DNA from: Metallosphaera tengchongensis
Lineage (GTDB): Archaea > Thermoproteota > Thermoprotei_A > Sulfolobales > Sulfolobaceae
DNA: 64,000 bases
NCBI RefSeq assembly: GCF_013343295.1
Contig: NZ_CP049074.1
Span: 1,841,501-1,905,500 of the forward strand
Reading direction: 5' to 3'
This document shows, piece by piece, positions 1-64,000 of the stretch. Each line of letters starts with the position of its first letter. Within the stretch, counting starts at the first letter, position 1. The notes beneath the pieces are model-generated. The model saw nothing but the letters and a program-made list of their open reading frames with translations, did not search any database and was not told where the DNA came from. The position numbers and the translations under genes are program-made.

Positions 1-571
1 CTACCCTTAAGTCAACGTACTTTCCCACGGTCCTAGGGTCTATTTCTCCCTCGCCCCTTTCTTCCTTCTTGACAACAGTGATGGCAGCGCTTTGCTTGCC
101 CCTCCTATCCCCTCCTTTCCTCTCACCAGCTTTTAATGCCCTCATTATCCTTTCGTATATCTTACCCTTTCCCTCAACCTCCTTAGCCATAGCTTCCAGG
201 ACATCTTCACCTGTTAGGATGTTCCCTTGCACGGCGAAGTTTGATCCAACTATGTGCCCTGCGTATGGGTAGCACTCTCTCCCAGTGAAAGAGTGGGAGT
301 TTCCCTTAGAGTCCACAACCCCCAACTGTCTCCTTTCGCGCATGGGGTCAGACCCAGTCAAGATCCTAACTACGTCGCTAGCGCTAGTGCCCCTCTCAAG
401 GAGCTCCAGTCCCTTGGGCCCGTACTCTAGGTTAGCCAGAGCTTGAGTGGCCAAAGCCCCTGCACCGGGTCTAAGCCATGGGACGAAAGCCCCCACGGCC
501 AGAAACTTACTAGCTACTCCTACTCCCCAGGCTTCCTCCTCCGGATCATATACTACTACCGAAAATGTCAA
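1..571 (-). CDS. DUF1028 family protein (C-terminal part outside window)
   Basis: Reading the minus strand from a TTG codon at 569-571 gives an open frame to the window edge (about 190 residues, no stop). It begins LTFSVVVYDPEEEAWGVGVA and continues with conserved-looking stretches such as GPKGLELLERG and GSNFAVQGNIL. This matches the DUF1028 family, predicted Ntn-hydrolase-fold proteins of about 240-260 residues whose substrate is not established; an N-terminal Thr or Ser nucleophile is the usual expectation, and a Thr follows the start here. The protein is cytosolic by appearance, with no signal or membrane segment. The TTG start was chosen because the family-like N-terminus begins exactly there. 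The gene is truncated at its C-terminus by the window. Confidence 0.75.
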   Translation of the reverse strand, partial: MTFSVVVYDPEEEAWGVGVASKFLAVGAFVPWLRPGAGALATQALANLEYGPKGLELLERGTSASDVVRILTGSDPMRERRQLGVVDSKGNSHSFTGRECYPYAGHIVGSNFAVQGNILTGEDVLEAMAKEVEGKGKIYERIMRALKAGERKGGDRRGKQSAAITVVKKEERGEGEIDPRTVGKYVDLRV

Positions 572-662
572 TTATTTCCCCACGTTAATGTTGTGAATGG
601 GGAAAATATACGTTGTCCAGAATTTGGACTTCTCGGTTAGAAGTTGACCACCCGGTTTCCTT

Positions 663-1964
663 ATGGAGTTATGTAAACCTAATTCTCTCACTGAAACTGC
701 TTATCACGGCCTTTACGACCTGATCGGGTATGTCTTGAGTCTTACCCATGATCTCGCTCCAGGGGTACGTCTGAAAAACAGTTTTAACCAACATTTCAGA
801 CTAGATCAGGTGATCTTAACCTCAGACCCTTCCACGTTCCACTCCTTACCTCCTTTACCCAAGAGGCTGTTGCCCAACTTCGTGAAGGGGAGGAAGTACC
901 CTCCCTACGGATTGAGGAAGATAGAAAGTCTGACTGGAGGTATCATAATCCCTCCAGAAAAACTGGAGTTACACGTAAAGGACGGAACCCTCCTAGGGGT
1001 TTACGCCAACGACCCTCTTGGGATGTCTGAGGTATCTAAAGGTTTAGAGACCGTATTCGGGGAACCCCCTGGACACGTCGCCTCATTCCGGGAGTTCTCG
1101 GAAAAGGTCAGGACGTTAAAGGGGAGGTTTAACTTGAAGGTGGTGGTTGGAGGTCCAGGGAGTTGGGAGCTATCGCTTAATTCGCCAGACTGGATAGACG
1201 TTCTTTTGGTCGGAGAGGCTGAGTTAACGTTACCTAAGATATTGACGGAAGAGTCTAGAGGAGTCTTCTTCGGGGAGAAGACCCATAAGTTCTTTCCAAT
1301 TAAGGCACCTTCGGCGATGGCTGAAGTGGAGGTTAAGCGAAAGGACAGGAAGGTACCCCTTGAGGTGGTCGAGGAGGAAATGAAGGTCCAGTCGACGCAG
1401 GGGATGGTCAACCTCATTTCCGATGACCTTTTCTCTTACGGTGAGGGGCTAATCCCTTTACTGTCCCTTGGTAAGAAGTATGGGAAGGTACTGTTCTCAC
1501 AGATAACTCTTCAGTCCTCGTCAGAGGTCGACCTGGGGAAGGTAAGGGAGGTTCTAGGCCTAAACCCTAAGGACTGGAGGTCCCCAGTCCTCTCCGAGGG
1601 TAAAGGGTCGTGCACGATAGGGGAGTTGGACATGAAGGTCATGGGAGAGCTCAATAGGAACTTCATATACCCCATGGTCTACGTACATGAGGAGAGGGTT
1701 CCCGAGTTCGCCCAGTTCAAGAGTATTATCATCCCCCTCCCTACCTCTCAGAGGTACTACGAGGTCCTGTACAGGAGCTGGGTACACAACAGGAGAGTCG
1801 CTAACCTGAGACTCGGACGGATTTTAGACTACGTCCTTTACAAGAACGCTGTTACAAATGGAGAGTACATCAGGAGGCTGAAGTTGAGGGGGATTCACCT
1901 GGTCAACCTCCTCCTCATCGTCCTGGGTTACCTAGTGAACGAGCTGACCTCCCCCTTGCCCTAA
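663..1964 (+). CDS. Degenerate B12-binding/radical SAM-like protein lacking the cluster cysteines
   Basis: 433 residues. Residues about 100-195 resemble the B12-binding-like part of archaeal radical SAM proteins (VVVGGPGSWEL near 161, then a GEAELTLPKIL segment near 184). Residues 232-260 (PLEVVEEEMKVQ then SDDLFSYG) resemble the region that normally follows the CxxxCxxC motif. Where the three cysteines should lie (about 218-232) there is only MAEVEVKRKDRK, so no [4Fe-4S] site is visible. The C-terminus (NELTSPLP) and stop codon lie inside a dispersed hairpin repeat at 1944-1983, so the original 3' end was probably lost. It may be a non-catalytic remnant or a repurposed protein. A true function is unknown. 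No operon partner is evident. Confidence 0.55.
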   Translation: MELCKPNSLTETAYHGLYDLIGYVLSLTHDLAPGVRLKNSFNQHFRLDQVILTSDPSTFHSLPPLPKRLLPNFVKGRKYPPYGLRKIESLTGGIIIPPEKLELHVKDGTLLGVYANDPLGMSEVSKGLETVFGEPPGHVASFREFSEKVRTLKGRFNLKVVVGGPGSWELSLNSPDWIDVLLVGEAELTLPKILTEESRGVFFGEKTHKFFPIKAPSAMAEVEVKRKDRKVPLEVVEEEMKVQSTQGMVNLISDDLFSYGEGLIPLLSLGKKYGKVLFSQITLQSSSEVDLGKVREVLGLNPKDWRSPVLSEGKGSCTIGELDMKVMGELNRNFIYPMVYVHEERVPEFAQFKSIIIPLPTSQRYYEVLYRSWVHNRRVANLRLGRILDYVLYKNAVTNGEYIRRLKLRGIHLVNLLLIVLGYLVNELTSPLP

Positions 1965-1983
1965 AGGGCTAGGTTTACTGTCC
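1944..1983 (-). repeat. TnpB-element end hairpin, solo copy
   Basis: Read on the minus strand this is a copy of the dispersed element end: AAACCTAGCCCTTTAGGGCA followed by a purine-rich arm ending in GTCAG. It overlaps the last seven codons of the upstream gene and supplies its stop codon. Confidence 0.7.
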
Positions 1984-2029
1984 GTTTATCATCTGGATTA
2001 CTCGGAATAGGCCCATTTCAACCTAGCGG

Positions 2030-2914
2030 TCAGGTTCGAGAACCCCACAACAGGTAGTTAAGGTAAACCTCATTCACGTAAGACTTAAGGAACCTAAGCT
2101 CACCGAAACCCAGGCTTCCCCCTCTCTCCTCAGCGATCCTGAACTTTATGAACTCGCTGTCCCCTCTCATCTTCATGGAGAGTAAGACGTCTTCGTATCC
2201 GTTTATGAAGGTCTCGTCGAGGACTCTCTCGTGGAGGATTCTCCTGTTGAGGACCATGAAGCTCCCAGCGTTTATGAACGAGTCCTTTACTTCCCCAGCT
2301 ACCCTCTTCATGGGGCCTAGCATCGAGTCTATGACCACAAGGGTCTTGACGCCAAGTTGGGCTCCGTACTTCAGGGTAAGGTAGCTGTAGACCTCGGCAG
2401 GGGGTAACCTCATGACCTTCCCGAACACGTTCATTCCCCTTAAGAACGAGGGGCTCATCTTGACTAGGCTGACCCTATAGCTGTGGTAAGAAGAGGGGGA
2501 GGCCATGACCAATCCCCTCGTAGCGACGCTCAACTCGTCTACAAGTGTCTTCACTCCATCCACCTTATGCACGTCATCGTTGGACACCACCACCCACCTC
2601 GGAGAGAGGTCCATAGCCCTCCTTATCCCTGCATTTACGCTACTAGCGTAGTTGAAAAAGTTACCAGAGCTCTCAACCAGGACAACGTGGAGCGGGTGAA
2701 ATATCCTTGACGCTTCCCTCGACCTCCTTCCCTTGGAGTCGGCTGTTGGTATTACCACGACGACCTCCTGATCCCCCTCCACCTCCACTATCCTCAAGTC
2801 AGCCCTCGGTCTCCCCTTCATCCAGTCCAGTATCCTTTCCCTGCCTAGGGAGTAGAGCCTCTCCACCTGAACGGGGTCCTGACTGGAGAATAGTTCCTCT
2901 ATGTGGAGCTCCAA
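2030..2914 (-). CDS. Family 2 (GT-A) glycosyltransferase in carotenoid operon
   Basis: 294 residues. It shows a GT-A nucleotide-sugar fold: VVVVIPTADS at about 51-60, VSNDDVHKVDG with Asp113-Asp114 as the metal/nucleotide-binding pair, and a C-terminal INGYEDVLLSMKMR segment typical of GT2 enzymes. No membrane segment is clear. Its start overlaps the end of crtY by 16 bases, so the two are translationally coupled and part of a crtB-crtY-GT operon. Known biology: some Sulfolobus species make zeaxanthin glycosides. By inference this enzyme may put sugar on zeaxanthin hydroxyl groups. Alternatives are a role in S-layer or lipid glycosylation. Family assignment is firm; substrate is not. Confidence 0.8.
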   Translation of the reverse strand: MELHIEELFSSQDPVQVERLYSLGRERILDWMKGRPRADLRIVEVEGDQEVVVVIPTADSKGRRSREASRIFHPLHVVLVESSGNFFNYASSVNAGIRRAMDLSPRWVVVSNDDVHKVDGVKTLVDELSVATRGLVMASPSSYHSYRVSLVKMSPSFLRGMNVFGKVMRLPPAEVYSYLTLKYGAQLGVKTLVVIDSMLGPMKRVAGEVKDSFINAGSFMVLNRRILHERVLDETFINGYEDVLLSMKMRGDSEFIKFRIAEERGGSLGFGELRFLKSYVNEVYLNYLLWGSRT

Positions 2915-3597
2915 ACCTTGGCACCTACCCTATATATGGAAGTGTAAAAGTTCATCATTGAGAGGGAGTAAATAGCGTCCTCAACTGGGATCGTGAGGAT
3001 CCGTATCCCGAGGATAGAGTGCGTTCCGTACACTACGACTGGTAAGGACGTGAGGAAGTAGTCGAACACCAGGAACGGTATGAAGGTGAGCAATACGAAA
3101 ACCCAATAGTTCCTAGACCTCAGCATTTCCCCGTCTAAGAATTGGGCAGTCAACAGGGAGGCAGAGAGGTAGACCAAGTCCACAAAAGTGTAAGAGTAAC
3201 TCAAGAACAGGAAGTCCAATAAAAGGATGACCAACGCTGTGCCCACTACCTTTCTGCTCGTCACGAACCGGAGTTCCTTGTCCCTAAACTTGTTGAAGAG
3301 GAAGTCGTAGATCAAAAGCGTAGCGAAAGGAGTCACCACGAAGAAGAGGACCTCCTCCACCGGGAGGTTCACCACGTAAATTCCCAAGACCCACTTAGGG
3401 TTGAACCCCCAAGAACCCTTGAGCGTAGCCAGGAAATCCCACACTATGTAAATGGGAGAGATCGTCCCTATTGCAGTGATTAATGACTTATACATCCTTT
3501 TGACGTGAAACGCAAGGGATATAACCAAGGTCGGGAAGAATATCATGGAGTCTATCTCCAGGTAGGCTAGATGCGGTAGGAAGAGACTAAACTCCAT
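2899..3597 (-). CDS. crtY: Lycopene beta-cyclase, fused CrtYc-CrtYd (CarRA-like) type
   Basis: 232 residues, almost entirely membrane helices, with two related halves. Each half holds the cyclase signature: PVEEVLFF at about 79-86 and PVEDAIYS at about 204-211. This is the fused version of the heterodimeric CrtYc/CrtYd cyclase found in archaea and fungi. It should convert lycopene to beta-carotene in the membrane. It overlaps crtB by 31 bases upstream and the glycosyltransferase by 16 bases downstream, so coupled translation in one operon is likely. Both Glu/Asp-containing motifs are intact, so activity is expected. Confidence 0.9.
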
Positions 3598-4415
3598 ATA
3601 GGCACACCGATAAAGTTGAATAGACCCCTAGCGAGTATCCTCCTCCTCTTGGGCTTCACCTTCACCTTGTTCACGACGCAGGGGTCTAGAAAGATCCTCA
3701 TACCTGTCCACTTGTACATGTCCGCTGCAGTCTTTATGGGTATCAAGTACCTTGAGGGGATCATTCTGTACCCCTTTTCAGCCTCCCTCTGGTATGACAT
3801 GAACCTGTCCAACTGGAACCTCATGAACTCCCTGAACCTGTCGTTACATTCCTCAAAGTCCTTCAGACCGAACTCCTCCATCTCGTTTACTGGTAGGTAC
3901 TGCCTCCCCATGTTTAAGTCCTCCCTTAAGTCCCTAATGAAGTTTAGGTACTGCATTGCCCTACCCAGCATCCTGGCGTAGTGCGCTGACTCCTCCCGCA
4001 GGTGTAGTACCTTCATCATCATGAGACCTACCACCTCGGCTGACCCGTACATGTAACTTAGGGTCTCATCAATGGTATAGTATACCTTCTTCTTAAGGTC
4101 GCTCTCCATTGCGTCCAGAAAAGCGTCAACCCACTCCTTCTTAAACTCCCTCTCCCTCATGAGACCCACGAAGTTGGTCAACACCACGTCGTCAGTGGAC
4201 TTCCCGTCAAGGGTCAACTCGAACTTGTCCCTCATCTCGTAAAACTCCTTTGCCCTTTGTGGGACGCTGTCGACTAAGTCATCGAAGACCCTAACGAAAG
4301 CGTAAAGTCTAGTTACATCTTCCCTGACCGCCCTAGGGAAGAGTAGAGTACTATTATAATACGTTGTGCTACCCTTTCTAAAGATTGATTCAAGGGCGTT
4401 AATGGAACTTTTCAT
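3567..4415 (-). CDS. crtB: Phytoene synthase
   Basis: 282 residues, the usual size for bacterial and archaeal CrtB. Both Asp-rich substrate-Mg sites are present: DDLVD at 45-49 and [15 protein letters not shown] at 161-175. It condenses two geranylgeranyl diphosphates to phytoene, the first committed step of C40 carotenoid synthesis. It is the first gene of the minus-strand crtB-crtY-glycosyltransferase operon and is divergent from crtZ-crtI, with about 120 A/T-rich bases between them. The ATG at 4413-4415 gives a normal N-terminus. Confidence 0.93.
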
Positions 4416-4538
4416 AACTATGTTTTTCAGCTAGGTTTAGCAAAAGTAATTGTGTAAATTAAATTCTTCAGACCTTTTTTATACTGCCATTAAAACTACA
4501 CTAATAGAATCTTTTAAATCCTCCAGAGAGTGACTCCC
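4416..4538. promoter_or_regulatory. Divergent crtB / crtZ promoter region
   Basis: An A/T-rich spacer between the divergent carotenoid operons. CTTTTAAATC at 4511-4520 is centred about 25 bases before the ATG at 4539 and fits a TATA box for a leaderless crtZ-crtI transcript. On the other strand A/T-rich sequence (AATTTAATTTAC, about 4452-4463) could serve crtB. Co-regulation of both arms from this spacer is inference. Confidence 0.5.
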
Positions 4539-5012
4539 ATGGCAGTTTACTTGATAATACAGTTGGTCGCTATAGGGGTAGGAGTCTTCGTAGGGATGGA
4601 GTTCTTGGCAAGGTTGATGCACAAGTACGTGATGCATGGAGTCCTGTGGTCAGTACACAGTGACCATCATAGGGAAAAACACGGAGAAGTGGAAAAGAAC
4701 GACGCTTTCGGTGCCCTGTTCGCCGGGGTAGCTATTTTCTTAGTCATAGAGTGGTTGAGGGGAGGTGACCCGATCCTCCTGGCTATAGCCATGGGCATGA
4801 CAGGTTACGGGATCGCATACGCTTTCGTCCACGACATGATAATCCACGATAGACACCTCCACTTGAGGGCCTGGGGGATGAGACACAGCCCCTTCAGGGA
4901 ACTGATCCTAGTTCACGATGTGCACCACCAGGAAGGGGAAGGTAACTGGGGCTTTCTCTTCATAATTAGAGGACTGGACAAGGTCCCGGAAGAGGCGAGG
5001 TATAGGTCATGA
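4539..5012 (+). CDS. crtZ: Beta-carotene hydroxylase (CrtZ type)
   Basis: 157 residues from this ATG; a GTG nine bases upstream would add three residues, but TATA spacing favours the ATG. Several membrane segments and the His clusters of the fatty-acid hydroxylase/CrtZ di-iron family are visible: [22 protein letters not shown] and HDVHH. It should hydroxylate the beta rings of beta-carotene to give zeaxanthin in the membrane. The stop codon overlaps the start of crtI (ATGA, four bases), so the pair is translationally coupled. All expected metal ligands are present. Confidence 0.9.
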
Positions 5013-6412
5013 GGGCGGTAGTGGTAGGGGCTGGCATAGGGGGTCTGTCCACCGCTCTCCTACTCCAGAAGAAAGGATTGGAAGTAACAGTGCTCGAGAA
5101 ACTGGACGTCCCGGGAGGTAGGGCAAGGGGTTTTTCGGATGCAGTCTACTCCTTTGACATGGGCCCGTCCTGGTACCTGATGCCGGAGGTCTTCCAGAGG
5201 TTCTACAGGGAATTGGGGGAAGGAACTCCGGAGGTGAAGGAGGTTGACCCCCTTTTCTCCCTATACGTCGGGGACATGGGTAAGGAAGGGACGTCGAGGA
5301 CCTTCTGGAAGGACGAGTACCCGGTGAGAGGAGACCTCGAGGGGTACCTGCAGGACACGGAGTTCATGTACAAGATGGCGATGGAGAGGTTCCTGTTCAA
5401 GGAGATGAGGGTCTATGATTTCCTTGACCCTACAATAATTAAGAACTTGGGCAGGTTCCCTCTATTCACCAGTTTAGACTCCTTTAACAGGAGGTACTTC
5501 TCGGAAGACTTCTCGCTAAAGTCCCTGGGGTTCTCCTCCGTGTTTCTAGGGGGCTCTCCATTCAATACTCCTGCTATCTACGCTATGGTCAACTACGCCA
5601 TCCTGGGAGGGGGAGTGTACTACCCTAAGGGAGGTTTTCAAGGTCTAGTGAACAGGTTGTACGACCTTTGCAAGAGGGCAGGTGTGGAGTTCAGGTTCAA
5701 CGAGGAGGTGAACAAGGTCGAGGTTAGGGATAAGGTAGTCGCTGTGTGGGGAAGAGAGAGGGTAGAGGGCGACGTCTTCGTGTTCAACATGGACTATGAG
5801 CGTGCAGATTCCATGCTACCCTACGACTACTCCTTGGGAGAATCTTATTGGAAAAAGAAGAAGCTCTCCCCCTCAGCTGTGTTGGGGTACCTTGGGGTGG
5901 AGGGGGAGGTGAAGGTCCCACACCACTCCATTTTTGTGAACGGGGACTGGAGGTACCACTTTGACTCCATCACCAAGGGAAACGAGCCAGACCTGGAGAA
6001 CCTATCATACTACGTTAGCTACAGGAAAGCCTCAGACGACTCATTAAGGGGGCAAGACCTAGTGTTCTTGATACCCGTTTCGGCAGGTCTTGAGAGCCTG
6101 AACCTAAAGAAGTACATTGACGCTGTTGTAAGCGACTTTAAGGCGAAAACTGGGAGCAAATTCACGATTAAGTATGAAAGGATGTATGGACCTTCTGACT
6201 TCAAGAGGGACTACAACGCATTCAAAGGCACTGCATTCGGCATATCCCACACCCTAGACCAGACGGGACCTTTCAGGTTACCGATGAGACACCGGAAGCT
6301 CGATAACCTGTTTTTCGTAGGCCAGTACACGCAACCGGGGATAGGGGTTCCTATGGTTACCATCTCATCAATGCTGGTGTCTGAGAAGGTCTTGGGCTCG
6401 CTGAGAAAATGA
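5009..6412 (+). CDS. crtI: Phytoene desaturase (CrtI type)
   Basis: 467 residues. The N-terminus carries the dinucleotide-binding motif [13 protein letters not shown] (from residue 7) and an Glu that would bind the FAD ribose, followed by PGGRARGF. The C-terminus has [13 protein letters not shown], the typical FAD-binding end of CrtI-like desaturases/isomerases. It should desaturate phytoene toward lycopene at the membrane surface. It overlaps crtZ by four bases and is the last gene of this arm. Length and motifs agree with the family; the final desaturation state is not readable from sequence. Confidence 0.92.
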
Positions 6413-6825
6413 ACTGGACACAAAAGCGAAGAAAGGACGTCACGGTCATCTTAACAGCGTCATAGTAACTAGTTTGAACTATTACCCACCCCAGTGGATT
6501 AGGCCTACGTCAATTGTATGGTATAGTATGACTTAGGAACTCCAAATTACTAAAAAGTGAGAAGTCTAGATAGAGCATTTGATAAAACCGTTATGTCACT
6601 ATCAGATAGGGTTCTCTGACCTATCTTACGCCAAGACAGAACGGGATTAGGGAGTGATGAGAAGCTCCTCTGACCCAGAACAAGTTAAGGTCTTCCAAAG
6701 TTTGCTGTTAAGTCTAGGCCCTTCCACCATAATACTGCACCTCACGGCTATGAGACAGAGACCGTGATGACGCCCTCTACTAATCCATATCACTTAGTTC
6801 CTGGGTAATATTCACGTGTCCTGGA
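6413..6825. other. Intergenic region, no gene seen
   Basis: About 410 bases between convergent crtI and the hemerythrin-like gene. A small perfect stem (AGATAGG ... CCTATCT, about 6604-6626) is visible and could be part of a terminator. No convincing ORF or RNA gene was found. Confidence 0.5.
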
Positions 6826-7260
6826 TTAGGTCACCCTAAGTCCCGTCACGTTAAAGTACCCACTGAACTTGACCATTTCGTCCAGTATTGACCTCATTAC
6901 ATCACCTCCAGTGGCTACCCTATCCTTGAACAATGTCTCCTCCTCACTGAGGTTGTGGTCTAGGACTATCTTCACGTACCTAGAGATCCAGTCCTTCCTC
7001 CTCTGGTTAATGGCTGAGTATCCGTACTTCTCTATGAGGAGATGATCGTTGCTCATGGCCTTTGCCTTCTCTCCGTACATGGGGAACACGTATTTATCCT
7101 CAATCCTAGCGTGCCAGTGGACCACGAACTCGTGGGTCTCCTTCAATAGCTCCAACGCCTTCTCCTCGCAACTTTCCAAGAGCGAGAGCGAAATTGAGTA
7201 CCGGACCCTGAGTACGCAATGTTCGAAAAGGAGGAGGTCTATGGGGTCACGAATCCACAT
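6826..7260 (-). CDS. Hemerythrin-like (HHE) domain protein
   Basis: 144 residues, four-helix-bundle size. Candidate di-iron ligands sit in the expected order: His14, His48/His50 with Glu54 (VVHWHARIEDKYVFP), His73 (NDHLL) and His102 with Glu106 (DHNLSEEE). Hemerythrin-like domains bind a di-iron centre and serve in oxygen, NO or iron handling; which applies here is unknown. Cytosolic. It stands alone on the minus strand, convergent with crtI and about 85 bases from the end of the next minus-strand gene upstream (start 7260, neighbour ends 7346). Confidence 0.75.
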   Translation of the reverse strand: MWIRDPIDLLLFEHCVLRVRYSISLSLLESCEEKALELLKETHEFVVHWHARIEDKYVFPMYGEKAKAMSNDHLLIEKYGYSAINQRRKDWISRYVKIVLDHNLSEEETLFKDRVATGGDVMRSILDEMVKFSGYFNVTGLRVT

Positions 7261-7345
7261 AGGTTAACTTGTAATTGGTGACTAATAACTCTCTCCCTCC
7301 AATAGACTGGATCTAAGCGTCACATCTTTCCCTGAAATTTCCGCG

Positions 7346-8032
7346 TCAGAGGACTACCCTGCTAACCCTATTAGCCAAAATAGCTGAAACAACACCTATG
7401 ACTATATCCCCAGGGATATACGTTAGGAGGAGGTAAATTACCCTTGCGTCATTAGGGGCGAACCCAAAGACAAACGGTGCAATAAAACCGTACGTGAAGA
7501 AGGGGTGGACAAACGAGAAAACGAAGCCCAATAACGCCCCTTCCGCTACAGCCAAGAGGAAGTTAAACCTCGAGCTCCCTATCCCAAATATCTTATTTCT
7601 AGTAAGAAAAATGGTTAGGTCAGCGAATAGACCGTATGTTAGCACGTCCTCCACGAGCCACAGAGGTTCCCCGGCGAAGTCAAAGTGGAGGAGGTCTCCA
7701 ACTAGGTCAAACACGGCCATAGTGAACATCCCAGACCCGACCTTCCTGACTAAGCCTATAGTCAAGAAGAAAGCTAGTATCCTGAACCAAACAGGAGGAT
7801 TTACGATAGGGAAAATGGGCGAAGGTAGGAAGATCAAGTCCCCCACTACGTGGTCAGCCACGGCCACTAGGGCTCCACCTATGGCTGAGTAAACTAGGTC
7901 CAGAGCCGTCAACTTATCCCTCTTTCTAACAAGAAGGATGACAGCTACGACTCCAGCCGCTATGAAATACCCCAAGACTATTTGCCAGGGTGTCATCCCG
8001 GGCTTCAGAGTGTAGGGAGCGTAATGAGCCAT
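7346..8032 (-). CDS. Multi-spanning membrane protein, possibly ECF S-component-like
   Basis: 228 residues with about six hydrophobic segments. The overall pattern (short polar N-terminus, GALVAVADHVVGDLIF, then a glycine-rich central segment with MAVFDLVGDLLHF) recalls substrate-binding S components of ECF vitamin transporters such as the thiamine-related YkoE, but no decisive motif was seen. No ECF ATPase or T component is adjacent. TATA-like sequence (ATATTTAAATATT on the + strand at 8052-8064) precedes the start. A generic archaeal membrane protein is an equally fair description. Confidence 0.5.
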   Translation of the reverse strand: MAHYAPYTLKPGMTPWQIVLGYFIAAGVVAVILLVRKRDKLTALDLVYSAIGGALVAVADHVVGDLIFLPSPIFPIVNPPVWFRILAFFLTIGLVRKVGSGMFTMAVFDLVGDLLHFDFAGEPLWLVEDVLTYGLFADLTIFLTRNKIFGIGSSRFNFLLAVAEGALLGFVFSFVHPFFTYGFIAPFVFGFAPNDARVIYLLLTYIPGDIVIGVVSAILANRVSRVVL

Positions 8033-8223
8033 AATAATTGATACCTAGAGTAATATTTAAATATTTTCATATTTCAAAATTACAGCAAATCTAAGAGGAT
8101 TAACAGAGGGTTTAGAGTCTAAGTTGTTTAAGAGTTTCCATGGCAGTTCCTCAACTTGGTCTCAGACTGATCGGACTGTGGTGGGCTTACCCCCTTCCGC
8201 CGTGATAAGTTAAGCTTGTATCT

Positions 8224-9357
8224 CTATGACGTCTTAAATTCCCTGATCCCAAACGCGAGGTAGGCAATACTCCCCAAGACGACGAAGGACGACAGGAGGT
8301 ACTCTGAGGTAGGGGACACATACTGAAACATCGAGTCTCCCACAGGGAAGCCGATCAGAGATCCCAAGGCGGTTGACGACTGTGCAAAGCCGAAAGCTCC
8401 CCCTAGTCCACCTTTAGGTACAGTCTTACTCAAGAGGGTCAGAACTGAGTTTTGCGCTACGCCGTACCCCAAAGCCAATAGCACCAGGGAACCGTATGCC
8501 TCAACTTGTCCTGTCGGGAAAGATAGAAGAAGGTAAGAGATCAATGAAAGGGACAGACCAAGGAGGGCAGAAGCCTTCTCCCCGACTTTCTTTACTATCC
8601 TGTATACCAGGGTGAACTGTGCGATAGCCTGTACAACCCCCACAACCCCCAAGGAAACCCCAATCTGCTCAGGACCCCATCGGTAAAAACGGTCACCGTA
8701 AAACGCTAAGGTCCCCTGAAGTATTGCAAAGCTCAGGCTCAGGGCTAGGATTAAGGCGAATTGGGGTCCTGCACCTCTCAGGGTCTCCAACAGGGACGGC
8801 CTAGATACCTTCACTTTCTCTACGTCCTCCCTGATATTGACTGAGACTAGGAGGAAGTTGAGTAAGGCCAGCCCAGCTACTATCAAGAAGGTGTTCCTAT
8901 ACCCCAGGGGAGAGAAGACACCTCCTAGAACTGGTCCCGCAACGAACCCTACACCGTAGAAACCTGATAGCATGCCTATGTTCCTTGACCTCTCCTCCTG
9001 GTCCATCTCAGTAACGTAGGAGAGTAGTATAGGGAGGTTGCTAGTAAGCGCTCCTGTCAGGAACCTCGCCAAAAGGAGAGGGTAAAAGGACGGGGAAAGA
9101 CCTATGATCAAGTAGCCTAGGACTTCCGACCCTATCCCTAGACGTAGTATGTTCTTCCTACCCCTCACATCGGACAACCCGCTAACATAGGGAGAGAAGA
9201 GCAGTTGAGCTACTGAGTAGGCTACAGTGAGAAGGCTGAACTGGAAGGGGGTAGCACCGAGTTTGAGCGTGTAGTACGGTAGGACCGGTATTATGATCCC
9301 GAAACCCACTGAATCAAGGAAAGCTGTCAAGGCTAAGGTCGTTAATACTTTTCCCAT
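8224..9357 (-). CDS. MFS transporter (12 TM, drug-exporter-like)
   Basis: 377 residues, about twelve hydrophobic segments. The N-terminal half has the MFS loop signature between TM2 and TM3 (SGLSDVRGRKNILR) and a GFYGVGFVAGPVLGG segment similar to motif C of drug/H+ antiporters. It probably exports a small molecule in exchange for protons; the substrate is unknown. It is divergent from the Lrp-like regulator at 9456 with 98 A/T-rich bases between, so regulation by that neighbour is possible but not shown. Confidence 0.8.
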   Translation of the reverse strand: MGKVLTTLALTAFLDSVGFGIIIPVLPYYTLKLGATPFQFSLLTVAYSVAQLLFSPYVSGLSDVRGRKNILRLGIGSEVLGYLIIGLSPSFYPLLLARFLTGALTSNLPILLSYVTEMDQEERSRNIGMLSGFYGVGFVAGPVLGGVFSPLGYRNTFLIVAGLALLNFLLVSVNIREDVEKVKVSRPSLLETLRGAGPQFALILALSLSFAILQGTLAFYGDRFYRWGPEQIGVSLGVVGVVQAIAQFTLVYRIVKKVGEKASALLGLSLSLISYLLLSFPTGQVEAYGSLVLLALGYGVAQNSVLTLLSKTVPKGGLGGAFGFAQSSTALGSLIGFPVGDSMFQYVSPTSEYLLSSFVVLGSIAYLAFGIREFKTS

Positions 9358-9455
9358 GGCCGAAGTTAATAGGGTTATAATATAACTTCATTTTAGTTTT
9401 CACCTAACGCGAAAGGTAGAGTCGGATTTTAAACTCCTCACCGCCTATTTCATAT

Positions 9456-10262
9456 ATGGACGATATTGATCGTCAGATCATCTTCAACCTACTGAAGGAC
9501 GGAAGGATGTCACAACACATGCTCGCCAAAAGGCTGAACTTGACTCCTCCATCACTGAACCTAAGGTTCAGAAAGTTGTTGGAGGAGGGGGTGATTAGGG
9601 GTTTTAAGGTCCTGATGAACCCCAACTACTTGAATAAGTACTTCGCGTATTATGCCTTTGCCAACACCAAGGACGTGTACTCCGAAGGGATGTTCGTTAA
9701 GTTCAACTGCCTTGAGGACTTCAACGTGTACGGATTTCAAGGGAACTCCCTCGAGGAGATTAGTAGGATAGTAAAGGGAATTGCGTCAGAATTGGGGGAT
9801 CCAGTAATGGAGTACGTGCCTGCGCAAAGTCCGACCATGCTCAAGACGCATTACCTGCTTCTTCTCAAGGTCTTGATGGAAAACCCAAGGGCTGACTTAG
9901 GAGATATAGCACACAGGTTGAACTATAAGGTCTCAAAGGTGAGGAAGTTGGTCAACGAGATTACAGAGTTACGGGGCTTCGCTGTGTTGCCTGAGGTGGA
10001 CTTGATCAAGGCAGACTCAATTCTATTGGCGATATTCACGAGGAGACTGGAGGAGGTCAAGAGGGTTACCGGGAAGTTCTCGATAATCTCTATCCCAGGC
10101 CAAGGCTCAGGTATAGACGTAAGTTTTGTCGGCTCAATTAGGACCGCTAAGTCTATAACTGACGTGGTCAGGGGGACGGATCCAGAGGCTCAGGTTATGT
10201 TGGTATACGACTACTGGATTAAGAGTGACGTAAGAAACTTGGAACAAGTTCGCGTGGGCTGA
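9456..10262 (+). CDS. Lrp/AsnC-like regulator with two winged-helix domains
   Basis: 268 residues. The N-terminus (DDIDRQIIFNLLKDGRMSQ, then LAKRLNLTPPSLNLRFRKL) is a clear AsnC-type HTH. A second HTH-like segment lies near 130-165 (LLLLKVLMENPRADLGDIA then KVSKVRKLVNEI). Linking and C-terminal parts are not typical RAM domains. It is probably a DNA-binding transcription regulator of a type frequent in Sulfolobales. It diverges from an MFS exporter, which is its likeliest nearby target. Confidence 0.7.
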   Translation: MDDIDRQIIFNLLKDGRMSQHMLAKRLNLTPPSLNLRFRKLLEEGVIRGFKVLMNPNYLNKYFAYYAFANTKDVYSEGMFVKFNCLEDFNVYGFQGNSLEEISRIVKGIASELGDPVMEYVPAQSPTMLKTHYLLLLKVLMENPRADLGDIAHRLNYKVSKVRKLVNEITELRGFAVLPEVDLIKADSILLAIFTRRLEEVKRVTGKFSIISIPGQGSGIDVSFVGSIRTAKSITDVVRGTDPEAQVMLVYDYWIKSDVRNLEQVRVG

Positions 10263-10500
10263 CCCTACCTCCTTTCTGACGTGACGTCTCAGGAAACGGC
10301 TCAAGGGGAACCAGGGGTAAAGTGTGGTTTACGTTAACAGGCCATTATTTTATTACGTGTAACTTGGATAAACCTGTAAACCATAAACCCATGAGGTCCC
10401 CAAGGGAACCCTTAAGTACGAGAGTGTATTTATCTCCACTCGCTTCGGAGCGTGAATACGATTTATGGTACACAGACAATATATCCATGTGAGCAAAAAA
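10263..10500. other. Intergenic region
   Basis: About 240 bases between convergent genes. A/T-rich stretches and a short CGCT/AGCG stem near 10441-10455 are visible. No gene was recognised. Confidence 0.4.
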
Positions 10501-11307
10501 TTATCGGGTTTTCTTTAATTTTTCAAGGACAACCTGATCCACATCAGCTACGTAAATGGTTAGCTCGGCGTTACCGTTAAGCAGGAACAGTCTAGCTAAA
10601 GCCTCCGACTCCACCAGCTTAGTATTTCCCAAGTTCAGCTCCGGGGAAACCAACATACCGTTCACTACCTTTCCAACCAAGTTAAAGTTCTCTCCTCTGA
10701 GTAACAGGTAACCTGAAGCTATTTTAGGCAGTTCCCTGAGCCTCATTATCATTTCTCTCATATCCCCAGACACCCTGCTCACTTCCTTAAGTTCGAAGTC
10801 GATCTTAGGACCTATCCCGTCCAAATAGAAGAAGAAGTGTTGTTTTATAAAGTGCTCAGCCATATTTCCGTACCACTTAGCCTTCTTGTTATATCCTCTA
10901 GAGAACACTGAAAAGAAACCGCTCTCGTAATCTAACCTAACTGACGCGTTCACAGACACGCCTTCGCTAACCTCCTTCACCACAAAGTCGAACTCCCCTC
11001 TCATCTTCCCATCGTCGCTCTGCCCTACGTAACTCACACTGTTGGGCAATATCTTAGGACCGTCCAAATAACCGTCAACAGTATGTAGGTCTCCGTCAGG
11101 ATCTTGGAAAAGTAGGGCGGCCTTGAACTTATTGGTAGGTTTTATTGCAGATCCTTGAGGGACGTAATCTCCCTTGCCCTCATCAAAGACCTTGTATAAA
11201 GCTATGTGCCCTGACATTCCTGCGAATATGTATGGATCAGAAAGCGCAGAGAATATCGCCGACTTACTTGTCTTGAAAATCCTCTCCTCTTGGTGCTGTT
11301 CTATCAA
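10501..11307 (-). CDS. SRPBCC-fold (START/Bet v1-like) protein
   Basis: 268 residues from a TTG start; AATTATA about 20-25 bases upstream supports a leaderless TTG initiation. The first about 165 residues show the alternating pattern of SRPBCC ligand-binding proteins: helix with IFSALSDPYIFAGMSG, then beta strands such as GEFDFVVKEV and VNASVRLDYES, then a helix with WYGNMAEHFIKQHF. The C-terminal about 80 residues are an unassigned alpha/beta extension. Possible role in lipid, quinone or cofactor binding; nothing nearby defines it. No membrane segment. Confidence 0.55.
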   Translation of the reverse strand: MIEQHQEERIFKTSKSAIFSALSDPYIFAGMSGHIALYKVFDEGKGDYVPQGSAIKPTNKFKAALLFQDPDGDLHTVDGYLDGPKILPNSVSYVGQSDDGKMRGEFDFVVKEVSEGVSVNASVRLDYESGFFSVFSRGYNKKAKWYGNMAEHFIKQHFFFYLDGIGPKIDFELKEVSRVSGDMREMIMRLRELPKIASGYLLLRGENFNLVGKVVNGMLVSPELNLGNTKLVESEALARLFLLNGNAELTIYVADVDQVVLEKLKKTR

Positions 11308-11799
11308 ACCTTATCAATAGGTATAATTTGTAAGAATTTATATTCTTTTCTTAAAATCAGTTTATCGAAGATTTACCCCAAATCTTCTATATTGTCATTA
11401 ATAATAGTTACAAACTGTTTAGTTACTAAGGTTTGATATTTATCAAGTTTCTTCTACTATTCGTATCCAAGATTAGGACCAAAAGTATTTAATGGTAAAA
11501 ACTAAATAGTGTATAGATCTAGCTGGATAAGTTTAAAATTTAATCCTAAAGTTCCCGATGGGCTGACAGAAGATCGCGTCTTTCGAAAGCACTGCTAGGT
11601 CTTTGGGTTCCCATAGAGGAGCTCTACCGTTCTATTTCCTGACCAATCACTATGGAGACCCCTACCCGCTTTCTTTAAAAAGAGATACGGTTCACCCTCA
11701 TTCTAGACTTAGAGTTGGCTGTGTCCCGTTTAACTGAACCATTCGGGTGACAGTTAAAGAACAAGTACTTAATCAGGAGACGTTAAATAAATTTAAATT
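11308..11799. other. Intergenic region, A/T-rich
   Basis: About 490 bases. The left part (11308-11530) is strongly A/T-rich and includes the promoter of the minus-strand gene. The right part shows no intact ORF on either strand. TTTAAAT just before 11800 lies too close to the TTG start to be its TATA box. Confidence 0.4.
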
Positions 11800-12660
11800 T
11801 TGAAAATCTTCAACGAAACTGTGAAGGTTCTAAAGTTCATAGTCCCCTACGTGATTATAGGCACATTTCAGTATCACTTTGCTAAGGACGCTATGAGCTA
11901 CGCTTCTCCCATTTCATTTAACTTGGTGAGATATCTAATCTCTACGTCAATCTTCGTGTTATTGGCGAGGAAGATAGTAGTGAGCAAAGACATACTCCTA
12001 CTCTCCATCTTCACAGTGACCAGCTCCGTTCTTTGGGCTTTGGGTTTGGAGTTCGTCTCTCCATCTGAATCTGCTGTGTTGAGTTATACCATGCCCCTCT
12101 TCTCAATACCCTTAGCCATGTTAGTCATCTCTGAGAGGCCCACATTGTTGGAGGTAGCCGGAGTACTGATAGGGTTTGCTGGAGTGACGTTATATGGGTT
12201 TGCATTATTGCACCACTTTAGCTTGTTCGGTGGAGCATTAACCGTCCTTAATGCCGTATTTTGGGCACTTTTCTCGATCTATTATAGGAAGCTTAAGGAC
12301 CTAGACCCCGTCTTAGTGAACGCCAGTCAGTTCGCCCTAGGGTCAGTCATACTTTTGGCCCTGTTACCCTTGAATCCAAGGATTAGCTTGAACTCCTCTC
12401 TACTTGAGGACCTAGGTTATACTTCAATCCTGGGAGGAGCCTTGAGCTTCCTGCTCTGGAACATGATGGTTAAACTGGAGAAGGTGAGTAGGATAACTGT
12501 CCTCAGCTTCTCCGTTCCAATGCTCGCTACCTTAGTAGACGCACTGAGCGGAGACCCAGTTTATCCTTTCCAGGTAGTCGGGATCTTGGTGATGTTATTA
12601 GGTATACTAATCTCCAGATTCAGGGACATTTTTAAGGGTACAATGGGAGTTAGAGGGTGA
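11800..12660 (+). CDS. DMT superfamily (EamA) transporter
   Basis: 286 residues with ten hydrophobic segments arranged as two five-helix EamA repeats, which is the family length. Typical segments include PSESAVLSYTMPLFSIPLAM at the end of repeat one and GGALSFLLWNMMVKLEKVSR in repeat two. It likely exports or imports small metabolites in the cell membrane; the substrate is unknown. Start is a TTG; the first internal Met is at residue 32, which would remove the first helix, so the TTG is preferred. It is followed by a solo TnpB-end hairpin. Confidence 0.8.
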   Translation: MKIFNETVKVLKFIVPYVIIGTFQYHFAKDAMSYASPISFNLVRYLISTSIFVLLARKIVVSKDILLLSIFTVTSSVLWALGLEFVSPSESAVLSYTMPLFSIPLAMLVISERPTLLEVAGVLIGFAGVTLYGFALLHHFSLFGGALTVLNAVFWALFSIYYRKLKDLDPVLVNASQFALGSVILLALLPLNPRISLNSSLLEDLGYTSILGGALSFLLWNMMVKLEKVSRITVLSFSVPMLATLVDALSGDPVYPFQVVGILVMLLGILISRFRDIFKGTMGVRG

Positions 12661-12670
12661 CAAGGGAAGG

Positions 12671-12705
12671 ACAAGCCTCGACCTTTAGGGCGGGGAGGAG
12701 GTCAG
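12671..12705 (+). repeat. TnpB-element end hairpin, solo copy
   Basis: GCCTCGACCTTTAGGGCGGG followed by GAGGAGGTCAG. It is a near-consensus right-end copy just after the DMT gene, with no transposase fragment beside it. Confidence 0.7.
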
Positions 12706-12838
12706 CTAGGTATGTTAACTCACGTTATTTTCTCATTTATTCCTAACGATCGGAATGTCTTTGCATATGGCTCTCCCTTAGCCTACTTTAATCTATATAT
12801 ATTATAGAGTTTCTATACAGAAACCAATTAATATCCCA

Positions 12839-13099
12839 ATGGTATTTCCAGACATGAAAAGTTTCCTATTGATCACATTACCGGTCTTGTTACTTGAGGG
12901 GATTGCTCTTCACGAGATTGACCTTACTACGCTAATATCGCAGTTGTTGCTGCTGTTGGTCGCGTTGTCACTTAAAAGAGCGAGAATATTCATAAGTTCC
13001 GTGACCATGGTCTTACCCTTGGTCCTAGGCTGCTCCATGGCGGAGATAGGTATATCCCTTGAGGTTTCCCTTGCAATTTTATCTCTCAACTTTCCATAG
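12839..13099 (+). CDS. Small hydrophobic protein, unknown
   Basis: 86 residues, with two to three hydrophobic segments (SFLLITLPVLLLEGIAL, LISQLLLLLVALSL, SSVTMVLPLVLG). A strong A/T box (TATATATATTATAG) lies about 40 bases before the ATG. It may be a small membrane protein or a remnant of a larger one. No domain was recognised. It ends just before a strong hairpin and converges with mcrC. Confidence 0.4.
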   Translation: MVFPDMKSFLLITLPVLLLEGIALHEIDLTTLISQLLLLLVALSLKRARIFISSVTMVLPLVLGCSMAEIGISLEVSLAILSLNFP

Positions 13100-13106
13100 G
13101 ACTAAC

Positions 13107-13139
13107 GACCTCCCCCTTTGAGTAGGGGAGGGGATCAGA
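13107..13139 (+). repeat. Diverged end-hairpin copy / possible terminator
   Basis: CTCCCC-CTTTGAGTA-GGGGAG forms a stem-loop followed by GGGATCAG, which resembles the dispersed end repeat in altered form. It sits between convergent genes and could act as a transcription barrier. Confidence 0.45.
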
Positions 13140-14313
13140 TAAGTTCCGCCATTATGGGTTTCACTCTCTCAACAAGGGTCTCGAACTGCTCTACAGGGTC
13201 CATCTTAACCATGTAGACCTTCCTGCCGTCCCTGAGCCTTATGTCAATCCATCCCCTCTCTCCCATATTCCGATAGAGTTCAAGGGTACCTTCTTCCTCT
13301 GAGCCTCTCTTCCTCGTCTTCATCTTAGGGAAGACTAGGAGGGTCGCTTTGGAGTTGAACTCGTATGTGTAAGCCATGGCTTTGAACCTCCCCTCGGTGA
13401 TGTAACCTGGGCTATCAGAGTACTTGCACTCTACTAGTACCAAGTCTGAGCGATCGTAAAATATGGAGATGTCCGGTCTTCCCATAACTTTCCTGTTGAA
13501 GTCCTCACTGAGGTCGTCCACCCTCTCTATTAGGTCAGTCTTGGTCGCAGGGACGTTGAATAAAATTACAAGTCCCCTCTGGTCCACGTCAACTACCCCC
13601 TCCTTGCCCCTAACCGAGAGACCCATTCTCTCCAACGCGGTGACGATGACCATATACACGAAGAGCTCGTACAGCTTGCTAAGGACTAACTTGACATTGA
13701 CTTTCCTCCCTGGGGACCTGACCCCAGCCGTTGCCCTCTTGGCTATGGTATAAGCTAGGAAGGAGTCCTTAAGCCACTGAGGCGATGAGTTCTCCACCCA
13801 CCCAGGGGAAGGTGATGGAAGGAACCTCAAGTTTTGTCTGAGCTTTTTCATCTCCCTCTTCATCTCCTTGAAGAAAGGAAAAGGGGCATGTCTTGATTCC
13901 TCTACCCTCTCCTCAGAGAGCTTAAGAGTCCTCCTCGCTATCCAAGACAGTGTGGAGAGCTCATCCGTCCTGATGTTAGGTAATAGGGAGTAGTAATAGA
14001 AGGGGTAAAATGGAATTGTCCTCCCCACGTCAAGGACCCCTGAGGTGTCCTCACCCAGTTCAGGTACGAATTCCCTTTTTACCCACATGTCTCTCAGGGC
14101 TGTCTTTATGGACTGGTTTATCGTCTTAGTAGCTGAATAGGAGAGGTAGGACGACAGAGTCCCCTGAGCGTTTTCAAGGTTAACCTTCTCCACCTCGTCA
14201 AGGAGGGATTTCAACTTGGATATTGTGTTAGCCCTCCTATATTGGAGGTAGTAGCGTGAAGTCTTAAGTATCAGGGCTCGGTCCCTGTCGCTTAGCTTAA
14301 GGGCCTTCAACAT
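13135..14313 (-). CDS. mcrC: McrC-like PD-(D/E)XK restriction endonuclease subunit
   Basis: 392 residues. The C-terminal part contains the nuclease core: Glu217 in LYELFVY, Asp281 in GRPDISIF, Glu295 and Lys297 in LVLVECKYS, which together form the PD-(D/E)XK site of McrC. The N-terminal about 190 residues are helical and charged. With the AAA protein encoded upstream (ending 231 bases before this start) it would form an McrBC-type modification-dependent restriction complex. The intervening gap is unusually long for this pair and holds a partial end-hairpin copy, so mcrC may have its own promoter. Confidence 0.8.
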   Translation of the reverse strand: MLKALKLSDRDRALILKTSRYYLQYRRANTISKLKSLLDEVEKVNLENAQGTLSSYLSYSATKTINQSIKTALRDMWVKREFVPELGEDTSGVLDVGRTIPFYPFYYYSLLPNIRTDELSTLSWIARRTLKLSEERVEESRHAPFPFFKEMKREMKKLRQNLRFLPSPSPGWVENSSPQWLKDSFLAYTIAKRATAGVRSPGRKVNVKLVLSKLYELFVYMVIVTALERMGLSVRGKEGVVDVDQRGLVILFNVPATKTDLIERVDDLSEDFNRKVMGRPDISIFYDRSDLVLVECKYSDSPGYITEGRFKAMAYTYEFNSKATLLVFPKMKTRKRGSEEEGTLELYRNMGERGWIDIRLRDGRKVYMVKMDPVEQFETLVERVKPIMAELI

Positions 14314-14512
14314 ATAAAGTTAGAAAATCCAGTAAAAAACCTTTTTATCCGTGGGCGAAATCCAGTTCCTCCTGTTATTGGGCCCTCTCTTTCTAGGTTC
14401 CCCCTGAGGGATCAGCTGGGTGTCCAGGGAAAGCCACTGTAAATGGCGAGGGGTTCAGTCTTTACCGAGATCCCTCTAGGACTGGAACCCAGCCTGACGG
14501 AATGGTTACAAC

Positions 14513-14535
14513 CATGGCCCTTTAGGAGGTCAGTT
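14513..14535 (+). repeat. Partial end-hairpin copy between mcrB and mcrC
   Basis: GGCCCTTTAGGAGGTCAGTT resembles the second half of the dispersed repeat, ending in the characteristic GTCAG. The match is short, so this is tentative. Confidence 0.35.
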
Positions 14536-14544
14536 CCATGGCGT

Positions 14545-16260
14545 TCAGCTCCGCACTCCAGGGGATTTGCCTCTCCTTGATAGCTCGCTTATTTTCTTGT
14601 GTACAGTGCGATCTACAGTCCCTAAGTAAATCTTTATGAGTTCATCTATATCTCCTTCCTTCGCAGTCCCTAAGGCCAACTGGTTCAAGACCTTGGAGAC
14701 TGTAGCCGTGGACAGACAGAACCTTTTCCCTAGCCTTTCCCTAATGGACGAAACAGTCTCCTTGAGCACCTTGATGGTACCATCGGGTAGTTGAGTTCCA
14801 TTCATCTTCATCCTCTGGACTAGGAAGTCTACATCTCCGTCCCCCTTTGGACAGTCCAGGAAAAAGGTGGAGAACCTCCTGGTCAAGGCGTCCCCTATTT
14901 GGTACAGGTTTCTAACGTCTTTCAAGTTCATTGTAGCAATTATCCTCATCCTACTAAGACGTCTCTCCTGACTATCCCTCTCCAAGGCGTTCAGGAGTTC
15001 CTTGAGCTCCCCCTGAACTGACGAGTAGGACCTGATCTCCTCAATTAGTGATTGGGGCACCCTCCACTTCATCGGGTCTGCAGAGGAGAACATCGTGAAG
15101 AACTCCCCAAAGGCTTTGTCTATGTCCGCCCTATTTATCTCCTCCAGTACAACAGGGAATAGGGAGTCAGAGGTCTTAAGATATGCGCGCATTAGTATAC
15201 CCATCTTCCAGACAACGTTCCCGTTCCTTATGCTCTCTCCTCCAATGAGATCCCTCCTGGTCCAGAGGGCGTTGGCTGTAGCTTTTTCGTTATCGTCGCA
15301 CAGGGAGTCGGCGAGTATGGTAGCTATCTCGGTCTTCCCTACCCCAGGTGGACCCACAAGGAGGATGTTCCCAGTCCTTAGCGAGCTTAGTATGAGGTTT
15401 AATGTCTTGGGTTCTGGCAAGTATACTTCCTCCTTGATCCTTCCTTCAGCCAGCTTCAGAGCCTCATCTAAGGGCCTACAGGTGGCCCTCCGCAGGGAGA
15501 TCTTACCTTGGGATCCATGCCACATGTTTATCTGCTCGTAAAACTCTAGCGTCTCCTTTACTTCCCCGTCGAACTTCTTCTGGAGGAACGTTTTAGCCCC
15601 CTCCAGGTACTCTTGGTTCTCGTAACAGTTATTTGCCTGTTGTGGATCAACCCCAGGTATGTCCTCGCCTTGGACACCTTCTAAAACGTTCGGTGGATCT
15701 CCTCCTTCCTTAGCCCACTTCAATATCTCCTCTTTACGTTCTTCTATCCTCTTTCTGAGGGAGTTGGACAGCCAGATAACCTTGAGCCTAAACCTTAGGA
15801 TCCAATACCTCTGGTCTTCCTTCCAGAACTTAAAGTTCCTAGTGGCATCGATGTCCAGGTCAGTTACAACTCCAGCCCCAACGTACTTGACACCTGGTGC
15901 GTAGAGGAAACCTATTAGGACTTTGTTAGGTTGAGGTCTCATCTCCACCTTTGAATCAGACACTGCAAGGTAGGACTCAAAGTACCTCCTAAAAAGGGCG
16001 GGGAACGGGTAACCTACAGGTTCCTCCTTAAGTCTTATCGACCCTCTATTGTCCCCCCAGAGGGTGTAACCAGTTTCTCCTACTATCGAGTATAGGATGG
16101 CGCCGTTGAGGTGGAAAGGGGACTCAAGGCTGCCCCTAAAGACGCAGGGGTACATCATATTTCCCTCAACGTACTTTCTTATCGCCTCAGGCTCCTCTAA
16201 GAACTTAAAGGAATCCCGAAGATAAAGCCAATTTGAGTACATGGTGAGATTTTTAACCAA
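14545..16260 (-). CDS. mcrB: McrB-like AAA+ GTPase/ATPase with a PUA/EVE-like N-terminal region
   Basis: 571 residues. The AAA+ core has Walker A GPPGVGKT (303-310), Walker B FPVVLEEINRAD (about 368-379), the McrB signature MNLKD (444-448) and a sensor/arginine pair RR at 461-462. Residues about 100-170 (VLIGFLYAPGVKYVGAGVV, then YWILRFRLKVIWL) look like a beta-barrel of the EVE/PUA-like type, known as a modified-base reader in other McrB proteins. It should translocate DNA and direct McrC to cut near modified bases. The reader assignment is inference; the motor assignment is firm. Confidence 0.82.
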   Translation of the reverse strand: MVKNLTMYSNWLYLRDSFKFLEEPEAIRKYVEGNMMYPCVFRGSLESPFHLNGAILYSIVGETGYTLWGDNRGSIRLKEEPVGYPFPALFRRYFESYLAVSDSKVEMRPQPNKVLIGFLYAPGVKYVGAGVVTDLDIDATRNFKFWKEDQRYWILRFRLKVIWLSNSLRKRIEERKEEILKWAKEGGDPPNVLEGVQGEDIPGVDPQQANNCYENQEYLEGAKTFLQKKFDGEVKETLEFYEQINMWHGSQGKISLRRATCRPLDEALKLAEGRIKEEVYLPEPKTLNLILSSLRTGNILLVGPPGVGKTEIATILADSLCDDNEKATANALWTRRDLIGGESIRNGNVVWKMGILMRAYLKTSDSLFPVVLEEINRADIDKAFGEFFTMFSSADPMKWRVPQSLIEEIRSYSSVQGELKELLNALERDSQERRLSRMRIIATMNLKDVRNLYQIGDALTRRFSTFFLDCPKGDGDVDFLVQRMKMNGTQLPDGTIKVLKETVSSIRERLGKRFCLSTATVSKVLNQLALGTAKEGDIDELIKIYLGTVDRTVHKKISELSRRGKSPGVRS

Positions 16261-16869
16261 TTACTAATAAATCTTTATGGGTTGGAGAGAGGTACGCTAG
16301 TCAAGCAGGAATGGTCTTTCCTAAAAGTTAAGGCTACTTCCCTCTGGGTGCTATTGTCATAGTTCGGGACAGTGTAAGTCCCCGCTCCATGGGTTTTTAG
16401 TACATGTTATGGACCGTTAACTCTTGAGCGTCACGGGAGCAGGAAAGTCCTGGAGGGTCTATCAGGTCTGATGTACAGCGTTTAACGGGAGATACTCATG
16501 GTTCCGTTTCCCCGGACCACGACAAATCTTCGGAGGAGTCCCTGTTCTTCAAACCTGGGCTTATACACATGATCATAAAGGGTAACGGCGTGCTAATCAT
16601 TATACCGGACGAAATTGCGAGCAAGGTCTTGAAAGAGGTGCCGCTTGAAGCAGGTAGATTTAACCAGGAGAGTAACGACAATGAAGAGGGCAGCACAACT
16701 GTGAAGGACTGACGACGAAGGGGGCATGGACTTAAGCTTGAGTACCTAGCTAGGAGGGAACCCTTTCCGCGCATCCGCTTTCCAGTCCCTACCAAGTGTA
16801 AGGGGATCGCATCCTTTCAGTCCTAGAAACTTAACGAAAGGATTTATTCTAGAAGACGAAATAAAGTTA
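16261..16869. other. Intergenic region with one possible short ORF
   Basis: About 610 bases between divergent mcrB and the CDF exporter. Apart from a possible 47-codon ORF (described separately) nothing could be supported. Confidence 0.4.
16569..16712 (+). CDS. Possible small protein or gene remnant
   Basis: ATG at 16569 opens 47 codons (MIIKGNGVLIIIPDEIASKV, ending in acidic residues and VKD). The same frame stays open and protein-like for about 23 codons upstream (DHDKSSEESLFFKPGLIH) but no ATG, GTG or TTG is available there, which suggests either an internal start or a decayed gene. No family recognised. Confidence 0.3.
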   Translation: MIIKGNGVLIIIPDEIASKVLKEVPLEAGRFNQESNDNEEGSTTVKD

Positions 16870-17682
16870 ATGAGGGCTTTTCTGGGCTTCCTCTCAGCTT
16901 TCGTCCTTCTGCTAACCTTTAGTGTCCTGTCCAGGAGCGCCACATTGGCTTCAGAGTCCATCCACGCGTTCTTTGACCTCATAGTGGTATACCTGACCAT
17001 AAGTGCCTCCAAGAGGTTGAACAGGAGGGACTCCCTCTACACTTACGGTATGCATAGACTGGAAGTCCTATACTCCCTCCTCAACGTATTGGTCGTAGTC
17101 GTGGGTGTAGTGGTAGGTGCTTTTACATCAGTGATATTCCTACTCCTGAACGTGGAGGATAACCCTGAGCTCCTCATCATCTCTTCCCTACTTGCCTTTC
17201 TTCTCTCGCTCTTCGCTTCTACAGAAGAGGTGAAGGGGGAACTTGAGAGGGGAGTCAGGGTGCACGCACTTCTGGACTCCGCAGTATACCTAGGAGGATC
17301 TCTCGTGGGTATTGCTGTTGCCTTAACTCATGTCTTCCAGCTGGATCCACTGTCGTCACTATTAATGCTGGCGATTGTTGCGTTATTGAGTGAGCCCAAC
17401 TTAAGGGAGAGCGTTTACACGCTTATGGAGAGGTCACCGGTCAATGTAGGGGAAGTCGAATCCTCACTCCAGCCGGTCCTAGGAAACGTCCACCACGTCC
17501 ACGTATGGAGCATTTGCCCCCACATGAGGGTGGCGACTTTGCACGCTGAGGATAACCCTGAAATCACGTTGGAGGAGATGGATAGGAAGAGGGAGGAGGC
17601 TGAGAGAGTGCTCAGGGAGAAGTTCTCAATAACGCACGTCACCATCCAGTTTGAGACCAAGAGAAGGGAGTCTGACTCGTGA
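16870..17682 (+). CDS. CDF family metal cation exporter
   Basis: 270 residues, six membrane helices and a cytosolic C-terminal domain. Metal-site residues are His32 and Asp36 (SESIHAFFDL, TM2) and His132 and Asp136 (VHALLDSAVYLGG, TM5), the HxxxD pairs of CDF exporters. The C-terminal domain begins with HHVHVWSICPHMRVATLHAE, the usual ferredoxin-like fold with extra His/Cys. It should export Zn(II) or a similar divalent ion against protons. The His/Asp arrangement would suit zinc; the actual metal is not proved. It is monocistronic by appearance. Confidence 0.85.
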   Translation: MRAFLGFLSAFVLLLTFSVLSRSATLASESIHAFFDLIVVYLTISASKRLNRRDSLYTYGMHRLEVLYSLLNVLVVVVGVVVGAFTSVIFLLLNVEDNPELLIISSLLAFLLSLFASTEEVKGELERGVRVHALLDSAVYLGGSLVGIAVALTHVFQLDPLSSLLMLAIVALLSEPNLRESVYTLMERSPVNVGEVESSLQPVLGNVHHVHVWSICPHMRVATLHAEDNPEITLEEMDRKREEAERVLREKFSITHVTIQFETKRRESDS

Positions 17683-17753
17683 AAAGCTATAACGACCCAC
17701 CAGAGATGGACCTCCTTCAGGTCCGTGATGGCTGGGGGGTACTGTCAACTAGT

Positions 17754-18131
17754 TCACTCGCAGCCCTCTCCCAAGGCCTTTATGCTCATGTCCTCTGGCA
17801 GGTCTATGATGCAGAAGAACTCCAGTTTAGACTCACCGTTCACTATCGCATGCTTCACATCTGAGTCTATGAATATGAAGTCCCCTTCCTTAAGCACCCT
17901 CGACTGATCCCCCACGCACACCTTACACTCCCCCTTTGTGATGACCACGGTCTCCTGGTACTTGTGCACATGCATTGGGATCACCCCCTTAGGTTCCAGG
18001 GTGAACTTCCTGACAGCGTAGTTTGCCCCGTGGTCCTTTGTCACCAACCACTGTATGTACGCTCCCCTAGACCCGTTAATCTGGACCTCCTTCTTCTCGA
18101 CTTTAGACACGTTAGATATGTAATAATCCAT
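17754..18131 (-). CDS. Small cupin-domain protein
   Basis: 125 residues from the ATG at 18129-18131. The frame is open further upstream, but a TATA-like TTTTTAT about 25 bases before this ATG and the overlap with the Rieske gene argue for the shorter form. Cupin motif 1 is [20 protein letters not shown] and motif 2 contains [17 protein letters not shown], giving two His and a Glu as likely metal ligands (HVH, E, H). Single-domain cupins bind a metal and a small ligand; the substrate is unknown. It lies downstream of the Rieske protein gene on the same strand. Confidence 0.75.
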
Positions 18132-18268
18132 GTTAGATATGAGGAAGTTTAACATAAAAACTTGACCTTTGAAACCTAGGTTAGACTGGGATCCACTCCG
18201 CGGAGACCTTACTTCTAACTCCCCTTTCATCGAGGCCTCGGATAGAGTTGTATCCATACAGCCATATC

Positions 18269-18583
18269 TTACTTCCCCTTCGGCAACTCGGGGAAAAAGG
18301 GCTCTCCGTAGTAGGTTGCCCTCCCTTCCTTTAGCTCCACCTTGATGAGCCTGCACATGCTACAGGGGGTCTTCGAGTCTGGAGGGATAACCATCTCCCC
18401 CGTCACTAGGCTAAACACCGCCCTATGGAAAGGACACTCTATCTTGTCGTCAAAGATCTTATGTCCGTCAGCTAAGATAGGCCTTTTCTTGTGTGGACAT
18501 CCTGCCAGCCACATATATTCAATTCCTCCCTTCCTGTATACCATCACAGGGTAACCGTCAACTTCGAGGACTCCCAGGGACAT
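18269..18583 (-). CDS. Rieske-type [2Fe-2S] ferredoxin
   Basis: 104 residues with the two cluster motifs CPHKK (from about 29) and CPFHRA (from about 50), i.e. Cys-X-His and Cys-X2-His, spaced as in soluble Rieske ferredoxins. A further CSMC pair near residue 75 is extra. No membrane anchor, so a soluble electron carrier is likely. No oxygenase subunits are adjacent, so its partner is unknown. It is divergent from the H+-ATPase gene and about 140 bases upstream of the cupin gene. Confidence 0.85.
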
Positions 18584-18731
18584 GGGTCAAGTTATGGGGA
18601 GGGCGTAAAAAGGTTGTCGTCGGTTTTGTCATGTGTTGTCTAACTCGGTCTTGCATCCACTTATATCCCCTCTGCGGATATGAGGACAGCCTCCGCTCCG
18701 AAAATATAAAGTAAGAAACCGATTCATAGAC

Positions 18732-21092
18732 ATGGAATACGAAAAAGCCACAGTTGATGAAGTCCTTAGACAGTTGTCCACCCAGAAGTCAGGGCTCTCG
18801 GAGGAAGAGGCCACAAGGAGACTCCAGCAGTACGGCCTCAACGAGATAAGAGAAAGGAAGGAGAGTCCAGTCCTCAAGTTCCTGAGGAAGTTTTGGGCTC
18901 CAGTCCCCTGGATGCTGGAGGTTGCTGTAGTGCTCACTTTCGTCCTAGGTAAGTACCTGGACATGTACATCATAGCTTTCCTACTGGTTTTCAACTCCGT
19001 GGTCGGGTTCATCCAGGAGAACAGGGCAGAAAACGCTGTGGAGATGCTCAAGAGCAGGCTCAACGTGCAGTCCAGGGTTCTGAGGGACGGTAAATGGAAG
19101 CTTATTCCAGCTAAATTCCTAGTTCCAGGGGACGTGGTTCACGTTAGGATGGGTGACATCGTACCTGCAGACATCAAGTTGTTTGAGGGGGAACTATCTG
19201 TTGACCAGTCAGCTTTAACCGGGGAGTCAATGCCAGTTGAAAGGGGGGTGGGTTCCGTTTTGTATTCCGGTTCAGTGATAAGAAGGGGAGAAGCCACGGG
19301 GATTGTGGTACTCACAGGAGGGAGGACGTATTACGGAAAGACCACTGAACTGGTGAGCGCAGCGCGGGCGGAGTCCCACCTAGAGAAGTTAATACTTAAC
19401 ATCGTGAAATATCTCGTGGTGGTAGACGTTGCCCTAGTCGTTGCCCTAGGACTGTTCTCAGTAGCATCAAAAGTAAGCCTCTCCGACGTGCTCCCCTTTG
19501 CCTTGATTGTCCTAATTGCCTCTGTGCCTGCCGCATTACCTGCGACCTTTACAATAGCCATGGCACTCGAGACCCTTGAGCTATCCAAAAGGGGAGTCCT
19601 GGTAACTCGGCTAACGGCAGTCGAGGACGCGGCCTCCATGGACGTCCTCAACCTAGATAAGACTGGGACTATTACGGAGAACAGGATGAGGGTTGGGGAC
19701 CCAGTCCCCCTAAACGGATTCCAGAAGGACGACGTAGTCAGGTACGCTTACATGGCGTCTGACGAGGCCAGCCAAGATCCCATAGACAACGCCGTGATCT
19801 CCTGCTTGAGTGAGAGAGGGATATCCATGGAGGGGTTTGAGAGGCTGAACTTCAAGCCCTTCGATCCATCCACCAAGAGGACTGAGGCTCAGGTCAGACA
19901 CCAAGGTAGGATCCTTAGGGTACTCAAGGGGGCCCCTCAAGTTATAGCCTCCATAGCTCAGGTGGACGACCTGGAAAGCTACAACAAGACTCTGGAGGAC
20001 CTCTCCTCAAGGGGGTTTCGGACGATATCGGTAGCAGTGGGCGAGGAGAAGTTGAGGGTAGTCGGGATCTTACCACTCTACGACAGACCCAGACCTGACA
20101 GCAGGGCGTTCGTTGAGGAGATAAAGTCCCTGGGAGTTAAACCAAAGATGGTCACAGGGGACAACAGGTTGATAGCAAAGGAGATCGCGAGGGAAGTCAA
20201 CATAGGCCAAGTTATTTGCGACATTAGGGAGGTCAAGGAGAAGGGAGGAAGCAGGATAGAGGAATGCGATGTCTTCTCAGAGGTTTACCCTGAGGATAAG
20301 TACTTCATCGTCAAGAGTCTACAGGAGGCTGGACATTACGTGGGTATGACAGGGGACGGAGTCAATGACGCCCCTGCGCTCAAGCAGGCCGAGGTAGGGA
20401 TAGCTGTAGCAAACGCGACTGACGTAGCTAAGGCTTCAGCTAGCATGGTCCTCACCCATGAGGGTCTCATAGACGTGGTGGAGGCAATAAAGAGTGGGAG
20501 GAGGATCTACCAAAGGATGTTGACCTACACCATGAATAAAGTCATAAAGACGCTCCAAGTTGTGCTCTTTCTGACCATCTCCTTCTTCGCGGTGAGGTTC
20601 TTTGTGACGACGCCCTTCGATATAGTCCTCCTCCTCTTCCTGAATGATTTCGTGACCATGTCAATAGCCACTGATAACGTGAGGTATTCCAAGAGCCCGG
20701 AGAGATGGAACGTGCGGAAGCTCGTCACAGCGTCACTTGTCCTCGCCTCCCTGATCCTGATCGAGTCGTTCCTAGTGCTCTGGATAGGCTTAAGACAGGG
20801 GTTAAGCCAGGGTGAGATACACACCCTCGTCTTCGACATGTTAGTCATGAGCGGGCAGTTCACAGTATACGTGGTCAGGGAGAGGAGACATATGTGGTCT
20901 TCCCTTCCAAGCAAGTTCCTCCTCTTGGCCAGTGGGTTAGACCTACTTTTCGTCATTTTAATTTCCTGGTTTGGGATACTGGTTACTCCATTGCCTCCCC
21001 TTTACATAGTTGAGGTGCTACTGATTACGTTGGTCTTCTCATTGGTGGTAGACGTCATAAAAAACGTAACGTTTAAGGCAGTGAAGATTTAG
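18732..21092 (+). CDS. P3A-type proton-exporting ATPase
   Basis: 786 residues, close to archaeal plasma-membrane H+-ATPases and shorter than fungal ones. Signature sites: TGES at 163-166 (actuator), Asp309 in DKTGT (phosphorylation), [12 protein letters not shown] (hinge), with about ten membrane helices. It couples ATP hydrolysis to proton export across the cell membrane. In an acidophile it can help keep the cytosol near neutral. A standard ATG with an A/T-rich box about 20-25 bases upstream suggests a leaderless message. The regulatory C-terminal tail of plant and fungal pumps is absent. Confidence 0.9.
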
Positions 21093-21416
21093 TTGGTTAA
21101 AGTCCACGTCGTGGCTGGCCTAGACTTAATGAAGCAAGGCTCTCTGTCCAGAGTTTCTGTGTCACTCTTTTGAGAAACGTCGGGTACAGACCTTGTTCTC
21201 CCTTCCTGAGATTCCCCTTGTTTGTCTAACCCTGTTAAACTCTTCCTTGAGATGAATTCCAAGGGTGTCAGTCTTGAAAAACTTCCCTATTACCCGAGAC
21301 CTATAGCGGTAGATTTGGGCACTCGGTGTATTGAACTACAACGCCACATGTTAGGGACAGAGTTATTCTCGTGGAAGTACTCTACTTAAACAAGGGTTAA
21401 AAACCTGGAAAGTTAA
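21093..21416. other. Intergenic region, nothing recognised
   Basis: About 320 bases between the convergent ATPase and thiC genes. No ORF, hairpin repeat or RNA gene could be supported. Confidence 0.4.
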
Positions 21417-22721
21417 TCAAGTTTTATCCCGTCCTCTCAATTTCTCAGTAACTCTAGGCAGGACAAGGTAGACGCAAAGGTCTCCGCACATGGTGCAAGA
21501 CCCCAATGGCCTATCCTTGTACTGTGAGTAGATTTGGATTGCCCTCTCCCTGTCAAACGTGAGGGAAAACATCTTCATCCAGTTTAACGATGACCTCGCT
21601 TCGCTCATTTCCCTATCCACAGACCTCACCTTCTCACCTAGCTTTACTAAGTCCCCTACGTGGGCAGCTATCTTGAAAGCGATTAACCCCTCCTTAACCT
21701 GGTCAGGGGTCGGGAGGGATAGGTGTTCGGCCGGCGTGAGGTAACACAACATGTCAGCTCCAGCCGAGGCAGCAACGGCTCCCCCGATGGCTCCAGCGAT
21801 GTGGTCGTAACCCGCTGCTATGTCTGTCGGAAGTATCCCTAAGACGTAGTAGGGTTTACCCCCAGTAAGCTCCTTCTCCAACTTCACGTCCATCTCTATC
21901 TGATCCAAGGGCATGTGGCCTGGTCCCTCAATCATCACTTGGACTCCGGATTCGTTTGCCCTTTTAGCAAGCCTAGCGTTGTTTATTAGCTCGGCCACTT
22001 GAAACTCGTCGTGGGCATCAGCTATCCCCCCTGGGCGGAGGGCATCCCCTAGGCTCAAAGTTACGTCAAACTCCTTCGCTATCTCTAGAAGGTAATCAAA
22101 CTCTGAGAAGAGCGGGTTCTCCTTCTGGTTGTGTAGCGACCAGGCTGCCATGATAGTCCCGCCCCTACTCACCACACCCGCAACCCTCCTCCTCTCGGAG
22201 AGCTTCCTAGCCAGATCCAAGGTAATACCAGTGTGGACTGTAATGAAGTCAACACCGTCTTTAAGGTGTTTCCTGATCACATTGAACAGGTCGTCCTCTG
22301 AGAAGTCTATGACATACTTCTTCCTAGCGACCATTTCATAGTACACTTGATATATGGGTACAGTCCCTACTGGCATGTCGGCCCTCTCCAAGACCTGCCT
22401 CCTGACCAGGTCTATGTCACCTCCGTCAGTCAGATCCATAACTGCGTCCGCTCCATACCTATTGGCTACTTCTACCTTCCTCATCTCATCCTCTACGTTG
22501 TAGTGGTCAGTGGACGCCCCCAGGTTCACGTTCACCTTAGTGAGGAGCCCCTCCCCTAAGGCGGTGTACCTCCTTAGGGATCTCCCCTCATTCTTGAGGA
22601 TCACGACTCTCCCACTCGCTACTCCGTCCCTAATTTTCTCCGGTAACGTGCCCTCAACCTCAGATATTCTTTTGATTTCCTCGGTGACTTGGCCCATCCT
22701 TGCACTCGAGATTTGAGTCAT
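21417..22721 (-). CDS. thiC: Phosphomethylpyrimidine synthase ThiC
   Basis: 434 residues. ThiC converts aminoimidazole ribotide to HMP phosphate for thiamine synthesis using a [4Fe-4S] cluster and SAM. Characteristic segments are visible: [18 protein letters not shown], the [13 protein letters not shown] stretch, and [16 protein letters not shown]. The cluster cysteines are at the C-terminus as [10 protein letters not shown], i.e. CX2CX3C, one residue tighter than the bacterial CX2CX4C. A perfect palindrome overlaps the start codon, implying repression. No other thi gene is adjacent; a TenA-like gene is 13 kb away. Confidence 0.93.
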
Positions 22722-22740
22722 ATATAACTTAGTTATATAT
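22720..22740. promoter_or_regulatory. Perfect palindromic operator at the thiC start
   Basis: ATATATAACT, one T, then AGTTATATAT: a perfect 10+1+10 inverted repeat ending inside the thiC start codon. A TATA-like TTATAA (22743-22750, minus strand) lies just upstream and a third half-site (AGTTATA) overlaps it. The position, covering the expected start of a leaderless transcript, suits a repressor site. Confidence 0.6.
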
Positions 22741-22958
22741 CTAGTTATAAGGATAACGTTTCAGAGCATCTGTGTATCCTTTCGCAAAAATGCCTAGATG
22801 TCCTAGTAAGCCGAGGAACGTACGAAGATAAAACAGCCCAAGCCTCTATGAAGACTCCAAAATTTTTACTGTTAGCTTGAACTAATTACCGCTGAAGGAC
22901 ATTTTAAGGAGTTCGCTGAGTGGCTAGGGAAGGGGAAAAACCACCAGAGGTTTAACCT

Positions 22959-24392
22959 TCACTTTGACTCCACAATTACCTCTTTCTTAGGTTTTGCGCT
23001 GAACCTGTAGTTTTTCACCGTCACGGAGAGGATCAAGTTTAGGACAGCCATAAATATCCCTACAGTGAAGATTAGGTCGAAGGCTGTGGAACTAGGGAGG
23101 ATCTCCACCATGTAGGTCCCGTCGAAGGGTAACACATACGCTCCTTGGTATGACGACATTATGGACGTGGTAATGACTGGGCCAACGGAGCTACCTATGT
23201 TCCTGATCAAGGTGTTCATGCCTATTCCAACACCCCTGTCCTCTGGAGGAAGGGAGACAGATATCATGTTGACAATGGGTATCATCAAGCACAGGAGCCC
23301 TACCATCCCGACCACTGTATCAACGGTTACGTCTAAGGGAGTAGACCTATTTATTATCATCATGTAGAAACCCAACATCATCACTAGGGAGCCTAACGCT
23401 AGGATCGGCTTAGGCCCTGTCCTATTTATCAACCTCCCTAGGACCGGCCCTACCACGAACATTACTAGAGTCGCTGGAGCTAAGGTCAGCCCCGCTGAGA
23501 TCACGTCAAGGTCGAGCCCAAAGGGATGTGGGAGTTGGGTGTAATATATCACCCCGTAAAATAGGGCGAGGATCATTATCCCAGATATTAGACCAGCTAC
23601 GTTGGCTACCATGACGTTCCTTATCTTCATCAGCTTTAACTCTATGACTGGGCTCTTAGCCCTCTGCTCGTACCAGGCAAAGAAAGCGATGAAGGCTAAC
23701 CCTGGGACTAACAGCGAGAGGGAACTGGCGGATAACCATCCCCAGCTGGACTCCTGGGTTAGGTACACTAGGATTAAGGTAACTCCAGCGCTTAAGCTCC
23801 CAAGTCCTATGTAGTCAATGGTCGTCTTCTTCCTTACGCCTGTCTCAGGGACGAGCTTAAACGCCAGGATCAGGAGCAGGAGTGATATAACGAAGGCTAT
23901 GTGGAAGGCGTACTGCCACCCAAGGTCCTGGTCAATATACGCACCTACCACAAGACCGAGGGCAGTCCCTATACCCATGGTCCCGCTTATTATCCCCTGG
24001 GCCGTGGCTATCATCTCTGGAGGTAGAATGTCTGTAATTATGGCCAAGGAGAGAGGGAAGGCGGCGAAGCCTAGGCCCTGTACTGCCCTAGCCCCTATGA
24101 GGAAGTAGATGTTGGGCGAAAAGCCAGCCATCACTACTGCTATGCTGTAAAAGGTCATGGATAGAAGGTAGACTCTCCTCTTTCCGAAGATGTCCCCCAA
24201 CTTGCCGAAGACTGGGGAAACTACGGCCCCCACGATGGTGAAAGCCGAGGTCACCCAAGCCACTAGGGTCTCGGTGGTGCTGAAGTCTTGCTGTATCTTG
24301 GGGACTGCTGGGACGACCATAGTCTCAACGTAGTTTATGAGGAGGGACACAGAGATGAGTATTAGAAGGGTTTCCCTTGCCTTTCTGTCCAT
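22959..24392 (-). CDS. MFS transporter, DHA2 (14 TM) type
   Basis: 477 residues and about fourteen hydrophobic segments, the length of the DHA2 drug:H+ antiporters. TM1 region contains VETMVVPAVPKIQQDF, the TM2-TM3 loop has GKLGDIFGKRRVYL, and GTMGIGTALGLVVGAYI is the antiporter motif C. It probably expels toxic organics. Same strand as thiC but 237 bases away, so co-transcription is unlikely. Confidence 0.82.
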   Translation of the reverse strand: MDRKARETLLILISVSLLINYVETMVVPAVPKIQQDFSTTETLVAWVTSAFTIVGAVVSPVFGKLGDIFGKRRVYLLSMTFYSIAVVMAGFSPNIYFLIGARAVQGLGFAAFPLSLAIITDILPPEMIATAQGIISGTMGIGTALGLVVGAYIDQDLGWQYAFHIAFVISLLLLILAFKLVPETGVRKKTTIDYIGLGSLSAGVTLILVYLTQESSWGWLSASSLSLLVPGLAFIAFFAWYEQRAKSPVIELKLMKIRNVMVANVAGLISGIMILALFYGVIYYTQLPHPFGLDLDVISAGLTLAPATLVMFVVGPVLGRLINRTGPKPILALGSLVMMLGFYMMIINRSTPLDVTVDTVVGMVGLLCLMIPIVNMISVSLPPEDRGVGIGMNTLIRNIGSSVGPVITTSIMSSYQGAYVLPFDGTYMVEILPSSTAFDLIFTVGIFMAVLNLILSVTVKNYRFSAKPKKEVIVESK

Positions 24393-24733
24393 GGGGTATA
24401 TAGAATGGCTACACTTAAATTATTTTCGATATATCTATTAGCTTGCTCTGCTCACGGGATCTGCTTAGGCTGGTTGTGGCCGACGCGTGGTTACTCGTCC
24501 TTGAGGTCTATTTGGATTTGTGAACCGTTCCAGGGACTGACAGTAGGAAAGGGAAAGGATTAGTTGATGACTAAATGCTGTGAGGTCCTATGACCAGTCC
24601 ATAAATCTGTGGAATGTCTTATGGGGATCCTCGTCCTTCAGGACGACTGGGTCAGTTTGAGTAAGAGCTTAGCTCTCCAGTCCAGGATAAATGCTAACTA
24701 GAAAAGGGAGGATTTTGACCATGGACGTCTTCT
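24393..24733. other. Intergenic region, nothing recognised
   Basis: About 340 bases. It holds an A/T-rich promoter for the DHA2 transporter at its left end. No gene was seen in the remainder. Confidence 0.4.
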
Positions 24734-25606
24734 TTACTCAAGTTTACCCATTTCCCTTAATATCCTCACAGCCTTTAAGGCACTCTTCTCTTTATCCTTT
24801 ACCTCTAACATTACGTCAACACCGTCTAGTCCCTCAGCGAACTTTGCAAAGTTGTCCTCACTTAAGGTCGACGCATGTACCCCAGGCTTAGCACCCCTCT
24901 CCTGTTCGCTGTAGTCCAACATCGGCCTCTCCGTCCAGGTCAGCCTAACCTTCTCGAATGCCTCAATAAAGCTCTCACCACTATTGTTGAGGGAATGGTG
25001 GAGATTGTCCAGGACTACTGGGATCTTAATCCTCGAGCTGAGCTCAAGACAGTCTTTGACGTTAAATATCCTGTCATCGTTCTCTATCACTAACTTGGAC
25101 TTGACGTTTTCGGGTAGTTGTTGGTAAGTGTGTATAAACCTGTCCAACGACTGGGCCTTCCCTCCCTTAGAGCTCCCGACGTGTATCTGTACGTGGGCGT
25201 CCCTTAATCCCATTAAGTCAAGGAGGTCTGCGTGGTACATAAGTTCCTCCAAGCTCGATCTCACCACGTCATCCCTATGGGAGTTTATGACCACGAACTG
25301 ACCAGGGTGCATGGATATCCTCATTGAATGCTCCCTCACGAAATCACCTATTTCCCCTAGGACGTGCTGAAGTTCTCTCCTCCAGTCCAGGTTTAACTTG
25401 GGATGGGACGCGAAGGGTACAGTGTTGGAGCTGATCCGGAAAAAGGTTATTCCATGTTCAAGGTTCCATGCCAGTATCTTCCTTAGACACTCAAGGTTGG
25501 ACAAGGAAACCTTAAGGACTTTATCTGGAAGGAGGGAGCTTAACCTCAAGGTCTTGTCAGCGTCGCAACCTATGGAGTAGTTAGTCGAGACGTATCCTAC
25601 TTTCAC
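24734..25606 (-). CDS. uvsE: UV-damage endonuclease (UVDE/UvsE family)
   Basis: 290 residues, the usual length. A TIM-barrel of the AP-endonuclease-2 superfamily: KVGYVSTNYSIG at the N-terminus, FFRISSNTVPFASHP near 56-70, RISMHPGQFVVINS near 100, QIHVGSSKGGK near 140, LVIENDD near 172, and PVVLDNLHHSLNN near 195, supplying the His/Glu/Asp metal ligands. It nicks DNA 5' to UV photoproducts and starts excision repair. Standing alone on the minus strand; relevant for a sun-exposed hot-spring organism. Confidence 0.88.
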   Translation of the reverse strand: MKVGYVSTNYSIGCDADKTLRLSSLLPDKVLKVSLSNLECLRKILAWNLEHGITFFRISSNTVPFASHPKLNLDWRRELQHVLGEIGDFVREHSMRISMHPGQFVVINSHRDDVVRSSLEELMYHADLLDLMGLRDAHVQIHVGSSKGGKAQSLDRFIHTYQQLPENVKSKLVIENDDRIFNVKDCLELSSRIKIPVVLDNLHHSLNNSGESFIEAFEKVRLTWTERPMLDYSEQERGAKPGVHASTLSEDNFAKFAEGLDGVDVMLEVKDKEKSALKAVRILREMGKLE

Positions 25607-25801
25607 GATGGTGTTGCTCCGGATGTGATAAAAAGTGTTTGTAAGGAAACCTTTACCTTCAGGGTACTCTGAAATTCTACCAGACCCTTCAAGTCCATAG
25701 GGGTTCCTCCGAAGCCTGTGACCGAACTATCGACCTTGGGGCATATCTCCCTTCGAGAGAGGTAGATGTCTCCATTCTTTCACATGCCCTATTCTCCTCA
25801 T

Positions 25802-26356
25802 TTAATAGAGTAATACAGTCCTTGCGTTCTTTGACACCAACCTGCAAATAACGTCCTTCACTTCACTGCAGTTACCTTTACCTGCCATCTCCACTAGGTT
25901 CTCCTTAGAAGTAAGACCCTTTATTTCCTCTGATATCCTATTGTACTCACCTTGAGGGATTATTGTGGTCAATACGTGGGCACCCCTCTCCCTCGCTGAG
26001 AGCGCAGCGGCTACGCCCATGGCTTTCCTTCCCCCAGTAAAATCAACGTAATCTCCAACGGATATCCTGGATAAGACGCCACTCTTAAACACCTTGAAGT
26101 CCTGCGTACTGTTGATATCCTGGATAGGTATGGGAATGTCAGCCAGGTTAACTCCCTCCCCTTTACAGCACGCAAAGATGGCTTTAACCAGCTTCCACGC
26201 GAACTCTACTGACTTATCTGTGGTTCTTATTACGTACACTTCGGTTATGTCAGCGGGCACCGCATTTTCTCCTTCGTAGTTTCCAGACGTTAAATTCACG
26301 TATGTCTCAAACACACCTCCTGGAGAGGTCCCCAGGGTAGCTATCAGTTTTGCCAT
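25802..26356 (-). CDS. CARF-like / ring-nuclease-like protein, not next to CRISPR
   Basis: 184 residues from the ATG at 26354-26356; an ATG 15 bases upstream is possible but CTTAAAAAC centred 25 bases before 26356 favours the later start. The N-terminus KLIATLGTSPGGVFETYVNL and the motif DYVDFTGGRKAMGVAAALSA (about 103-122) are typical of CARF-type nucleotide-binding domains. Such domains bind cyclic oligoadenylates; short single-domain forms can degrade them (ring nucleases). No effector domain is fused and no cas gene or array is present here. Function is inferred from fold only. Confidence 0.6.
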   Translation of the reverse strand: MAKLIATLGTSPGGVFETYVNLTSGNYEGENAVPADITEVYVIRTTDKSVEFAWKLVKAIFACCKGEGVNLADIPIPIQDINSTQDFKVFKSGVLSRISVGDYVDFTGGRKAMGVAAALSARERGAHVLTTIIPQGEYNRISEEIKGLTSKENLVEMAGKGNCSEVKDVICRLVSKNARTVLLY

Positions 26357-26472
26357 AGGTAAAGGGGCCATATCAGGTTTTTAAGGATTTCTGACCCATA
26401 GACTCGAAGTAATACCACTCCAGAATATTATAACAAAAGTTTATAACCTTGGAAAATAAATTAATTATTGCT

Positions 26473-26559
26473 ATGTGCTACGAAAAGGTAAGAATAGCAG
26501 AAGAGAGGAAGATACAGAGCAGGAGGAAGGAGTCCAAGGTGGCTGTGAAGGCAATCTGA
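26473..26559 (+). CDS. Possible 28-residue basic small protein
   Basis: ATG at 26473 opens 28 codons: MCYEKVRIAEERKIQSRRKE, then SKVAVKAI and a stop. TTATAA at 26441-26446 is about 27-30 bases upstream, fitting a leaderless message. It is highly charged and helical in pattern. No family recognised; it could be a conserved small archaeal protein. Confidence 0.4.
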   Translation: MCYEKVRIAEERKIQSRRKESKVAVKAI

Positions 26560-26628
26560 CTTTTTACAAAGTTATGTCTCTTTTTTCCTACGAATTAGCT
26601 TTAATAAGAATAAACCCTTTTATATACA

Positions 26629-27078
26629 ATGAAAAGGAACTACGTTCTGGCAGGTCTGTACATCCTTCTAGCCGGGGTCGTTCTCTTCGCAGCGGGCAAC
26701 CTTGGGTCCTCCCTGGGCACCATCACCGGGAACGGGGTGATCCCATCAGGTGGAGTGACGACATTAAGCTTTAACTTTCCTCAAGCGGCTATCCTTTACA
26801 CCGACAAGACTAGCGTCCCAGTTGATATTTCCGTGAAGGGCGGCTCGGTCCTGACTAGCCTCGTGTTTCAAGGGAGATTTATACTCCTAGTGAGTGGTAG
26901 GGATGAAGAGTTGGTCATAGTCAATAACAACACCTTCCCTGTGGACCTAACGTTAGAGGTGGCTGACACATCTCAGACCGTCCTTTACGGGGTCTTTTCC
27001 CTGTTAGGGACAGCCCTGATGATAATTGGAGGTGTCCTAGCTGTGTTAGGGATAATCAGGAAACCCGACCCAGTCTAG
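26629..27078 (+). CDS. Small membrane protein with external beta domain, unknown
   Basis: 149 residues: a first membrane helix (YVLAGLYILLAGVVLFAAG), a beta-rich extracytoplasmic middle of about 85 residues, and a second helix near the C-terminus (LLGTALMIIGGVLAVLGII). TTTTATATAC lies just ahead of the ATG; a further upstream A/T stretch may serve as promoter. Probably anchored in the membrane with a small exposed domain. No family recognised. Confidence 0.6.
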   Translation: MKRNYVLAGLYILLAGVVLFAAGNLGSSLGTITGNGVIPSGGVTTLSFNFPQAAILYTDKTSVPVDISVKGGSVLTSLVFQGRFILLVSGRDEELVIVNNNTFPVDLTLEVADTSQTVLYGVFSLLGTALMIIGGVLAVLGIIRKPDPV

Positions 27079-27505
27079 AGGTTTCGATGGGTTGGTTAAG
27101 TGAAGATGACCCGTCCGTCACCTATACGTGCGTCTAGCTCAGGGTTAAAGGGGGCCTCTTCGATCTAGGGTCTACGCATTCCCTAGTGTTTTAACCCAAT
27201 CTAAGAAGTTACGCCGAGATACGGTACAGATAAGTACGGTAATAAAAGGTATGGGATAACTATTCCCTCCAAGTTGAGGGGCTGAGAAGTTATACGGGAA
27301 GTAGGTGGTAAAAAGAACAGCAAACCTCTTAGGGCTCTGAGGATGTGAGTTACCCAATGTCTAAAAGATGAACAACTTTCCCTTTGTTTAACCCTAGATG
27401 CACTCTTTATAGCGTTTAAGAAATGGCATCTTAGATTAACAAGTTTTTAAAAATTAGTCTAAAAATTTATTTTAAGTAAATGAGATTCCCTAAATCAGTG
27501 AAACT
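27079..27505. other. Intergenic region with a diverged end-hairpin and urease promoter
   Basis: About 430 bases. AAAAAGAACAGCAAACCTCT with a following CTTAGGGCTCTGAGGATGTG at 27310-27350 is a diverged copy of the left-end repeat. The last 80 bases are very A/T-rich (AAAAATTTATTTTAAG near 27461-27476) and likely hold the urease promoter. Confidence 0.5.
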
Positions 27506-28156
27506 ATGTTTCTAACTCCAAAGGAGCAGGAAAAACTGCTCATATCAGTTGCTGCGGATGTGGCTAGGAGGAGAAGGGAGAAGGGACTTAAGTTAAATTA
27601 CCCTGAGACAGTGGCCATAATTACGGACTTCATTATCGAAAGCGCCAGGGAGGGTAAGCCAATTTCAAGAATAGTGAAAGAGGCTCAGGAACTGCTCACT
27701 GCGGATGACGTTATGGAGATGGTTCCCTCCATGCTAGATGTGGTCCAAGTTGAGGCGACCTTTCCAGACGGGACAAAGCTAGTCACTGTTAGGAACCCAA
27801 TAAAGGCTGAGCGCGTTAATCATGTCAAGGTCCAGGAGGGATGGGTAGAGGTTCCGGAGGAGATCGAGATAGAGGTCACCAATACAGGAGACAGGCCAAT
27901 CCAGGTAGGGTCTCACTACCATTTCTTTGAGGTCAATAGGGCGCTTAAGTTCGACAGAGAGAAGGCGTTCGGGATGCGGCTTTCGATACCCTCAGGAACG
28001 TCCGTCAGATTTGAGCCTGGGCAGACAAGGACTGTGAAGCTCAGAAGCATGGGTGGTTTAAGGAGAGTTACGGGACTTAACGGGTTGACTGAGGGCTCCC
28101 TAAACGTTGGTAAGGACGAGGCTATGAGAAGAGCTAAGGAGGAGAAATTTATATGA
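27506..28156 (+). CDS. ureAB: Urease gamma-beta fusion subunit
   Basis: 216 residues, the sum of a gamma (about 100) and a beta (about 100) subunit. The N-terminal half is gamma: [20 protein letters not shown], then [16 protein letters not shown]. The C-terminal half is beta: [20 protein letters not shown], then a [15 protein letters not shown] segment. It forms the structural shell around UreC. Its stop overlaps the ureC start by four bases. It begins a six-gene operon. Confidence 0.93.
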
Positions 28157-29823
28157 AAATTGAAAGAGAACGTTACGTGGAGCTTTACGGTCCCACAGAG
28201 GGAGATTCGGTTAGGTTGGGTGATACCGACCTTTGGTTGACTGTGGAGAGGGACATGATAGCTAAAGGCGAGGAACTGGTATTCGGTGCAGGAAAGACAG
28301 CTAGGGACGGGCTCGGACTCCTGCCCAACTCCAGAGAGGAGAACGTCATGGACTTAATTATAACAAACGCTGTAGTGTTCGATCCAGTTTTAGGAGTGGT
28401 TAAGGCTGATATAGGGATTAAGGACGGGGTAATCGTGAGTATTGGACATGGGGGAAATCCCTTCACCATGGATGGGGTAGACTTCGTTCTTGGCTCCTCC
28501 ACTGAGGTAGTTTCGGCTGAGGGATTGATAGCCACTCCAGGATTCGTGGACACACATATCCACTGGATATCCCCACAGCAAGTAATGGACGCATTATCGG
28601 CAGGTTTCACCACCTTGATAGGAGGGGGGACAGGTCCGGCAGAGGGAACAAAGGCTACCACAGTCACCCCAGGGTCATGGAACCTTAGAATGATGTTTAG
28701 GGCTTTAGACCTCTACCCAATTAACTATGGTTTAACAGCAAAAGGATCTTCCTCCTCATTGGCGATGGAGCAGGTATTGGATCAGGGAGCGTGCGGTTTC
28801 AAGATCCACGAGGACTGGGGAGCCATGCCTAGAGTAGTGGACGAGACCTTGACCTTAGCGGACCTCCGTGACGTGCAGGTTACTATACACACTGATACCT
28901 CAAACGAGAGCGGTTTCTTTGAGGACACGTTAAGGGCCATAGACGGGAGAACCATACACGCTTATCACGTGGAAGGAGCTGGAGGCGGACATGCTCCCGA
29001 TATCATAAGAATTGCTGGTGAACCCAACGTTTTACCGTCATCCACCAACCCAACAAAGCCATATACAGTTCACACGTATGAGGAGCACTTGGATATGCTT
29101 ATGGCGGTGCACCATCTCAACCCCAAGGTGCCTGAGGACGTGTCCTACGCTGAGTCCAGGATAAGGGAGGAGACCATGGCCGCAGAGGATTACCTACACG
29201 ACATAGGGGCTATCAGTATGATGTCCTCAGATTCCCAAGCCATGGGGAGAGTTGGTGAGACTGGGATTAGAACCTTTCAATTGGCCCATAAGATGAAGTC
29301 CCTAAACCTAGTCCCCATGGGAGACAACGAGAGGGCACTGCGCTACCTAGCTAAGATAACTATAAACCCTGCCATAACCCATGGAATATCGGATTACGTA
29401 GGTTCCCTTACTCCAGGTTTGCTAGCTGACGTAGTGCTCTGGGACCCTAGGTTCTTCCCAGCTAAGCCCTACATGGTAATAAAAGGCGGTGCGGTAGCCT
29501 GGGCATTGATGGGGGACACAAATGCATCCATAGCCTACGCACAGCCAGTAGTCTACAAACCAATGTTTGGATACGCCGATCGTTCCCTGTCTCTTCTATT
29601 TTCTTCCCTGGACGGTGTTGAAAGGGCGGAGAAGGAGGTAAAGAGAAAGGTGGTTCCGGTTAAGAACACTAGGGGTTTGGGTAAGTCAAATATGAGAAGA
29701 AACGATTCCCTACCAAAGATCGAGGTAGATCCTGATAAATATGAGGTCAAGGTCAACGGAGTAGTTCCAAGAGTACCCCCTTCAGAGAGGCTACCTTTGA
29801 CTAACCTATTCTTCATGTTCTGA
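28153..29823 (+). CDS. ureC: Urease alpha (catalytic) subunit
   Basis: 556 residues. Nickel ligands and active-site residues fall at nearly the numbers used for Klebsiella urease: His135 and His137 (VDTHIHWI), carbamylated Lys217 and His219 (GFKIHEDWG), His246, His272 and Asp360. The mobile-flap position equivalent to Cys319 is Val (LMAVHHLNP; His320 kept). It hydrolyses urea to ammonia and carbamate in the cytosol. The flap Cys is not a metal ligand, so activity is still expected, possibly with altered pH response or inhibitor sensitivity. Confidence 0.95.
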
Positions 29824-29827
29824 GGCG

Positions 29828-30271
29828 GTGCCGATGGAGAACGTAAAAAGACTAGATGTAGCTCCAGTAGGGGCACAAGTCAAAGATCTCGAGGTGGATA
29901 GGATCTCCCTAAGCAAGGGAAGGGTGAGGATTAGGTGCGAGGACGGTGAACACGTCCTAAACCTCCGTGGGTTAAGGGACGGGGACTACTTCATGTGGAG
30001 GAACTCAGTTTATCGGTTAATGCAAAGTAAAGAGAGAGTCCTTAAGTTCACATTAAAGGACTCTTGGGAGGCCTTCAAGTTAGGATTCGCCATCGGAAAC
30101 TTACATCAAAGAGTCATGGTTCAGGACAACTTCGTTTACCTTTCCATAGAAGAGAACAAGGTCCTGCAGGAAGCCTTCTCGGACTTTAAACCTGAAGTTG
30201 TGGAGACTAAGTTCTTCCCAAACCTGGAAATACCAATAAGGGGGGAGGTAATAGACTTTGTGGATCATTAA
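29828..30271 (+). CDS. ureE: Urease nickel-delivery protein UreE
   Basis: 147 residues. It has the UreE N-terminal beta domain and a C-terminal metal domain with the key GNLHQRVMV His motif (about 94-102). The His-rich tail of some bacterial UreE proteins is missing. It would deliver Ni(II) to UreG during urease assembly. Start is GTG at 29828 or the ATG six bases later; the distinction is not decided by the sequence. It follows ureC by four bases and overlaps ureF by 14. Confidence 0.85.
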   Translation: MPMENVKRLDVAPVGAQVKDLEVDRISLSKGRVRIRCEDGEHVLNLRGLRDGDYFMWRNSVYRLMQSKERVLKFTLKDSWEAFKLGFAIGNLHQRVMVQDNFVYLSIEENKVLQEAFSDFKPEVVETKFFPNLEIPIRGEVIDFVDH

Positions 30272-30854
30272 GGCCTTTCACCTCTTCGACAGTTCCCTTC
30301 CCTTAGGTTCGTTCAACTATTCGTTTGGAATTGAGGAGGCTTACTATCAAGGGTATGACGTGAAGGGTTTCATAAGAACTGTGATCAGGAACGTCGTGGA
30401 GAGGGGAGACGTACCCTTGGCGAGGATGGCATTCAAGGATCCGGAAAGGGCCAATGAGCTGGCGATAGCCTCTAAGGTTACCAAGGAGCTCCGTGAATCT
30501 AGCCTGAACATGGGTAGGTCCCTAGCTAAGCTTGGACTGTGTAAAGATACCTTTGTAACTAGAGTTAGGGACGGGCTCAGTCAAGGCGCCTATCCTGTGG
30601 TTGTGGCTAGATGTTGTGTCTCCATGAGAATTGATGAGGAGGTGTGCTTAGCAGGGCTCTTGTACTCTGAGCTCTCTCAGATGGTGTACTCAGCGGTTAG
30701 GTTAGGAGCCATAAACTTCGTGGAGGGGCAAAACCTAATCGAGGAGACCATAAGCGACGTTAGTTTGAGCGAAGATTTTGAGCCTTTCTGTCCAGTACTT
30801 GATGTTCTCTCCATTAATCATGAGAGGAGAGAGCCCAAGGTGTTCATGTCATGA
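30258..30854 (+). CDS. ureF: Urease accessory protein UreF
   Basis: 198 residues from a TTG start inside the end of ureE. The all-helical UreF pattern is visible: [20 protein letters not shown] near the N-terminus (the conserved D-S-x-x-P-x-G-x-F/Y-x-x-S-x-G-x-E motif). UreF acts with UreD and UreG in the activation complex that loads nickel and CO2. Slightly shorter than bacterial UreF (about 225). It overlaps ureG by four bases. Confidence 0.88.
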
Positions 30855-31474
30855 TTAGGGTAGGAGTTTTGGGTCCTGTAGGCTCAGGAAAGACTAGCCT
30901 AATAGAGTTCCTCACAAGATATTACGCCAAGAAATTTAGGGTAGCAATCTTGACTAATGACGTGGTCTCCTCCTATGACGCAATGAGGATTTACGAGAAC
31001 TTGGTTAGGAAGGACGGTATATTACCAAAGGATAATCTGCTGGGTATAGTCACAGGAGGATGTCCTCACACTGCAATCAGAGAAGACCCATCCCTAAACC
31101 TGAGGGCCCTGGAAACCCTAGAGGCTAGGGTCAAACCTGACTTAGTCTTCATAGAGAGTGGGGGCGACAACGTCATGTCCACCTTCAGTACTGCACTGGC
31201 TGACTACACAATATTCGTCCTTGACACCTCTGCAGGAGATAAGTACCCTGAAAAGGGAGGGCTTGGGATAAGCGAGAGCGATCTACTGGTCATAAACAAG
31301 GTAGACCTAGCACCTTACGTGAACGCCGACCTTGAAAAGATGAGGAAGGGCTCTATGAAGGTCAGAAAGGGGAAACCCACGATTTTCGTGAGCTTGAAGA
31401 GCGGTGAGGGAATTGATGACCTGCTAAAGGTATTGAATGAGGAGTTGGGGCTTGAGACATCTCCTAAGGGTTAG
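30851..31474 (+). CDS. ureG: Urease accessory GTPase UreG
   Basis: 207 residues. The P-loop is [10 protein letters not shown] (from about residue 8), the nickel-binding Cys-Pro-His motif is [13 protein letters not shown], and the guanine-specificity motif is [10 protein letters not shown]. It is a SIMIBI-class GTPase that powers nickel insertion into urease. It overlaps ureF upstream by four bases and ureD downstream by 38 bases, so the last four operon genes are strongly coupled. Confidence 0.93.
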
Positions 31475-32060
31475 GGATATAGAGGGAGGGATTTTAGTGG
31501 AAAGGGAGGGATCCCTCAACGCTATCTTAATTGACAACACGGTTATATTTACAAATCCCTCGGAGGTCATGGCCAACTACGACAATTTCCATTACGAGAT
31601 AGCTGTGAAGAATAAGGTCGTGACGGATCAGGCGTATAACAAGGTCCTCACCAACTCAAGGGTACATGTGGTCATAAGGGCGACCTTAGAGAACTCCAAA
31701 TATCTGCCTCACCCTATCATTCTCTACAATGGTGCTGGTATTACCATTGAGGGAGAGTTCCACGTGGTTGATAAGGCTGAAATTATGGAGGTGTTCGTCC
31801 CAGGTAGGAGAGGAATGGGCGAGAACTTCGTTAGGGGAGACGTGAAGGCTGTAACCAGGATATATAGTAGAGGAAAGTTGATAGTTTACGACGTTTTCAA
31901 GGTCAAGGACGACGACTATCTCAACCCAAACGTCATGGGAAATAAATGCTTGGTATCCTTTTTCCAGGTTGAGGACAGCGAACACCAGGTGAGCAGGGAG
32001 TTAATTGATCATAGGGGCGTATTTAGGAGGTGGTCAGAAATTACAGGACTCTGGTTTTAG
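31437..32060 (+). CDS. ureD: Urease accessory protein UreD/UreH
   Basis: 207 residues, shorter than bacterial UreD (about 270). Recognisable parts include [30 protein letters not shown] and the final [15 protein letters not shown]. UreD bridges UreF to urease and channels nickel. The start inside ureG (38-base overlap) gives a longer N-terminus; a later start cannot be excluded. It closes the operon. A UreD at the 3' end with this short length is consistent with archaeal ureases. Confidence 0.78.
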
Positions 32061-32194
32061 CATTCTTCGTTTCCAGTAGGGGAGATTTAGTGAAGCAACG
32101 TCTTGGTCATCCATAGAAATTATATTATTAAATGTGTTTAACTTAATTTAAGGAACGCTAACTCCATTATCGAGGAAGCGAAATTATGGTCGCC

Positions 32195-32220
32195 TGTCCC
32201 TCCTAAAGGGCGAGACGTCC
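32195..32220 (-). repeat. End-hairpin copy in inverted orientation beside the TnpB element
   Basis: On the minus strand: GTCTCGCCCTTTAGGAGGGA. It resembles the dispersed end repeat and lies about 30 bases left of the intact element, in opposite orientation. Confidence 0.5.
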
Positions 32221-32312
32221 TCTTTTTATAATATTTTACAAGATGAGGAAAGCCTCGCCCTTCAGGGCGGGGATGTGAAAGGTTTTTAAACACTTTTCTC
32301 TACCTCTTTATT

Positions 32313-33498
<1,186 letters not shown>

Positions 33499-33566
33499 TT
33501 AGGAGTTGTAATTTTTATTACTCTAATACAAGAACTGTGTTACTGAAAAGTGTTTAAAATTGGACT

Positions 33567-34397
33567 TTACTCCACTGTCATGGACGAAATTATTGTGACA
33601 CCCTCTTTCTCTAGCTCTTTCTTTACTTTCATGTCAATGTAGTTCGCCACCAGGAAAAGTTTAACAGGTTTATTGAAGAGCTGCGGGATCAACTTCTTCC
33701 TCACCACCATCTGTTCCAGTGCTCCCTCATCTGCAAAGTTCTTTATCTCGAAAACGTAGACGTAGTCGTTGGTTTCATAGAAGTCCACTTCGAATATCCT
33801 ACCCTTGTCTATTATCCCTAGGGTATCTATAATGTTACCGTGTTTAACCTTGTCTGGGTCCACCCCGTGTAGCTCTAAAGCCTCCTTATAGATCATCATG
33901 ATGGTCTTCTCTAGACCCTTACCAGCCCTATTGGTAAAACTGCCGACCTCCGTCGAGAGCTTGATCATAAGCTTGTCAAGCTCTTTTACCTCACTGGTCA
34001 GCTGCTTTACTGCCTCCTGCAGTCCCTTAACCGCCTCGCTGTGCTCTTTCAGTATTTCTCCCTGTTGCTTCACTGCCTCCTGGAGTGCCTTAATCGAGTC
34101 CCCTTGTTGCTTCACTGCCTCCTGCAGTCCCTTAACCGCCTCGCTGTGCTCTTTCAGTATTTCTCCCTGTTGCTTCACTGCCTCCTGGAGTGCCTTAATC
34201 GAGTCCCCTTGTTGCTTCACTGCCTCCTGCAGTCCCTTAACCTCTCCTTGTAATTTTCTAATAGCTTCTGTATTTTCCTCTAATTTCTTAATCACAACCT
34301 CATCCTTAAGTTTATCATAAATTTTATCAGCTAATACTGAAATAAATTTTGGGTCTTCTAGTAGTTTTTTAGTTATCTCGTCGCTTTCGCTAGCCAT
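33567..34397 (-). CDS. Coiled-coil protein with C-terminal PD-(D/E)XK-like domain
   Basis: 276 residues. An N-terminal helical head is followed by a long coiled coil (about 35-155) built from repeats of GLQEAVKQQGDSIKALQEAV type, and a C-terminal alpha/beta domain with FEVDFYETNDYVYVFEIKNF, i.e. an Asp then Glu-x-Lys arrangement of PD-(D/E)XK nucleases (DUF3782-like). Such proteins are common in thermophilic archaea; their job is unknown. A 35-residue unit is exactly duplicated. A protein of the same design lies 2.1 kb downstream. Confidence 0.65.
   Translation of the reverse strand: MASESDEITKKLLEDPKFISVLADKIYDKLKDEVVIKKLEENTEAIRKLQGEVKGLQEAVKQQGDSIKALQEAVKQQGEILKEHSEAVKGLQEAVKQQGDSIKALQEAVKQQGEILKEHSEAVKGLQEAVKQLTSEVKELDKLMIKLSTEVGSFTNRAGKGLEKTIMMIYKEALELHGVDPDKVKHGNIIDTLGIIDKGRIFEVDFYETNDYVYVFEIKNFADEGALEQMVVRKKLIPQLFNKPVKLFLVANYIDMKVKKELEKEGVTIISSMTVE
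34013..34222 (-). repeat. 105-bp tandem duplication inside the coiled-coil gene
   Basis: Two adjacent 105-base units, apparently identical, encode the 35-residue coiled-coil segment twice. The lack of synonymous differences indicates a recent duplication. Confidence 0.75.
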
Positions 34398-34470
34398 ATA
34401 ACGTTTAGTCGGTAATAAGGGTTTTATACTTTTCCCTATTTAGCCCATACTCGTTTATAAATTGAAAATG

Positions 34471-35101
34471 AAAACCCTGCCCTTTAGGGCAGAGATGAAA
34501 TAAGAGTAACCGGGGCTAAATTTCCTCACAGCCATAGTCAGCAGTTTCCGTGAGACCATTAAGTTTATACAATCTGGACTGTTGAGGACTTTATGCACCG
34601 CAAGGAAGTCTTGCCCCAGGCGTGGTGTGTATCCCGAAAGGCTGGTAAGACATATAGACACTTCAAGGTGTGCGGGTTCCCCATCGTCCAGTTGAATCTG
34701 GGTCATCCCTTGAGACGGAGAGGGTGAGAGCGAAGGATTAGCTTGATCCCCTTGAAGCCCCAGGGTTGGGGATTGATATCAAACATCATGAAATCCGACG
34801 AAACTCAATCCCCTCCTGCATTGAACCCGTAGGAGAGGCTCCATAATCTGAGGTATAGGAGAGTTAGTCGCTCCTTCTACAGATGAGAGACCAGGAGAGT
34901 AGTAGAGAGTCAATTCGAACCATATCTCATTTAACTGTGGGACTCTACCCTTCTTACGCTGTTCCTTAACTGGACGACGAGGGATTAATTCCCTGGCAGA
35001 GTCATCTCGGGCATGGAAACCCTAGAATGATTTTCCCTTTCAACGAGTTAGATTTATAAAAGGAACAGCAAACCTCGCCCTTTAGGGCAGGGAGGGGTCA
35101 G
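34471..35101 (+). mobile_element. Decayed element bounded by left- and right-end hairpins
   Basis: Left end: CCCTGCCCTTTAGGGCAGAG followed by ATGAAA (34475-34500), matching the left end of the intact TnpB element. Right end: ACCTCGCCCTTTAGGGCAGG then GAGGGGTCAG (to 35101). In between lies copy 1 of the 270-base repeat plus sequence without an intact ORF. It may be a TnpB-less derivative or deletion product. Confidence 0.5.
34541..34817 (+). repeat. About 270-base repeat, copy 1 (diverged)
   Basis: Related to the copies at 47330-47600 and 48605-48873 over the whole length, with many substitutions. Shared blocks include AAGTCTTGCCCCAGG near the centre and GTTGATATCAA-type sequence with CGACGAAACTCAA near the end. 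No frame is open throughout. Confidence 0.7.
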
Positions 35102-35622
35102 ATTGCATTAGGTAAGGCCCTAGGGTAAACCATAGGTAAGGTTAGAGGCGAAATTTTTTGAGTATATCTTAGTATTTTATCAAGGAGAGGTCTGTCAATA
35201 AAAACTCAGCAACGTAACAAGGGGTTTTTCACTGAGGATGCCATGGATGAGGGAAAACTGCTTCAGCTGTGCACTGTAGACTGAGGAAAACAAGATAATA
35301 AGAGTCCTGACAGAGATGAAAATACTTAGGGTGGTCGTAGATGGGAGGTGACTTACTGGGCCAGTATCCTCCTCAGTGAATGAGGAGATTACCAGGGTGG
35401 AGGAGGAAGGAGACTTATGGAAGCCCTCTAGTTGTTGCATACATATAGGGCTATGCGCTCAGTGGCAGCAGGAAGGGGCATACGCATCAGGTTCATGAGG
35501 CATAACTTGGCTACAATAGGCTTGTAGATTTGGGAGTAGTCCGGCTACCGAGAGGCACATGCGACGCTCTCCTCAACACGTTTTTCTATCTTGTTTTATA
35601 ATTCCCCCAACCTAGTTATCAT
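35102..35622. other. Intergenic region, no intact gene
   Basis: About 520 bases with scattered short open stretches (for example around 35220-35520 on the plus strand) that look like decayed coding sequence of unknown origin. The last 40 bases carry TTTTATAATT, the likely promoter of the TenA-like gene. Confidence 0.4.
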
Positions 35623-36207
35623 ATGCTCTCTGAGATAAGGAAAGAGCTCAGGGATGTCAACGTGAGGGTTCTAAACCATGAGTTTGTGAAACTAGCGGAG
35701 GAGGGGAAGCTTCCGATGGAAAGGATGGAGCTCTTCTATTCCCAACAGTGGTACATAGTCAACTACGACGTCAGGTCTTTAGCGTTGATGTTGAGTAGGG
35801 CGAGGGAGCCCGACGAGCTCGACTTCTTTTTTGGGGTAATACAGGGTGACTACCAAGGGCTTAGGATCCTAAACGTTGTAGCAAGGAAAGACGTAAAGCC
35901 TATACCCAGTGCCGTGGTCTACACTCACTACATGTCTTGGTTGGCAAACTACGCGAACCCAGGAGAACAGGTCCTAGCCTTGGTCGTTAACTTGCCCGTG
36001 TGGAGCGAAAACTGTAGGAGGTTAGCCAAGGCGTTTAAGGGCAAGTTAGACACAAAGTTCTTGGAGCTGTTCGCGGGCGTAGAGGTGGACGAGGGACTAG
36101 CCGAGAGGATCATCTCTAGGTATCAGGGGCAGTACATGGAGATAGCGAGGACAATACAGGCTTACGAACTTGCGTTCTGGGACAGTCTACTCCAAGAGAA
36201 AGAGTAG
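35623..36207 (+). CDS. TenA/PqqC-like heme-oxygenase-fold protein
   Basis: 194 residues, all helical. YSQQWYIVNYDVRSLALML (about 39-57), WSENCRRLAKAF (about 127-138, with a Cys as in thiaminase II) and IQAYELAFWDSLL at the C-terminus match the TenA/THI-4 family. TenA salvages thiamine pyrimidine breakdown products; related proteins have other roles, so thiamine salvage is likely but not certain. TTTTATAATT centred about 25 bases upstream supports a leaderless start at the ATG. No thiamine gene adjoins it. Confidence 0.7.
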   Translation: MLSEIRKELRDVNVRVLNHEFVKLAEEGKLPMERMELFYSQQWYIVNYDVRSLALMLSRAREPDELDFFFGVIQGDYQGLRILNVVARKDVKPIPSAVVYTHYMSWLANYANPGEQVLALVVNLPVWSENCRRLAKAFKGKLDTKFLELFAGVEVDEGLAERIISRYQGQYMEIARTIQAYELAFWDSLLQEKE

Positions 36208-36487
36208 TGGGCCTGAACCAAGATATGGACTTTAGAGCCGATAGTAAGTACACTGTGTAGAACAACTAGATTTTAGGAGTTTTAGATTTTTCAGTCTGTT
36301 TCTTTCCAAGTACACTCAACGTGTATTGCCTAAGTTTGAGGAAAAGAGGCATCTAAAGAACTTAAGTTTATACAAGGATTGAAAAATAAGGGATTAACAG
36401 GTATTGGTTCCTCCACGCCCATCTCCTATTTCTCCATCTACTTAATTATATAGTCTCCTCACGTTCTTGTTGTGAAGAGGACGCAGT
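36208..36487. other. Intergenic region, nothing recognised
   Basis: About 280 bases between convergent genes; no ORF or repeat could be supported. Confidence 0.35.
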
Positions 36488-37561
36488 TCACCTCTCCTCG
36501 AAGTAACCTCCCTTCATGTACTTTACCACCGTGATGTTTAGCATCTTGCCGAGCTCCTCCGGTTTGCCCCTCTTGAGCCTGTAGACGATGAAGGGGACTA
36601 CTTCCTTGTCTTTCAGGTAGTTCCTTAGGATGTCCACCTTAGTCTTAAGCTTGAACATGTCCCTCTTCCTCAATGTTGCCTTGATTTCACCCACGTATAC
36701 CATGTTCCCCACCTCAATGTAGGCATCAAACTCCATGACCTCGCTGCCAACCTTCACCGTTTTTGGTCTCACGTCCTTCACCTCCGTTCCCTTAGACTGG
36801 AACCAGAGGATCAAGTCCTTCCTTATGTAGTCCTCTACGATCAGGCCAAAGGTGTTCTCTAGCCCGCCCACCCTCCTGTTAAGCCCCTCAACTGCCTTCA
36901 CCAACTTTGCGACTATCCTCCTTAGCTCAGCTATTGCTTTCGTGTTCTCCTCCGTCTGCTTCGCTAGCGCCTCCACCATTTTCCTCAACTCCGTTATCGC
37001 CTTAGTGTTCTCCTCCGTCTGCTTCCTCAACTCCGTTATCGCCTTAGTGTTCTCCTCCGTCTGCTTCCTCAACTCCGTTATCGCCTTAGTGTTCTCCTCC
37101 GTCTGCTTCCTCAACTCCGTTATCGCCTTAGTGTTCTCCTCCGTCTGCTTCCTCAACTCCGTTATCGCCTTAGTGTTCTCCTCCGTCTGCTTCCTCAACT
37201 CCGTTATCGCCTTAGTGTTCTCCTCCGTCTGCTTCCTCAACTCCGTTATCGCCTTAGTGTTCTCCTCCGTCTGCTTCACCAGAACCTCCATAACTTTCCT
37301 CAACTCCGTGATTGCGTTAGTGTTCTCGGTAGTTACACTCGAGAGTGACGCAAAACCCTCAACTAGCTTCGCCGTGACTTCTCTCAGCTCACTGATTTCC
37401 CTTTTCTGTTCTTCCACCCACTGCTCGTAAGCCTTTTGTCTTTCTTTGACGTCGCCTATCAATAGTTGTAGCTCTCTAACAGCTGAGGTCAAGGAGCTTA
37501 TTAGGAGGGACTCCAGCTCCTTTCTGACTATCTCTCTAACCGTATTCTCGTCAATTGCCAT
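36488..37561 (-). CDS. Coiled-coil protein with 14-residue tandem repeats and PD-(D/E)XK-like domain
   Basis: 357 residues. An N-terminal helix leads to a coiled coil (about 40-225) with seven copies of QTEENTKAITELRK, flanked by diverged versions (QTEENTKAIAELRR). The C-terminal domain has VMEFDAYIEVGNMVYVGEIK, an Asp then Glu-x-Lys nuclease-like core. The 14-residue unit equals two heptads, so each repeat lengthens a coiled coil without changing register. Same architecture as the protein at 33567-34397 but with little sequence similarity in the coil. Function unknown. Confidence 0.65.
   Translation of the reverse strand: MAIDENTVREIVRKELESLLISSLTSAVRELQLLIGDVKERQKAYEQWVEEQKREISELREVTAKLVEGFASLSSVTTENTNAITELRKVMEVLVKQTEENTKAITELRKQTEENTKAITELRKQTEENTKAITELRKQTEENTKAITELRKQTEENTKAITELRKQTEENTKAITELRKQTEENTKAITELRKMVEALAKQTEENTKAIAELRRIVAKLVKAVEGLNRRVGGLENTFGLIVEDYIRKDLILWFQSKGTEVKDVRPKTVKVGSEVMEFDAYIEVGNMVYVGEIKATLRKRDMFKLKTKVDILRNYLKDKEVVPFIVYRLKRGKPEELGKMLNITVVKYMKGGYFEER
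37010..37261 (-). repeat. Six perfect 42-bp tandem units in a coding region
   Basis: The unit begins CTCCTCCGTCTGCTTCCTCA at 37010 and recurs exactly every 42 bases through 37261, with partial units on both sides. No base difference between units was seen. Confidence 0.85.
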
Positions 37562-38648
37562 AACTGAAATATTGAGGGCGTAATTAAATAGGTTACTGGC
37601 AGCCGAAAGTACAGGGCTACGTTCCGTGGTCGAACCAATCCTCAGGTCTAGGTCTGACGGCGATAGGGCTCCTAAGTCCTAAAGACCCAGCATCCATAGA
37701 GGAAGGTACTTACGTGAGTAAACGTGCCATCCCTTAATTCGTGTTAACCAATAGGGCTTCCCTTGCGAGAGGATTCTCACCTCGATGGTTCAAGACGGCG
37801 GAAGGAGTTCCCCCAGGTTTTAATTGGTTTCCCTTTGGTACTTCCTCCGTTTTCATTTAGTTCTCCGGCATCTATCCAGGGACTTTTGTTCCCCTGCTTG
37901 TCCTGGTCTCAGGACTTATTCTGTCTATGCGATAGGTTAAGCCGGAAGAGGTTTCGGTTCTCCCTCTTTGTTTCTTCACCCTAATTGTCTACCTGGCGCC
38001 GTCTTGAAGACCGTTAACATGTTTTCTACAATCGAGACTACGGTCCTGATCTCCGCCCCAACCATGTTCACCTCAATCCTCTACCCAGTCTATGTGGCCA
38101 AGGCATCAAGCATGAATAGCCTCAGTGAACTATCCCTAGACCAAGTGGGACTAGTGAAGAACATTCTAACCTTCTTCTCCGCCTTGATAAGACCTAGGCG
38201 TAGAGACCTGTCTTAATTTGGGTTCATATTCTCAGAGGGGTAAGCTTAGACCAGAGATATGTCGATTTCCACACCTAGTAGATGGGTCCGGGTCACTCCA
38301 CTAAAGGGGCGGAGACGAGAGAGGGAGTCCCCATGATTACCGTAAAGCCCAAGTATCGAGAGTTGATATCAAACAGAATGAAATCCGATGAAACCCAAAC
38401 CCTTTATAGGAATAGGAGGAAATATAGAAGTTGCAGACGTAAGCCTCGTCCCTAGACAAGCTAATGGTAAACTAAGGATTCAAACTAGGACACGATCGCT
38501 TCAGCTACGGAGGTTTAGATACGCTTAACTATGCGACCATGTATTAGGCGCTACTGCTCCCAGAACTCACACCTTTATCACTGTACCATATGAACATGTA
38601 GCCATCGGAAGTTTAGAAATATAAACTCTTCCTCTGGGGTACAGAATA
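37562..38648. other. Long stretch without intact genes
   Basis: About 1.1 kb. It contains a partial copy of the 270-base repeat (38281-38406). An 82-codon open stretch at 37968-38216 includes TTVLISAPTMFTSILYPVYV, which could be a fragment of a membrane protein such as a polysaccharide flippase; this is weak. Otherwise nothing could be supported. Confidence 0.4.
38281..38406 (+). repeat. About 270-base repeat, copy 4 (3' part only)
   Basis: GTTGATATCAAACAGAATGA followed by AATCCGATGAAACCCAAACC (38362-38401) closely matches the 3' end of the other copies; upstream similarity is patchy. Confidence 0.55.
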
Positions 38649-39614
38649 TCAACCGGTAATGAGCTGGTACCCCGATACCTTACTCTCCTCAAGTAAAATA
38701 AGGGCAGCGTGCAATATCCCCCGACTGAACTCACTACCAGGGTTTATGATCACGGTTCTCCCTACCTTATCAAATCCCCTAGACTCATGAATGTGGCCAT
38801 GGAGTCCTAACATGGGTTGATACCTGTGAATTACTCTCCTCACGGCACTTGATCCGACATGGGTCAGGACCACGTCCATTCCTTTAACCACAGGCTTAAG
38901 CTCACCGTTCAACATCGGTGCGTTATCCAATGAGGTTCCATAGGGAGGAGCATGAAGGTTGAATATTGCCCTCTCCACGTTCCCTAATTTTTCTACCTCC
39001 TTTACTAGGGTACTCTCAATCTGTTCCTCAGTTAGTTCCCTCGGTGTCTTCCACGGTGTGGGGTTAACGTATCCTAAGGAAATCATCTCGCTTCCCCCTA
39101 ACTCTATTATGTTTCCCTCACACCTCCTCATGGTCTCCGTCTCTCCCATTACTTGGAAGAGGAACTCAGGATCGTCGTTTCCAAGGTTGACGTAGAGCGG
39201 TATCTTTTTCCCGAGCTTTTCTTCAGCTATTTCGCTCCACCTCCTTAAGGAATCCTTCATGAGCTCATCGAAGAGGGCCCTCTGTTTTCTCTTGTCAGAG
39301 GCTACTTCCTCATATTCCTTTTGGGACATCACTGAGTAATAGGTACCGGACTTCCTAAACTCCTCGATAGCCCTGTTTAAGTTATGTATTTCCTTCCCGT
39401 TCAAGAGATATGTCTCTCCCCTATGGACTATGGGTACAAGGTTCTTCCCCGCAATGTCGCCACCTATAATCAGTGCATCCACACCGTACATTTGGCCAGC
39501 GTTCAAGAATTTTCTAAAGGCTGTCTCTGACCCATGTATATCTGAGGTGAAGAGGATTTTGGTTTTCCTTCCCCCTACGCTTTCGTTGTTGTTCCTCCTT
39601 CTGAAGAGTCCCAT
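38649..39614 (-). CDS. Metallophosphoesterase (calcineurin-like), paralog 1
   Basis: 321 residues. Metal-binding motifs in order: FTSDIHGSE (about 23-31), IIGGDIAGK (about 50-58), NLGNDDPEF (about 145-153), NLHAPPYGTS and LHGHIHESRGF with PGSEFSRG. These give the Asp-x-His, Gly-Asp, Gly-Asn-Asp, and Gly-His-x-His set of the superfamily. It likely hydrolyses a phosphoester in the cytosol; the substrate is unknown. A paralog lies 1.9 kb upstream on the same strand, separated by an aminotransferase gene. Confidence 0.85.
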   Translation of the reverse strand: MGLFRRRNNNESVGGRKTKILFTSDIHGSETAFRKFLNAGQMYGVDALIIGGDIAGKNLVPIVHRGETYLLNGKEIHNLNRAIEEFRKSGTYYSVMSQKEYEEVASDKRKQRALFDELMKDSLRRWSEIAEEKLGKKIPLYVNLGNDDPEFLFQVMGETETMRRCEGNIIELGGSEMISLGYVNPTPWKTPRELTEEQIESTLVKEVEKLGNVERAIFNLHAPPYGTSLDNAPMLNGELKPVVKGMDVVLTHVGSSAVRRVIHRYQPMLGLHGHIHESRGFDKVGRTVIINPGSEFSRGILHAALILLEESKVSGYQLITG

Positions 39615-39783
39615 AGCATATGAAGCTGTATATGGCTTTTAAATATTCTCTTTTTCTTTTTAAAAAATTAGCTAATATTACGTGAAGATACCAGTATAGT
39701 TTTGAAGTATTTTAATCTATTACGGTCTATAACTAAAAAGGTTATAGAAACTCTCCGTATCCCAAAACCCTAGACAATTGATA

Positions 39784-39826
39784 GAAGAACGGCAAATCTC
39801 GCCCTTTAGTGCTGGGAGGAGATCAG
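39784..39826 (+). repeat. TnpB-element end hairpin, solo copy
   Basis: GAAGAACGGCAAATCTCGCC, then CTTTAGTGCTGGGAGGAGATCAG. One stem arm is mutated, but layout and the GATCAG end match the family. Confidence 0.65.
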
Positions 39827-39916
39827 CTGAAGACATGAGGATATGACAAAATGAGGCGGAAATTTCCCTTTCAAGTATAGGGTCGGAGATCAAATCTCCA
39901 TGTTAAGGTGCTAATC

Positions 39917-41020
39917 CTATCTCCTCTCCCTAAGCAATTGTCCAAGTATCTTTACACCTTCCTTAACCTCCTGTTCACTGGAGTAACTAAAACTCAGTCT
40001 GAAGGAGTTTCTTCCACTTTCCTCCGAGTAAAAGAAAAGCTCTCCAGGCATTACCCTAACCCCCCTCTTGGCTGACTCTGTCACAAGTGCGTTGGAGATA
40101 ATTCCCTCTCCCCTACATAGGGTGAAAAACCCTCCCCTGGAGAAAGTGCACCCCACTGAGGATGGGAAAAACTCTTCAATACTTTGCATCATTAAGTCCC
40201 TCTTCCTCCTGTAGAGCGACCTAGAACTCTCAAGTAATTGCTCAATTATCCCCTTCTTCAGCATCTCCCCTACTATAAGCTGATCCAAGGTAGAAACCTG
40301 ATGGTTTACCTCTCTCTTCAGCCTCCTGAACTTTTCTATCTCCTCTCCCTCGTAAGCTATGAAACCTACTCTTAGTCCAGGAGACAAGATTTTGCTGAAG
40401 CTAGAAATGTATATTACTCTCTCCTCGGAGTCCAGGGACTTCAGGGTCGATTGTGGTGGGCTATCGTAGGTAAACACCCCATAAATGTCATCCTCGACTA
40501 TCTTAAAGTCGAAATCCTGCGCCAGCTCCATGAGGTACTTCTTTCTCTCTAGGCTCATGACCCACCCAGTGGGATTGTGGACGGGTATAACGTAAAAGTA
40601 CTTCACTGGGTCCGCCCACATCTTCAGTGCCTTCAGTCTCCTTTCCATTATGTGAAGCATCGGTCCTTGCTCGTCCCAAGGGATGGGATACGCCCTAATT
40701 CCCCTATAACTTAAGGTAGATATGAACCCCTGGAATGTTGGCTCTTCAGAGGAGACCGTATTGGGAGAGAAGAGTTCAGAAACTAGGAATATGGCTTCCT
40801 TTGCACCATTGGTAAGGAGAACGTCATCGTATTCAGCCTTTATCCCTCTCTCCATGAGAAATTGAGCTATCCTCCCTCTCACATCTGAATCTCCTGAGGT
40901 CTCAGAATAGTCGAGGGCCTCTCTCCCTCTCCTGACGAGAATTTCGTCGACAAGCCTCCCCATATCTTCTAGGGGAACCGTCCTGGGATCAGGAGAGCCC
41001 GAAGCGAGGTTTATTGGCAT
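39917..41020 (-). CDS. PLP-dependent aminotransferase (class I/II)
   Basis: 367 residues, fold type I. PLP lysine is Lys210 in YISSFSKILSPGLRVG; substrate and cofactor motifs include TNGAKEAIFL (70-79), HNPTGW (148-153) and the C-terminal Arg in NSFRLSFSY. It resembles the archaeal LysN/2-aminoadipate and broad aromatic/branched aminotransferases. The exact amino acid cannot be told. It sits between two metallophosphoesterase paralogs on the same strand but with gaps of 300-480 bases, so a shared operon is unlikely. Confidence 0.82.
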   Translation of the reverse strand: MPINLASGSPDPRTVPLEDMGRLVDEILVRRGREALDYSETSGDSDVRGRIAQFLMERGIKAEYDDVLLTNGAKEAIFLVSELFSPNTVSSEEPTFQGFISTLSYRGIRAYPIPWDEQGPMLHIMERRLKALKMWADPVKYFYVIPVHNPTGWVMSLERKKYLMELAQDFDFKIVEDDIYGVFTYDSPPQSTLKSLDSEERVIYISSFSKILSPGLRVGFIAYEGEEIEKFRRLKREVNHQVSTLDQLIVGEMLKKGIIEQLLESSRSLYRRKRDLMMQSIEEFFPSSVGCTFSRGGFFTLCRGEGIISNALVTESAKRGVRVMPGELFFYSEESGRNSFRLSFSYSSEQEVKEGVKILGQLLRERR

Positions 41021-41230
41021 ATATGATTTAATAGAATTCTGTTTAAGTTCTTTTATACTCCTAGGAATGATACCTTTAAATTTTCATTACTTTTTATCGT
41101 TCCACATAGAAGAGTCAAAATGTTTCTTGGTTTATCTAGATTTCTTTTCGGGATGTGGGTAAATATGAACAATTTTCATAGCTCTAGGCTTCTCCCCTTA
41201 TTTACTGATCAAACTTGAAGGATGATAAAA

Positions 41231-41271
41231 AGAACGTCAAACCTCGCCCTTTAGGGCAGGGAGGAGGTCAG
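41231..41271 (+). repeat. TnpB-element end hairpin, solo consensus copy
   Basis: AGAACGTCAAACCTCGCCCT then TTAGGGCAGGGAGGAGGTCAG. It is one of the best-preserved right-end copies, yet no transposase remnant lies within 500 bases. Confidence 0.75.
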
Positions 41272-41503
41272 TCGCCAAGAGAATATGTATCCTCAATAAG
41301 TTTCTTTGGGAGGGTGCTAATTAAATTATTCCTACGGTAAAGTTCAACCTCAATAACTACATGTGCAGTCCAACGTTAAGTTTAGCTTAGCTGCAACGGT
41401 ACATTCCGAGCTTAGAATGAACTTCTTGCGGGTCGATTACCCCCATAGGGTCTTCTGGGGTTGAAGCGAACCTCAATGTGAAATACGTCTAAGGAAAACA
41501 ACT

Positions 41504-42418
41504 TTACCCAGTAATTAGATCCAATGTCCTTACCTTGTATGTCTTGATAAGCCCTTTCTCCAATTGTCTCTCCAACACAAGCAAGGCACCCCTAAACACA
41601 CCCTCGTAATATTGACTTCCAGGGTTAATCAGTTTAGTATCTCCAATCTTGTCAATCCCCCAGGACTCGTGGACGTGGCCGTGGAGTCCCACCAGTGGAC
41701 TGAACTTCTCAATGAGCTCCCTTACCGAGGCAGAACCAACGTGCTCCCTACCCCTTTTAGTTTTGGCCATATCTAACTTCGTATTGATTGGTGGGGCATG
41801 TACGTTTAGGATAGTCTCCCTAGGGTTTACCTTCTCTAGAAGACCTTCTAGCCTCATGTAAATAGTGGATTCTGGTGACTCCCTGTAGGTGTTGAAGGGT
41901 GTGGGATTCACGTAACCTGTACTCACCAGGTTGATGTCGTCGATCTCTACGACCTTTCCTTCAGTGAGATCAATACCCCTTTCCCTTAGCCACGGATCTA
42001 TCTCCAAGGGATCATCATTACCTAAATTCCAATGAACCTTTAATTGGGCATCCCTAAGCTTCTCCTCCTGAATCTTGAGCCACCTCTCAGCTTGCCACTC
42101 TATTCGTTCAAGGATGATCTTTTTCATAACCTCCCTGTTTCCAAGTTCCTCAGCCTCTCTTTGCTCTACCACAATCGGTAACTTTCCGCTAATAAGGGAC
42201 TCCTCTTCGATTGTCTTCCAGTTAACCTCCTTGTTCTCAAGGAAATATTTACCGGTCTCGTTCCTCCTAAAGATAATTAGGAAGTCCTTTGAGAACATGT
42301 CCCCCCCGAATATTAAGTGGTCCACGTTGAACATTTTTGCAGCGTTAAATGCCTTCTTGAAAACTCTTTCAGATCCGTGGATATCTGAGGTAAACAGTAT
42401 CTTGATTTCGTGGGGCAT
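41504..42418 (-). CDS. Metallophosphoesterase (calcineurin-like), paralog 2
   Basis: 304 residues from the ATG at 42416-42418; the frame is open 51 codons further upstream, but CTTATATAC centred about 26 bases before this ATG and alignment with the paralog favour it. Motifs: FTSDIHGSE, IFGGDMFSK, NLGNDDPLE, NVHAPPINT, LHGHVHESWGI and NPGSQYYEG. Same metal-site set as paralog 1. Probably arose by an ancient duplication. Substrate unknown. Confidence 0.83.
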   Translation of the reverse strand: MPHEIKILFTSDIHGSERVFKKAFNAAKMFNVDHLIFGGDMFSKDFLIIFRRNETGKYFLENKEVNWKTIEEESLISGKLPIVVEQREAEELGNREVMKKIILERIEWQAERWLKIQEEKLRDAQLKVHWNLGNDDPLEIDPWLRERGIDLTEGKVVEIDDINLVSTGYVNPTPFNTYRESPESTIYMRLEGLLEKVNPRETILNVHAPPINTKLDMAKTKRGREHVGSASVRELIEKFSPLVGLHGHVHESWGIDKIGDTKLINPGSQYYEGVFRGALLVLERQLEKGLIKTYKVRTLDLITG

Positions 42419-42618
42419 AATCTCAGAATTATTCAACATGTATATAAGCTTTCTGAGCATTCCCTTAAAAAAATTGAAAATATAATGGAGAATATCTGGG
42501 GGTACTGATAAATATTTATCAAAATAGGGGGTTGTTATTAAAATAGTGGATAATCGTACGGTGAAGATCAAAGCTAATTGTGCTCACGCATTTGACCTTC
42601 AAGCTAATTCTCAGCTGC

Positions 42619-42652
42619 GGACTCCCTCACGCCATAAATGGCGAGGCTTACC
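42619..42652 (-). repeat. TnpB-element end hairpin, diverged copy
   Basis: On the minus strand: AAGCCTCGCCATTTATGGCG then TGAGGGAGTCC. The stem is kept by compensating changes in both arms (GCCAT/ATGGC). Confidence 0.55.
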
Positions 42653-42713
42653 TCACTTTGTAAAAAGTGCACTTGGGACGCTAGCCCATCACTTGAAATA
42701 GTTATAACTTATC

Positions 42714-43838
42714 TCAGCTTTTGATCAGGGGCAGGGTCATACACCTAGGTCCGCTCCTCTCTCCTCCTTCCTTTATTATTTCGTTCCCCTTGAAGGTTAT
42801 AACCTTGATCCCTGCTTCTTCCACTAAAGAGTTAGTAATCCTGTTGTGGTCGTAGGCTATTATCTTGCCCTTGTCCACAACTATGACGTTACTTGCGAGA
42901 AGCCAGTGTTCCCTCTCCTCGTCGTAGTACTCACCGTTCCCTATGTTTACCACCCTGAGGTCAGGGGTCAAGTACTCCCTTAACACTTCCTTCAGGGGTC
43001 TGGGATCCTTCTCGACTTCTCTCCCCTTGTAGATGTAAACCTTCGACCTGTCCAGGAGAGACTTATAATAGATGATCACATCCTTATCTGGAATACCCAT
43101 GACCGTATCCAGATGTCCTATGCCCTTATTGGGACTTAACTCTGGGGTTTCCAGCTTTACTAGGATGGCCTCATCTATCTCACCTATTTCCCTCAATTTC
43201 GGTAGGGCATAACTCAATCCAATAGCGCTACTCCTAGTACCAAAGCCCATTAGTAGTCTTCCCTCCAATGGGAAGAAGTCCCCTCCTTCGAAGAATCCAG
43301 CCTTAACTTCCAAAACGTTCTCAGGTCTCAGGATCTTAGAGAAGACTTCCGGTTCCATCTTCCTGGACTCCCACCTCATCCTTCCCTTCACGTATGTCTT
43401 GCCAATGACCATCCCAGGATCCCTTGTGAACATAATGTTCACCAACGGCTTCAAACAGAACTCCTCGTCCTCTGGGAGTAATACTGTGCCAATACTCTTG
43501 GCCTCCGAGGCGGTAAGACCTGATATTAAAATGTCCGCTAAGGTTTCCTTGCTTAGGGACTCCAAGTCTATGGAACATTCGCTGTATTTCATGACCATAT
43601 CTTCTAGGTCTTCCCTTCCAAGCTTCATGACTTCTTCCCTTAGGTTTACCACTTCAGTCCCAACCTCCTTAAGCTTACTGACGAACTTGTCGTGCTCATC
43701 CTTCAGTTCCACAGGGTCCGGAATCTCAGAGTACTGAAGTTGGTATAGGGTTTTCGGTGATAACCTACTTTTTTCTTTCCCAGGAGTAGCCACAGCTACT
43801 TTTCTGAGCGGACTGTACTCCGCTTTTACGTTTAGCAT
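42714..43838 (-). CDS. arcA: Arginine deiminase-like amidino hydrolase
   Basis: 374 residues. Guanidino-modifying enzyme motifs: MFTRDPG (136-142), FFEGGDFF (182-189), GHLDTVMGI (241-249) and the nucleophile Cys366 in GPRCMTLPL, closely like the GGPRCMS end of ArcA. It likely hydrolyses arginine to citrulline and ammonia. Ornithine carbamoyltransferase and carbamate kinase are not adjacent, so it may serve ammonia release or arginine turnover and not a full ADI pathway. An APC permease is divergent 356 bases away and may supply the amino acid. Shorter than bacterial ArcA (about 410). Confidence 0.75.
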   Translation of the reverse strand: MLNVKAEYSPLRKVAVATPGKEKSRLSPKTLYQLQYSEIPDPVELKDEHDKFVSKLKEVGTEVVNLREEVMKLGREDLEDMVMKYSECSIDLESLSKETLADILISGLTASEAKSIGTVLLPEDEEFCLKPLVNIMFTRDPGMVIGKTYVKGRMRWESRKMEPEVFSKILRPENVLEVKAGFFEGGDFFPLEGRLLMGFGTRSSAIGLSYALPKLREIGEIDEAILVKLETPELSPNKGIGHLDTVMGIPDKDVIIYYKSLLDRSKVYIYKGREVEKDPRPLKEVLREYLTPDLRVVNIGNGEYYDEEREHWLLASNVIVVDKGKIIAYDHNRITNSLVEEAGIKVITFKGNEIIKEGGERSGPRCMTLPLIKS

Positions 43839-44193
43839 GGATTGTCACTCAGTACCTTCCCTAATATAAATTCTGATTAAGTGTTTGAATAATTACATAA
43901 TTTTCTAGTCTATGAGGACCATTTATCTTAGATAATAATTATTTCTTAACGTAAAGTTCTAGATAATTATCAACGTATTTCAGGGCATTTTATAATTAGA
44001 TATTCTTGATCAAATCTAGGTCTGATCCGGGTTGAAAAGGGGAGGGTCTGAGGTATCATTAAAAGGTTTTAATGTTCTAATTAGGGAAATTCCCTGCTCT
44101 TGATATGAGTGTTTATTTTCTTACTTTAAGAATTGGAAAGTTAAGATGATAATTATGATAAAACATTTATGAAACCTCCGTGCACAAACGTCC
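43839..44193. promoter_or_regulatory. Divergent promoter region, arcA / APC permease
   Basis: About 355 A/T-rich bases between divergent genes. Multiple TATA-like stretches occur, but none could be singled out for either gene. No ORF was seen. Confidence 0.4.
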
Positions 44194-45771
44194 ATGGCTA
44201 AAGATAAAGGTAAAACCGGAAAAAACCAGATCGGTTTTCCGTCCTCCCCTCTTTTTGCCAGGGAGTCATCAGGCCTCGTGAGGGAGATCAATTGGATAAC
44301 GGCTATGTTCATTAGCATGGGTTTCATAGCGTTCTACGTCTTACCAATATCCTACCTGTCTGGACTCTCCATATCCCCAAACGGGTTGGTTGTCATAGGG
44401 GCTCTGCTCAGCTGGATAGTTTTGCTCCCCCACGGTTACCTCTGGACTAAGATAAGCGAGAAGTATCAGAGGACAGCCGCCGATTACGTCTTCGCTAGCA
44501 GAGTCCTCCACCCTGCAGTTGGGGTTGGAACGGGTCTTGTATTTGGTATATCTCAGATGATATTTGACGCTGCCATCGTGTACGATGGAGTAGGGCAGTT
44601 ACAGACCGGATTCGCTGGAATGGCAGTGAACTTCGGAGGCGTGTTCTCGTCATTAGCCTCGTTCTTATCTGATCCCATCTCTGTTCTAACCATAGGGGCC
44701 TTGACTTTTACCGTTGTCATATTGATAAATATCTTTCTTCCCAAGTACACCAATCAGATAATGGGAGGAATTACTGTAGTCGCCTTACTAACGTTTGTTA
44801 TCACGGGAGTTCTTATGCACTTTGTTACTCCCTCCTCCATCACCTCATCAGGGGTCAGTTACGCTTCCGTTGTGAGCGCCAGCTCCTCGGCGACTCCTCT
44901 GTTCACTAATACGGTCTTGGCGACAATAGGTCTAATGGTGTTCACTGCGAGTTTCCTTCCGTTCGTTAATGGGGCTACATCTGTCGCTGGGGAGATCAGG
45001 GGCGGCAGTAGATCCTTCAAGCTTGGAGTCCTAGCTGCGTTGGTGGTATCTGGAGTTCTAATAACCTTCTTCATTTGGTCCTCCGTGAGCTCCCTGTCCT
45101 CAGCCTTCTTTGTAGGAGCTGGAGTGAAGGGGTATTCCAACCTCCTAAACCCTGTCTTCGATGTGGTTGTCTCATTTAGAAGTCTTCCACTAGACTTACT
45201 ATTGGTTGTAGGTTCATACTTCTGGTACTTAGCTATAATGTTTGCTGTGGCTCTATTCGTCTCCAGGTACTTCATGGCTGTGGCCTTTGATAAGGCGCTT
45301 CCCACCGTTGTGTCCTACGTAAGCGAGAGGTTCCACTCTCCGGTAGTGGCACACCTCATAGACGAGGTGATTACCATAGGTAGTCTGACCGTCATAACTG
45401 TGACTCCGCTGAGCTCGGCGTTCTTCTACGGTATGGACACTGCAGACGCGATGGCACTGTTGTTTGGGTTCGTGGTTGTGATCCTAGCTTCAGTCTTTGC
45501 CAATCTGAGTAGAGGGAACGAGCTACCGGGAAATAAGTACTTAATCTTAGGGGTCTCGGTTGCAGACCTGATCGTTATGAGCCTTTACGGATATTATTGG
45601 TTTGGTAACTCTACAGTTTATCTGGGAATAACGATGAACCCCATAACTTGGCTAATTGTTGCATCCCCCTTCATAGCTGGAATAGTAATATATTACGTAA
45701 TGCGGTGGTACAGGTTAAGGAAAGAGGGAGTAGACATAAAGTACTCCTTCAAGGAGATACCCCCGGAGTAA
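44194..45771 (+). CDS. APC superfamily amino acid permease
   Basis: 525 residues, about twelve membrane helices, with a soluble basic N-terminus (AKDKGKTGKNQIG). APC features include the GFIAFYVLPISYLSG first helix region and FLPFVNGATSVAGEIRGGSR near the middle, typical of the family's TM6-7 loop. It probably imports an amino acid with protons. Arginine is a guess from the divergent deiminase gene. Substrate is not readable from sequence. Confidence 0.8.
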   Translation: MAKDKGKTGKNQIGFPSSPLFARESSGLVREINWITAMFISMGFIAFYVLPISYLSGLSISPNGLVVIGALLSWIVLLPHGYLWTKISEKYQRTAADYVFASRVLHPAVGVGTGLVFGISQMIFDAAIVYDGVGQLQTGFAGMAVNFGGVFSSLASFLSDPISVLTIGALTFTVVILINIFLPKYTNQIMGGITVVALLTFVITGVLMHFVTPSSITSSGVSYASVVSASSSATPLFTNTVLATIGLMVFTASFLPFVNGATSVAGEIRGGSRSFKLGVLAALVVSGVLITFFIWSSVSSLSSAFFVGAGVKGYSNLLNPVFDVVVSFRSLPLDLLLVVGSYFWYLAIMFAVALFVSRYFMAVAFDKALPTVVSYVSERFHSPVVAHLIDEVITIGSLTVITVTPLSSAFFYGMDTADAMALLFGFVVVILASVFANLSRGNELPGNKYLILGVSVADLIVMSLYGYYWFGNSTVYLGITMNPITWLIVASPFIAGIVIYYVMRWYRLRKEGVDIKYSFKEIPPE

Positions 45772-45816
45772 TACTCTCCTTGGTCATGGTAAAGTTAAGG
45801 TGGTTGTCCCACTTCA

Positions 45817-45855
45817 GCTAACCTCCTGCCGTCCTAAAGGAGGGTTCCACCGAGG
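45817..45855 (-). repeat. TnpB-element end hairpin, diverged copy
   Basis: On the minus strand: ACCCTCCTTTAGGACGGCAG then GAGGTTAGCTG. It follows the permease gene and precedes a TnpB remnant on the opposite strand. Confidence 0.5.
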
Positions 45856-46030
45856 TCCTGGGTGTCACTCTCCTTTAAGGGAGTTACTCGATTAGAAGAG
45901 ACTAAAAAGGAAAGAGGTTTTTTCCAACGTGCCTATAACTGTTGCTAACATGCTAATGCCCATGTCAATTTATGCTACCTTGTCCCCTTTAGGTGAGGCT
46001 AGCTGTACCTTGTCCCTCTCACCGTGAACT

Positions 46031-46500
46031 ATGAGGGATTCCTTCATGGGCTTACCGGACTTCTTTGTTGCAATTCTACCTACGTCAACCGGTATATGGA
46101 TGAGGAAGTTTGTAGATACCAGGCTATACAACGAGGTCAACTACGAGAGAAGAAGGTTCTTCCAACAGAAGGGAGCAGACTCCAAGGGTACTTGGGACAA
46201 GTACTATGAGGAGTATCAAGGAGATTGGAGTTGATTCACAAGCTGTACAAAATAACGATGAATCATGGTCTTTTTTCTAGTCACTAAAGCGAAGGGAAGA
46301 CCTACAACCCTTCATTTTTCACGATCGTCACCAGGTTACTGGAAATATGAGAGGGGGAAGAGGAAGCTAAGCCTAGTAGTTAAGCAAGACCGCTACGAAG
46401 TTGATGAGTAAAGACGCTCGCTAATCCTTAAGGACTGGAAGATGGAAATATCCCTTACAGATAGACTTAGTTGGTATGATACTCAAGGCAGACTATAGGT
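46031..46500 (+). pseudogene. TnpB remnant (N-terminal part, second subfamily)
   Basis: The first 67 codons include AILPTSTGIWMRKFVDTRLY and NEVNYERRRFFQQK, an N-terminal TnpB pattern, then DKYYEEYQ. After a stop the similarity continues in other frames (QNNDESW; LILKDWKMEI; RLSWYDTQGR). Several stops and frameshifts make it non-functional. No zinc ribbon remains. It resembles the remnants at 50410-50707 and 56307-57664, not the intact TnpB. Confidence 0.65.
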
Positions 46501-46527
46501 ACACATCAACGACAAGTTCCAGCTTTT

Positions 46528-46647
46528 TCTATTGTGCTCCATTTGAAAATAGCCCACGATGACGGTAAGTACTCTCCCCTCACGTATTGCGGGAGAAATT
46601 GGCTCCCGCTCCTCATGGTCTTTAGGTTGACCAAATGGGAGTGCCAT
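46528..46647 (-). pseudogene. TnpB N-terminal remnant, minus strand
   Basis: From an ATG at 46645-46647 the minus strand gives a short frame-shifted relative of the N-terminus in the other two remnants; the block GGCTCCCGCTCCTCATG (46590-46606 on plus) recurs at about 50672 (plus) and, on the minus strand, about 56348. It lies tail to tail with the plus-strand remnant. Confidence 0.5.
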
Positions 46648-46760
46648 AAACCATTGTTACGTCAAGGCATAAAACGCGACATTAAAAGGCGAGGTCTGCC
46701 CTCCTTTTATAAGCTCGATGTGGGATATCCTTTTAACTTTCTAGGTTATTATATTATAAT

Positions 46761-47150
46761 ATGAATGTTGGTCAATTAATAAGTAAAGATTTGGTAAGTC
46801 TTCCCTCTTCCTCAACCATGAGGGATGTAGCTAAAGCCATGAGGGACAACGACGTTAGTTCAGTGATCCTACTAGGGGAAGGAGGAGAGGTAACCATTGT
46901 GACTGAAAGGGACGTCACTAGGGCAGTCGCCGAGGGACTGGACTACTCAACACCAGCTAAGAAGTTGGGTAAAGGACCTGTAATCTCCATAGAAAAGAAC
47001 AGACCACTGATTGAGGCTCTAGAGTTAATGGGTGAAAAGAAGATAAGGCATCTCCTGGTCACGGACAGAGGGAAGCCGGTTGGTGTGGTCTCCATAAGGG
47101 AGGTCGCCAACACCCTTTCCCTCATGATGGTATCTGAAACGTCCTACTGA
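46761..47150 (+). CDS. CBS-domain pair protein
   Basis: 129 residues consisting of two CBS domains: VGQLISKDLVSLPSSSTMRD begins the first and KLGKGPVISIEKNRPLIEAL the second, each ending in an INxERDV/SIREV-like segment (VTERDVTRAV; VSIREVANTL). CBS pairs bind adenine nucleotides and act as energy or ligand sensors. No effector domain or clear partner. It starts with ATG after a very A/T-rich run (TTATTATATTATAAT). Confidence 0.85.
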   Translation: MNVGQLISKDLVSLPSSSTMRDVAKAMRDNDVSSVILLGEGGEVTIVTERDVTRAVAEGLDYSTPAKKLGKGPVISIEKNRPLIEALELMGEKKIRHLLVTDRGKPVGVVSIREVANTLSLMMVSETSY

Positions 47151-47264
47151 ACACAACGGAAGGGACGAGCCCTACCAGTCCAATGGCTCCCAAGACCTGG
47201 AAATCTTTACGAGTAGAAAACTGTTCTCGACCTGGGTCACGTGTTAGTGTCGATTTCAAGTTTA

Positions 47265-47653
47265 ATAGAAACAGTAAACCTCACTTTTCAAGGCTTGGTA
47301 AAGGTTCTAGGACATAAAACGCCGTAGTCAACAGTTTCCACGAGACCGTTCTGTCTACACAATCTGGGTTGTTTACGGCTTTATACACCTCAAAGAAGTC
47401 TTGCCCCAGGTGTGTGCCTGTAACCCCCAAAGGCTTGCAAGACACATAAACAGCCCAAGGTCTGCAAGTTCCCTCACCCTAGATGGGTCGAGGTCTCCCT
47501 TGGGGCGGAGGGGATGAGAGCGAATCACCCACCTGACTCCCGTGACAAGGGTTGAGGGTTGATATCAAGTATGAGACCCGATGAAACCCAAGCCCCTCTC
47601 AAATGAGACACGAATACCTAGATTGGTGGGTAGATCTCCCTTGGGGGAGTCAG
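47265..47653 (+). mobile_element. Small decayed element carrying 270-base repeat copy 2
   Basis: Left-end-like hairpin AAACCTCACTTTTCAAGGCT (47276-47295) and a right-end-like GATCTCCCTTGGGGGAGTCAG (to 47653) bracket copy 2 of the repeat. Total about 390 bases, no ORF, MITE-like in size. Confidence 0.45.
47330..47600 (+). repeat. About 270-base repeat, copy 2
   Basis: Nearly identical to copy 3 (only a handful of differences by eye). Starts AACAGTTTCCACGAGACCGT and ends near GATGAAACCCAAGCCCCTCT. Direct repeat with copy 3 around the DUF3800 gene. Confidence 0.85.
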
Positions 47654-47827
47654 TTTGGCGCAGTAAAGTTTAAATAATATGCAATCCTATACTTATTTAA
47701 ATCCGAGTGAGTGTTGGACGAGCGGCCGAGGGGAGCCCGGCCGTCATGACTCCAGAAATATTCTTGTTGACTAAACGACTTTTAGGAGTAACAATAATAA
47801 TTCGTACCTAATGTTAATAAAGGTACT

Positions 47828-48418
47828 GTGTCATACCTTTATGTGGACGAAGCCGGGGATTTAGCAGACGAGACGGCTTATTTCGTGATGGCTGGTGTCT
47901 TGTCGAGAAATAATAGTGATATTTCAAGGAAAAGAGATGAAGCAATTGAACTCGTAGGATCTAAGTATAAACCTGTTAGAAAGTTCCATTTTAGGGACGA
48001 TAATGATCTGGTGAAAAGGGAGTTTATAGGTGTTATAAAGGAGATGGACATAAAAGTTACATTACTTGTCATAAAGAAGTTCCGAAGGATAAGCCGGAAA
48101 GAGTGCTTTGAGGAACTGATAAAAAACGTTGAAATTCCTTCGAAAGGTACCCTCCATATATACGTCGACGACTATTTAACAAATCAAAAGTTGAGAAGAA
48201 ATACTGAAGAAGAGTTAAAGAGATCCTCTGCTAAAATCATCTCTGCTAAAGTAAAGGGCATTCCAGTCAAAGTAAGTTTTAAAAAGTCCCTGGCAGGTTT
48301 GGAAGTAGCGGATTATCTGGCCTCAATGACTTGGAGCTATTACGAGAGGGGGAAGTTCAAGGAGTACTTCGACATTATTGCAAACAAGATAACTATAAAA
48401 GAAATTGAAAAGAAATAA
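47828..48418 (+). CDS. DUF3800 protein (RNase H-like fold predicted)
   Basis: 196 residues from a GTG. LYVDEAGDLADETAYFVMAG at the N-terminus and KSLAGLEVADYLASMTW near 160 are the two DUF3800 hallmarks; IYVDDYL near 115 supplies another Asp pair. The family is predicted to be RNase H-like and occurs in mobile and defence settings; activity is not established. Base composition is visibly more A/T-rich than neighbours. It lies between direct repeats at 47330-47600 and 48605-48873, suggesting acquisition as a unit. Confidence 0.78.
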   Translation: MSYLYVDEAGDLADETAYFVMAGVLSRNNSDISRKRDEAIELVGSKYKPVRKFHFRDDNDLVKREFIGVIKEMDIKVTLLVIKKFRRISRKECFEELIKNVEIPSKGTLHIYVDDYLTNQKLRRNTEEELKRSSAKIISAKVKGIPVKVSFKKSLAGLEVADYLASMTWSYYERGKFKEYFDIIANKITIKEIEKK

Positions 48419-48604
48419 CTGGCCTGGTTTTTATTGTCGTAACAACCTTTTTCAGTAATTTGTTGGAAACACCTTGTCGAGGGGTCAGGATACCGAAAGA
48501 GATCCCCTATCTATAGGTGGGCAGATGCCCAAAATAACACTTAATTAGAACATTGTTGTTAAGCTTTAAAGCCCCTTCTCAGTTCACATATTAGGCTTTA
48601 ATAA

Positions 48605-48873
48605 AACAGTTTCCACGAGACCGTTCTGTCTACACAATCTGGGTTGTTTACGGCTTTATACACCTCAAAGAAGTCTTGCCCCAGGTGTGTGCCTGTACCC
48701 CCAAAGACCTGCAAGACATATAAACAGTCCAAGGTCTGCAAGTTCCCTCACCCTAGATGGGTCGAGGTCTCCCTTGGGGCGGAGGGGATGAGAGCGAATC
48801 ACCCACCTGACTCCCGTGACAAGGGTTGAGGGTTGATATCAAGTATGAGACCCGATGAAACCCGAACCCCTCT
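48605..48873 (+). repeat. About 270-base repeat, copy 3
   Basis: Starts AACAGTTTCCACGAGACCGT like copy 2 and ends near GATGAAACCCGAACCCCTCT. One frame is open for 61 codons (with SKKSCPRCVPVPPKTCKTYK), which might be the ghost of a zinc ribbon, but it is closed in copies 1 and 2. Confidence 0.85.
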
Positions 48874-49017
48874 TAAACGTTGTCTTCCTACAGAAGGAAC
48901 CGCTGTACTCCAGGGCGTGGGGTGGTTCGGCGACCGTTTTCTTTTCATTAAAGAGCGTCACAAGTGTAATAACACCTCAAATAATAAGTTTAATTCCACG
49001 TCAATCTTGTCTTTTCG

Positions 49018-49057
49018 CTGACAAAAGTTTATAAATGTATTGTCAGTTCACTGACAA
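49018..49057. promoter_or_regulatory. TATA box with overlapping palindromic operator before the AAA ATPase gene
   Basis: TTGTCAGT-TC-ACTGACAA (49040-49057) is a perfect 8-base inverted repeat lying between the TATA-like GTTTATAAAT (49027-49036) and the ATG at 49060. A further half-site CTGACAA is at 49018-49024, upstream of the TATA box. This fits a repressor site on a leaderless promoter. Confidence 0.6.
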
Positions 49058-49059
49058 AT

Positions 49060-50253
49060 ATGGAAGCTTTAAATAGAGTGAACCCGTGGTGGTTCTACGA
49101 CAACTGGGAGACCAAGGACAAGCACCTGGCTGATTGGAGCTCCCAGAAGTACAGATGGGTACCTAAATGGATAAGGGAAATATCCCTTGAACCCTTCAGC
49201 TTAAACTTCGTTTACGGCACTAGACAATCAGGAAAAACTACTGGACTGAAGCTCTTAATAAAGGGAGCGATACAGGGCGGTAATTCCTCACCCATGGGTA
49301 CCTACTACATGGATCTAGACTTTGTGACATCACTTGCAGAGTTCAGGAGGATCCTTGAGGGCGTTATAAAAGAGAGGGAGAGGAGGCGCGAAAAAAGGAA
49401 CTTACTCGTGATAGACGAGGTCACTTCAATTGACGATTGGTGGAAGGTGTTGAAGTTCTTTATAGACAGAGGAGAGTTCAAGGACGACGTCATAGTGGTC
49501 AGCGGTTCTTCAACTATAGGCCTAGTCAAGACACCTGAAAGGTCCCCCGGGAGGAGGGGTAAAGGTAAGGAGGTCAAGGTACTCCCCCTGTCCTTCCCTG
49601 AGTTTGTAGAGGTTACAGGTTCCAAGAAGGAGGACTTGCTTTACGATAGCGCTAAAGCCCAAGCCACCTTTGAAGAGTATAAGGCAAAAGGGGGATTCCC
49701 GAAGTCAATAAATGAGAACAGGGACGCGAGAGAAGCCCTCATAGACGGAGTCTTATCTGAGATATACAAACACGGAAGGAGCCCTAGACTTGTACAAGAC
49801 ATCTTGTACTCGTTAATGGGAAAAATAACCTCAGCGTTATCCTACAACTCGGTAGCTAGCGAGTTGGGTATCTCACACAACACCGTGAGGGAGTACCTTG
49901 AGTTCCTCTCCGATTTACTTGTTGTGGGTATAGCTTACTTGAAGGAAGGAGAGAGAGTGGTAACGAGGAGGGAGAAGAAGGTATTTTTCAGGGACCCCTT
50001 CATATTGCACTCCATCTCGGAGTGGGTGGGGAGGGAGTTTGACGAGAGTGCCCTCCTTGAGAACATAATCCAGGAGCACCTGTTTAGGAAGTTTGGGGAA
50101 GTTTACTTCCTTAAGGACTCCTACGAGGTAGATGTGGTCTCCGGGGATTACAGGGTAGAAGTCAAGGGCAGAAGGGCGCACAGGGGCTACCCTAGAGGGG
50201 TCACCATAATCTCAGAGGAGGACGCCCCGTCTTTTCTACTTAGACTCAGCTGA
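49060..50253 (+). CDS. AAA_14/DUF4143-type ATPase
   Basis: 397 residues. Walker A GTRQSGKTT (53-61), Walker B NLLVIDEVTS (about 118-127), sensor-like VVSGSS, then a winged-helix part (YNSVASELGISHNTVREYLE) and a C-terminal DUF4143-like nuclease-fold end (SYEVDVVSGDYRVEVKGRR, Asp and Glu-x-Lys). These archaeal ATPases are of unknown role and often occur in mobile or defence regions. Its promoter carries a perfect palindrome, so it is probably under dedicated repression. Confidence 0.8.
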   Translation: MEALNRVNPWWFYDNWETKDKHLADWSSQKYRWVPKWIREISLEPFSLNFVYGTRQSGKTTGLKLLIKGAIQGGNSSPMGTYYMDLDFVTSLAEFRRILEGVIKERERRREKRNLLVIDEVTSIDDWWKVLKFFIDRGEFKDDVIVVSGSSTIGLVKTPERSPGRRGKGKEVKVLPLSFPEFVEVTGSKKEDLLYDSAKAQATFEEYKAKGGFPKSINENRDAREALIDGVLSEIYKHGRSPRLVQDILYSLMGKITSALSYNSVASELGISHNTVREYLEFLSDLLVVGIAYLKEGERVVTRREKKVFFRDPFILHSISEWVGREFDESALLENIIQEHLFRKFGEVYFLKDSYEVDVVSGDYRVEVKGRRAHRGYPRGVTIISEEDAPSFLLRLS

Positions 50254-50320
50254 GGAAGGAAGGTCTAGTTCTTCTCGTGAAGATGCCGATAAAACTTCAA
50301 CTAGCTTAGCTCAAGTGTGA

Positions 50321-50363
50321 CAAAACAACGGCAAGCCTCGCCCTTTAGGGAGGAGGAAAGAGT
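50321..50363 (+). repeat. TnpB-element end hairpin, truncated copy
   Basis: CAAAACAACGGCAAGCCTCG, CCCTTTAGGGAGGAGGAAAG: the stem's 3' arm is partly deleted. Confidence 0.6.
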
Positions 50364-50409
50364 CTGTCTTTTGCTTCAGTACCAAGGAGAAAGACGACCA
50401 AGCCTCATT

Positions 50410-50707
50410 GTCCTTCTATAGAACGGCTAGCGGATTAACATGGTCTAATACCCCCTTGTACTTCTCGTAGTACTTGTCCCAAGTGACCTTGAAGTTTACT
50501 CTCCTTTGTTATAAGGACTATTGCCTCCTCTCGTAGTTGACCACGTTGTATAGCCTCGCTGAAGCGTCTGCTGACTCCCTTATTTTTCTCTGTTGTGCCC
50601 CATTAGGAGAGAGCCAAACAGCGATTGTGCGGACGCTCCCATCCGGTATTGAGGAAGACCGGCTCCCGCTCCGCATGGCTTCGAATTTGACCAGAAAGTA
50701 GTGCCAT
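50410..50707 (-). pseudogene. TnpB N-terminal remnant, minus strand
   Basis: From the ATG at 50705-50707 the minus strand encodes, with a frame change near the start, VKFEAMRSGSRSSSIPDGSV and RTIAVWLSPNGAQQ, then ASARLYNVVNYERRQ followed by a stop, and TWDKYYEKYKGVL in a later frame. This matches the plus-strand remnant at 46031 (NEVNYERR; DKYYEEY). Internal stop and frameshifts; the rest of the gene is missing. Confidence 0.65.
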
Positions 50708-50741
50708 ATTCTTTTATAAATTATTTCTCCAAATATTCCCT

Positions 50742-52175
50742 ATGGTCAAGGACAACCTCTCAAGGGGTATAGATCTCTACGACTCTGGAGACTATGAGAC
50801 TGCCCTCCAGGTGTTCATGAGGGAGTTGGGCGGGAACCCTAAGAACTCTGAGCTCCTGTACTACATCGCCTTGACTCTGTACTCCCTAAACAGGTACGAG
50901 GAGGGGCTCTACTATATAAACAAGGCCATGAGTCTCGACCCCTCTAACCCCGAGTACCACAACATGAGAGGGCTCATGCTCTACCTAACAGAGAGGTATT
51001 CAGAGTCCATTGCAGAGTACAGTAGGGCAATAGACCTGAACCCAGATAACCCAACATACCACGTGAACAGGGCGATAACCTACCTATACCTGAATAGGTT
51101 CGAGGAAGCCCTCAGGGACCTGAACATTGCCTTTGAGATATCAAGGGATGAGTCCAACTACCACTACTTAAGAGGTATGGTGTTCCTCGCCATGAAAAGG
51201 CCAGAGAAAGCCGTGGAGGAGTTCGATAAGGCCATAGCTACCAACTCAAGGGTCGCTGAATACTATAACGGAAAAGGTAACGCCTTAAGCGGACTGGAGA
51301 GACATGAGGAGGCCGTAAAGGCCTATGACTTTGCTATAGCCCTTGACGTCAAGGAACCTATATTCCACATGAACAAGGCTAGGTCCCTCTATGCCCTAGG
51401 GGATTACAGAAACGCCTTGAAGGAGGTTAATACGGCCTTAGAGTTGAACCCAAAATCAGCTTCAGCCCACGACCTCAAGGGGCTAATCTACATGGATCAG
51501 AACCGCTTGGAGGAGGCCTTGGGGGAGTTCGAAAAGGCCATAGAGCTGGCGACGAGGGAAGCGCTCTATCATTACCATAAGGCACTTTGCCTAGAGAAAC
51601 TAAGGAGGACTACCGAGGCCCTGAAGGAAATCGAGGTTGCCGTTAACCTCAATCCAGAGGAAGAGACGTATAGGAACATGATGAAGTCTCTGGCCGTCTC
51701 AAGGGAAGACCCAGAGGTCAGGTTCAATAGGGGAATGGAGCTAGCTAAAGCAAGGAGGTACGGGGAGGCCGTATCTGAATTTAGGGAGGCCATACGTGTT
51801 TCCCCAGACGTGCCTAAATACCACTTCCAGTTGGGTTTAGCCCTAGCAAACATGGGGAGGTTCGCTGAGGCTGAGGCGGAGTTTCGTACCGCCTCAAGGC
51901 TTGACCCAAAGAACCCTGTGTACCTGAACAACAGGGCCGTCTCCCTCTATCAGATGGGCAACTTCCTCGAGGCCCTAGCCGTTTTGCAGGAGGCTATTAG
52001 ACTGAGACCTGACGAACCGGACTACCATTACAATAAGGCCCTTTGTCTCACGAAGCTTGGGAGGACTGGGGAGGCCCTGAAGGAGTTGGACCGAGCCCTG
52101 AAGGTCAGGCCTGGAGATAGGAGGTACCTAAGGACTAGGGACAGCTTATTGGGGAGAGGAGAGGTTAAATCTTAA
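50742..52175 (+). CDS. Tetratricopeptide-repeat protein
   Basis: 477 residues made almost entirely of 34-residue TPR units, about twelve to thirteen in number. Typical consensus stretches include ALQVFMRELGGNPKNSELLY, SIAEYSRAIDLNPDNPTYHV and ALKEVNTALELNPKSASAHD. TPR arrays form superhelical scaffolds for protein partners. No catalytic or membrane part is visible. TTTTATAAATTATT about 25-30 bases upstream is a good TATA box. Confidence 0.9.
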   Translation: MVKDNLSRGIDLYDSGDYETALQVFMRELGGNPKNSELLYYIALTLYSLNRYEEGLYYINKAMSLDPSNPEYHNMRGLMLYLTERYSESIAEYSRAIDLNPDNPTYHVNRAITYLYLNRFEEALRDLNIAFEISRDESNYHYLRGMVFLAMKRPEKAVEEFDKAIATNSRVAEYYNGKGNALSGLERHEEAVKAYDFAIALDVKEPIFHMNKARSLYALGDYRNALKEVNTALELNPKSASAHDLKGLIYMDQNRLEEALGEFEKAIELATREALYHYHKALCLEKLRRTTEALKEIEVAVNLNPEEETYRNMMKSLAVSREDPEVRFNRGMELAKARRYGEAVSEFREAIRVSPDVPKYHFQLGLALANMGRFAEAEAEFRTASRLDPKNPVYLNNRAVSLYQMGNFLEALAVLQEAIRLRPDEPDYHYNKALCLTKLGRTGEALKELDRALKVRPGDRRYLRTRDSLLGRGEVKS

Positions 52176-52216
52176 TCGTGGGTAAAATTTAATACGTGTA
52201 AGAATGTATTTATTGC

Positions 52217-52603
52217 ATGGTCTCCCTCTTCCAGGCCCTTTTGGCTGTGGGGTTTGAGAGAGTTGCTCCGAGAACCCTCCAAAGAGGGGGCACAAAGGTT
52301 GAGGTAAAGTTCGGTTCTGAGGTGAAGTGGATAGTTTCAACACCGTTCGGGACTGCTTCCTACCTTAGTCAGAGGGCGGCCCTTCACGGAATGGTCCTAA
52401 GGTTGGCCCTGACCCAAGAAGACCTCTCTATCATTAGGGATCTCGGCGTAGAGTACGCAGAGGAGGAACTCAGGAACTTCGAGAGGACTATGAAGAGGGT
52501 TGAGGCTGCAAGGACGAAGGCTATCCAAAGATACATTAATGCACACAACGAGGTCCGGAGATCAAAGGCCAGGACTAGGCATGGGTACCCAGACCAGGAC
52601 TGA
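52217..52603 (+). CDS. Uncharacterised 128-residue protein
   Basis: Starts at an ATG 41 bases after the TPR gene. The N-terminal half is beta-like (TKVEVKFGSEVKWIVSTPFG); the C-terminal half is a charged helix (EEELRNFERTMKRVEAARTK). Compact and soluble. No family recognised. Coding character (strong codon-position bias, position in the same direction after the TPR gene) supports a real gene, possibly co-transcribed with it. Confidence 0.55.
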   Translation: MVSLFQALLAVGFERVAPRTLQRGGTKVEVKFGSEVKWIVSTPFGTASYLSQRAALHGMVLRLALTQEDLSIIRDLGVEYAEEELRNFERTMKRVEAARTKAIQRYINAHNEVRRSKARTRHGYPDQD

Positions 52604-52999
52604 CGAAATGGAGCGTGCTAAAAGGAAACCGACTTGGTCCTCAGACAGCTTGGGACAGCTAAGTCTTTCCTGGGTCTCAGTGGTAAATGGAACGTCCAGT
52701 TTGGAAAATAGGGATCTGGCTGTGAACAAATGGGGAAAAACTCACCTTTAGGGTGGATGGGGAGGTAGACTAGGGCAATAGACCTACCTACACATGTCCT
52801 TGAAGATAACCAAGCCCTTGTCCGAGGTGGAAACTCTCAGAACGCTGAGGTTAGTGATTACTCTCCACAATTACGTCCTCCACTGACGTTTAACATTTAG
52901 CGATTTACTCCCAGTCATGTAATGGAGTTCTTCGTCTGTAACATAACTAAGTTGTTAACCCAGTAATCTTTATAAGGAAAATGCCCCAAAGTAGTTACC
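52604..52999. other. Intergenic region with a diverged end-hairpin
   Basis: CTCACCTTTAGGGTGGATGG then GGAGGTAGAC (52741-52770) resembles the dispersed hairpin. A 30-codon open stretch from 52794 (MSLKITKPLSEVETLRTLRL) has no known match. TTTATAAGG near 52971-52979 is the probable TATA box of the radical SAM gene. Confidence 0.4.
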
Positions 53000-54268
53000 A
53001 TGCGGAAAACTATCCTCCAGGACTTTATAGACTCGTATCCAGACCTCCCTAGGGAGGTAGTTGTAAAAGAGGACATACTACTTAGGGGGTTGAACTTCTC
53101 AGATAGGGCGTTGGAACTGGAGTACCAGGAGAAGGCTTACTTCCTCTTCACCTTCGACCCCGACGACCCGAACTTAGTGAAATCTAGACGAAAGGTAGTC
53201 CCCCAAGAGATAAGGTTCAGAGGCGGCCCACTCCAGCTTAGACCCACAGTGGTCCAAGTTAGGCATTCCCACTCTTCTCCCTATATGATTGACGTGGTTG
53301 ACGGTGAGCTTACGCTCAAGAGGGACGGAGTACCTTTTGCCCAGGTTGAATTTGTACCCAAGCCCGGGTATTATGGGAACAAGTTAAGTAACGGGCTAAA
53401 CGTTGAGGAAGTCGCGCCGGCGATCTATTGGGGTGAGACAGTTGATGTGACGGTCTACAGGATCTGTGAGTACTGGAACTCCAGGGAGGAATGTAAGTTC
53501 TGCGATATCAACGAGAACTTCAAGTCCTGGGGGCACTTAAGGCAGGGGATTGGGGCTGTAGTCCCAAAAGAGCTAGTCGCTGAAGGGGTGGAAGTTGCGT
53601 CCAGGTACTCAAGTACCAAAAGGTACCTAATAACTGGAGGCGCTATAAAGGAAGGGAGGAAGGAGGTTGAATTTTATCTAGGCTACATGAAGGAGGTGGA
53701 GGAAAAGTTGAGCAGGAACGTCCCAGCCAGGTTAAACACACAGGCCCTCCCAGTGGACGTCCTGGGGAAGTTTTACGAGGCAGGAGTGGACTACTACCAC
53801 CCTAACCTGGAGGTCTGGGACCCAACCCTCTTCAGGCTCATCTCACCGGGTAAGGAGAGGAACATAGGGAGAGAAGAGTGGCTCAAAAGGACGTTGGAGG
53901 CGGTAAAGGTATTTGGAGTCGGAAACGTAAGTCCCAACTTCGTGGCTGGAATCGAGATGGCCTACTCGGAGGACTTCCCGTACGGTTTTAGGAAGGTTGA
54001 GGACGCAGTGAAGTCCACATCAGAAGGGGTGGAGTTCCTCATGTCCAGGGACGTTACCCCTAAGTTCGACACGTGGGGGTTGGAACCCAGGTCCTGGTTT
54101 GGTATCCACAACGTCAGGGCACCACCATTGGAGTACTACCTAGAGCTGTACCGGTCCTACAGAGACCTCAAGAGGGAATATGGTCTGCCCTGGCCGCAGG
54201 GGCTGGGGGAGGCCGGTCCTGGAACGTCTAAGGTACCTGCCTCAGGGTTCATGGACGTAGAACCCTGA
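53000..54268 (+). CDS. Radical SAM enzyme with CX8CX2C cluster motif
   Basis: 422 residues. Cys156, Cys165 and Cys168 (RICEYWNSREECKFCDI) form a CX8CX2C motif in place of the usual CX3CX2C; an aromatic before the last Cys and the later GGAIKEGRKEV stretch (about 215) fit the SAM-binding TIM barrel. An N-terminal domain of about 140 residues precedes it. The substrate is unknown. Longer spacing between the first two cysteines is known in a few non-canonical families. A methyltransferase gene lies 336 bases downstream on the same strand. Confidence 0.7.
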   Translation: MRKTILQDFIDSYPDLPREVVVKEDILLRGLNFSDRALELEYQEKAYFLFTFDPDDPNLVKSRRKVVPQEIRFRGGPLQLRPTVVQVRHSHSSPYMIDVVDGELTLKRDGVPFAQVEFVPKPGYYGNKLSNGLNVEEVAPAIYWGETVDVTVYRICEYWNSREECKFCDINENFKSWGHLRQGIGAVVPKELVAEGVEVASRYSSTKRYLITGGAIKEGRKEVEFYLGYMKEVEEKLSRNVPARLNTQALPVDVLGKFYEAGVDYYHPNLEVWDPTLFRLISPGKERNIGREEWLKRTLEAVKVFGVGNVSPNFVAGIEMAYSEDFPYGFRKVEDAVKSTSEGVEFLMSRDVTPKFDTWGLEPRSWFGIHNVRAPPLEYYLELYRSYRDLKREYGLPWPQGLGEAGPGTSKVPASGFMDVEP

Positions 54269-54604
54269 CATCGCCGATGGGACGGTAACGTTCCACTCGT
54301 TGAAGAGTGACCTAACCTCTCTTGGCTGACTAGTGCTGTTCTACCGTGAAATCCCTATTCAGGCGGTGATTTGACCCCTCTACATTGACTTTCCACTACC
54401 AAAGCTTCGCTAGGATAGGGAGGAAGTCAGGGAGCTCATTTCAATTTCACCAGTGAACTGATACGACTGAAAAGGCAGGTCTCGGAGCTGCACTTTAAGG
54501 ATAGGCCTCAATCCAGAAACTAATCCACTTCAAGACCTAAACGTTGCTTGGTAGAGGATGGCTAAATCAGAGATTTTTTTAAAAAGGACTTCCCAATCCT
54601 TTCC
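54269..54604. other. Intergenic region, weak end-hairpin remnant
   Basis: AAGCTTCGCTAGGATAGGGA then GGAAGTCAG (54402-54430) may be a badly decayed copy of the dispersed end repeat. TTTTTTTAAAAAG just before 54605 is the likely promoter of the methyltransferase. Confidence 0.35.
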
Positions 54605-55297
54605 ATGGGAGACTTAACGAGGGCTACAGACGAGGAGTTGCAGAGGATCTACAACGACATACCCAGCTTCTACGACAGGGCCAACGCTTTGATCTCCTTC
54701 TTTCAGGACGTTAAGTGGAGGACTGAACTGGTAGCTACCGTGAGGAGTTACGTACCGAAACCTAGGTCAGTCCTGGACGTAGCGTCAGGAAAAGGTGAGC
54801 TCTCGTTCATTGTGAAAAAACTGATGGATAAGGATACGATCATGTTGGATTACGCCCTCAACATGCTTAAGAGTTCCTTCGTTGAGGGGGAAAGGGTCTT
54901 GGCATCCTTTTATAACCTCCCCTTTAGGGACGGAGCTTTCGATGCGGTTGTCAGTAGCTTCGCCCTTCACGCAGCGGACGATATTGAGGAGGTAGTGAGG
55001 GAAATGGCTAGGGTAAGCAGGGGGGTTATAGGGGTCATAGCCATGGGAAAGGATGATAACCCTATCCTGAGGAGCTACGTGGGGATCTACCTTAGGTTCA
55101 TCCAGCCGTACTTAGCTAAACTAGTTGGTGCAAAGCCGGAAGACTACAGATACATATATTATATATATAGGAGAATACCCGTGAATTCTCAGGTGAAGAA
55201 AACTTTCGAGAAGTACGTAGAACTAAAGCTCTTTGAGGTTAAGGCTCTAGGATCAGTTTATATTTGTGTAGGGACAAAAAGAGATTTAGGGAGATGA
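54605..55297 (+). CDS. SAM-dependent methyltransferase (UbiE/MenG-like)
   Basis: 230 residues, class I methyltransferase. Motif I is VLDVASGKGEL (about 56-66); ASFYNLPFRDGAFDAVVSSF (about 99-118) covers motifs II-III. The N-terminal IYNDIPSFYDRANALISFFQ resembles the start of UbiE/MenG quinone methyltransferases (YDxxN). A role in quinone (for example caldariellaquinone) methylation is plausible but unproved. Cytosolic. Confidence 0.78.
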   Translation: MGDLTRATDEELQRIYNDIPSFYDRANALISFFQDVKWRTELVATVRSYVPKPRSVLDVASGKGELSFIVKKLMDKDTIMLDYALNMLKSSFVEGERVLASFYNLPFRDGAFDAVVSSFALHAADDIEEVVREMARVSRGVIGVIAMGKDDNPILRSYVGIYLRFIQPYLAKLVGAKPEDYRYIYYIYRRIPVNSQVKKTFEKYVELKLFEVKALGSVYICVGTKRDLGR

Positions 55298-55333
55298 ATA
55301 CAAAACGGATCTTAAAAAATTCCCTGCCAAAAG

Positions 55334-55951
55334 TTAGATGGCAGGAGGAACCCACTTTGAGAAACCTACCAAGTGCTCAGGTACTGCTAACAGTCCTATG
55401 TAACCTGCCAACAGGGCTGCGAGTATCAAGAGCACTGCGTCGATCACCAGGAATATCCTCCACCCTTTACCGTTGTCAAGGATCTGGGTTACAGGGTAGA
55501 AGAATATGGAGGAAAGTCCAACTAGGGAGTACAACCCCAGCAATGCCAGAGGTTCATTAGTCATGTTGTGAAGGTAACCCTGGACTCCGTAATATATGGT
55601 AACCAAACCGAAGAGAAGTGACGTGAACCCTAAGCCCTCCAGCTTATATCCGTATTTTACGGCGACAGCTATTCCAACGATTCCAATCCCCAAGACAGGA
55701 TAGAGGTCGTAAAACAGGATATTGTAACTGCTCACAAGGGGCCACACCAGGAGACCGTAAATCCCCGTGAGGGCTATTAGACTACCGAAGAGAAGAAGGG
55801 GAACGTAAACGACCTGAAGGGCGTTCCTATAGTCCATCGCCGTGCTGTGAACCCTGTACATCCTGAGAAGACCGTAAGCTAACGCCAAGAAGACGACCGA
55901 CATGACTATCAACTGATTGGTTAATACATCTACGAACAGTGTCATTTTCAT
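55334..55951 (-). CDS. DUF981-like membrane protein
   Basis: 205 residues with about six membrane helices. The helices with ALAYGLLRMYRVH, then a PLLLFGSLIALTGIYGLLVW segment and FYDLYPVLGIGIVGIAVAVK resemble the archaeal DUF981 family. Function unknown. Converges with the methyltransferase gene (36 bases apart). A/T-rich promoter upstream (AATTATTTGGTAATTATAAA). Confidence 0.65.
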   Translation of the reverse strand: MKMTLFVDVLTNQLIVMSVVFLALAYGLLRMYRVHSTAMDYRNALQVVYVPLLLFGSLIALTGIYGLLVWPLVSSYNILFYDLYPVLGIGIVGIAVAVKYGYKLEGLGFTSLLFGLVTIYYGVQGYLHNMTNEPLALLGLYSLVGLSSIFFYPVTQILDNGKGWRIFLVIDAVLLILAALLAGYIGLLAVPEHLVGFSKWVPPAI

Positions 55952-56234
55952 TCACCATCTAATTATTTGGTAATTATAAAATAAAAATGGAATGTCCACA
56001 ACGAAAGACAATTAACGGAATACTACTTTAACAAGGTTTTTTTGTCAATCTTTGTGCACTTTTATTTCTGTGGCTCAAGGGAGATCTTTCAACTTTTATC
56101 ATTAAAATTCAGATATCCCATGAATCGTTATATAATTAAGTTTCAAAAAAGCTCTCTCTCATTGAGTTTAACCCTCCCCAGTCCTGTGAAAATCGTCGTG
56201 CAAATAAGTTCAAAAATGGTCATGTAGGCCATTA

Positions 56235-57681
56235 ATAAAAAGGACAGCAAGCCTCACCTTTTAAGGTGGGGTATAAGGTTTTAGACTCCTTTTCCCACTT
56301 TTCCCTATGGCACTACTCTCTTGTCGAGTTGAACAACATGAGGAGCGGGAGCCGATCTCTATCAATACCAGAACGTCCGCACAGTCGCCGTTATACTATT
56401 CCCTAGTTACCAACGGAGGAAAGTAATGGAGTTCATATCTCTGCAGGGCTTTACAACGAGGCCGATTACGAGTGAAGACAGTCCTTCCAACAGGAGGGAG
56501 TAGTCTTCAAGGTCACTTGGGACAAGCACTACGTGAAGTACAGGGAGGTGCTTGGGGTCAATGCTCAAGCTGTACTGCTTAATGATAACGTGACTTGGTC
56601 GTCTTCTTCTCTGGAGGATAAGGGCAGCCTGCCGCAAATTGTTCAGCACGTCTCACCACCGGGCCACAGGAAAGACAGGAGGGGGAAGAGTGAGCTAACC
56701 CTAGCGGTCAGGCAGTACCGCTATGATGTTGCGGGGGAAGGTACGTGCTAATTCTTGAGGACTGGAAGACGGAGATACTCTTTAAAAATAGACTTAAGTG
56801 GTCCGGTATCAAGGCAGGTTAGAGGTAAACGTTGGCAACAAGTCCTACTCTCACGTCCCTGTTGACGTAGGTAGGACTACCCCTAAAGGAGGGAAAGACC
56901 GATAAAGGGCCCCTATCGTCCACTGTGAGAGGGACGAGGTACAGCTGGCCTCACCTAAAGGTAACAGGGTAGCCTCAACTGAGTTAGGCATCAACACGTC
57001 AGCATCAGTTACCTTAGACGAGGGTAACGTGCTGTCCTACCGTAGCTCTCTCGTTAAGGGTGACTTCTACTTCCGAAAGAAGATAGTGAACTAGAGAAAA
57101 GAAGATAGTGAACTAGACAGACTAAAAGCTGAGGCAGAGAAGGTCCAAAAACTGAGGCTAGGGAAGAGGTCCTGAAGGAAAGGGAGAGGCTCTTCCCCAA
57201 GCTCTACCTAGGCCCTCCACTACTACAGGGCTTCATCCTCCCACCTATCTAAGACGTTGTGAGGTAGGTGTCTCAAGAGTTTACTTAGGCTACACACCTA
57301 CTTCATCTCTAGGAACTAGGGTAACAAGTCCACTACAAACGCCTGGTCTTACCGCAGGTTAATTCAGGTGATCATGTTCAACCTCTACGAGTACGGTATA
57401 AAGGTATTCCTCGTTGTAGAGTACATGCTTCAAGGGTCTGCGCCCTATAACGTCGTTGAGAGGGGACCTATGGGAGTCATCAACAGCCCAATAGGTCACA
57501 GACTCCACAGCGACGTTAACGGTGCTCTCAACATTATGAAACTAGGGGTAAAGAAAACCGCAAACGCACTAAAGAAGCTCCTTTACTCCCTCGTAACGTC
57601 GAACGGAATAAATCCCGTAAATGGGAGTAACGCCCAAGACCTCAGCAGAACCCCCACCCTTTAAGGCAGGGAGGAGGTCAG
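56235..57681 (+). mobile_element. Decayed TnpB-only element with both ends
   Basis: Left hairpin AAGCCTCACCTTTTAAGGTG (56249-56268) and right hairpin CCCACCCTTTAAGGCAGGGA with GGAGGTCAG (57650-57681) bracket a full-length but broken tnpB. No tnpA. Confidence 0.7.
56307..57664 (+). pseudogene. Full-length decayed tnpB (second subfamily)
   Basis: Begins with ATG at 56307 (MALLSCRVE in one frame, NNMRSGSRSLSIPE in another) and, across many frameshifts and stops, keeps pieces such as KVTWDKHYVKYREVLGVNAQ, TLAVRQYRYDV, LILEDWKTEI and, near the end, GVINSPIGHRLHSDVNGALN followed by IMKLGVKK, the third RuvC segment. The zinc ribbon appears degenerate (SPIGH in place of CPxGH). Not functional. Confidence 0.75.
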
Positions 57682-58086
57682 CTGTCAGGACAATATGTAG
57701 GTTTACCCTGAATAGTGTTAGATAAAGCGCCCTTAGCTGGAAAGAAGTATGGGGAATTAGCGTTGTAGAGGAGACTAAAGACGTGGAACTGGACTCTACA
57801 GGGCTAAGGTCCGAGCCCCTATTAATCCCTTGACTGGGGAGTAGGTCATGCAGTCTCGCCTGTTACAGACTAGTTAGGTCGGTAGTTAAAGTGAGGAAAT
57901 ACACCTCTCACGGAAAGGTCGTTACTAGTCACGGACTAGTGAACTGACCTCCTCCTAGCCCTAAAGGGCAAGGCCTGTCCTCACTTTGTCGAGATTAAAT
58001 ACGTCCAAAGGAGTGACGGGGGACAGAGCGTGTAGTCACGGACAGGGTAAGGGAAGGCTTATAACGTATGAGTTCACCCTTATCAT
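57682..58086. other. Intergenic region with an inverted end-hairpin copy
   Basis: A minus-strand copy of the end repeat lies at 57944-57980 (GCCTTGCCCTTTAGGGCTAG then GAGGAGGTCAG). It faces the right end of the decayed tnpB element 270 bases away. No gene seen. GGCTTATAACG near 58056-58066 is a plausible TATA box for the ThDP enzyme. Confidence 0.5.
57944..57980 (-). repeat. TnpB-element end hairpin, solo copy (minus)
   Basis: On minus: GGCCTTGCCCTTTAGGGCTA, then GGAGGAGGTCAG. Good match to the right-end consensus. Confidence 0.7.
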
Positions 58087-59751
58087 ATGAAGGCCTCTGA
58101 AGCCCTCCTTAAAATGCTGGAAGGCTATGGGGTGAAACACGTCTTTGGGCTTGTCGGTGAAACTTCATTACCCCTATACGAGGCGTTCTCTGACTTCCCG
58201 CAAATTCACCATGTTCACGGAAGGGATGAGAGGAACGTCGTCATCATGGCTGACGCCTACGCTAGGTTTTCAGGAAGACCCGGTGTAGCCGAAATACCGG
58301 GAGTCGGCGCTCCCTATGCATTACCAGGGTTAGCTGAGGCAAACGTATCTGGAATACCGATCATAACGTTCGTGAGTGATATCCCCGTCCAGAGTGAGAA
58401 GAGAAACGTCCTTACTGAGCACGACAAGGGTTACTTAGCATCAGTCTCAAAGGAGAACTTGAACGTCATGAGCCCCACGGCGTTACCTAGGCTGGTGAGG
58501 AGGGCCTTCAGGACAGCGACGACGGGAAGGACAGGACCGGTCACGGTGAGGATCCCGTCTGACGTACTGGACGGAGAAGTGGAAGAGGGAGAGGTCTACG
58601 TCCAACCGGAGTTCTCGAGCTATCCTTCCTTAAGGTTCGCACCTGAAGACGAAAGGATCTCCCAAGCCCTCAAGATGCTTGAGAACGCCACAAACCCAGT
58701 GATGGTGTGCGGTCAGGGGGTCCTCCTCTCCCACGCTGAGGATGAGGTCTTAAGGCTCGCCGAGATCCTTGGAATCCCTGTCGGTACCACAATAACGGGG
58801 AAAGGGGCGTTTCCCGAGACCCATCCCCTCTCCATAGGGGTCATTGGGGCTAGGGGTGGTACCAAGTTCTCCAACAGAGTCGTGGCGGAGGCTGACGTGG
58901 TTTTCCTCATCGGGACTAACACGGATTCTGCCAACACCTGGGACTGGAGGCTCCCAAGCTCAACATCCACGGTCATACAGTTGGACGTTAGCGAGAGGGA
59001 ACTTGGGAACAACTACAAGGTCTACCCACTCCTTGGGGACGCAAAGCTGACTCTGAGGAGAATGATAGACATGGTTAAGGGGGCCAGGAGATGGAGGGAA
59101 GTTCAGGGGAAAGCTGACTATGAGAACCACGTCAGCTCATTGGGCTCCGTTGAGACAGACCTGGTAAACCCCGTGAAATTTATGCAGTTACTCTCAAGGA
59201 CGTTGGACGAGAGGACTTATGTAGTAGCGGAACCAGGGACCGGGGCCATTTACAGCTCTGCCTACCTCAAGCTTAAGTTCCACGGGAGAAGGATAATGTA
59301 CAACTATTCTCTTGGCGGTCTAGGGTATGCCATCCCAGCCTCGATTGGTACCTACTTCGCCACAGGCGGGAGAGTGATTACCTTAGCCACCGACGGAAAT
59401 CTCTTCTTCGAGATGGGGGAGTTGGAGACCCTGAGCAGGGTGAAGGCTAACGTGAAGGTCTTCATGTTCAATAACAAGTCTTTCGGTTGGATAAGGGCTG
59501 CCATGGTGAGCAAATATGGTAGGGTCCTGGACGGGACTAGTATGGGTGAAGTCGACTTCTCCAAGATAGCTAAGTCCTTTAATATGGAGTATGACAGGAT
59601 AGAGAGGACCGGGGATATAGAGGAGGTTTTAGGGAGGACTTTCAAGGATGACTTACCTAAATTTGTGGAAGTTTTGATTAGGAGCGAAGACAAGGTAGTC
59701 CCCCCTGTTCCAGAGTGGAGGGACATCAAGGACGGGATCTATCTGGGCTAG
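58087..59751 (+). CDS. Thiamine diphosphate-dependent enzyme (acetolactate synthase-like)
   Basis: 554 residues in the three-domain arrangement of the ThDP family. Catalytic Glu48 lies in HGRDERNVVIMADAYAR; the central domain carries GNLGIPVGTT-like nucleotide-domain features (LGIPVGTTITGKGAFPETHP); the ThDP/Mg site is TLATDGNLFFEMGELET then KVFMFNNKSFGW. Members include acetolactate synthase, benzoylformate decarboxylase, sulfoacetaldehyde acetyltransferase and others; no ilvN regulator is adjacent. The donor 2-oxo acid cannot be inferred. Confidence 0.85.
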   Translation: MKASEALLKMLEGYGVKHVFGLVGETSLPLYEAFSDFPQIHHVHGRDERNVVIMADAYARFSGRPGVAEIPGVGAPYALPGLAEANVSGIPIITFVSDIPVQSEKRNVLTEHDKGYLASVSKENLNVMSPTALPRLVRRAFRTATTGRTGPVTVRIPSDVLDGEVEEGEVYVQPEFSSYPSLRFAPEDERISQALKMLENATNPVMVCGQGVLLSHAEDEVLRLAEILGIPVGTTITGKGAFPETHPLSIGVIGARGGTKFSNRVVAEADVVFLIGTNTDSANTWDWRLPSSTSTVIQLDVSERELGNNYKVYPLLGDAKLTLRRMIDMVKGARRWREVQGKADYENHVSSLGSVETDLVNPVKFMQLLSRTLDERTYVVAEPGTGAIYSSAYLKLKFHGRRIMYNYSLGGLGYAIPASIGTYFATGGRVITLATDGNLFFEMGELETLSRVKANVKVFMFNNKSFGWIRAAMVSKYGRVLDGTSMGEVDFSKIAKSFNMEYDRIERTGDIEEVLGRTFKDDLPKFVEVLIRSEDKVVPPVPEWRDIKDGIYLG

Positions 59752-59889
59752 GACACTGAGTCTCACACCAACTTTGGGTACCTACCCTCAGGCACTTTCG
59801 CCCAACCTCTGGACACCCAACGACAGTCTATCTCGAGTCTTAATTAGGGAAACCATTGAGATATAAATAATGGTTCTCAAATTTCTTTC

Positions 59890-60570
59890 CCCTAAACCTA
59901 CCCTAGGGTACGCAACGTGTCAGTCCGGTTGACTCCAACACAGTCATAATCCATCGACTTCAACAAGATGACAGTGAGGATAACAGGGGTCGGTGAGCTA
60001 CCGATCTCGGGGCACTCTAGGAACCTGCCAGAGTATAAGGACTGGGAGCTGAGGGAGGCTAGGTTATTGCTCAGGGAAGGTAAAGCGTACCTAAAGGTCT
60101 CTTTCCTCAAGGAATGAAAGGGACAAGATATCACGGACGGTGTCGCTGTTGACGTTAACATGGCTGAGGTCGTAGTAGGTAAAGACGATAAACAGTTCGT
60201 CAGGATACCCACCCGTCTCGAGGACGCACACCACTACAGGTCGCTAGCTGAGTCCCTACAGAAGAAACACGAAAAGAGGTGGAAGGAGAACCACAGGACC
60301 TTTAACGGGGTAAGGTCATACCACAGGAAGGCTAGGAACGTCTTGGAGGACTCAGCTAGGAAGGTTGGGAAGTAGGTAGTCGATATAGCTAGTTCTCTAA
60401 ACGCCTCAGTCATATTCCTAGAAGACCTCAAGAACCTCATTAAGAGGGTGAAGAAGCTATCAGTACAGTTTAGGGATAGACTCTACTTGATACAGTACCG
60501 TAGGCTCCAGTACTGGATTGAATGGCAAGCTAGAAAACATGGTCTCAAGGTAGTGTATGTTGACCCACAC
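59890..60570 (+). pseudogene. TnpB remnant (same subfamily as the intact copy)
   Basis: Aligns by eye with codons about 98-320 of the intact tnp[21 protein letters not shown], then [60 protein letters not shown] and [20 protein letters not shown]. In-frame stops occur after SFLKE and after RKVGK. The 5' part and the zinc ribbon are gone; similarity stops abruptly at about 60570 where a sulfurtransferase fragment begins. Confidence 0.8.
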
Positions 60571-60721
60571 AACCTATTGCAGGATTGGGGAAAGGGCAGC
60601 CCACACCTGGTTCGTGTTCAAGTATCTCCTGGGGTATCCAGCAGTCAGAGTACACGATGGGACGTCAGCAGAATGGAACGACGTGGTAGGTATCCCAGTC
60701 AAGAGAGGACAAGAACCTTGA
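60569..60721 (+). pseudogene. Rhodanese (thiosulfate sulfurtransferase) C-terminal fragment
   Basis: Starting right at the TnpB break, one frame reads [20 protein letters not shown], then [20 protein letters not shown] and IPVKRGQEP before a stop. CRIGER is the active-site loop of rhodanese; the rest is its normal C-terminal end. The N-terminal domain and the start are absent, so this is a fragment left by a deletion or recombination that joined two genes. Confidence 0.7.
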
Positions 60722-60966
60722 CTAATGCTCGCAGCATAAATGTAATCAGGGAACGTGAGTTCAAAAAGGCAGAGATATGTAGCTCCAACCCCGTAAGGAC
60801 AATCCTAAATGACGTGCAGGGACTGGGTAGATGTGAGGGGGTAAGGGTCAAGTTGGACGACTGTGACTGGGTCCTAGTTTTGAGGGGACTCGCGGAGATC
60901 CATAATTTTCACGTCGTGGAGGAAGGGAAGACCTATTTTTTATTAATTTTATATAAAAATAGCTAA
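60722..60966 (+). pseudogene. Possible decayed phosphohexomutase tail
   Basis: A frame with [20 protein letters not shown] then [18 protein letters not shown] recalls the final domain of phosphomannomutase/phosphoglucosamine mutase (the DGxWVLxRxSGTEPxxRxxxE pattern), but the key SGTEP is lost. Weak; could be chance. Confidence 0.25.
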
Positions 60967-61089
60967 TCATTAGAATCTCCTGTCTGAATTCCATTAACTC
61001 AGCTAAACAACTACAATTAAATACAATTAAACAAAAGAAAACGCGAAGGGACATACCATACTTATAAACTAGAAAGGCGAGAGAACCTC

Positions 61090-61830
61090 ATGAATAAAAT
61101 TCTCCTAATGCTTATCCTAGTTGTGGCCTTGGGCTTGGTAGTTACCTATTCCTACACCCAGATTTACATCCCTAGGTATTACGCCCAGCAGTCGGTGGAC
61201 TACTACAACCAGCAGTTGGGCATGATGGGGTATTACGGAGGGTCAGGGATGATGGGCGGAATGATGGGTGGGTACGGAATGGGTAGCTATAACGGTTACG
61301 CTACGGCTTACGCCCAGAGAATCCCAATACAACAAGCTGAGGTCTACGTTAACTTTAGCAGTCCATCAGCGGAGGTTTTCCGTGCCAATGATACCGTAGT
61401 ACTCACGGGGAATAACGTTAACCTCGTTATCCTGAGCATGGGGCATGGGAGGGCATTCAACCTCACCCATTACGCTGGAGGAGCGCACGCTCAGGACAAC
61501 GTCTTCGTTACCTATGGGCTGGTCAACCCGACTATTATTGTCCCAGTTGGTTCAGAGGTCCACATAACCTTGATCAATTTGGACGAGGGGGACTACCACA
61601 ACTTGGCTATAACTCCTGTGCCCCCACCTTATCCCTACTACTCCATGATGGACGTTAGGATGGACGTCCTGGGTATGACCCCCATGTTACCTCCAGCGAA
61701 CTACGGTGTAGGTATGGCGTACGAGTTCTCCTTCTCCACAGTTTTCCAGACCCCTGGGACCTATTACTACATCTGCGAGTATCCGGGACACGCACAGATG
61801 GGGATGTATGGGGAGATAGAGGTGGTCTAA
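61090..61830 (+). CDS. Membrane-anchored blue copper protein (rusticyanin/sulfocyanin-like)
   Basis: 246 residues. An N-terminal helix (ILLMLILVVALGLVVTY) anchors or exports it; residues 40-70 are rich in Met, Gly and Tyr (GSGMMGGMMGGYGMG). The cupredoxin domain has copper ligands His170 (DEGDYHNLAI), Cys229, His234 and Met239 (GTYYYICEYPGHAQMGMYG), with the Cys+5 His and Cys+10 Met spacing of rusticyanin. It likely carries electrons at the outer face, as in sulfur or iron oxidation. A membrane protein follows in the same frame. Confidence 0.87.
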   Translation: MNKILLMLILVVALGLVVTYSYTQIYIPRYYAQQSVDYYNQQLGMMGYYGGSGMMGGMMGGYGMGSYNGYATAYAQRIPIQQAEVYVNFSSPSAEVFRANDTVVLTGNNVNLVILSMGHGRAFNLTHYAGGAHAQDNVFVTYGLVNPTIIVPVGSEVHITLINLDEGDYHNLAITPVPPPYPYYSMMDVRMDVLGMTPMLPPANYGVGMAYEFSFSTVFQTPGTYYYICEYPGHAQMGMYGEIEVV

Positions 61831-61872
61831 ACGGAGACCTATCAGACGCTTGGGCTGATCGGGTCAATACTC

Positions 61873-62154
61873 TTGATAATCCCCGCAGTGATGGCCTTTG
61901 GGTTCGGGGTTTACTATTTTCATATGGGATTCGGAATGATGGGCGGGATGATGGGGCCAGGGTTCTTCTTCCCGGTCTTCTTCTTCGTCCCAATGGTTAT
62001 GGGAATAATTGGTTCCCTGATCGGGGATAGAGTAGCAGGGGGCGTCCTCCTTATTCTAGCGGCCTTGTTTTCTCTGCCCTTGTTCTTTGGCTTCTTCGGG
62101 ATTTCATTTGTCCTCCTGTTGGTAGGAGGGATTCTGGCTCTCTCTCGTAAATGA
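61873..62154 (+). CDS. Small Met/Gly/Phe-rich membrane protein
   Basis: 93 residues from a TTG, with about three membrane helices; near the N-terminus MGFGMMGGMMGPGFFF echoes the linker of the preceding copper protein. The frame is the same as that of the preceding gene and stays open from its stop codon; codons 61831-61872 encode a good helix start (QTLGLIGSILLI) but contain no ATG, GTG or TTG. Start is therefore uncertain: TTG at 61873, an unusual codon upstream, or readthrough. Probable partner of the copper protein; function unknown. Confidence 0.55.
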   Translation: MIIPAVMAFGFGVYYFHMGFGMMGGMMGPGFFFPVFFFVPMVMGIIGSLIGDRVAGGVLLILAALFSLPLFFGFFGISFVLLLVGGILALSRK

Positions 62155-62889
62155 TGCCTCAAAGAGTTCCGGTTATTGACCGATTTCCAGTCAAGGAGAC
62201 TCCCGTGAGTTGTAACGCCCTAGGCCTCAACGTAACTTCCTCTAGAGCTGGGAGAAGGTCTTGCGTTTCCGTGTAAGACCGGAGAGTAGGTAAGGACTGA
62301 GTGTAAAGAATAACGACCTGTCCCCCTAAGTTATAAGGTTCGTCGTTCTCCCGTCAGGAGGGTTCCGTCACATTGGGTCTAGACTAGGTTTTAGTCGAGT
62401 TTTCATCTCTACACACTTCTGTAGATGTTGAGAGTTCATCCTTTCCCTTCTACACGGAGCGAGACGTGCCCTAGACAATTTCAACACCGTCACGCTGACT
62501 AAGAGAAAGAGCAGCCTAGTCCCTTAGAGCAGAGAAAAGGTCCTTCTGATACCAAACCACTGTTCATGGAAGGAAGCCTAAAAATGAGCAAAATTGAAAA
62601 GTGTCCCTCCTTCTCAGTACATATCCCTTAGACCCGGGGACTCCATCCGAGGAACAGGGGTAAAGTGGCTGAAGACCAAGCCGTTAATCTACCGGACGAA
62701 CGTAGTTTGGTCTGTCATCGCCCACTATCTGCGAAAGTGAGTGTTGCGAACCATAAACCTATGGACCATAAAACCACCCTTTATGGCGAGGAGGTCATCT
62801 AACCGAATTTAGGGAGGTTTAGCTAACTTTCCTTAACTAAAGTAAATTTGGGAAAATATTTTTTTACTATTCCCTCATGGTTTACTTCA
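62155..62889. other. Long intergenic region with an end-hairpin remnant
   Basis: About 735 bases. ACCACCCTTTATGGCGAGGA then GGTCAT (62773-62797) is a diverged copy of the dispersed hairpin. No intact ORF. The last part is A/T-rich (AAATATTTTTTTAC near 62854-62867) and likely holds the next gene's promoter. Confidence 0.4.
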
Positions 62890-63276
62890 ATGTCGGAGAA
62901 ACTCGGGTTCGGAAAAACCAGTTTAAGATGGGTCGCAATGTTGTTATCAGCCCTCTGGGCAGGGGTACACCTAGACCTGACCACCGCAGTCCTTCCCAAC
63001 CCTACGGCAACGCTAGTCTACAGGATATTTTTCGGTTTCGTCGCCTCTTTAGCCTTAGTTGCAGCAGCTGCTTTCATTCAAGGACTCAGGTCCCTGTACC
63101 TCCCCGCAGCACTTTTTTACGTTATAGACCTGGGTCTCCTGGTCGAGACTAGGACAGCCCCAGCTCTGCTCATAGGGAAGAGGCTCCCCTTCAACCCCTA
63201 CGTAGACATCTCGTTGGTCTTGGACGTAATCCTAGTGATAGTGTCGCTGTTGCTGTGGAGAGTAGATAGGAAGTAA
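62890..63276 (+). CDS. Small membrane protein, unknown
   Basis: 128 residues from the ATG at 62890; a TTG at 62848 would add 14 residues but A/T-rich sequence about 28 bases before 62890 supports the ATG. Four hydrophobic segments (RWVAMLLSALWAGVHL, FFGFVASLALVAAAAFI, AALFYVIDLGLLVE, SLVLDVILVIVSLLLW). No domain recognised. Confidence 0.55.
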   Translation: MSEKLGFGKTSLRWVAMLLSALWAGVHLDLTTAVLPNPTATLVYRIFFGFVASLALVAAAAFIQGLRSLYLPAALFYVIDLGLLVETRTAPALLIGKRLPFNPYVDISLVLDVILVIVSLLLWRVDRK

Positions 63277-63383
63277 GCCGTTGACCTCTTTTCCCCAAAG
63301 TTAACCTTTTTGAACCTTTGTATACCGTCAGGATCCTGTGCCTCACGTTCTCCAGGGTATCCATGACGGTGACTATGTTCCCT

Positions 63384-63992
63384 TTAACCACCAAGTACAA
63401 GGAGTCTGTTAACCTCCCTCAGGACTGTGAGGAGGTCCCTAGCCCATAAGGTGAACACCCTGTCCTTCTCCAGGTCGTTAAACCCATAGGGGTGGATTAT
63501 CCTGGAGATGTTGGAGTAGGTCGTCTTCAACACATCCCCCTTCATACCCCTAATGTGGGTAGCCAGACCCATAAGTGCGCTCGCCTTGGGCATTGCCAGC
63601 GTGAAGTACTTGGCGTCCCTAGAACACTTCCTACACTTTGCCCTAACCTTGAGGTGCAGTGAACTCTCCAACTCCTTAACGCTTATTGAGTACCTAGGAA
63701 ACATGAGATGTCTCTCACAGGTCGGTTCCCCAGCCAGGTAAATGGTGAACCTGTCCAGTCTAACCTCCCTCCCTAGAAATCTCCTGACACTCCTTAAGGC
63801 ATCCCGCTCATTCCTGATGGTGTACCCCGAGTCCACCATTACGTGCCATCTCCTGGTCTTGAGGAGCTCGAGGTATTTCTCTGAGGTCTCTGAGACTAGG
63901 ACGGAGAGGCATGCCCTCTCTATGATGAACCTGTTGCTCTCCTCCGCTGACCTTAAGAAGCCTAGGGTGGCGTTCTTGTACCCGGTCCACAT
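63384..63992 (-). CDS. Uncharacterised protein with possible zinc knuckle (may extend past window)
   Basis: 202 residues from the ATG at 63990-63992, but the frame is still open at the window end, so the true start may lie outside. A Cys/His set (PTCERHLMFP, then AKCRKCSRDAKYFTL) near 107-148 could bind zinc. The rest is helical with many Arg and Lys. No family recognised. The gene converges on the small membrane protein. Confidence 0.5.
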   Translation of the reverse strand: MWTGYKNATLGFLRSAEESNRFIIERACLSVLVSETSEKYLELLKTRRWHVMVDSGYTIRNERDALRSVRRFLGREVRLDRFTIYLAGEPTCERHLMFPRYSISVKELESSLHLKVRAKCRKCSRDAKYFTLAMPKASALMGLATHIRGMKGDVLKTTYSNISRIIHPYGFNDLEKDRVFTLWARDLLTVLREVNRLLVLGG

Positions 63993-64000
63993 GGAGTTTG

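Follow-up and report, generated by a model that had tools for sequence, protein, structure and literature searches.

The stretch analyzed here from the genome of the thermoacidophilic archaeon Metallosphaera tengchongensis (64,000 nucleotides of a single contig of 2,176,897 bp; hereafter the window) contains on its minus strand, at 36488-37561, an open reading frame for a 357-aa protein in which a coiled coil encoded partly by perfect tandem repeats is joined to a nuclease-like domain.

The repeat array and the protein that carries it

Based on TRF analysis, the array (36981-37277, minus strand) has a period of 42 bp and 7.1 copies, with 100% matches, no indels and a score of 594. It encodes seven QTEENTKAITELRK units (residues 97-194, with unit starts at residues 97, 111, 125, 139, 153, 167 and 181), six of which are identical 42-mers, the seventh having, in the same phase, a changed last wobble base. 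The earlier note had described six exact 42-base units; the perfect array is real, and the count is one unit higher. Diverged units were found on both sides, VTTENTNAITELRK (residues 76-89; 37295-37336, minus strand) sharing 31 of 42 bases with the next unit and QTEENTKAIAELRR (residues 202-215; 36917-36958, minus strand) sharing 33 of 42 with the last unit of the array, each located one 7-residue heptad away from the QTEENTKAITELRK array. When close orthologues were compared, the spacings between unit anchors as far as the nuclease domain were always 14 or 21 residues. A plus-strand ORF at 36852-37430 was rejected as a gene, being the antisense of the array, and no inverted repeats of useful size were found flanking the gene at 36488-37561.

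Only three arrays with a score above 140 were detected in 464 kb of the source genome, a sample whose third stretch was non-random and centered on an earlier match: the one described above, a 105-bp array (34003-34242) and a third that lies in an unrelated frame. This 251-aa frame carries a perfect 42-bp × 8.5 array of SGESVEKRTEGRVQ units (L147:7121-7477, approximately C1:1507121-1507477); the frame has no Pfam match and no obvious coiled coil, and the period of its array is the same as that of the QTEENTKAITELRK array.

The assignment of the whole ORF as a coiled-coil plus PD-(D/E)XK protein was based on its orthologues and on an AlphaFold model. Ahead of the stalk, the alignment showed a conserved N-terminal segment, M(A)IDExxVREIVRxELE (37499-37561, minus strand), and residues 234-357 (36491-36862, minus strand) form the PD-(D/E)XK domain, with motif I at E243, motif II at D279 and motif III at E292-x-K294. 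Residues E277, D279, E292 and K294 were invariant across 20 aligned relatives, and the motif I glutamate (E243) among eight close orthologues. The full-length protein, predicted as a monomer, showed helices at residues 5-138 and 141-256 followed by a beta-rich domain, with low confidence where the stalk meets the domain (residues 232-241). When the domain was modeled separately (pLDDT 87), the order of elements was H15-37 E46-52 E55-65 E68-78 H80-96 E101-111 H115-121 E125-130, and the best PDB matches retrieved by Foldseek were mostly PD-(D/E)XK-type nuclease domains (Cdn1, Can2, Card1, EndoMS). No direct Pfam match was obtained for the C-terminal domain of the 357-aa protein; PDDEXK_10 (PF07788) was matched by 4 of the 20 aligned relatives (best E 2.4e-7). 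Profile and predicted fold confirm the PD-(D/E)XK-like domain of the initial description, its junction with a coiled coil is supported as well, and the domain is predicted to be a nuclease, with the fold modeled as PD-(D/E)XK and its catalytic positions kept. No membrane-like segment was found in the 357-aa protein (best 19-residue hydropathy, 1.16). Full-length proteins also matched SMC, Rad50, DruC, JetC and similar entries (Pfam, NCBIfam, PADLOC); these matches lie in the coiled coil and were rejected as compositional rather than homologous.

Occurrence and genomic surroundings

Close orthologues of the 357-aa protein were missing in five congeners and present in other Sulfolobaceae genera, at 62-67% identity. 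No neighbor gene was conserved among the compared loci; since neighbors vary between genera, the gene resembles a stand-alone module with a patchy distribution, and the context offers neither an operon-based function nor a clue to a partner. In two sister species the orthologue lies between the same neighbors in opposite orientation (L048:7005-8152 and L049:7050-8201), and in one of the two an 8-base inverted repeat (TGTAGCTC/GAGCTACA) occurs near both breakpoints. Relatives were not found in phage records, plasmids or viral contigs, so that a role in mobile elements is unsupported at the sensitivity of that search.

A second family member of the same architecture (276 aa; 33567-34397, minus strand) was recognized 2.1 kb from the first gene through a match to DUF3782 (E=1.3e-4, under the curated cut-off), and the domain groups of the two proteins match profile-to-profile with 95.6% probability. 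Its stalk contains the 105-bp array (34003-34242, minus strand; TRF, 2.3 copies), whose unit of 35 aa equals five heptads. This gene adjoins a TnpB-like gene (32313-33461). Elsewhere in the window, a 189-aa protein (25802-26371) showed a weak match, under the cut-off, to the CRISPR-associated Cas_NE0113 (E 6.5e-4), and 27506-32060 is by sequence a urease gene cluster, of which five genes have homologues in unchanged order in one congener (L047).

Stalk length and heptad register among relatives

A total of 90 distinct Sulfolobales relatives were gathered, mainly by means of a nuclease-domain profile; some loci came from an earlier full-length search, and a match to the domain profile was demanded of all, so that stalk repeats did not drive the sampling. 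TRF arrays of some kind were present in the stalks of 83 relatives and near-perfect ones in 30, with periods of 42, 63, 84, 105, 126, 147, 210 and 273 bp and a single exception of 75 bp, i.e. 29 of the 30 near-perfect periods were multiples of 21 bp (one heptad). In 84 of 87 stalks, hydrophobicity had its strongest period at 3.5 residues; for a single 14-residue unit, the spectral power at 3.5 is by itself not significant, being matched by 11.6% of shuffles.

Stalk lengths were compared in greedy, non-overlapping pairs, taken from one genome per species and treated as homologues, orthology not being established by trees. In the wider set, 29 of 30 pairs differed in stalk length, 23 of these by whole heptads. 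At a domain identity of 78% or more (n = 19 pairs), 18 differed, by up to 98 residues, and all 18 did so by whole heptads; in either set, chance would give 1 in 7. In some homologues whose domains were 92-98% identical, stalk length differed by 63-98 residues, which at 0.15 nm per residue corresponds to approximately 9-15 nm; differences of up to 84 residues were found at 97-98% domain identity. Rad50, itself a long coiled-coil protein, taken as a control in 30 of these genomes, spanned 855-891 residues (standard deviation 11), with equal lengths within the sister pairs G012/G020 and G009/G018. In one Sulfolobaceae genome (G029:C1:52743-55333) the Rad50 frame is broken by several stops, due to either sequencing error or a pseudogene.

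The sister species G012 and G020 carry four and six copies, respectively, of an 84-bp unit. Array ends excepted, the units are identical within each species, and four synonymous differences, the same ones in every unit, separate those of G012 from those of G020; the flanks differ by 7-8%. The presence of each species' own synonymous variant in all of its units indicates concerted evolution. These comparisons support recent copy-number change between species, in frame and keeping the register. The recent expansion that had been read from the single array, and the capacity to change copy number without loss of frame or heptad register, are both borne out, and repeat number was not constant between species. 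An assembly artefact, by which the array or its copy number would be wrong, is a highly improbable cause, since comparable arrays occur in independent genomes, each with its own species-specific fixed variants; moreover, the array is short (297 bp), and the exact count of seven units is that of the assembly.

The array had also been put forward as a possible phase-variable ruler, and neither half of this proposal fared as well. With a 42-bp period all unit changes are in frame, which excludes the usual on/off phase variation. A tunable ruler, in which repeat number would set the reach of the nuclease to its target and cells or strains would switch length to alter activity, would agree with the recent turnover and the whole-heptad steps, and coiled-coil rulers are known, e.g. 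the type I restriction specificity subunits (as given in the accessible text of PMC5082667). We nevertheless consider it unlikely, because some homologues with nearly identical domains differ so widely in stalk length, unlike what a fixed ruler would show, and no target is known; a strict ruler is disfavored.

In arrays whose DNA has diverged (Aramenus and others), pS ranged between 0.72 and 1.01 and pN between 0.11 and 0.19. In these older arrays (pN/pS 0.12-0.26) nearly all synonymous sites vary between units and few nonsynonymous ones do, indicating that the amino acid sequence of the unit has been kept by selection. Such strong conservation, together with the long helix that dominates the structure model, would also suit a rod that is itself the working part (scaffold or filament), capped by a catalytically silent, DNA-binding PD-(D/E)XK domain. 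This seems improbable to us, as a silent cap would not need the four residues of the domain that are invariant in 20 diverse relatives.

Neutral length drift, in which slippage in a repetitive gene acts alone and any in-frame length works, without tuning of either length or register, is a real possibility, if short of an even chance. It would account for the very wide range of stalk lengths among close relatives and for the homogenized units of G012 and G020; heptad steps would then mirror the positions at which repeats can misalign, and the perfect 42-bp array in an unrelated ORF indicates that the genome makes such arrays elsewhere. Purifying selection on the protein sequence of the units in old arrays argues against it, as does the near absence of out-of-register differences between close pairs.

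The reading that we consider probable is that of a soluble, likely oligomeric coiled-coil rod with a predicted nuclease domain, its register constrained and its length free or slowly tuned. From N- to C-terminus, such a protein would consist of the conserved helix, a long coiled coil with left-handed twist and a PD-(D/E)XK domain of the DUF1626/PDDEXK_10 kind. Whole-heptad units would be gained, lost and homogenized through in-frame unequal recombination or replication slippage, register-breaking changes would be removed or would rarely arise, and length would be loosely constrained. The rod may serve as a spacer by which several nuclease domains are joined and held off from whatever the N-terminus binds. 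The register lock may be due to selection, to heptad-step misalignment, or to both; a heptad-repetitive gene can recombine with a shift of one heptad, so that selection for register is unproven.

Comparison with known systems

Coiled-coil length is usually well conserved, varying on average 3.6 times less than a comparison set (accessible text of PMC5082667). The Sulfolobales stalk family is an exception to this conservation, with the heptad register retained. Among its members, rods of differing length occur naturally on nuclease-like domains that are almost identical, and this makes the family a ready test of what the length of a coiled-coil spacer does. More tentatively, and with considerable doubt on our part, the register-locked, rapidly re-sized stalks found family-wide could represent an adjustable spacer, the reach of the nuclease-like domain evolving by repeat number, which would be contrary to the general rule.

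The architecture itself, a coiled coil plus a PD-(D/E)XK domain, is that of a known archaeal family, DUF1626/PDDEXK_10, with stalks filed under DUF3782. The accessible text of PMC1913061 describes DUF1626/PDDEXK_10 (PF07788, COG5493) as putative PD-(D/E)XK nucleases of Sulfolobus and others, in which the motif III lysine is often a threonine, and stalk-length turnover was not found in that text. The 357-aa protein has the PD-(D/E)XK active-site residues and the N-terminal coiled coil, and retains the motif III lysine (K294). In the crenarchaeal DUF3782 proteins (PMC4786415) a coiled-coil stalk likewise precedes the same kind of domain. Those stalks contain a beta-layer motif (aliphatic-ATK-polar-D/E) with nonads, whereas the stalks analyzed here are almost wholly heptad-based and the motif was found in none of the 90 relatives. 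The 276-aa paralogue reached 22.5 bits against PF12644 (DUF3782), below the cut-off of 24.4, and PF12644 was absent among the matches listed for the 357-aa protein. The behavior of a rapidly re-sized rod seems to be undescribed for this type of protein, nothing on heptad-multiple repeats in such proteins having been found in a literature search that lacked most subscription journals.

With EndoMS/NucS and Card1/Can2 the fold class is common (Foldseek TM approximately 0.5-0.58), and EndoMS also matched the domain by sequence profile (E approximately 0.005). The likeness is confined to the fold core, the present proteins being without a CARF or NucS N-terminal domain. Periscope proteins occur as monomers on the bacterial surface and were identified from repeats of more than 50 residues. 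They are similar in that near-identical tandem repeats expand and contract a rod that presents a functional domain (PMC9704523). In contrast, the unit here is a coiled-coil one of 14 residues, in an archaeal protein with no evident membrane segment.

Type I restriction specificity subunits are similar in that a coiled-coil spacer adjoins a DNA-acting domain. EcoR124 is a case in which repeat number concerns the coiled-coil spacer of a type I restriction system. The coiled coils of these subunits are described as rulers in the accessible text of PMC5082667, and their spacer length is exact and functional, while in the Sulfolobales stalks it varies by tens of residues.
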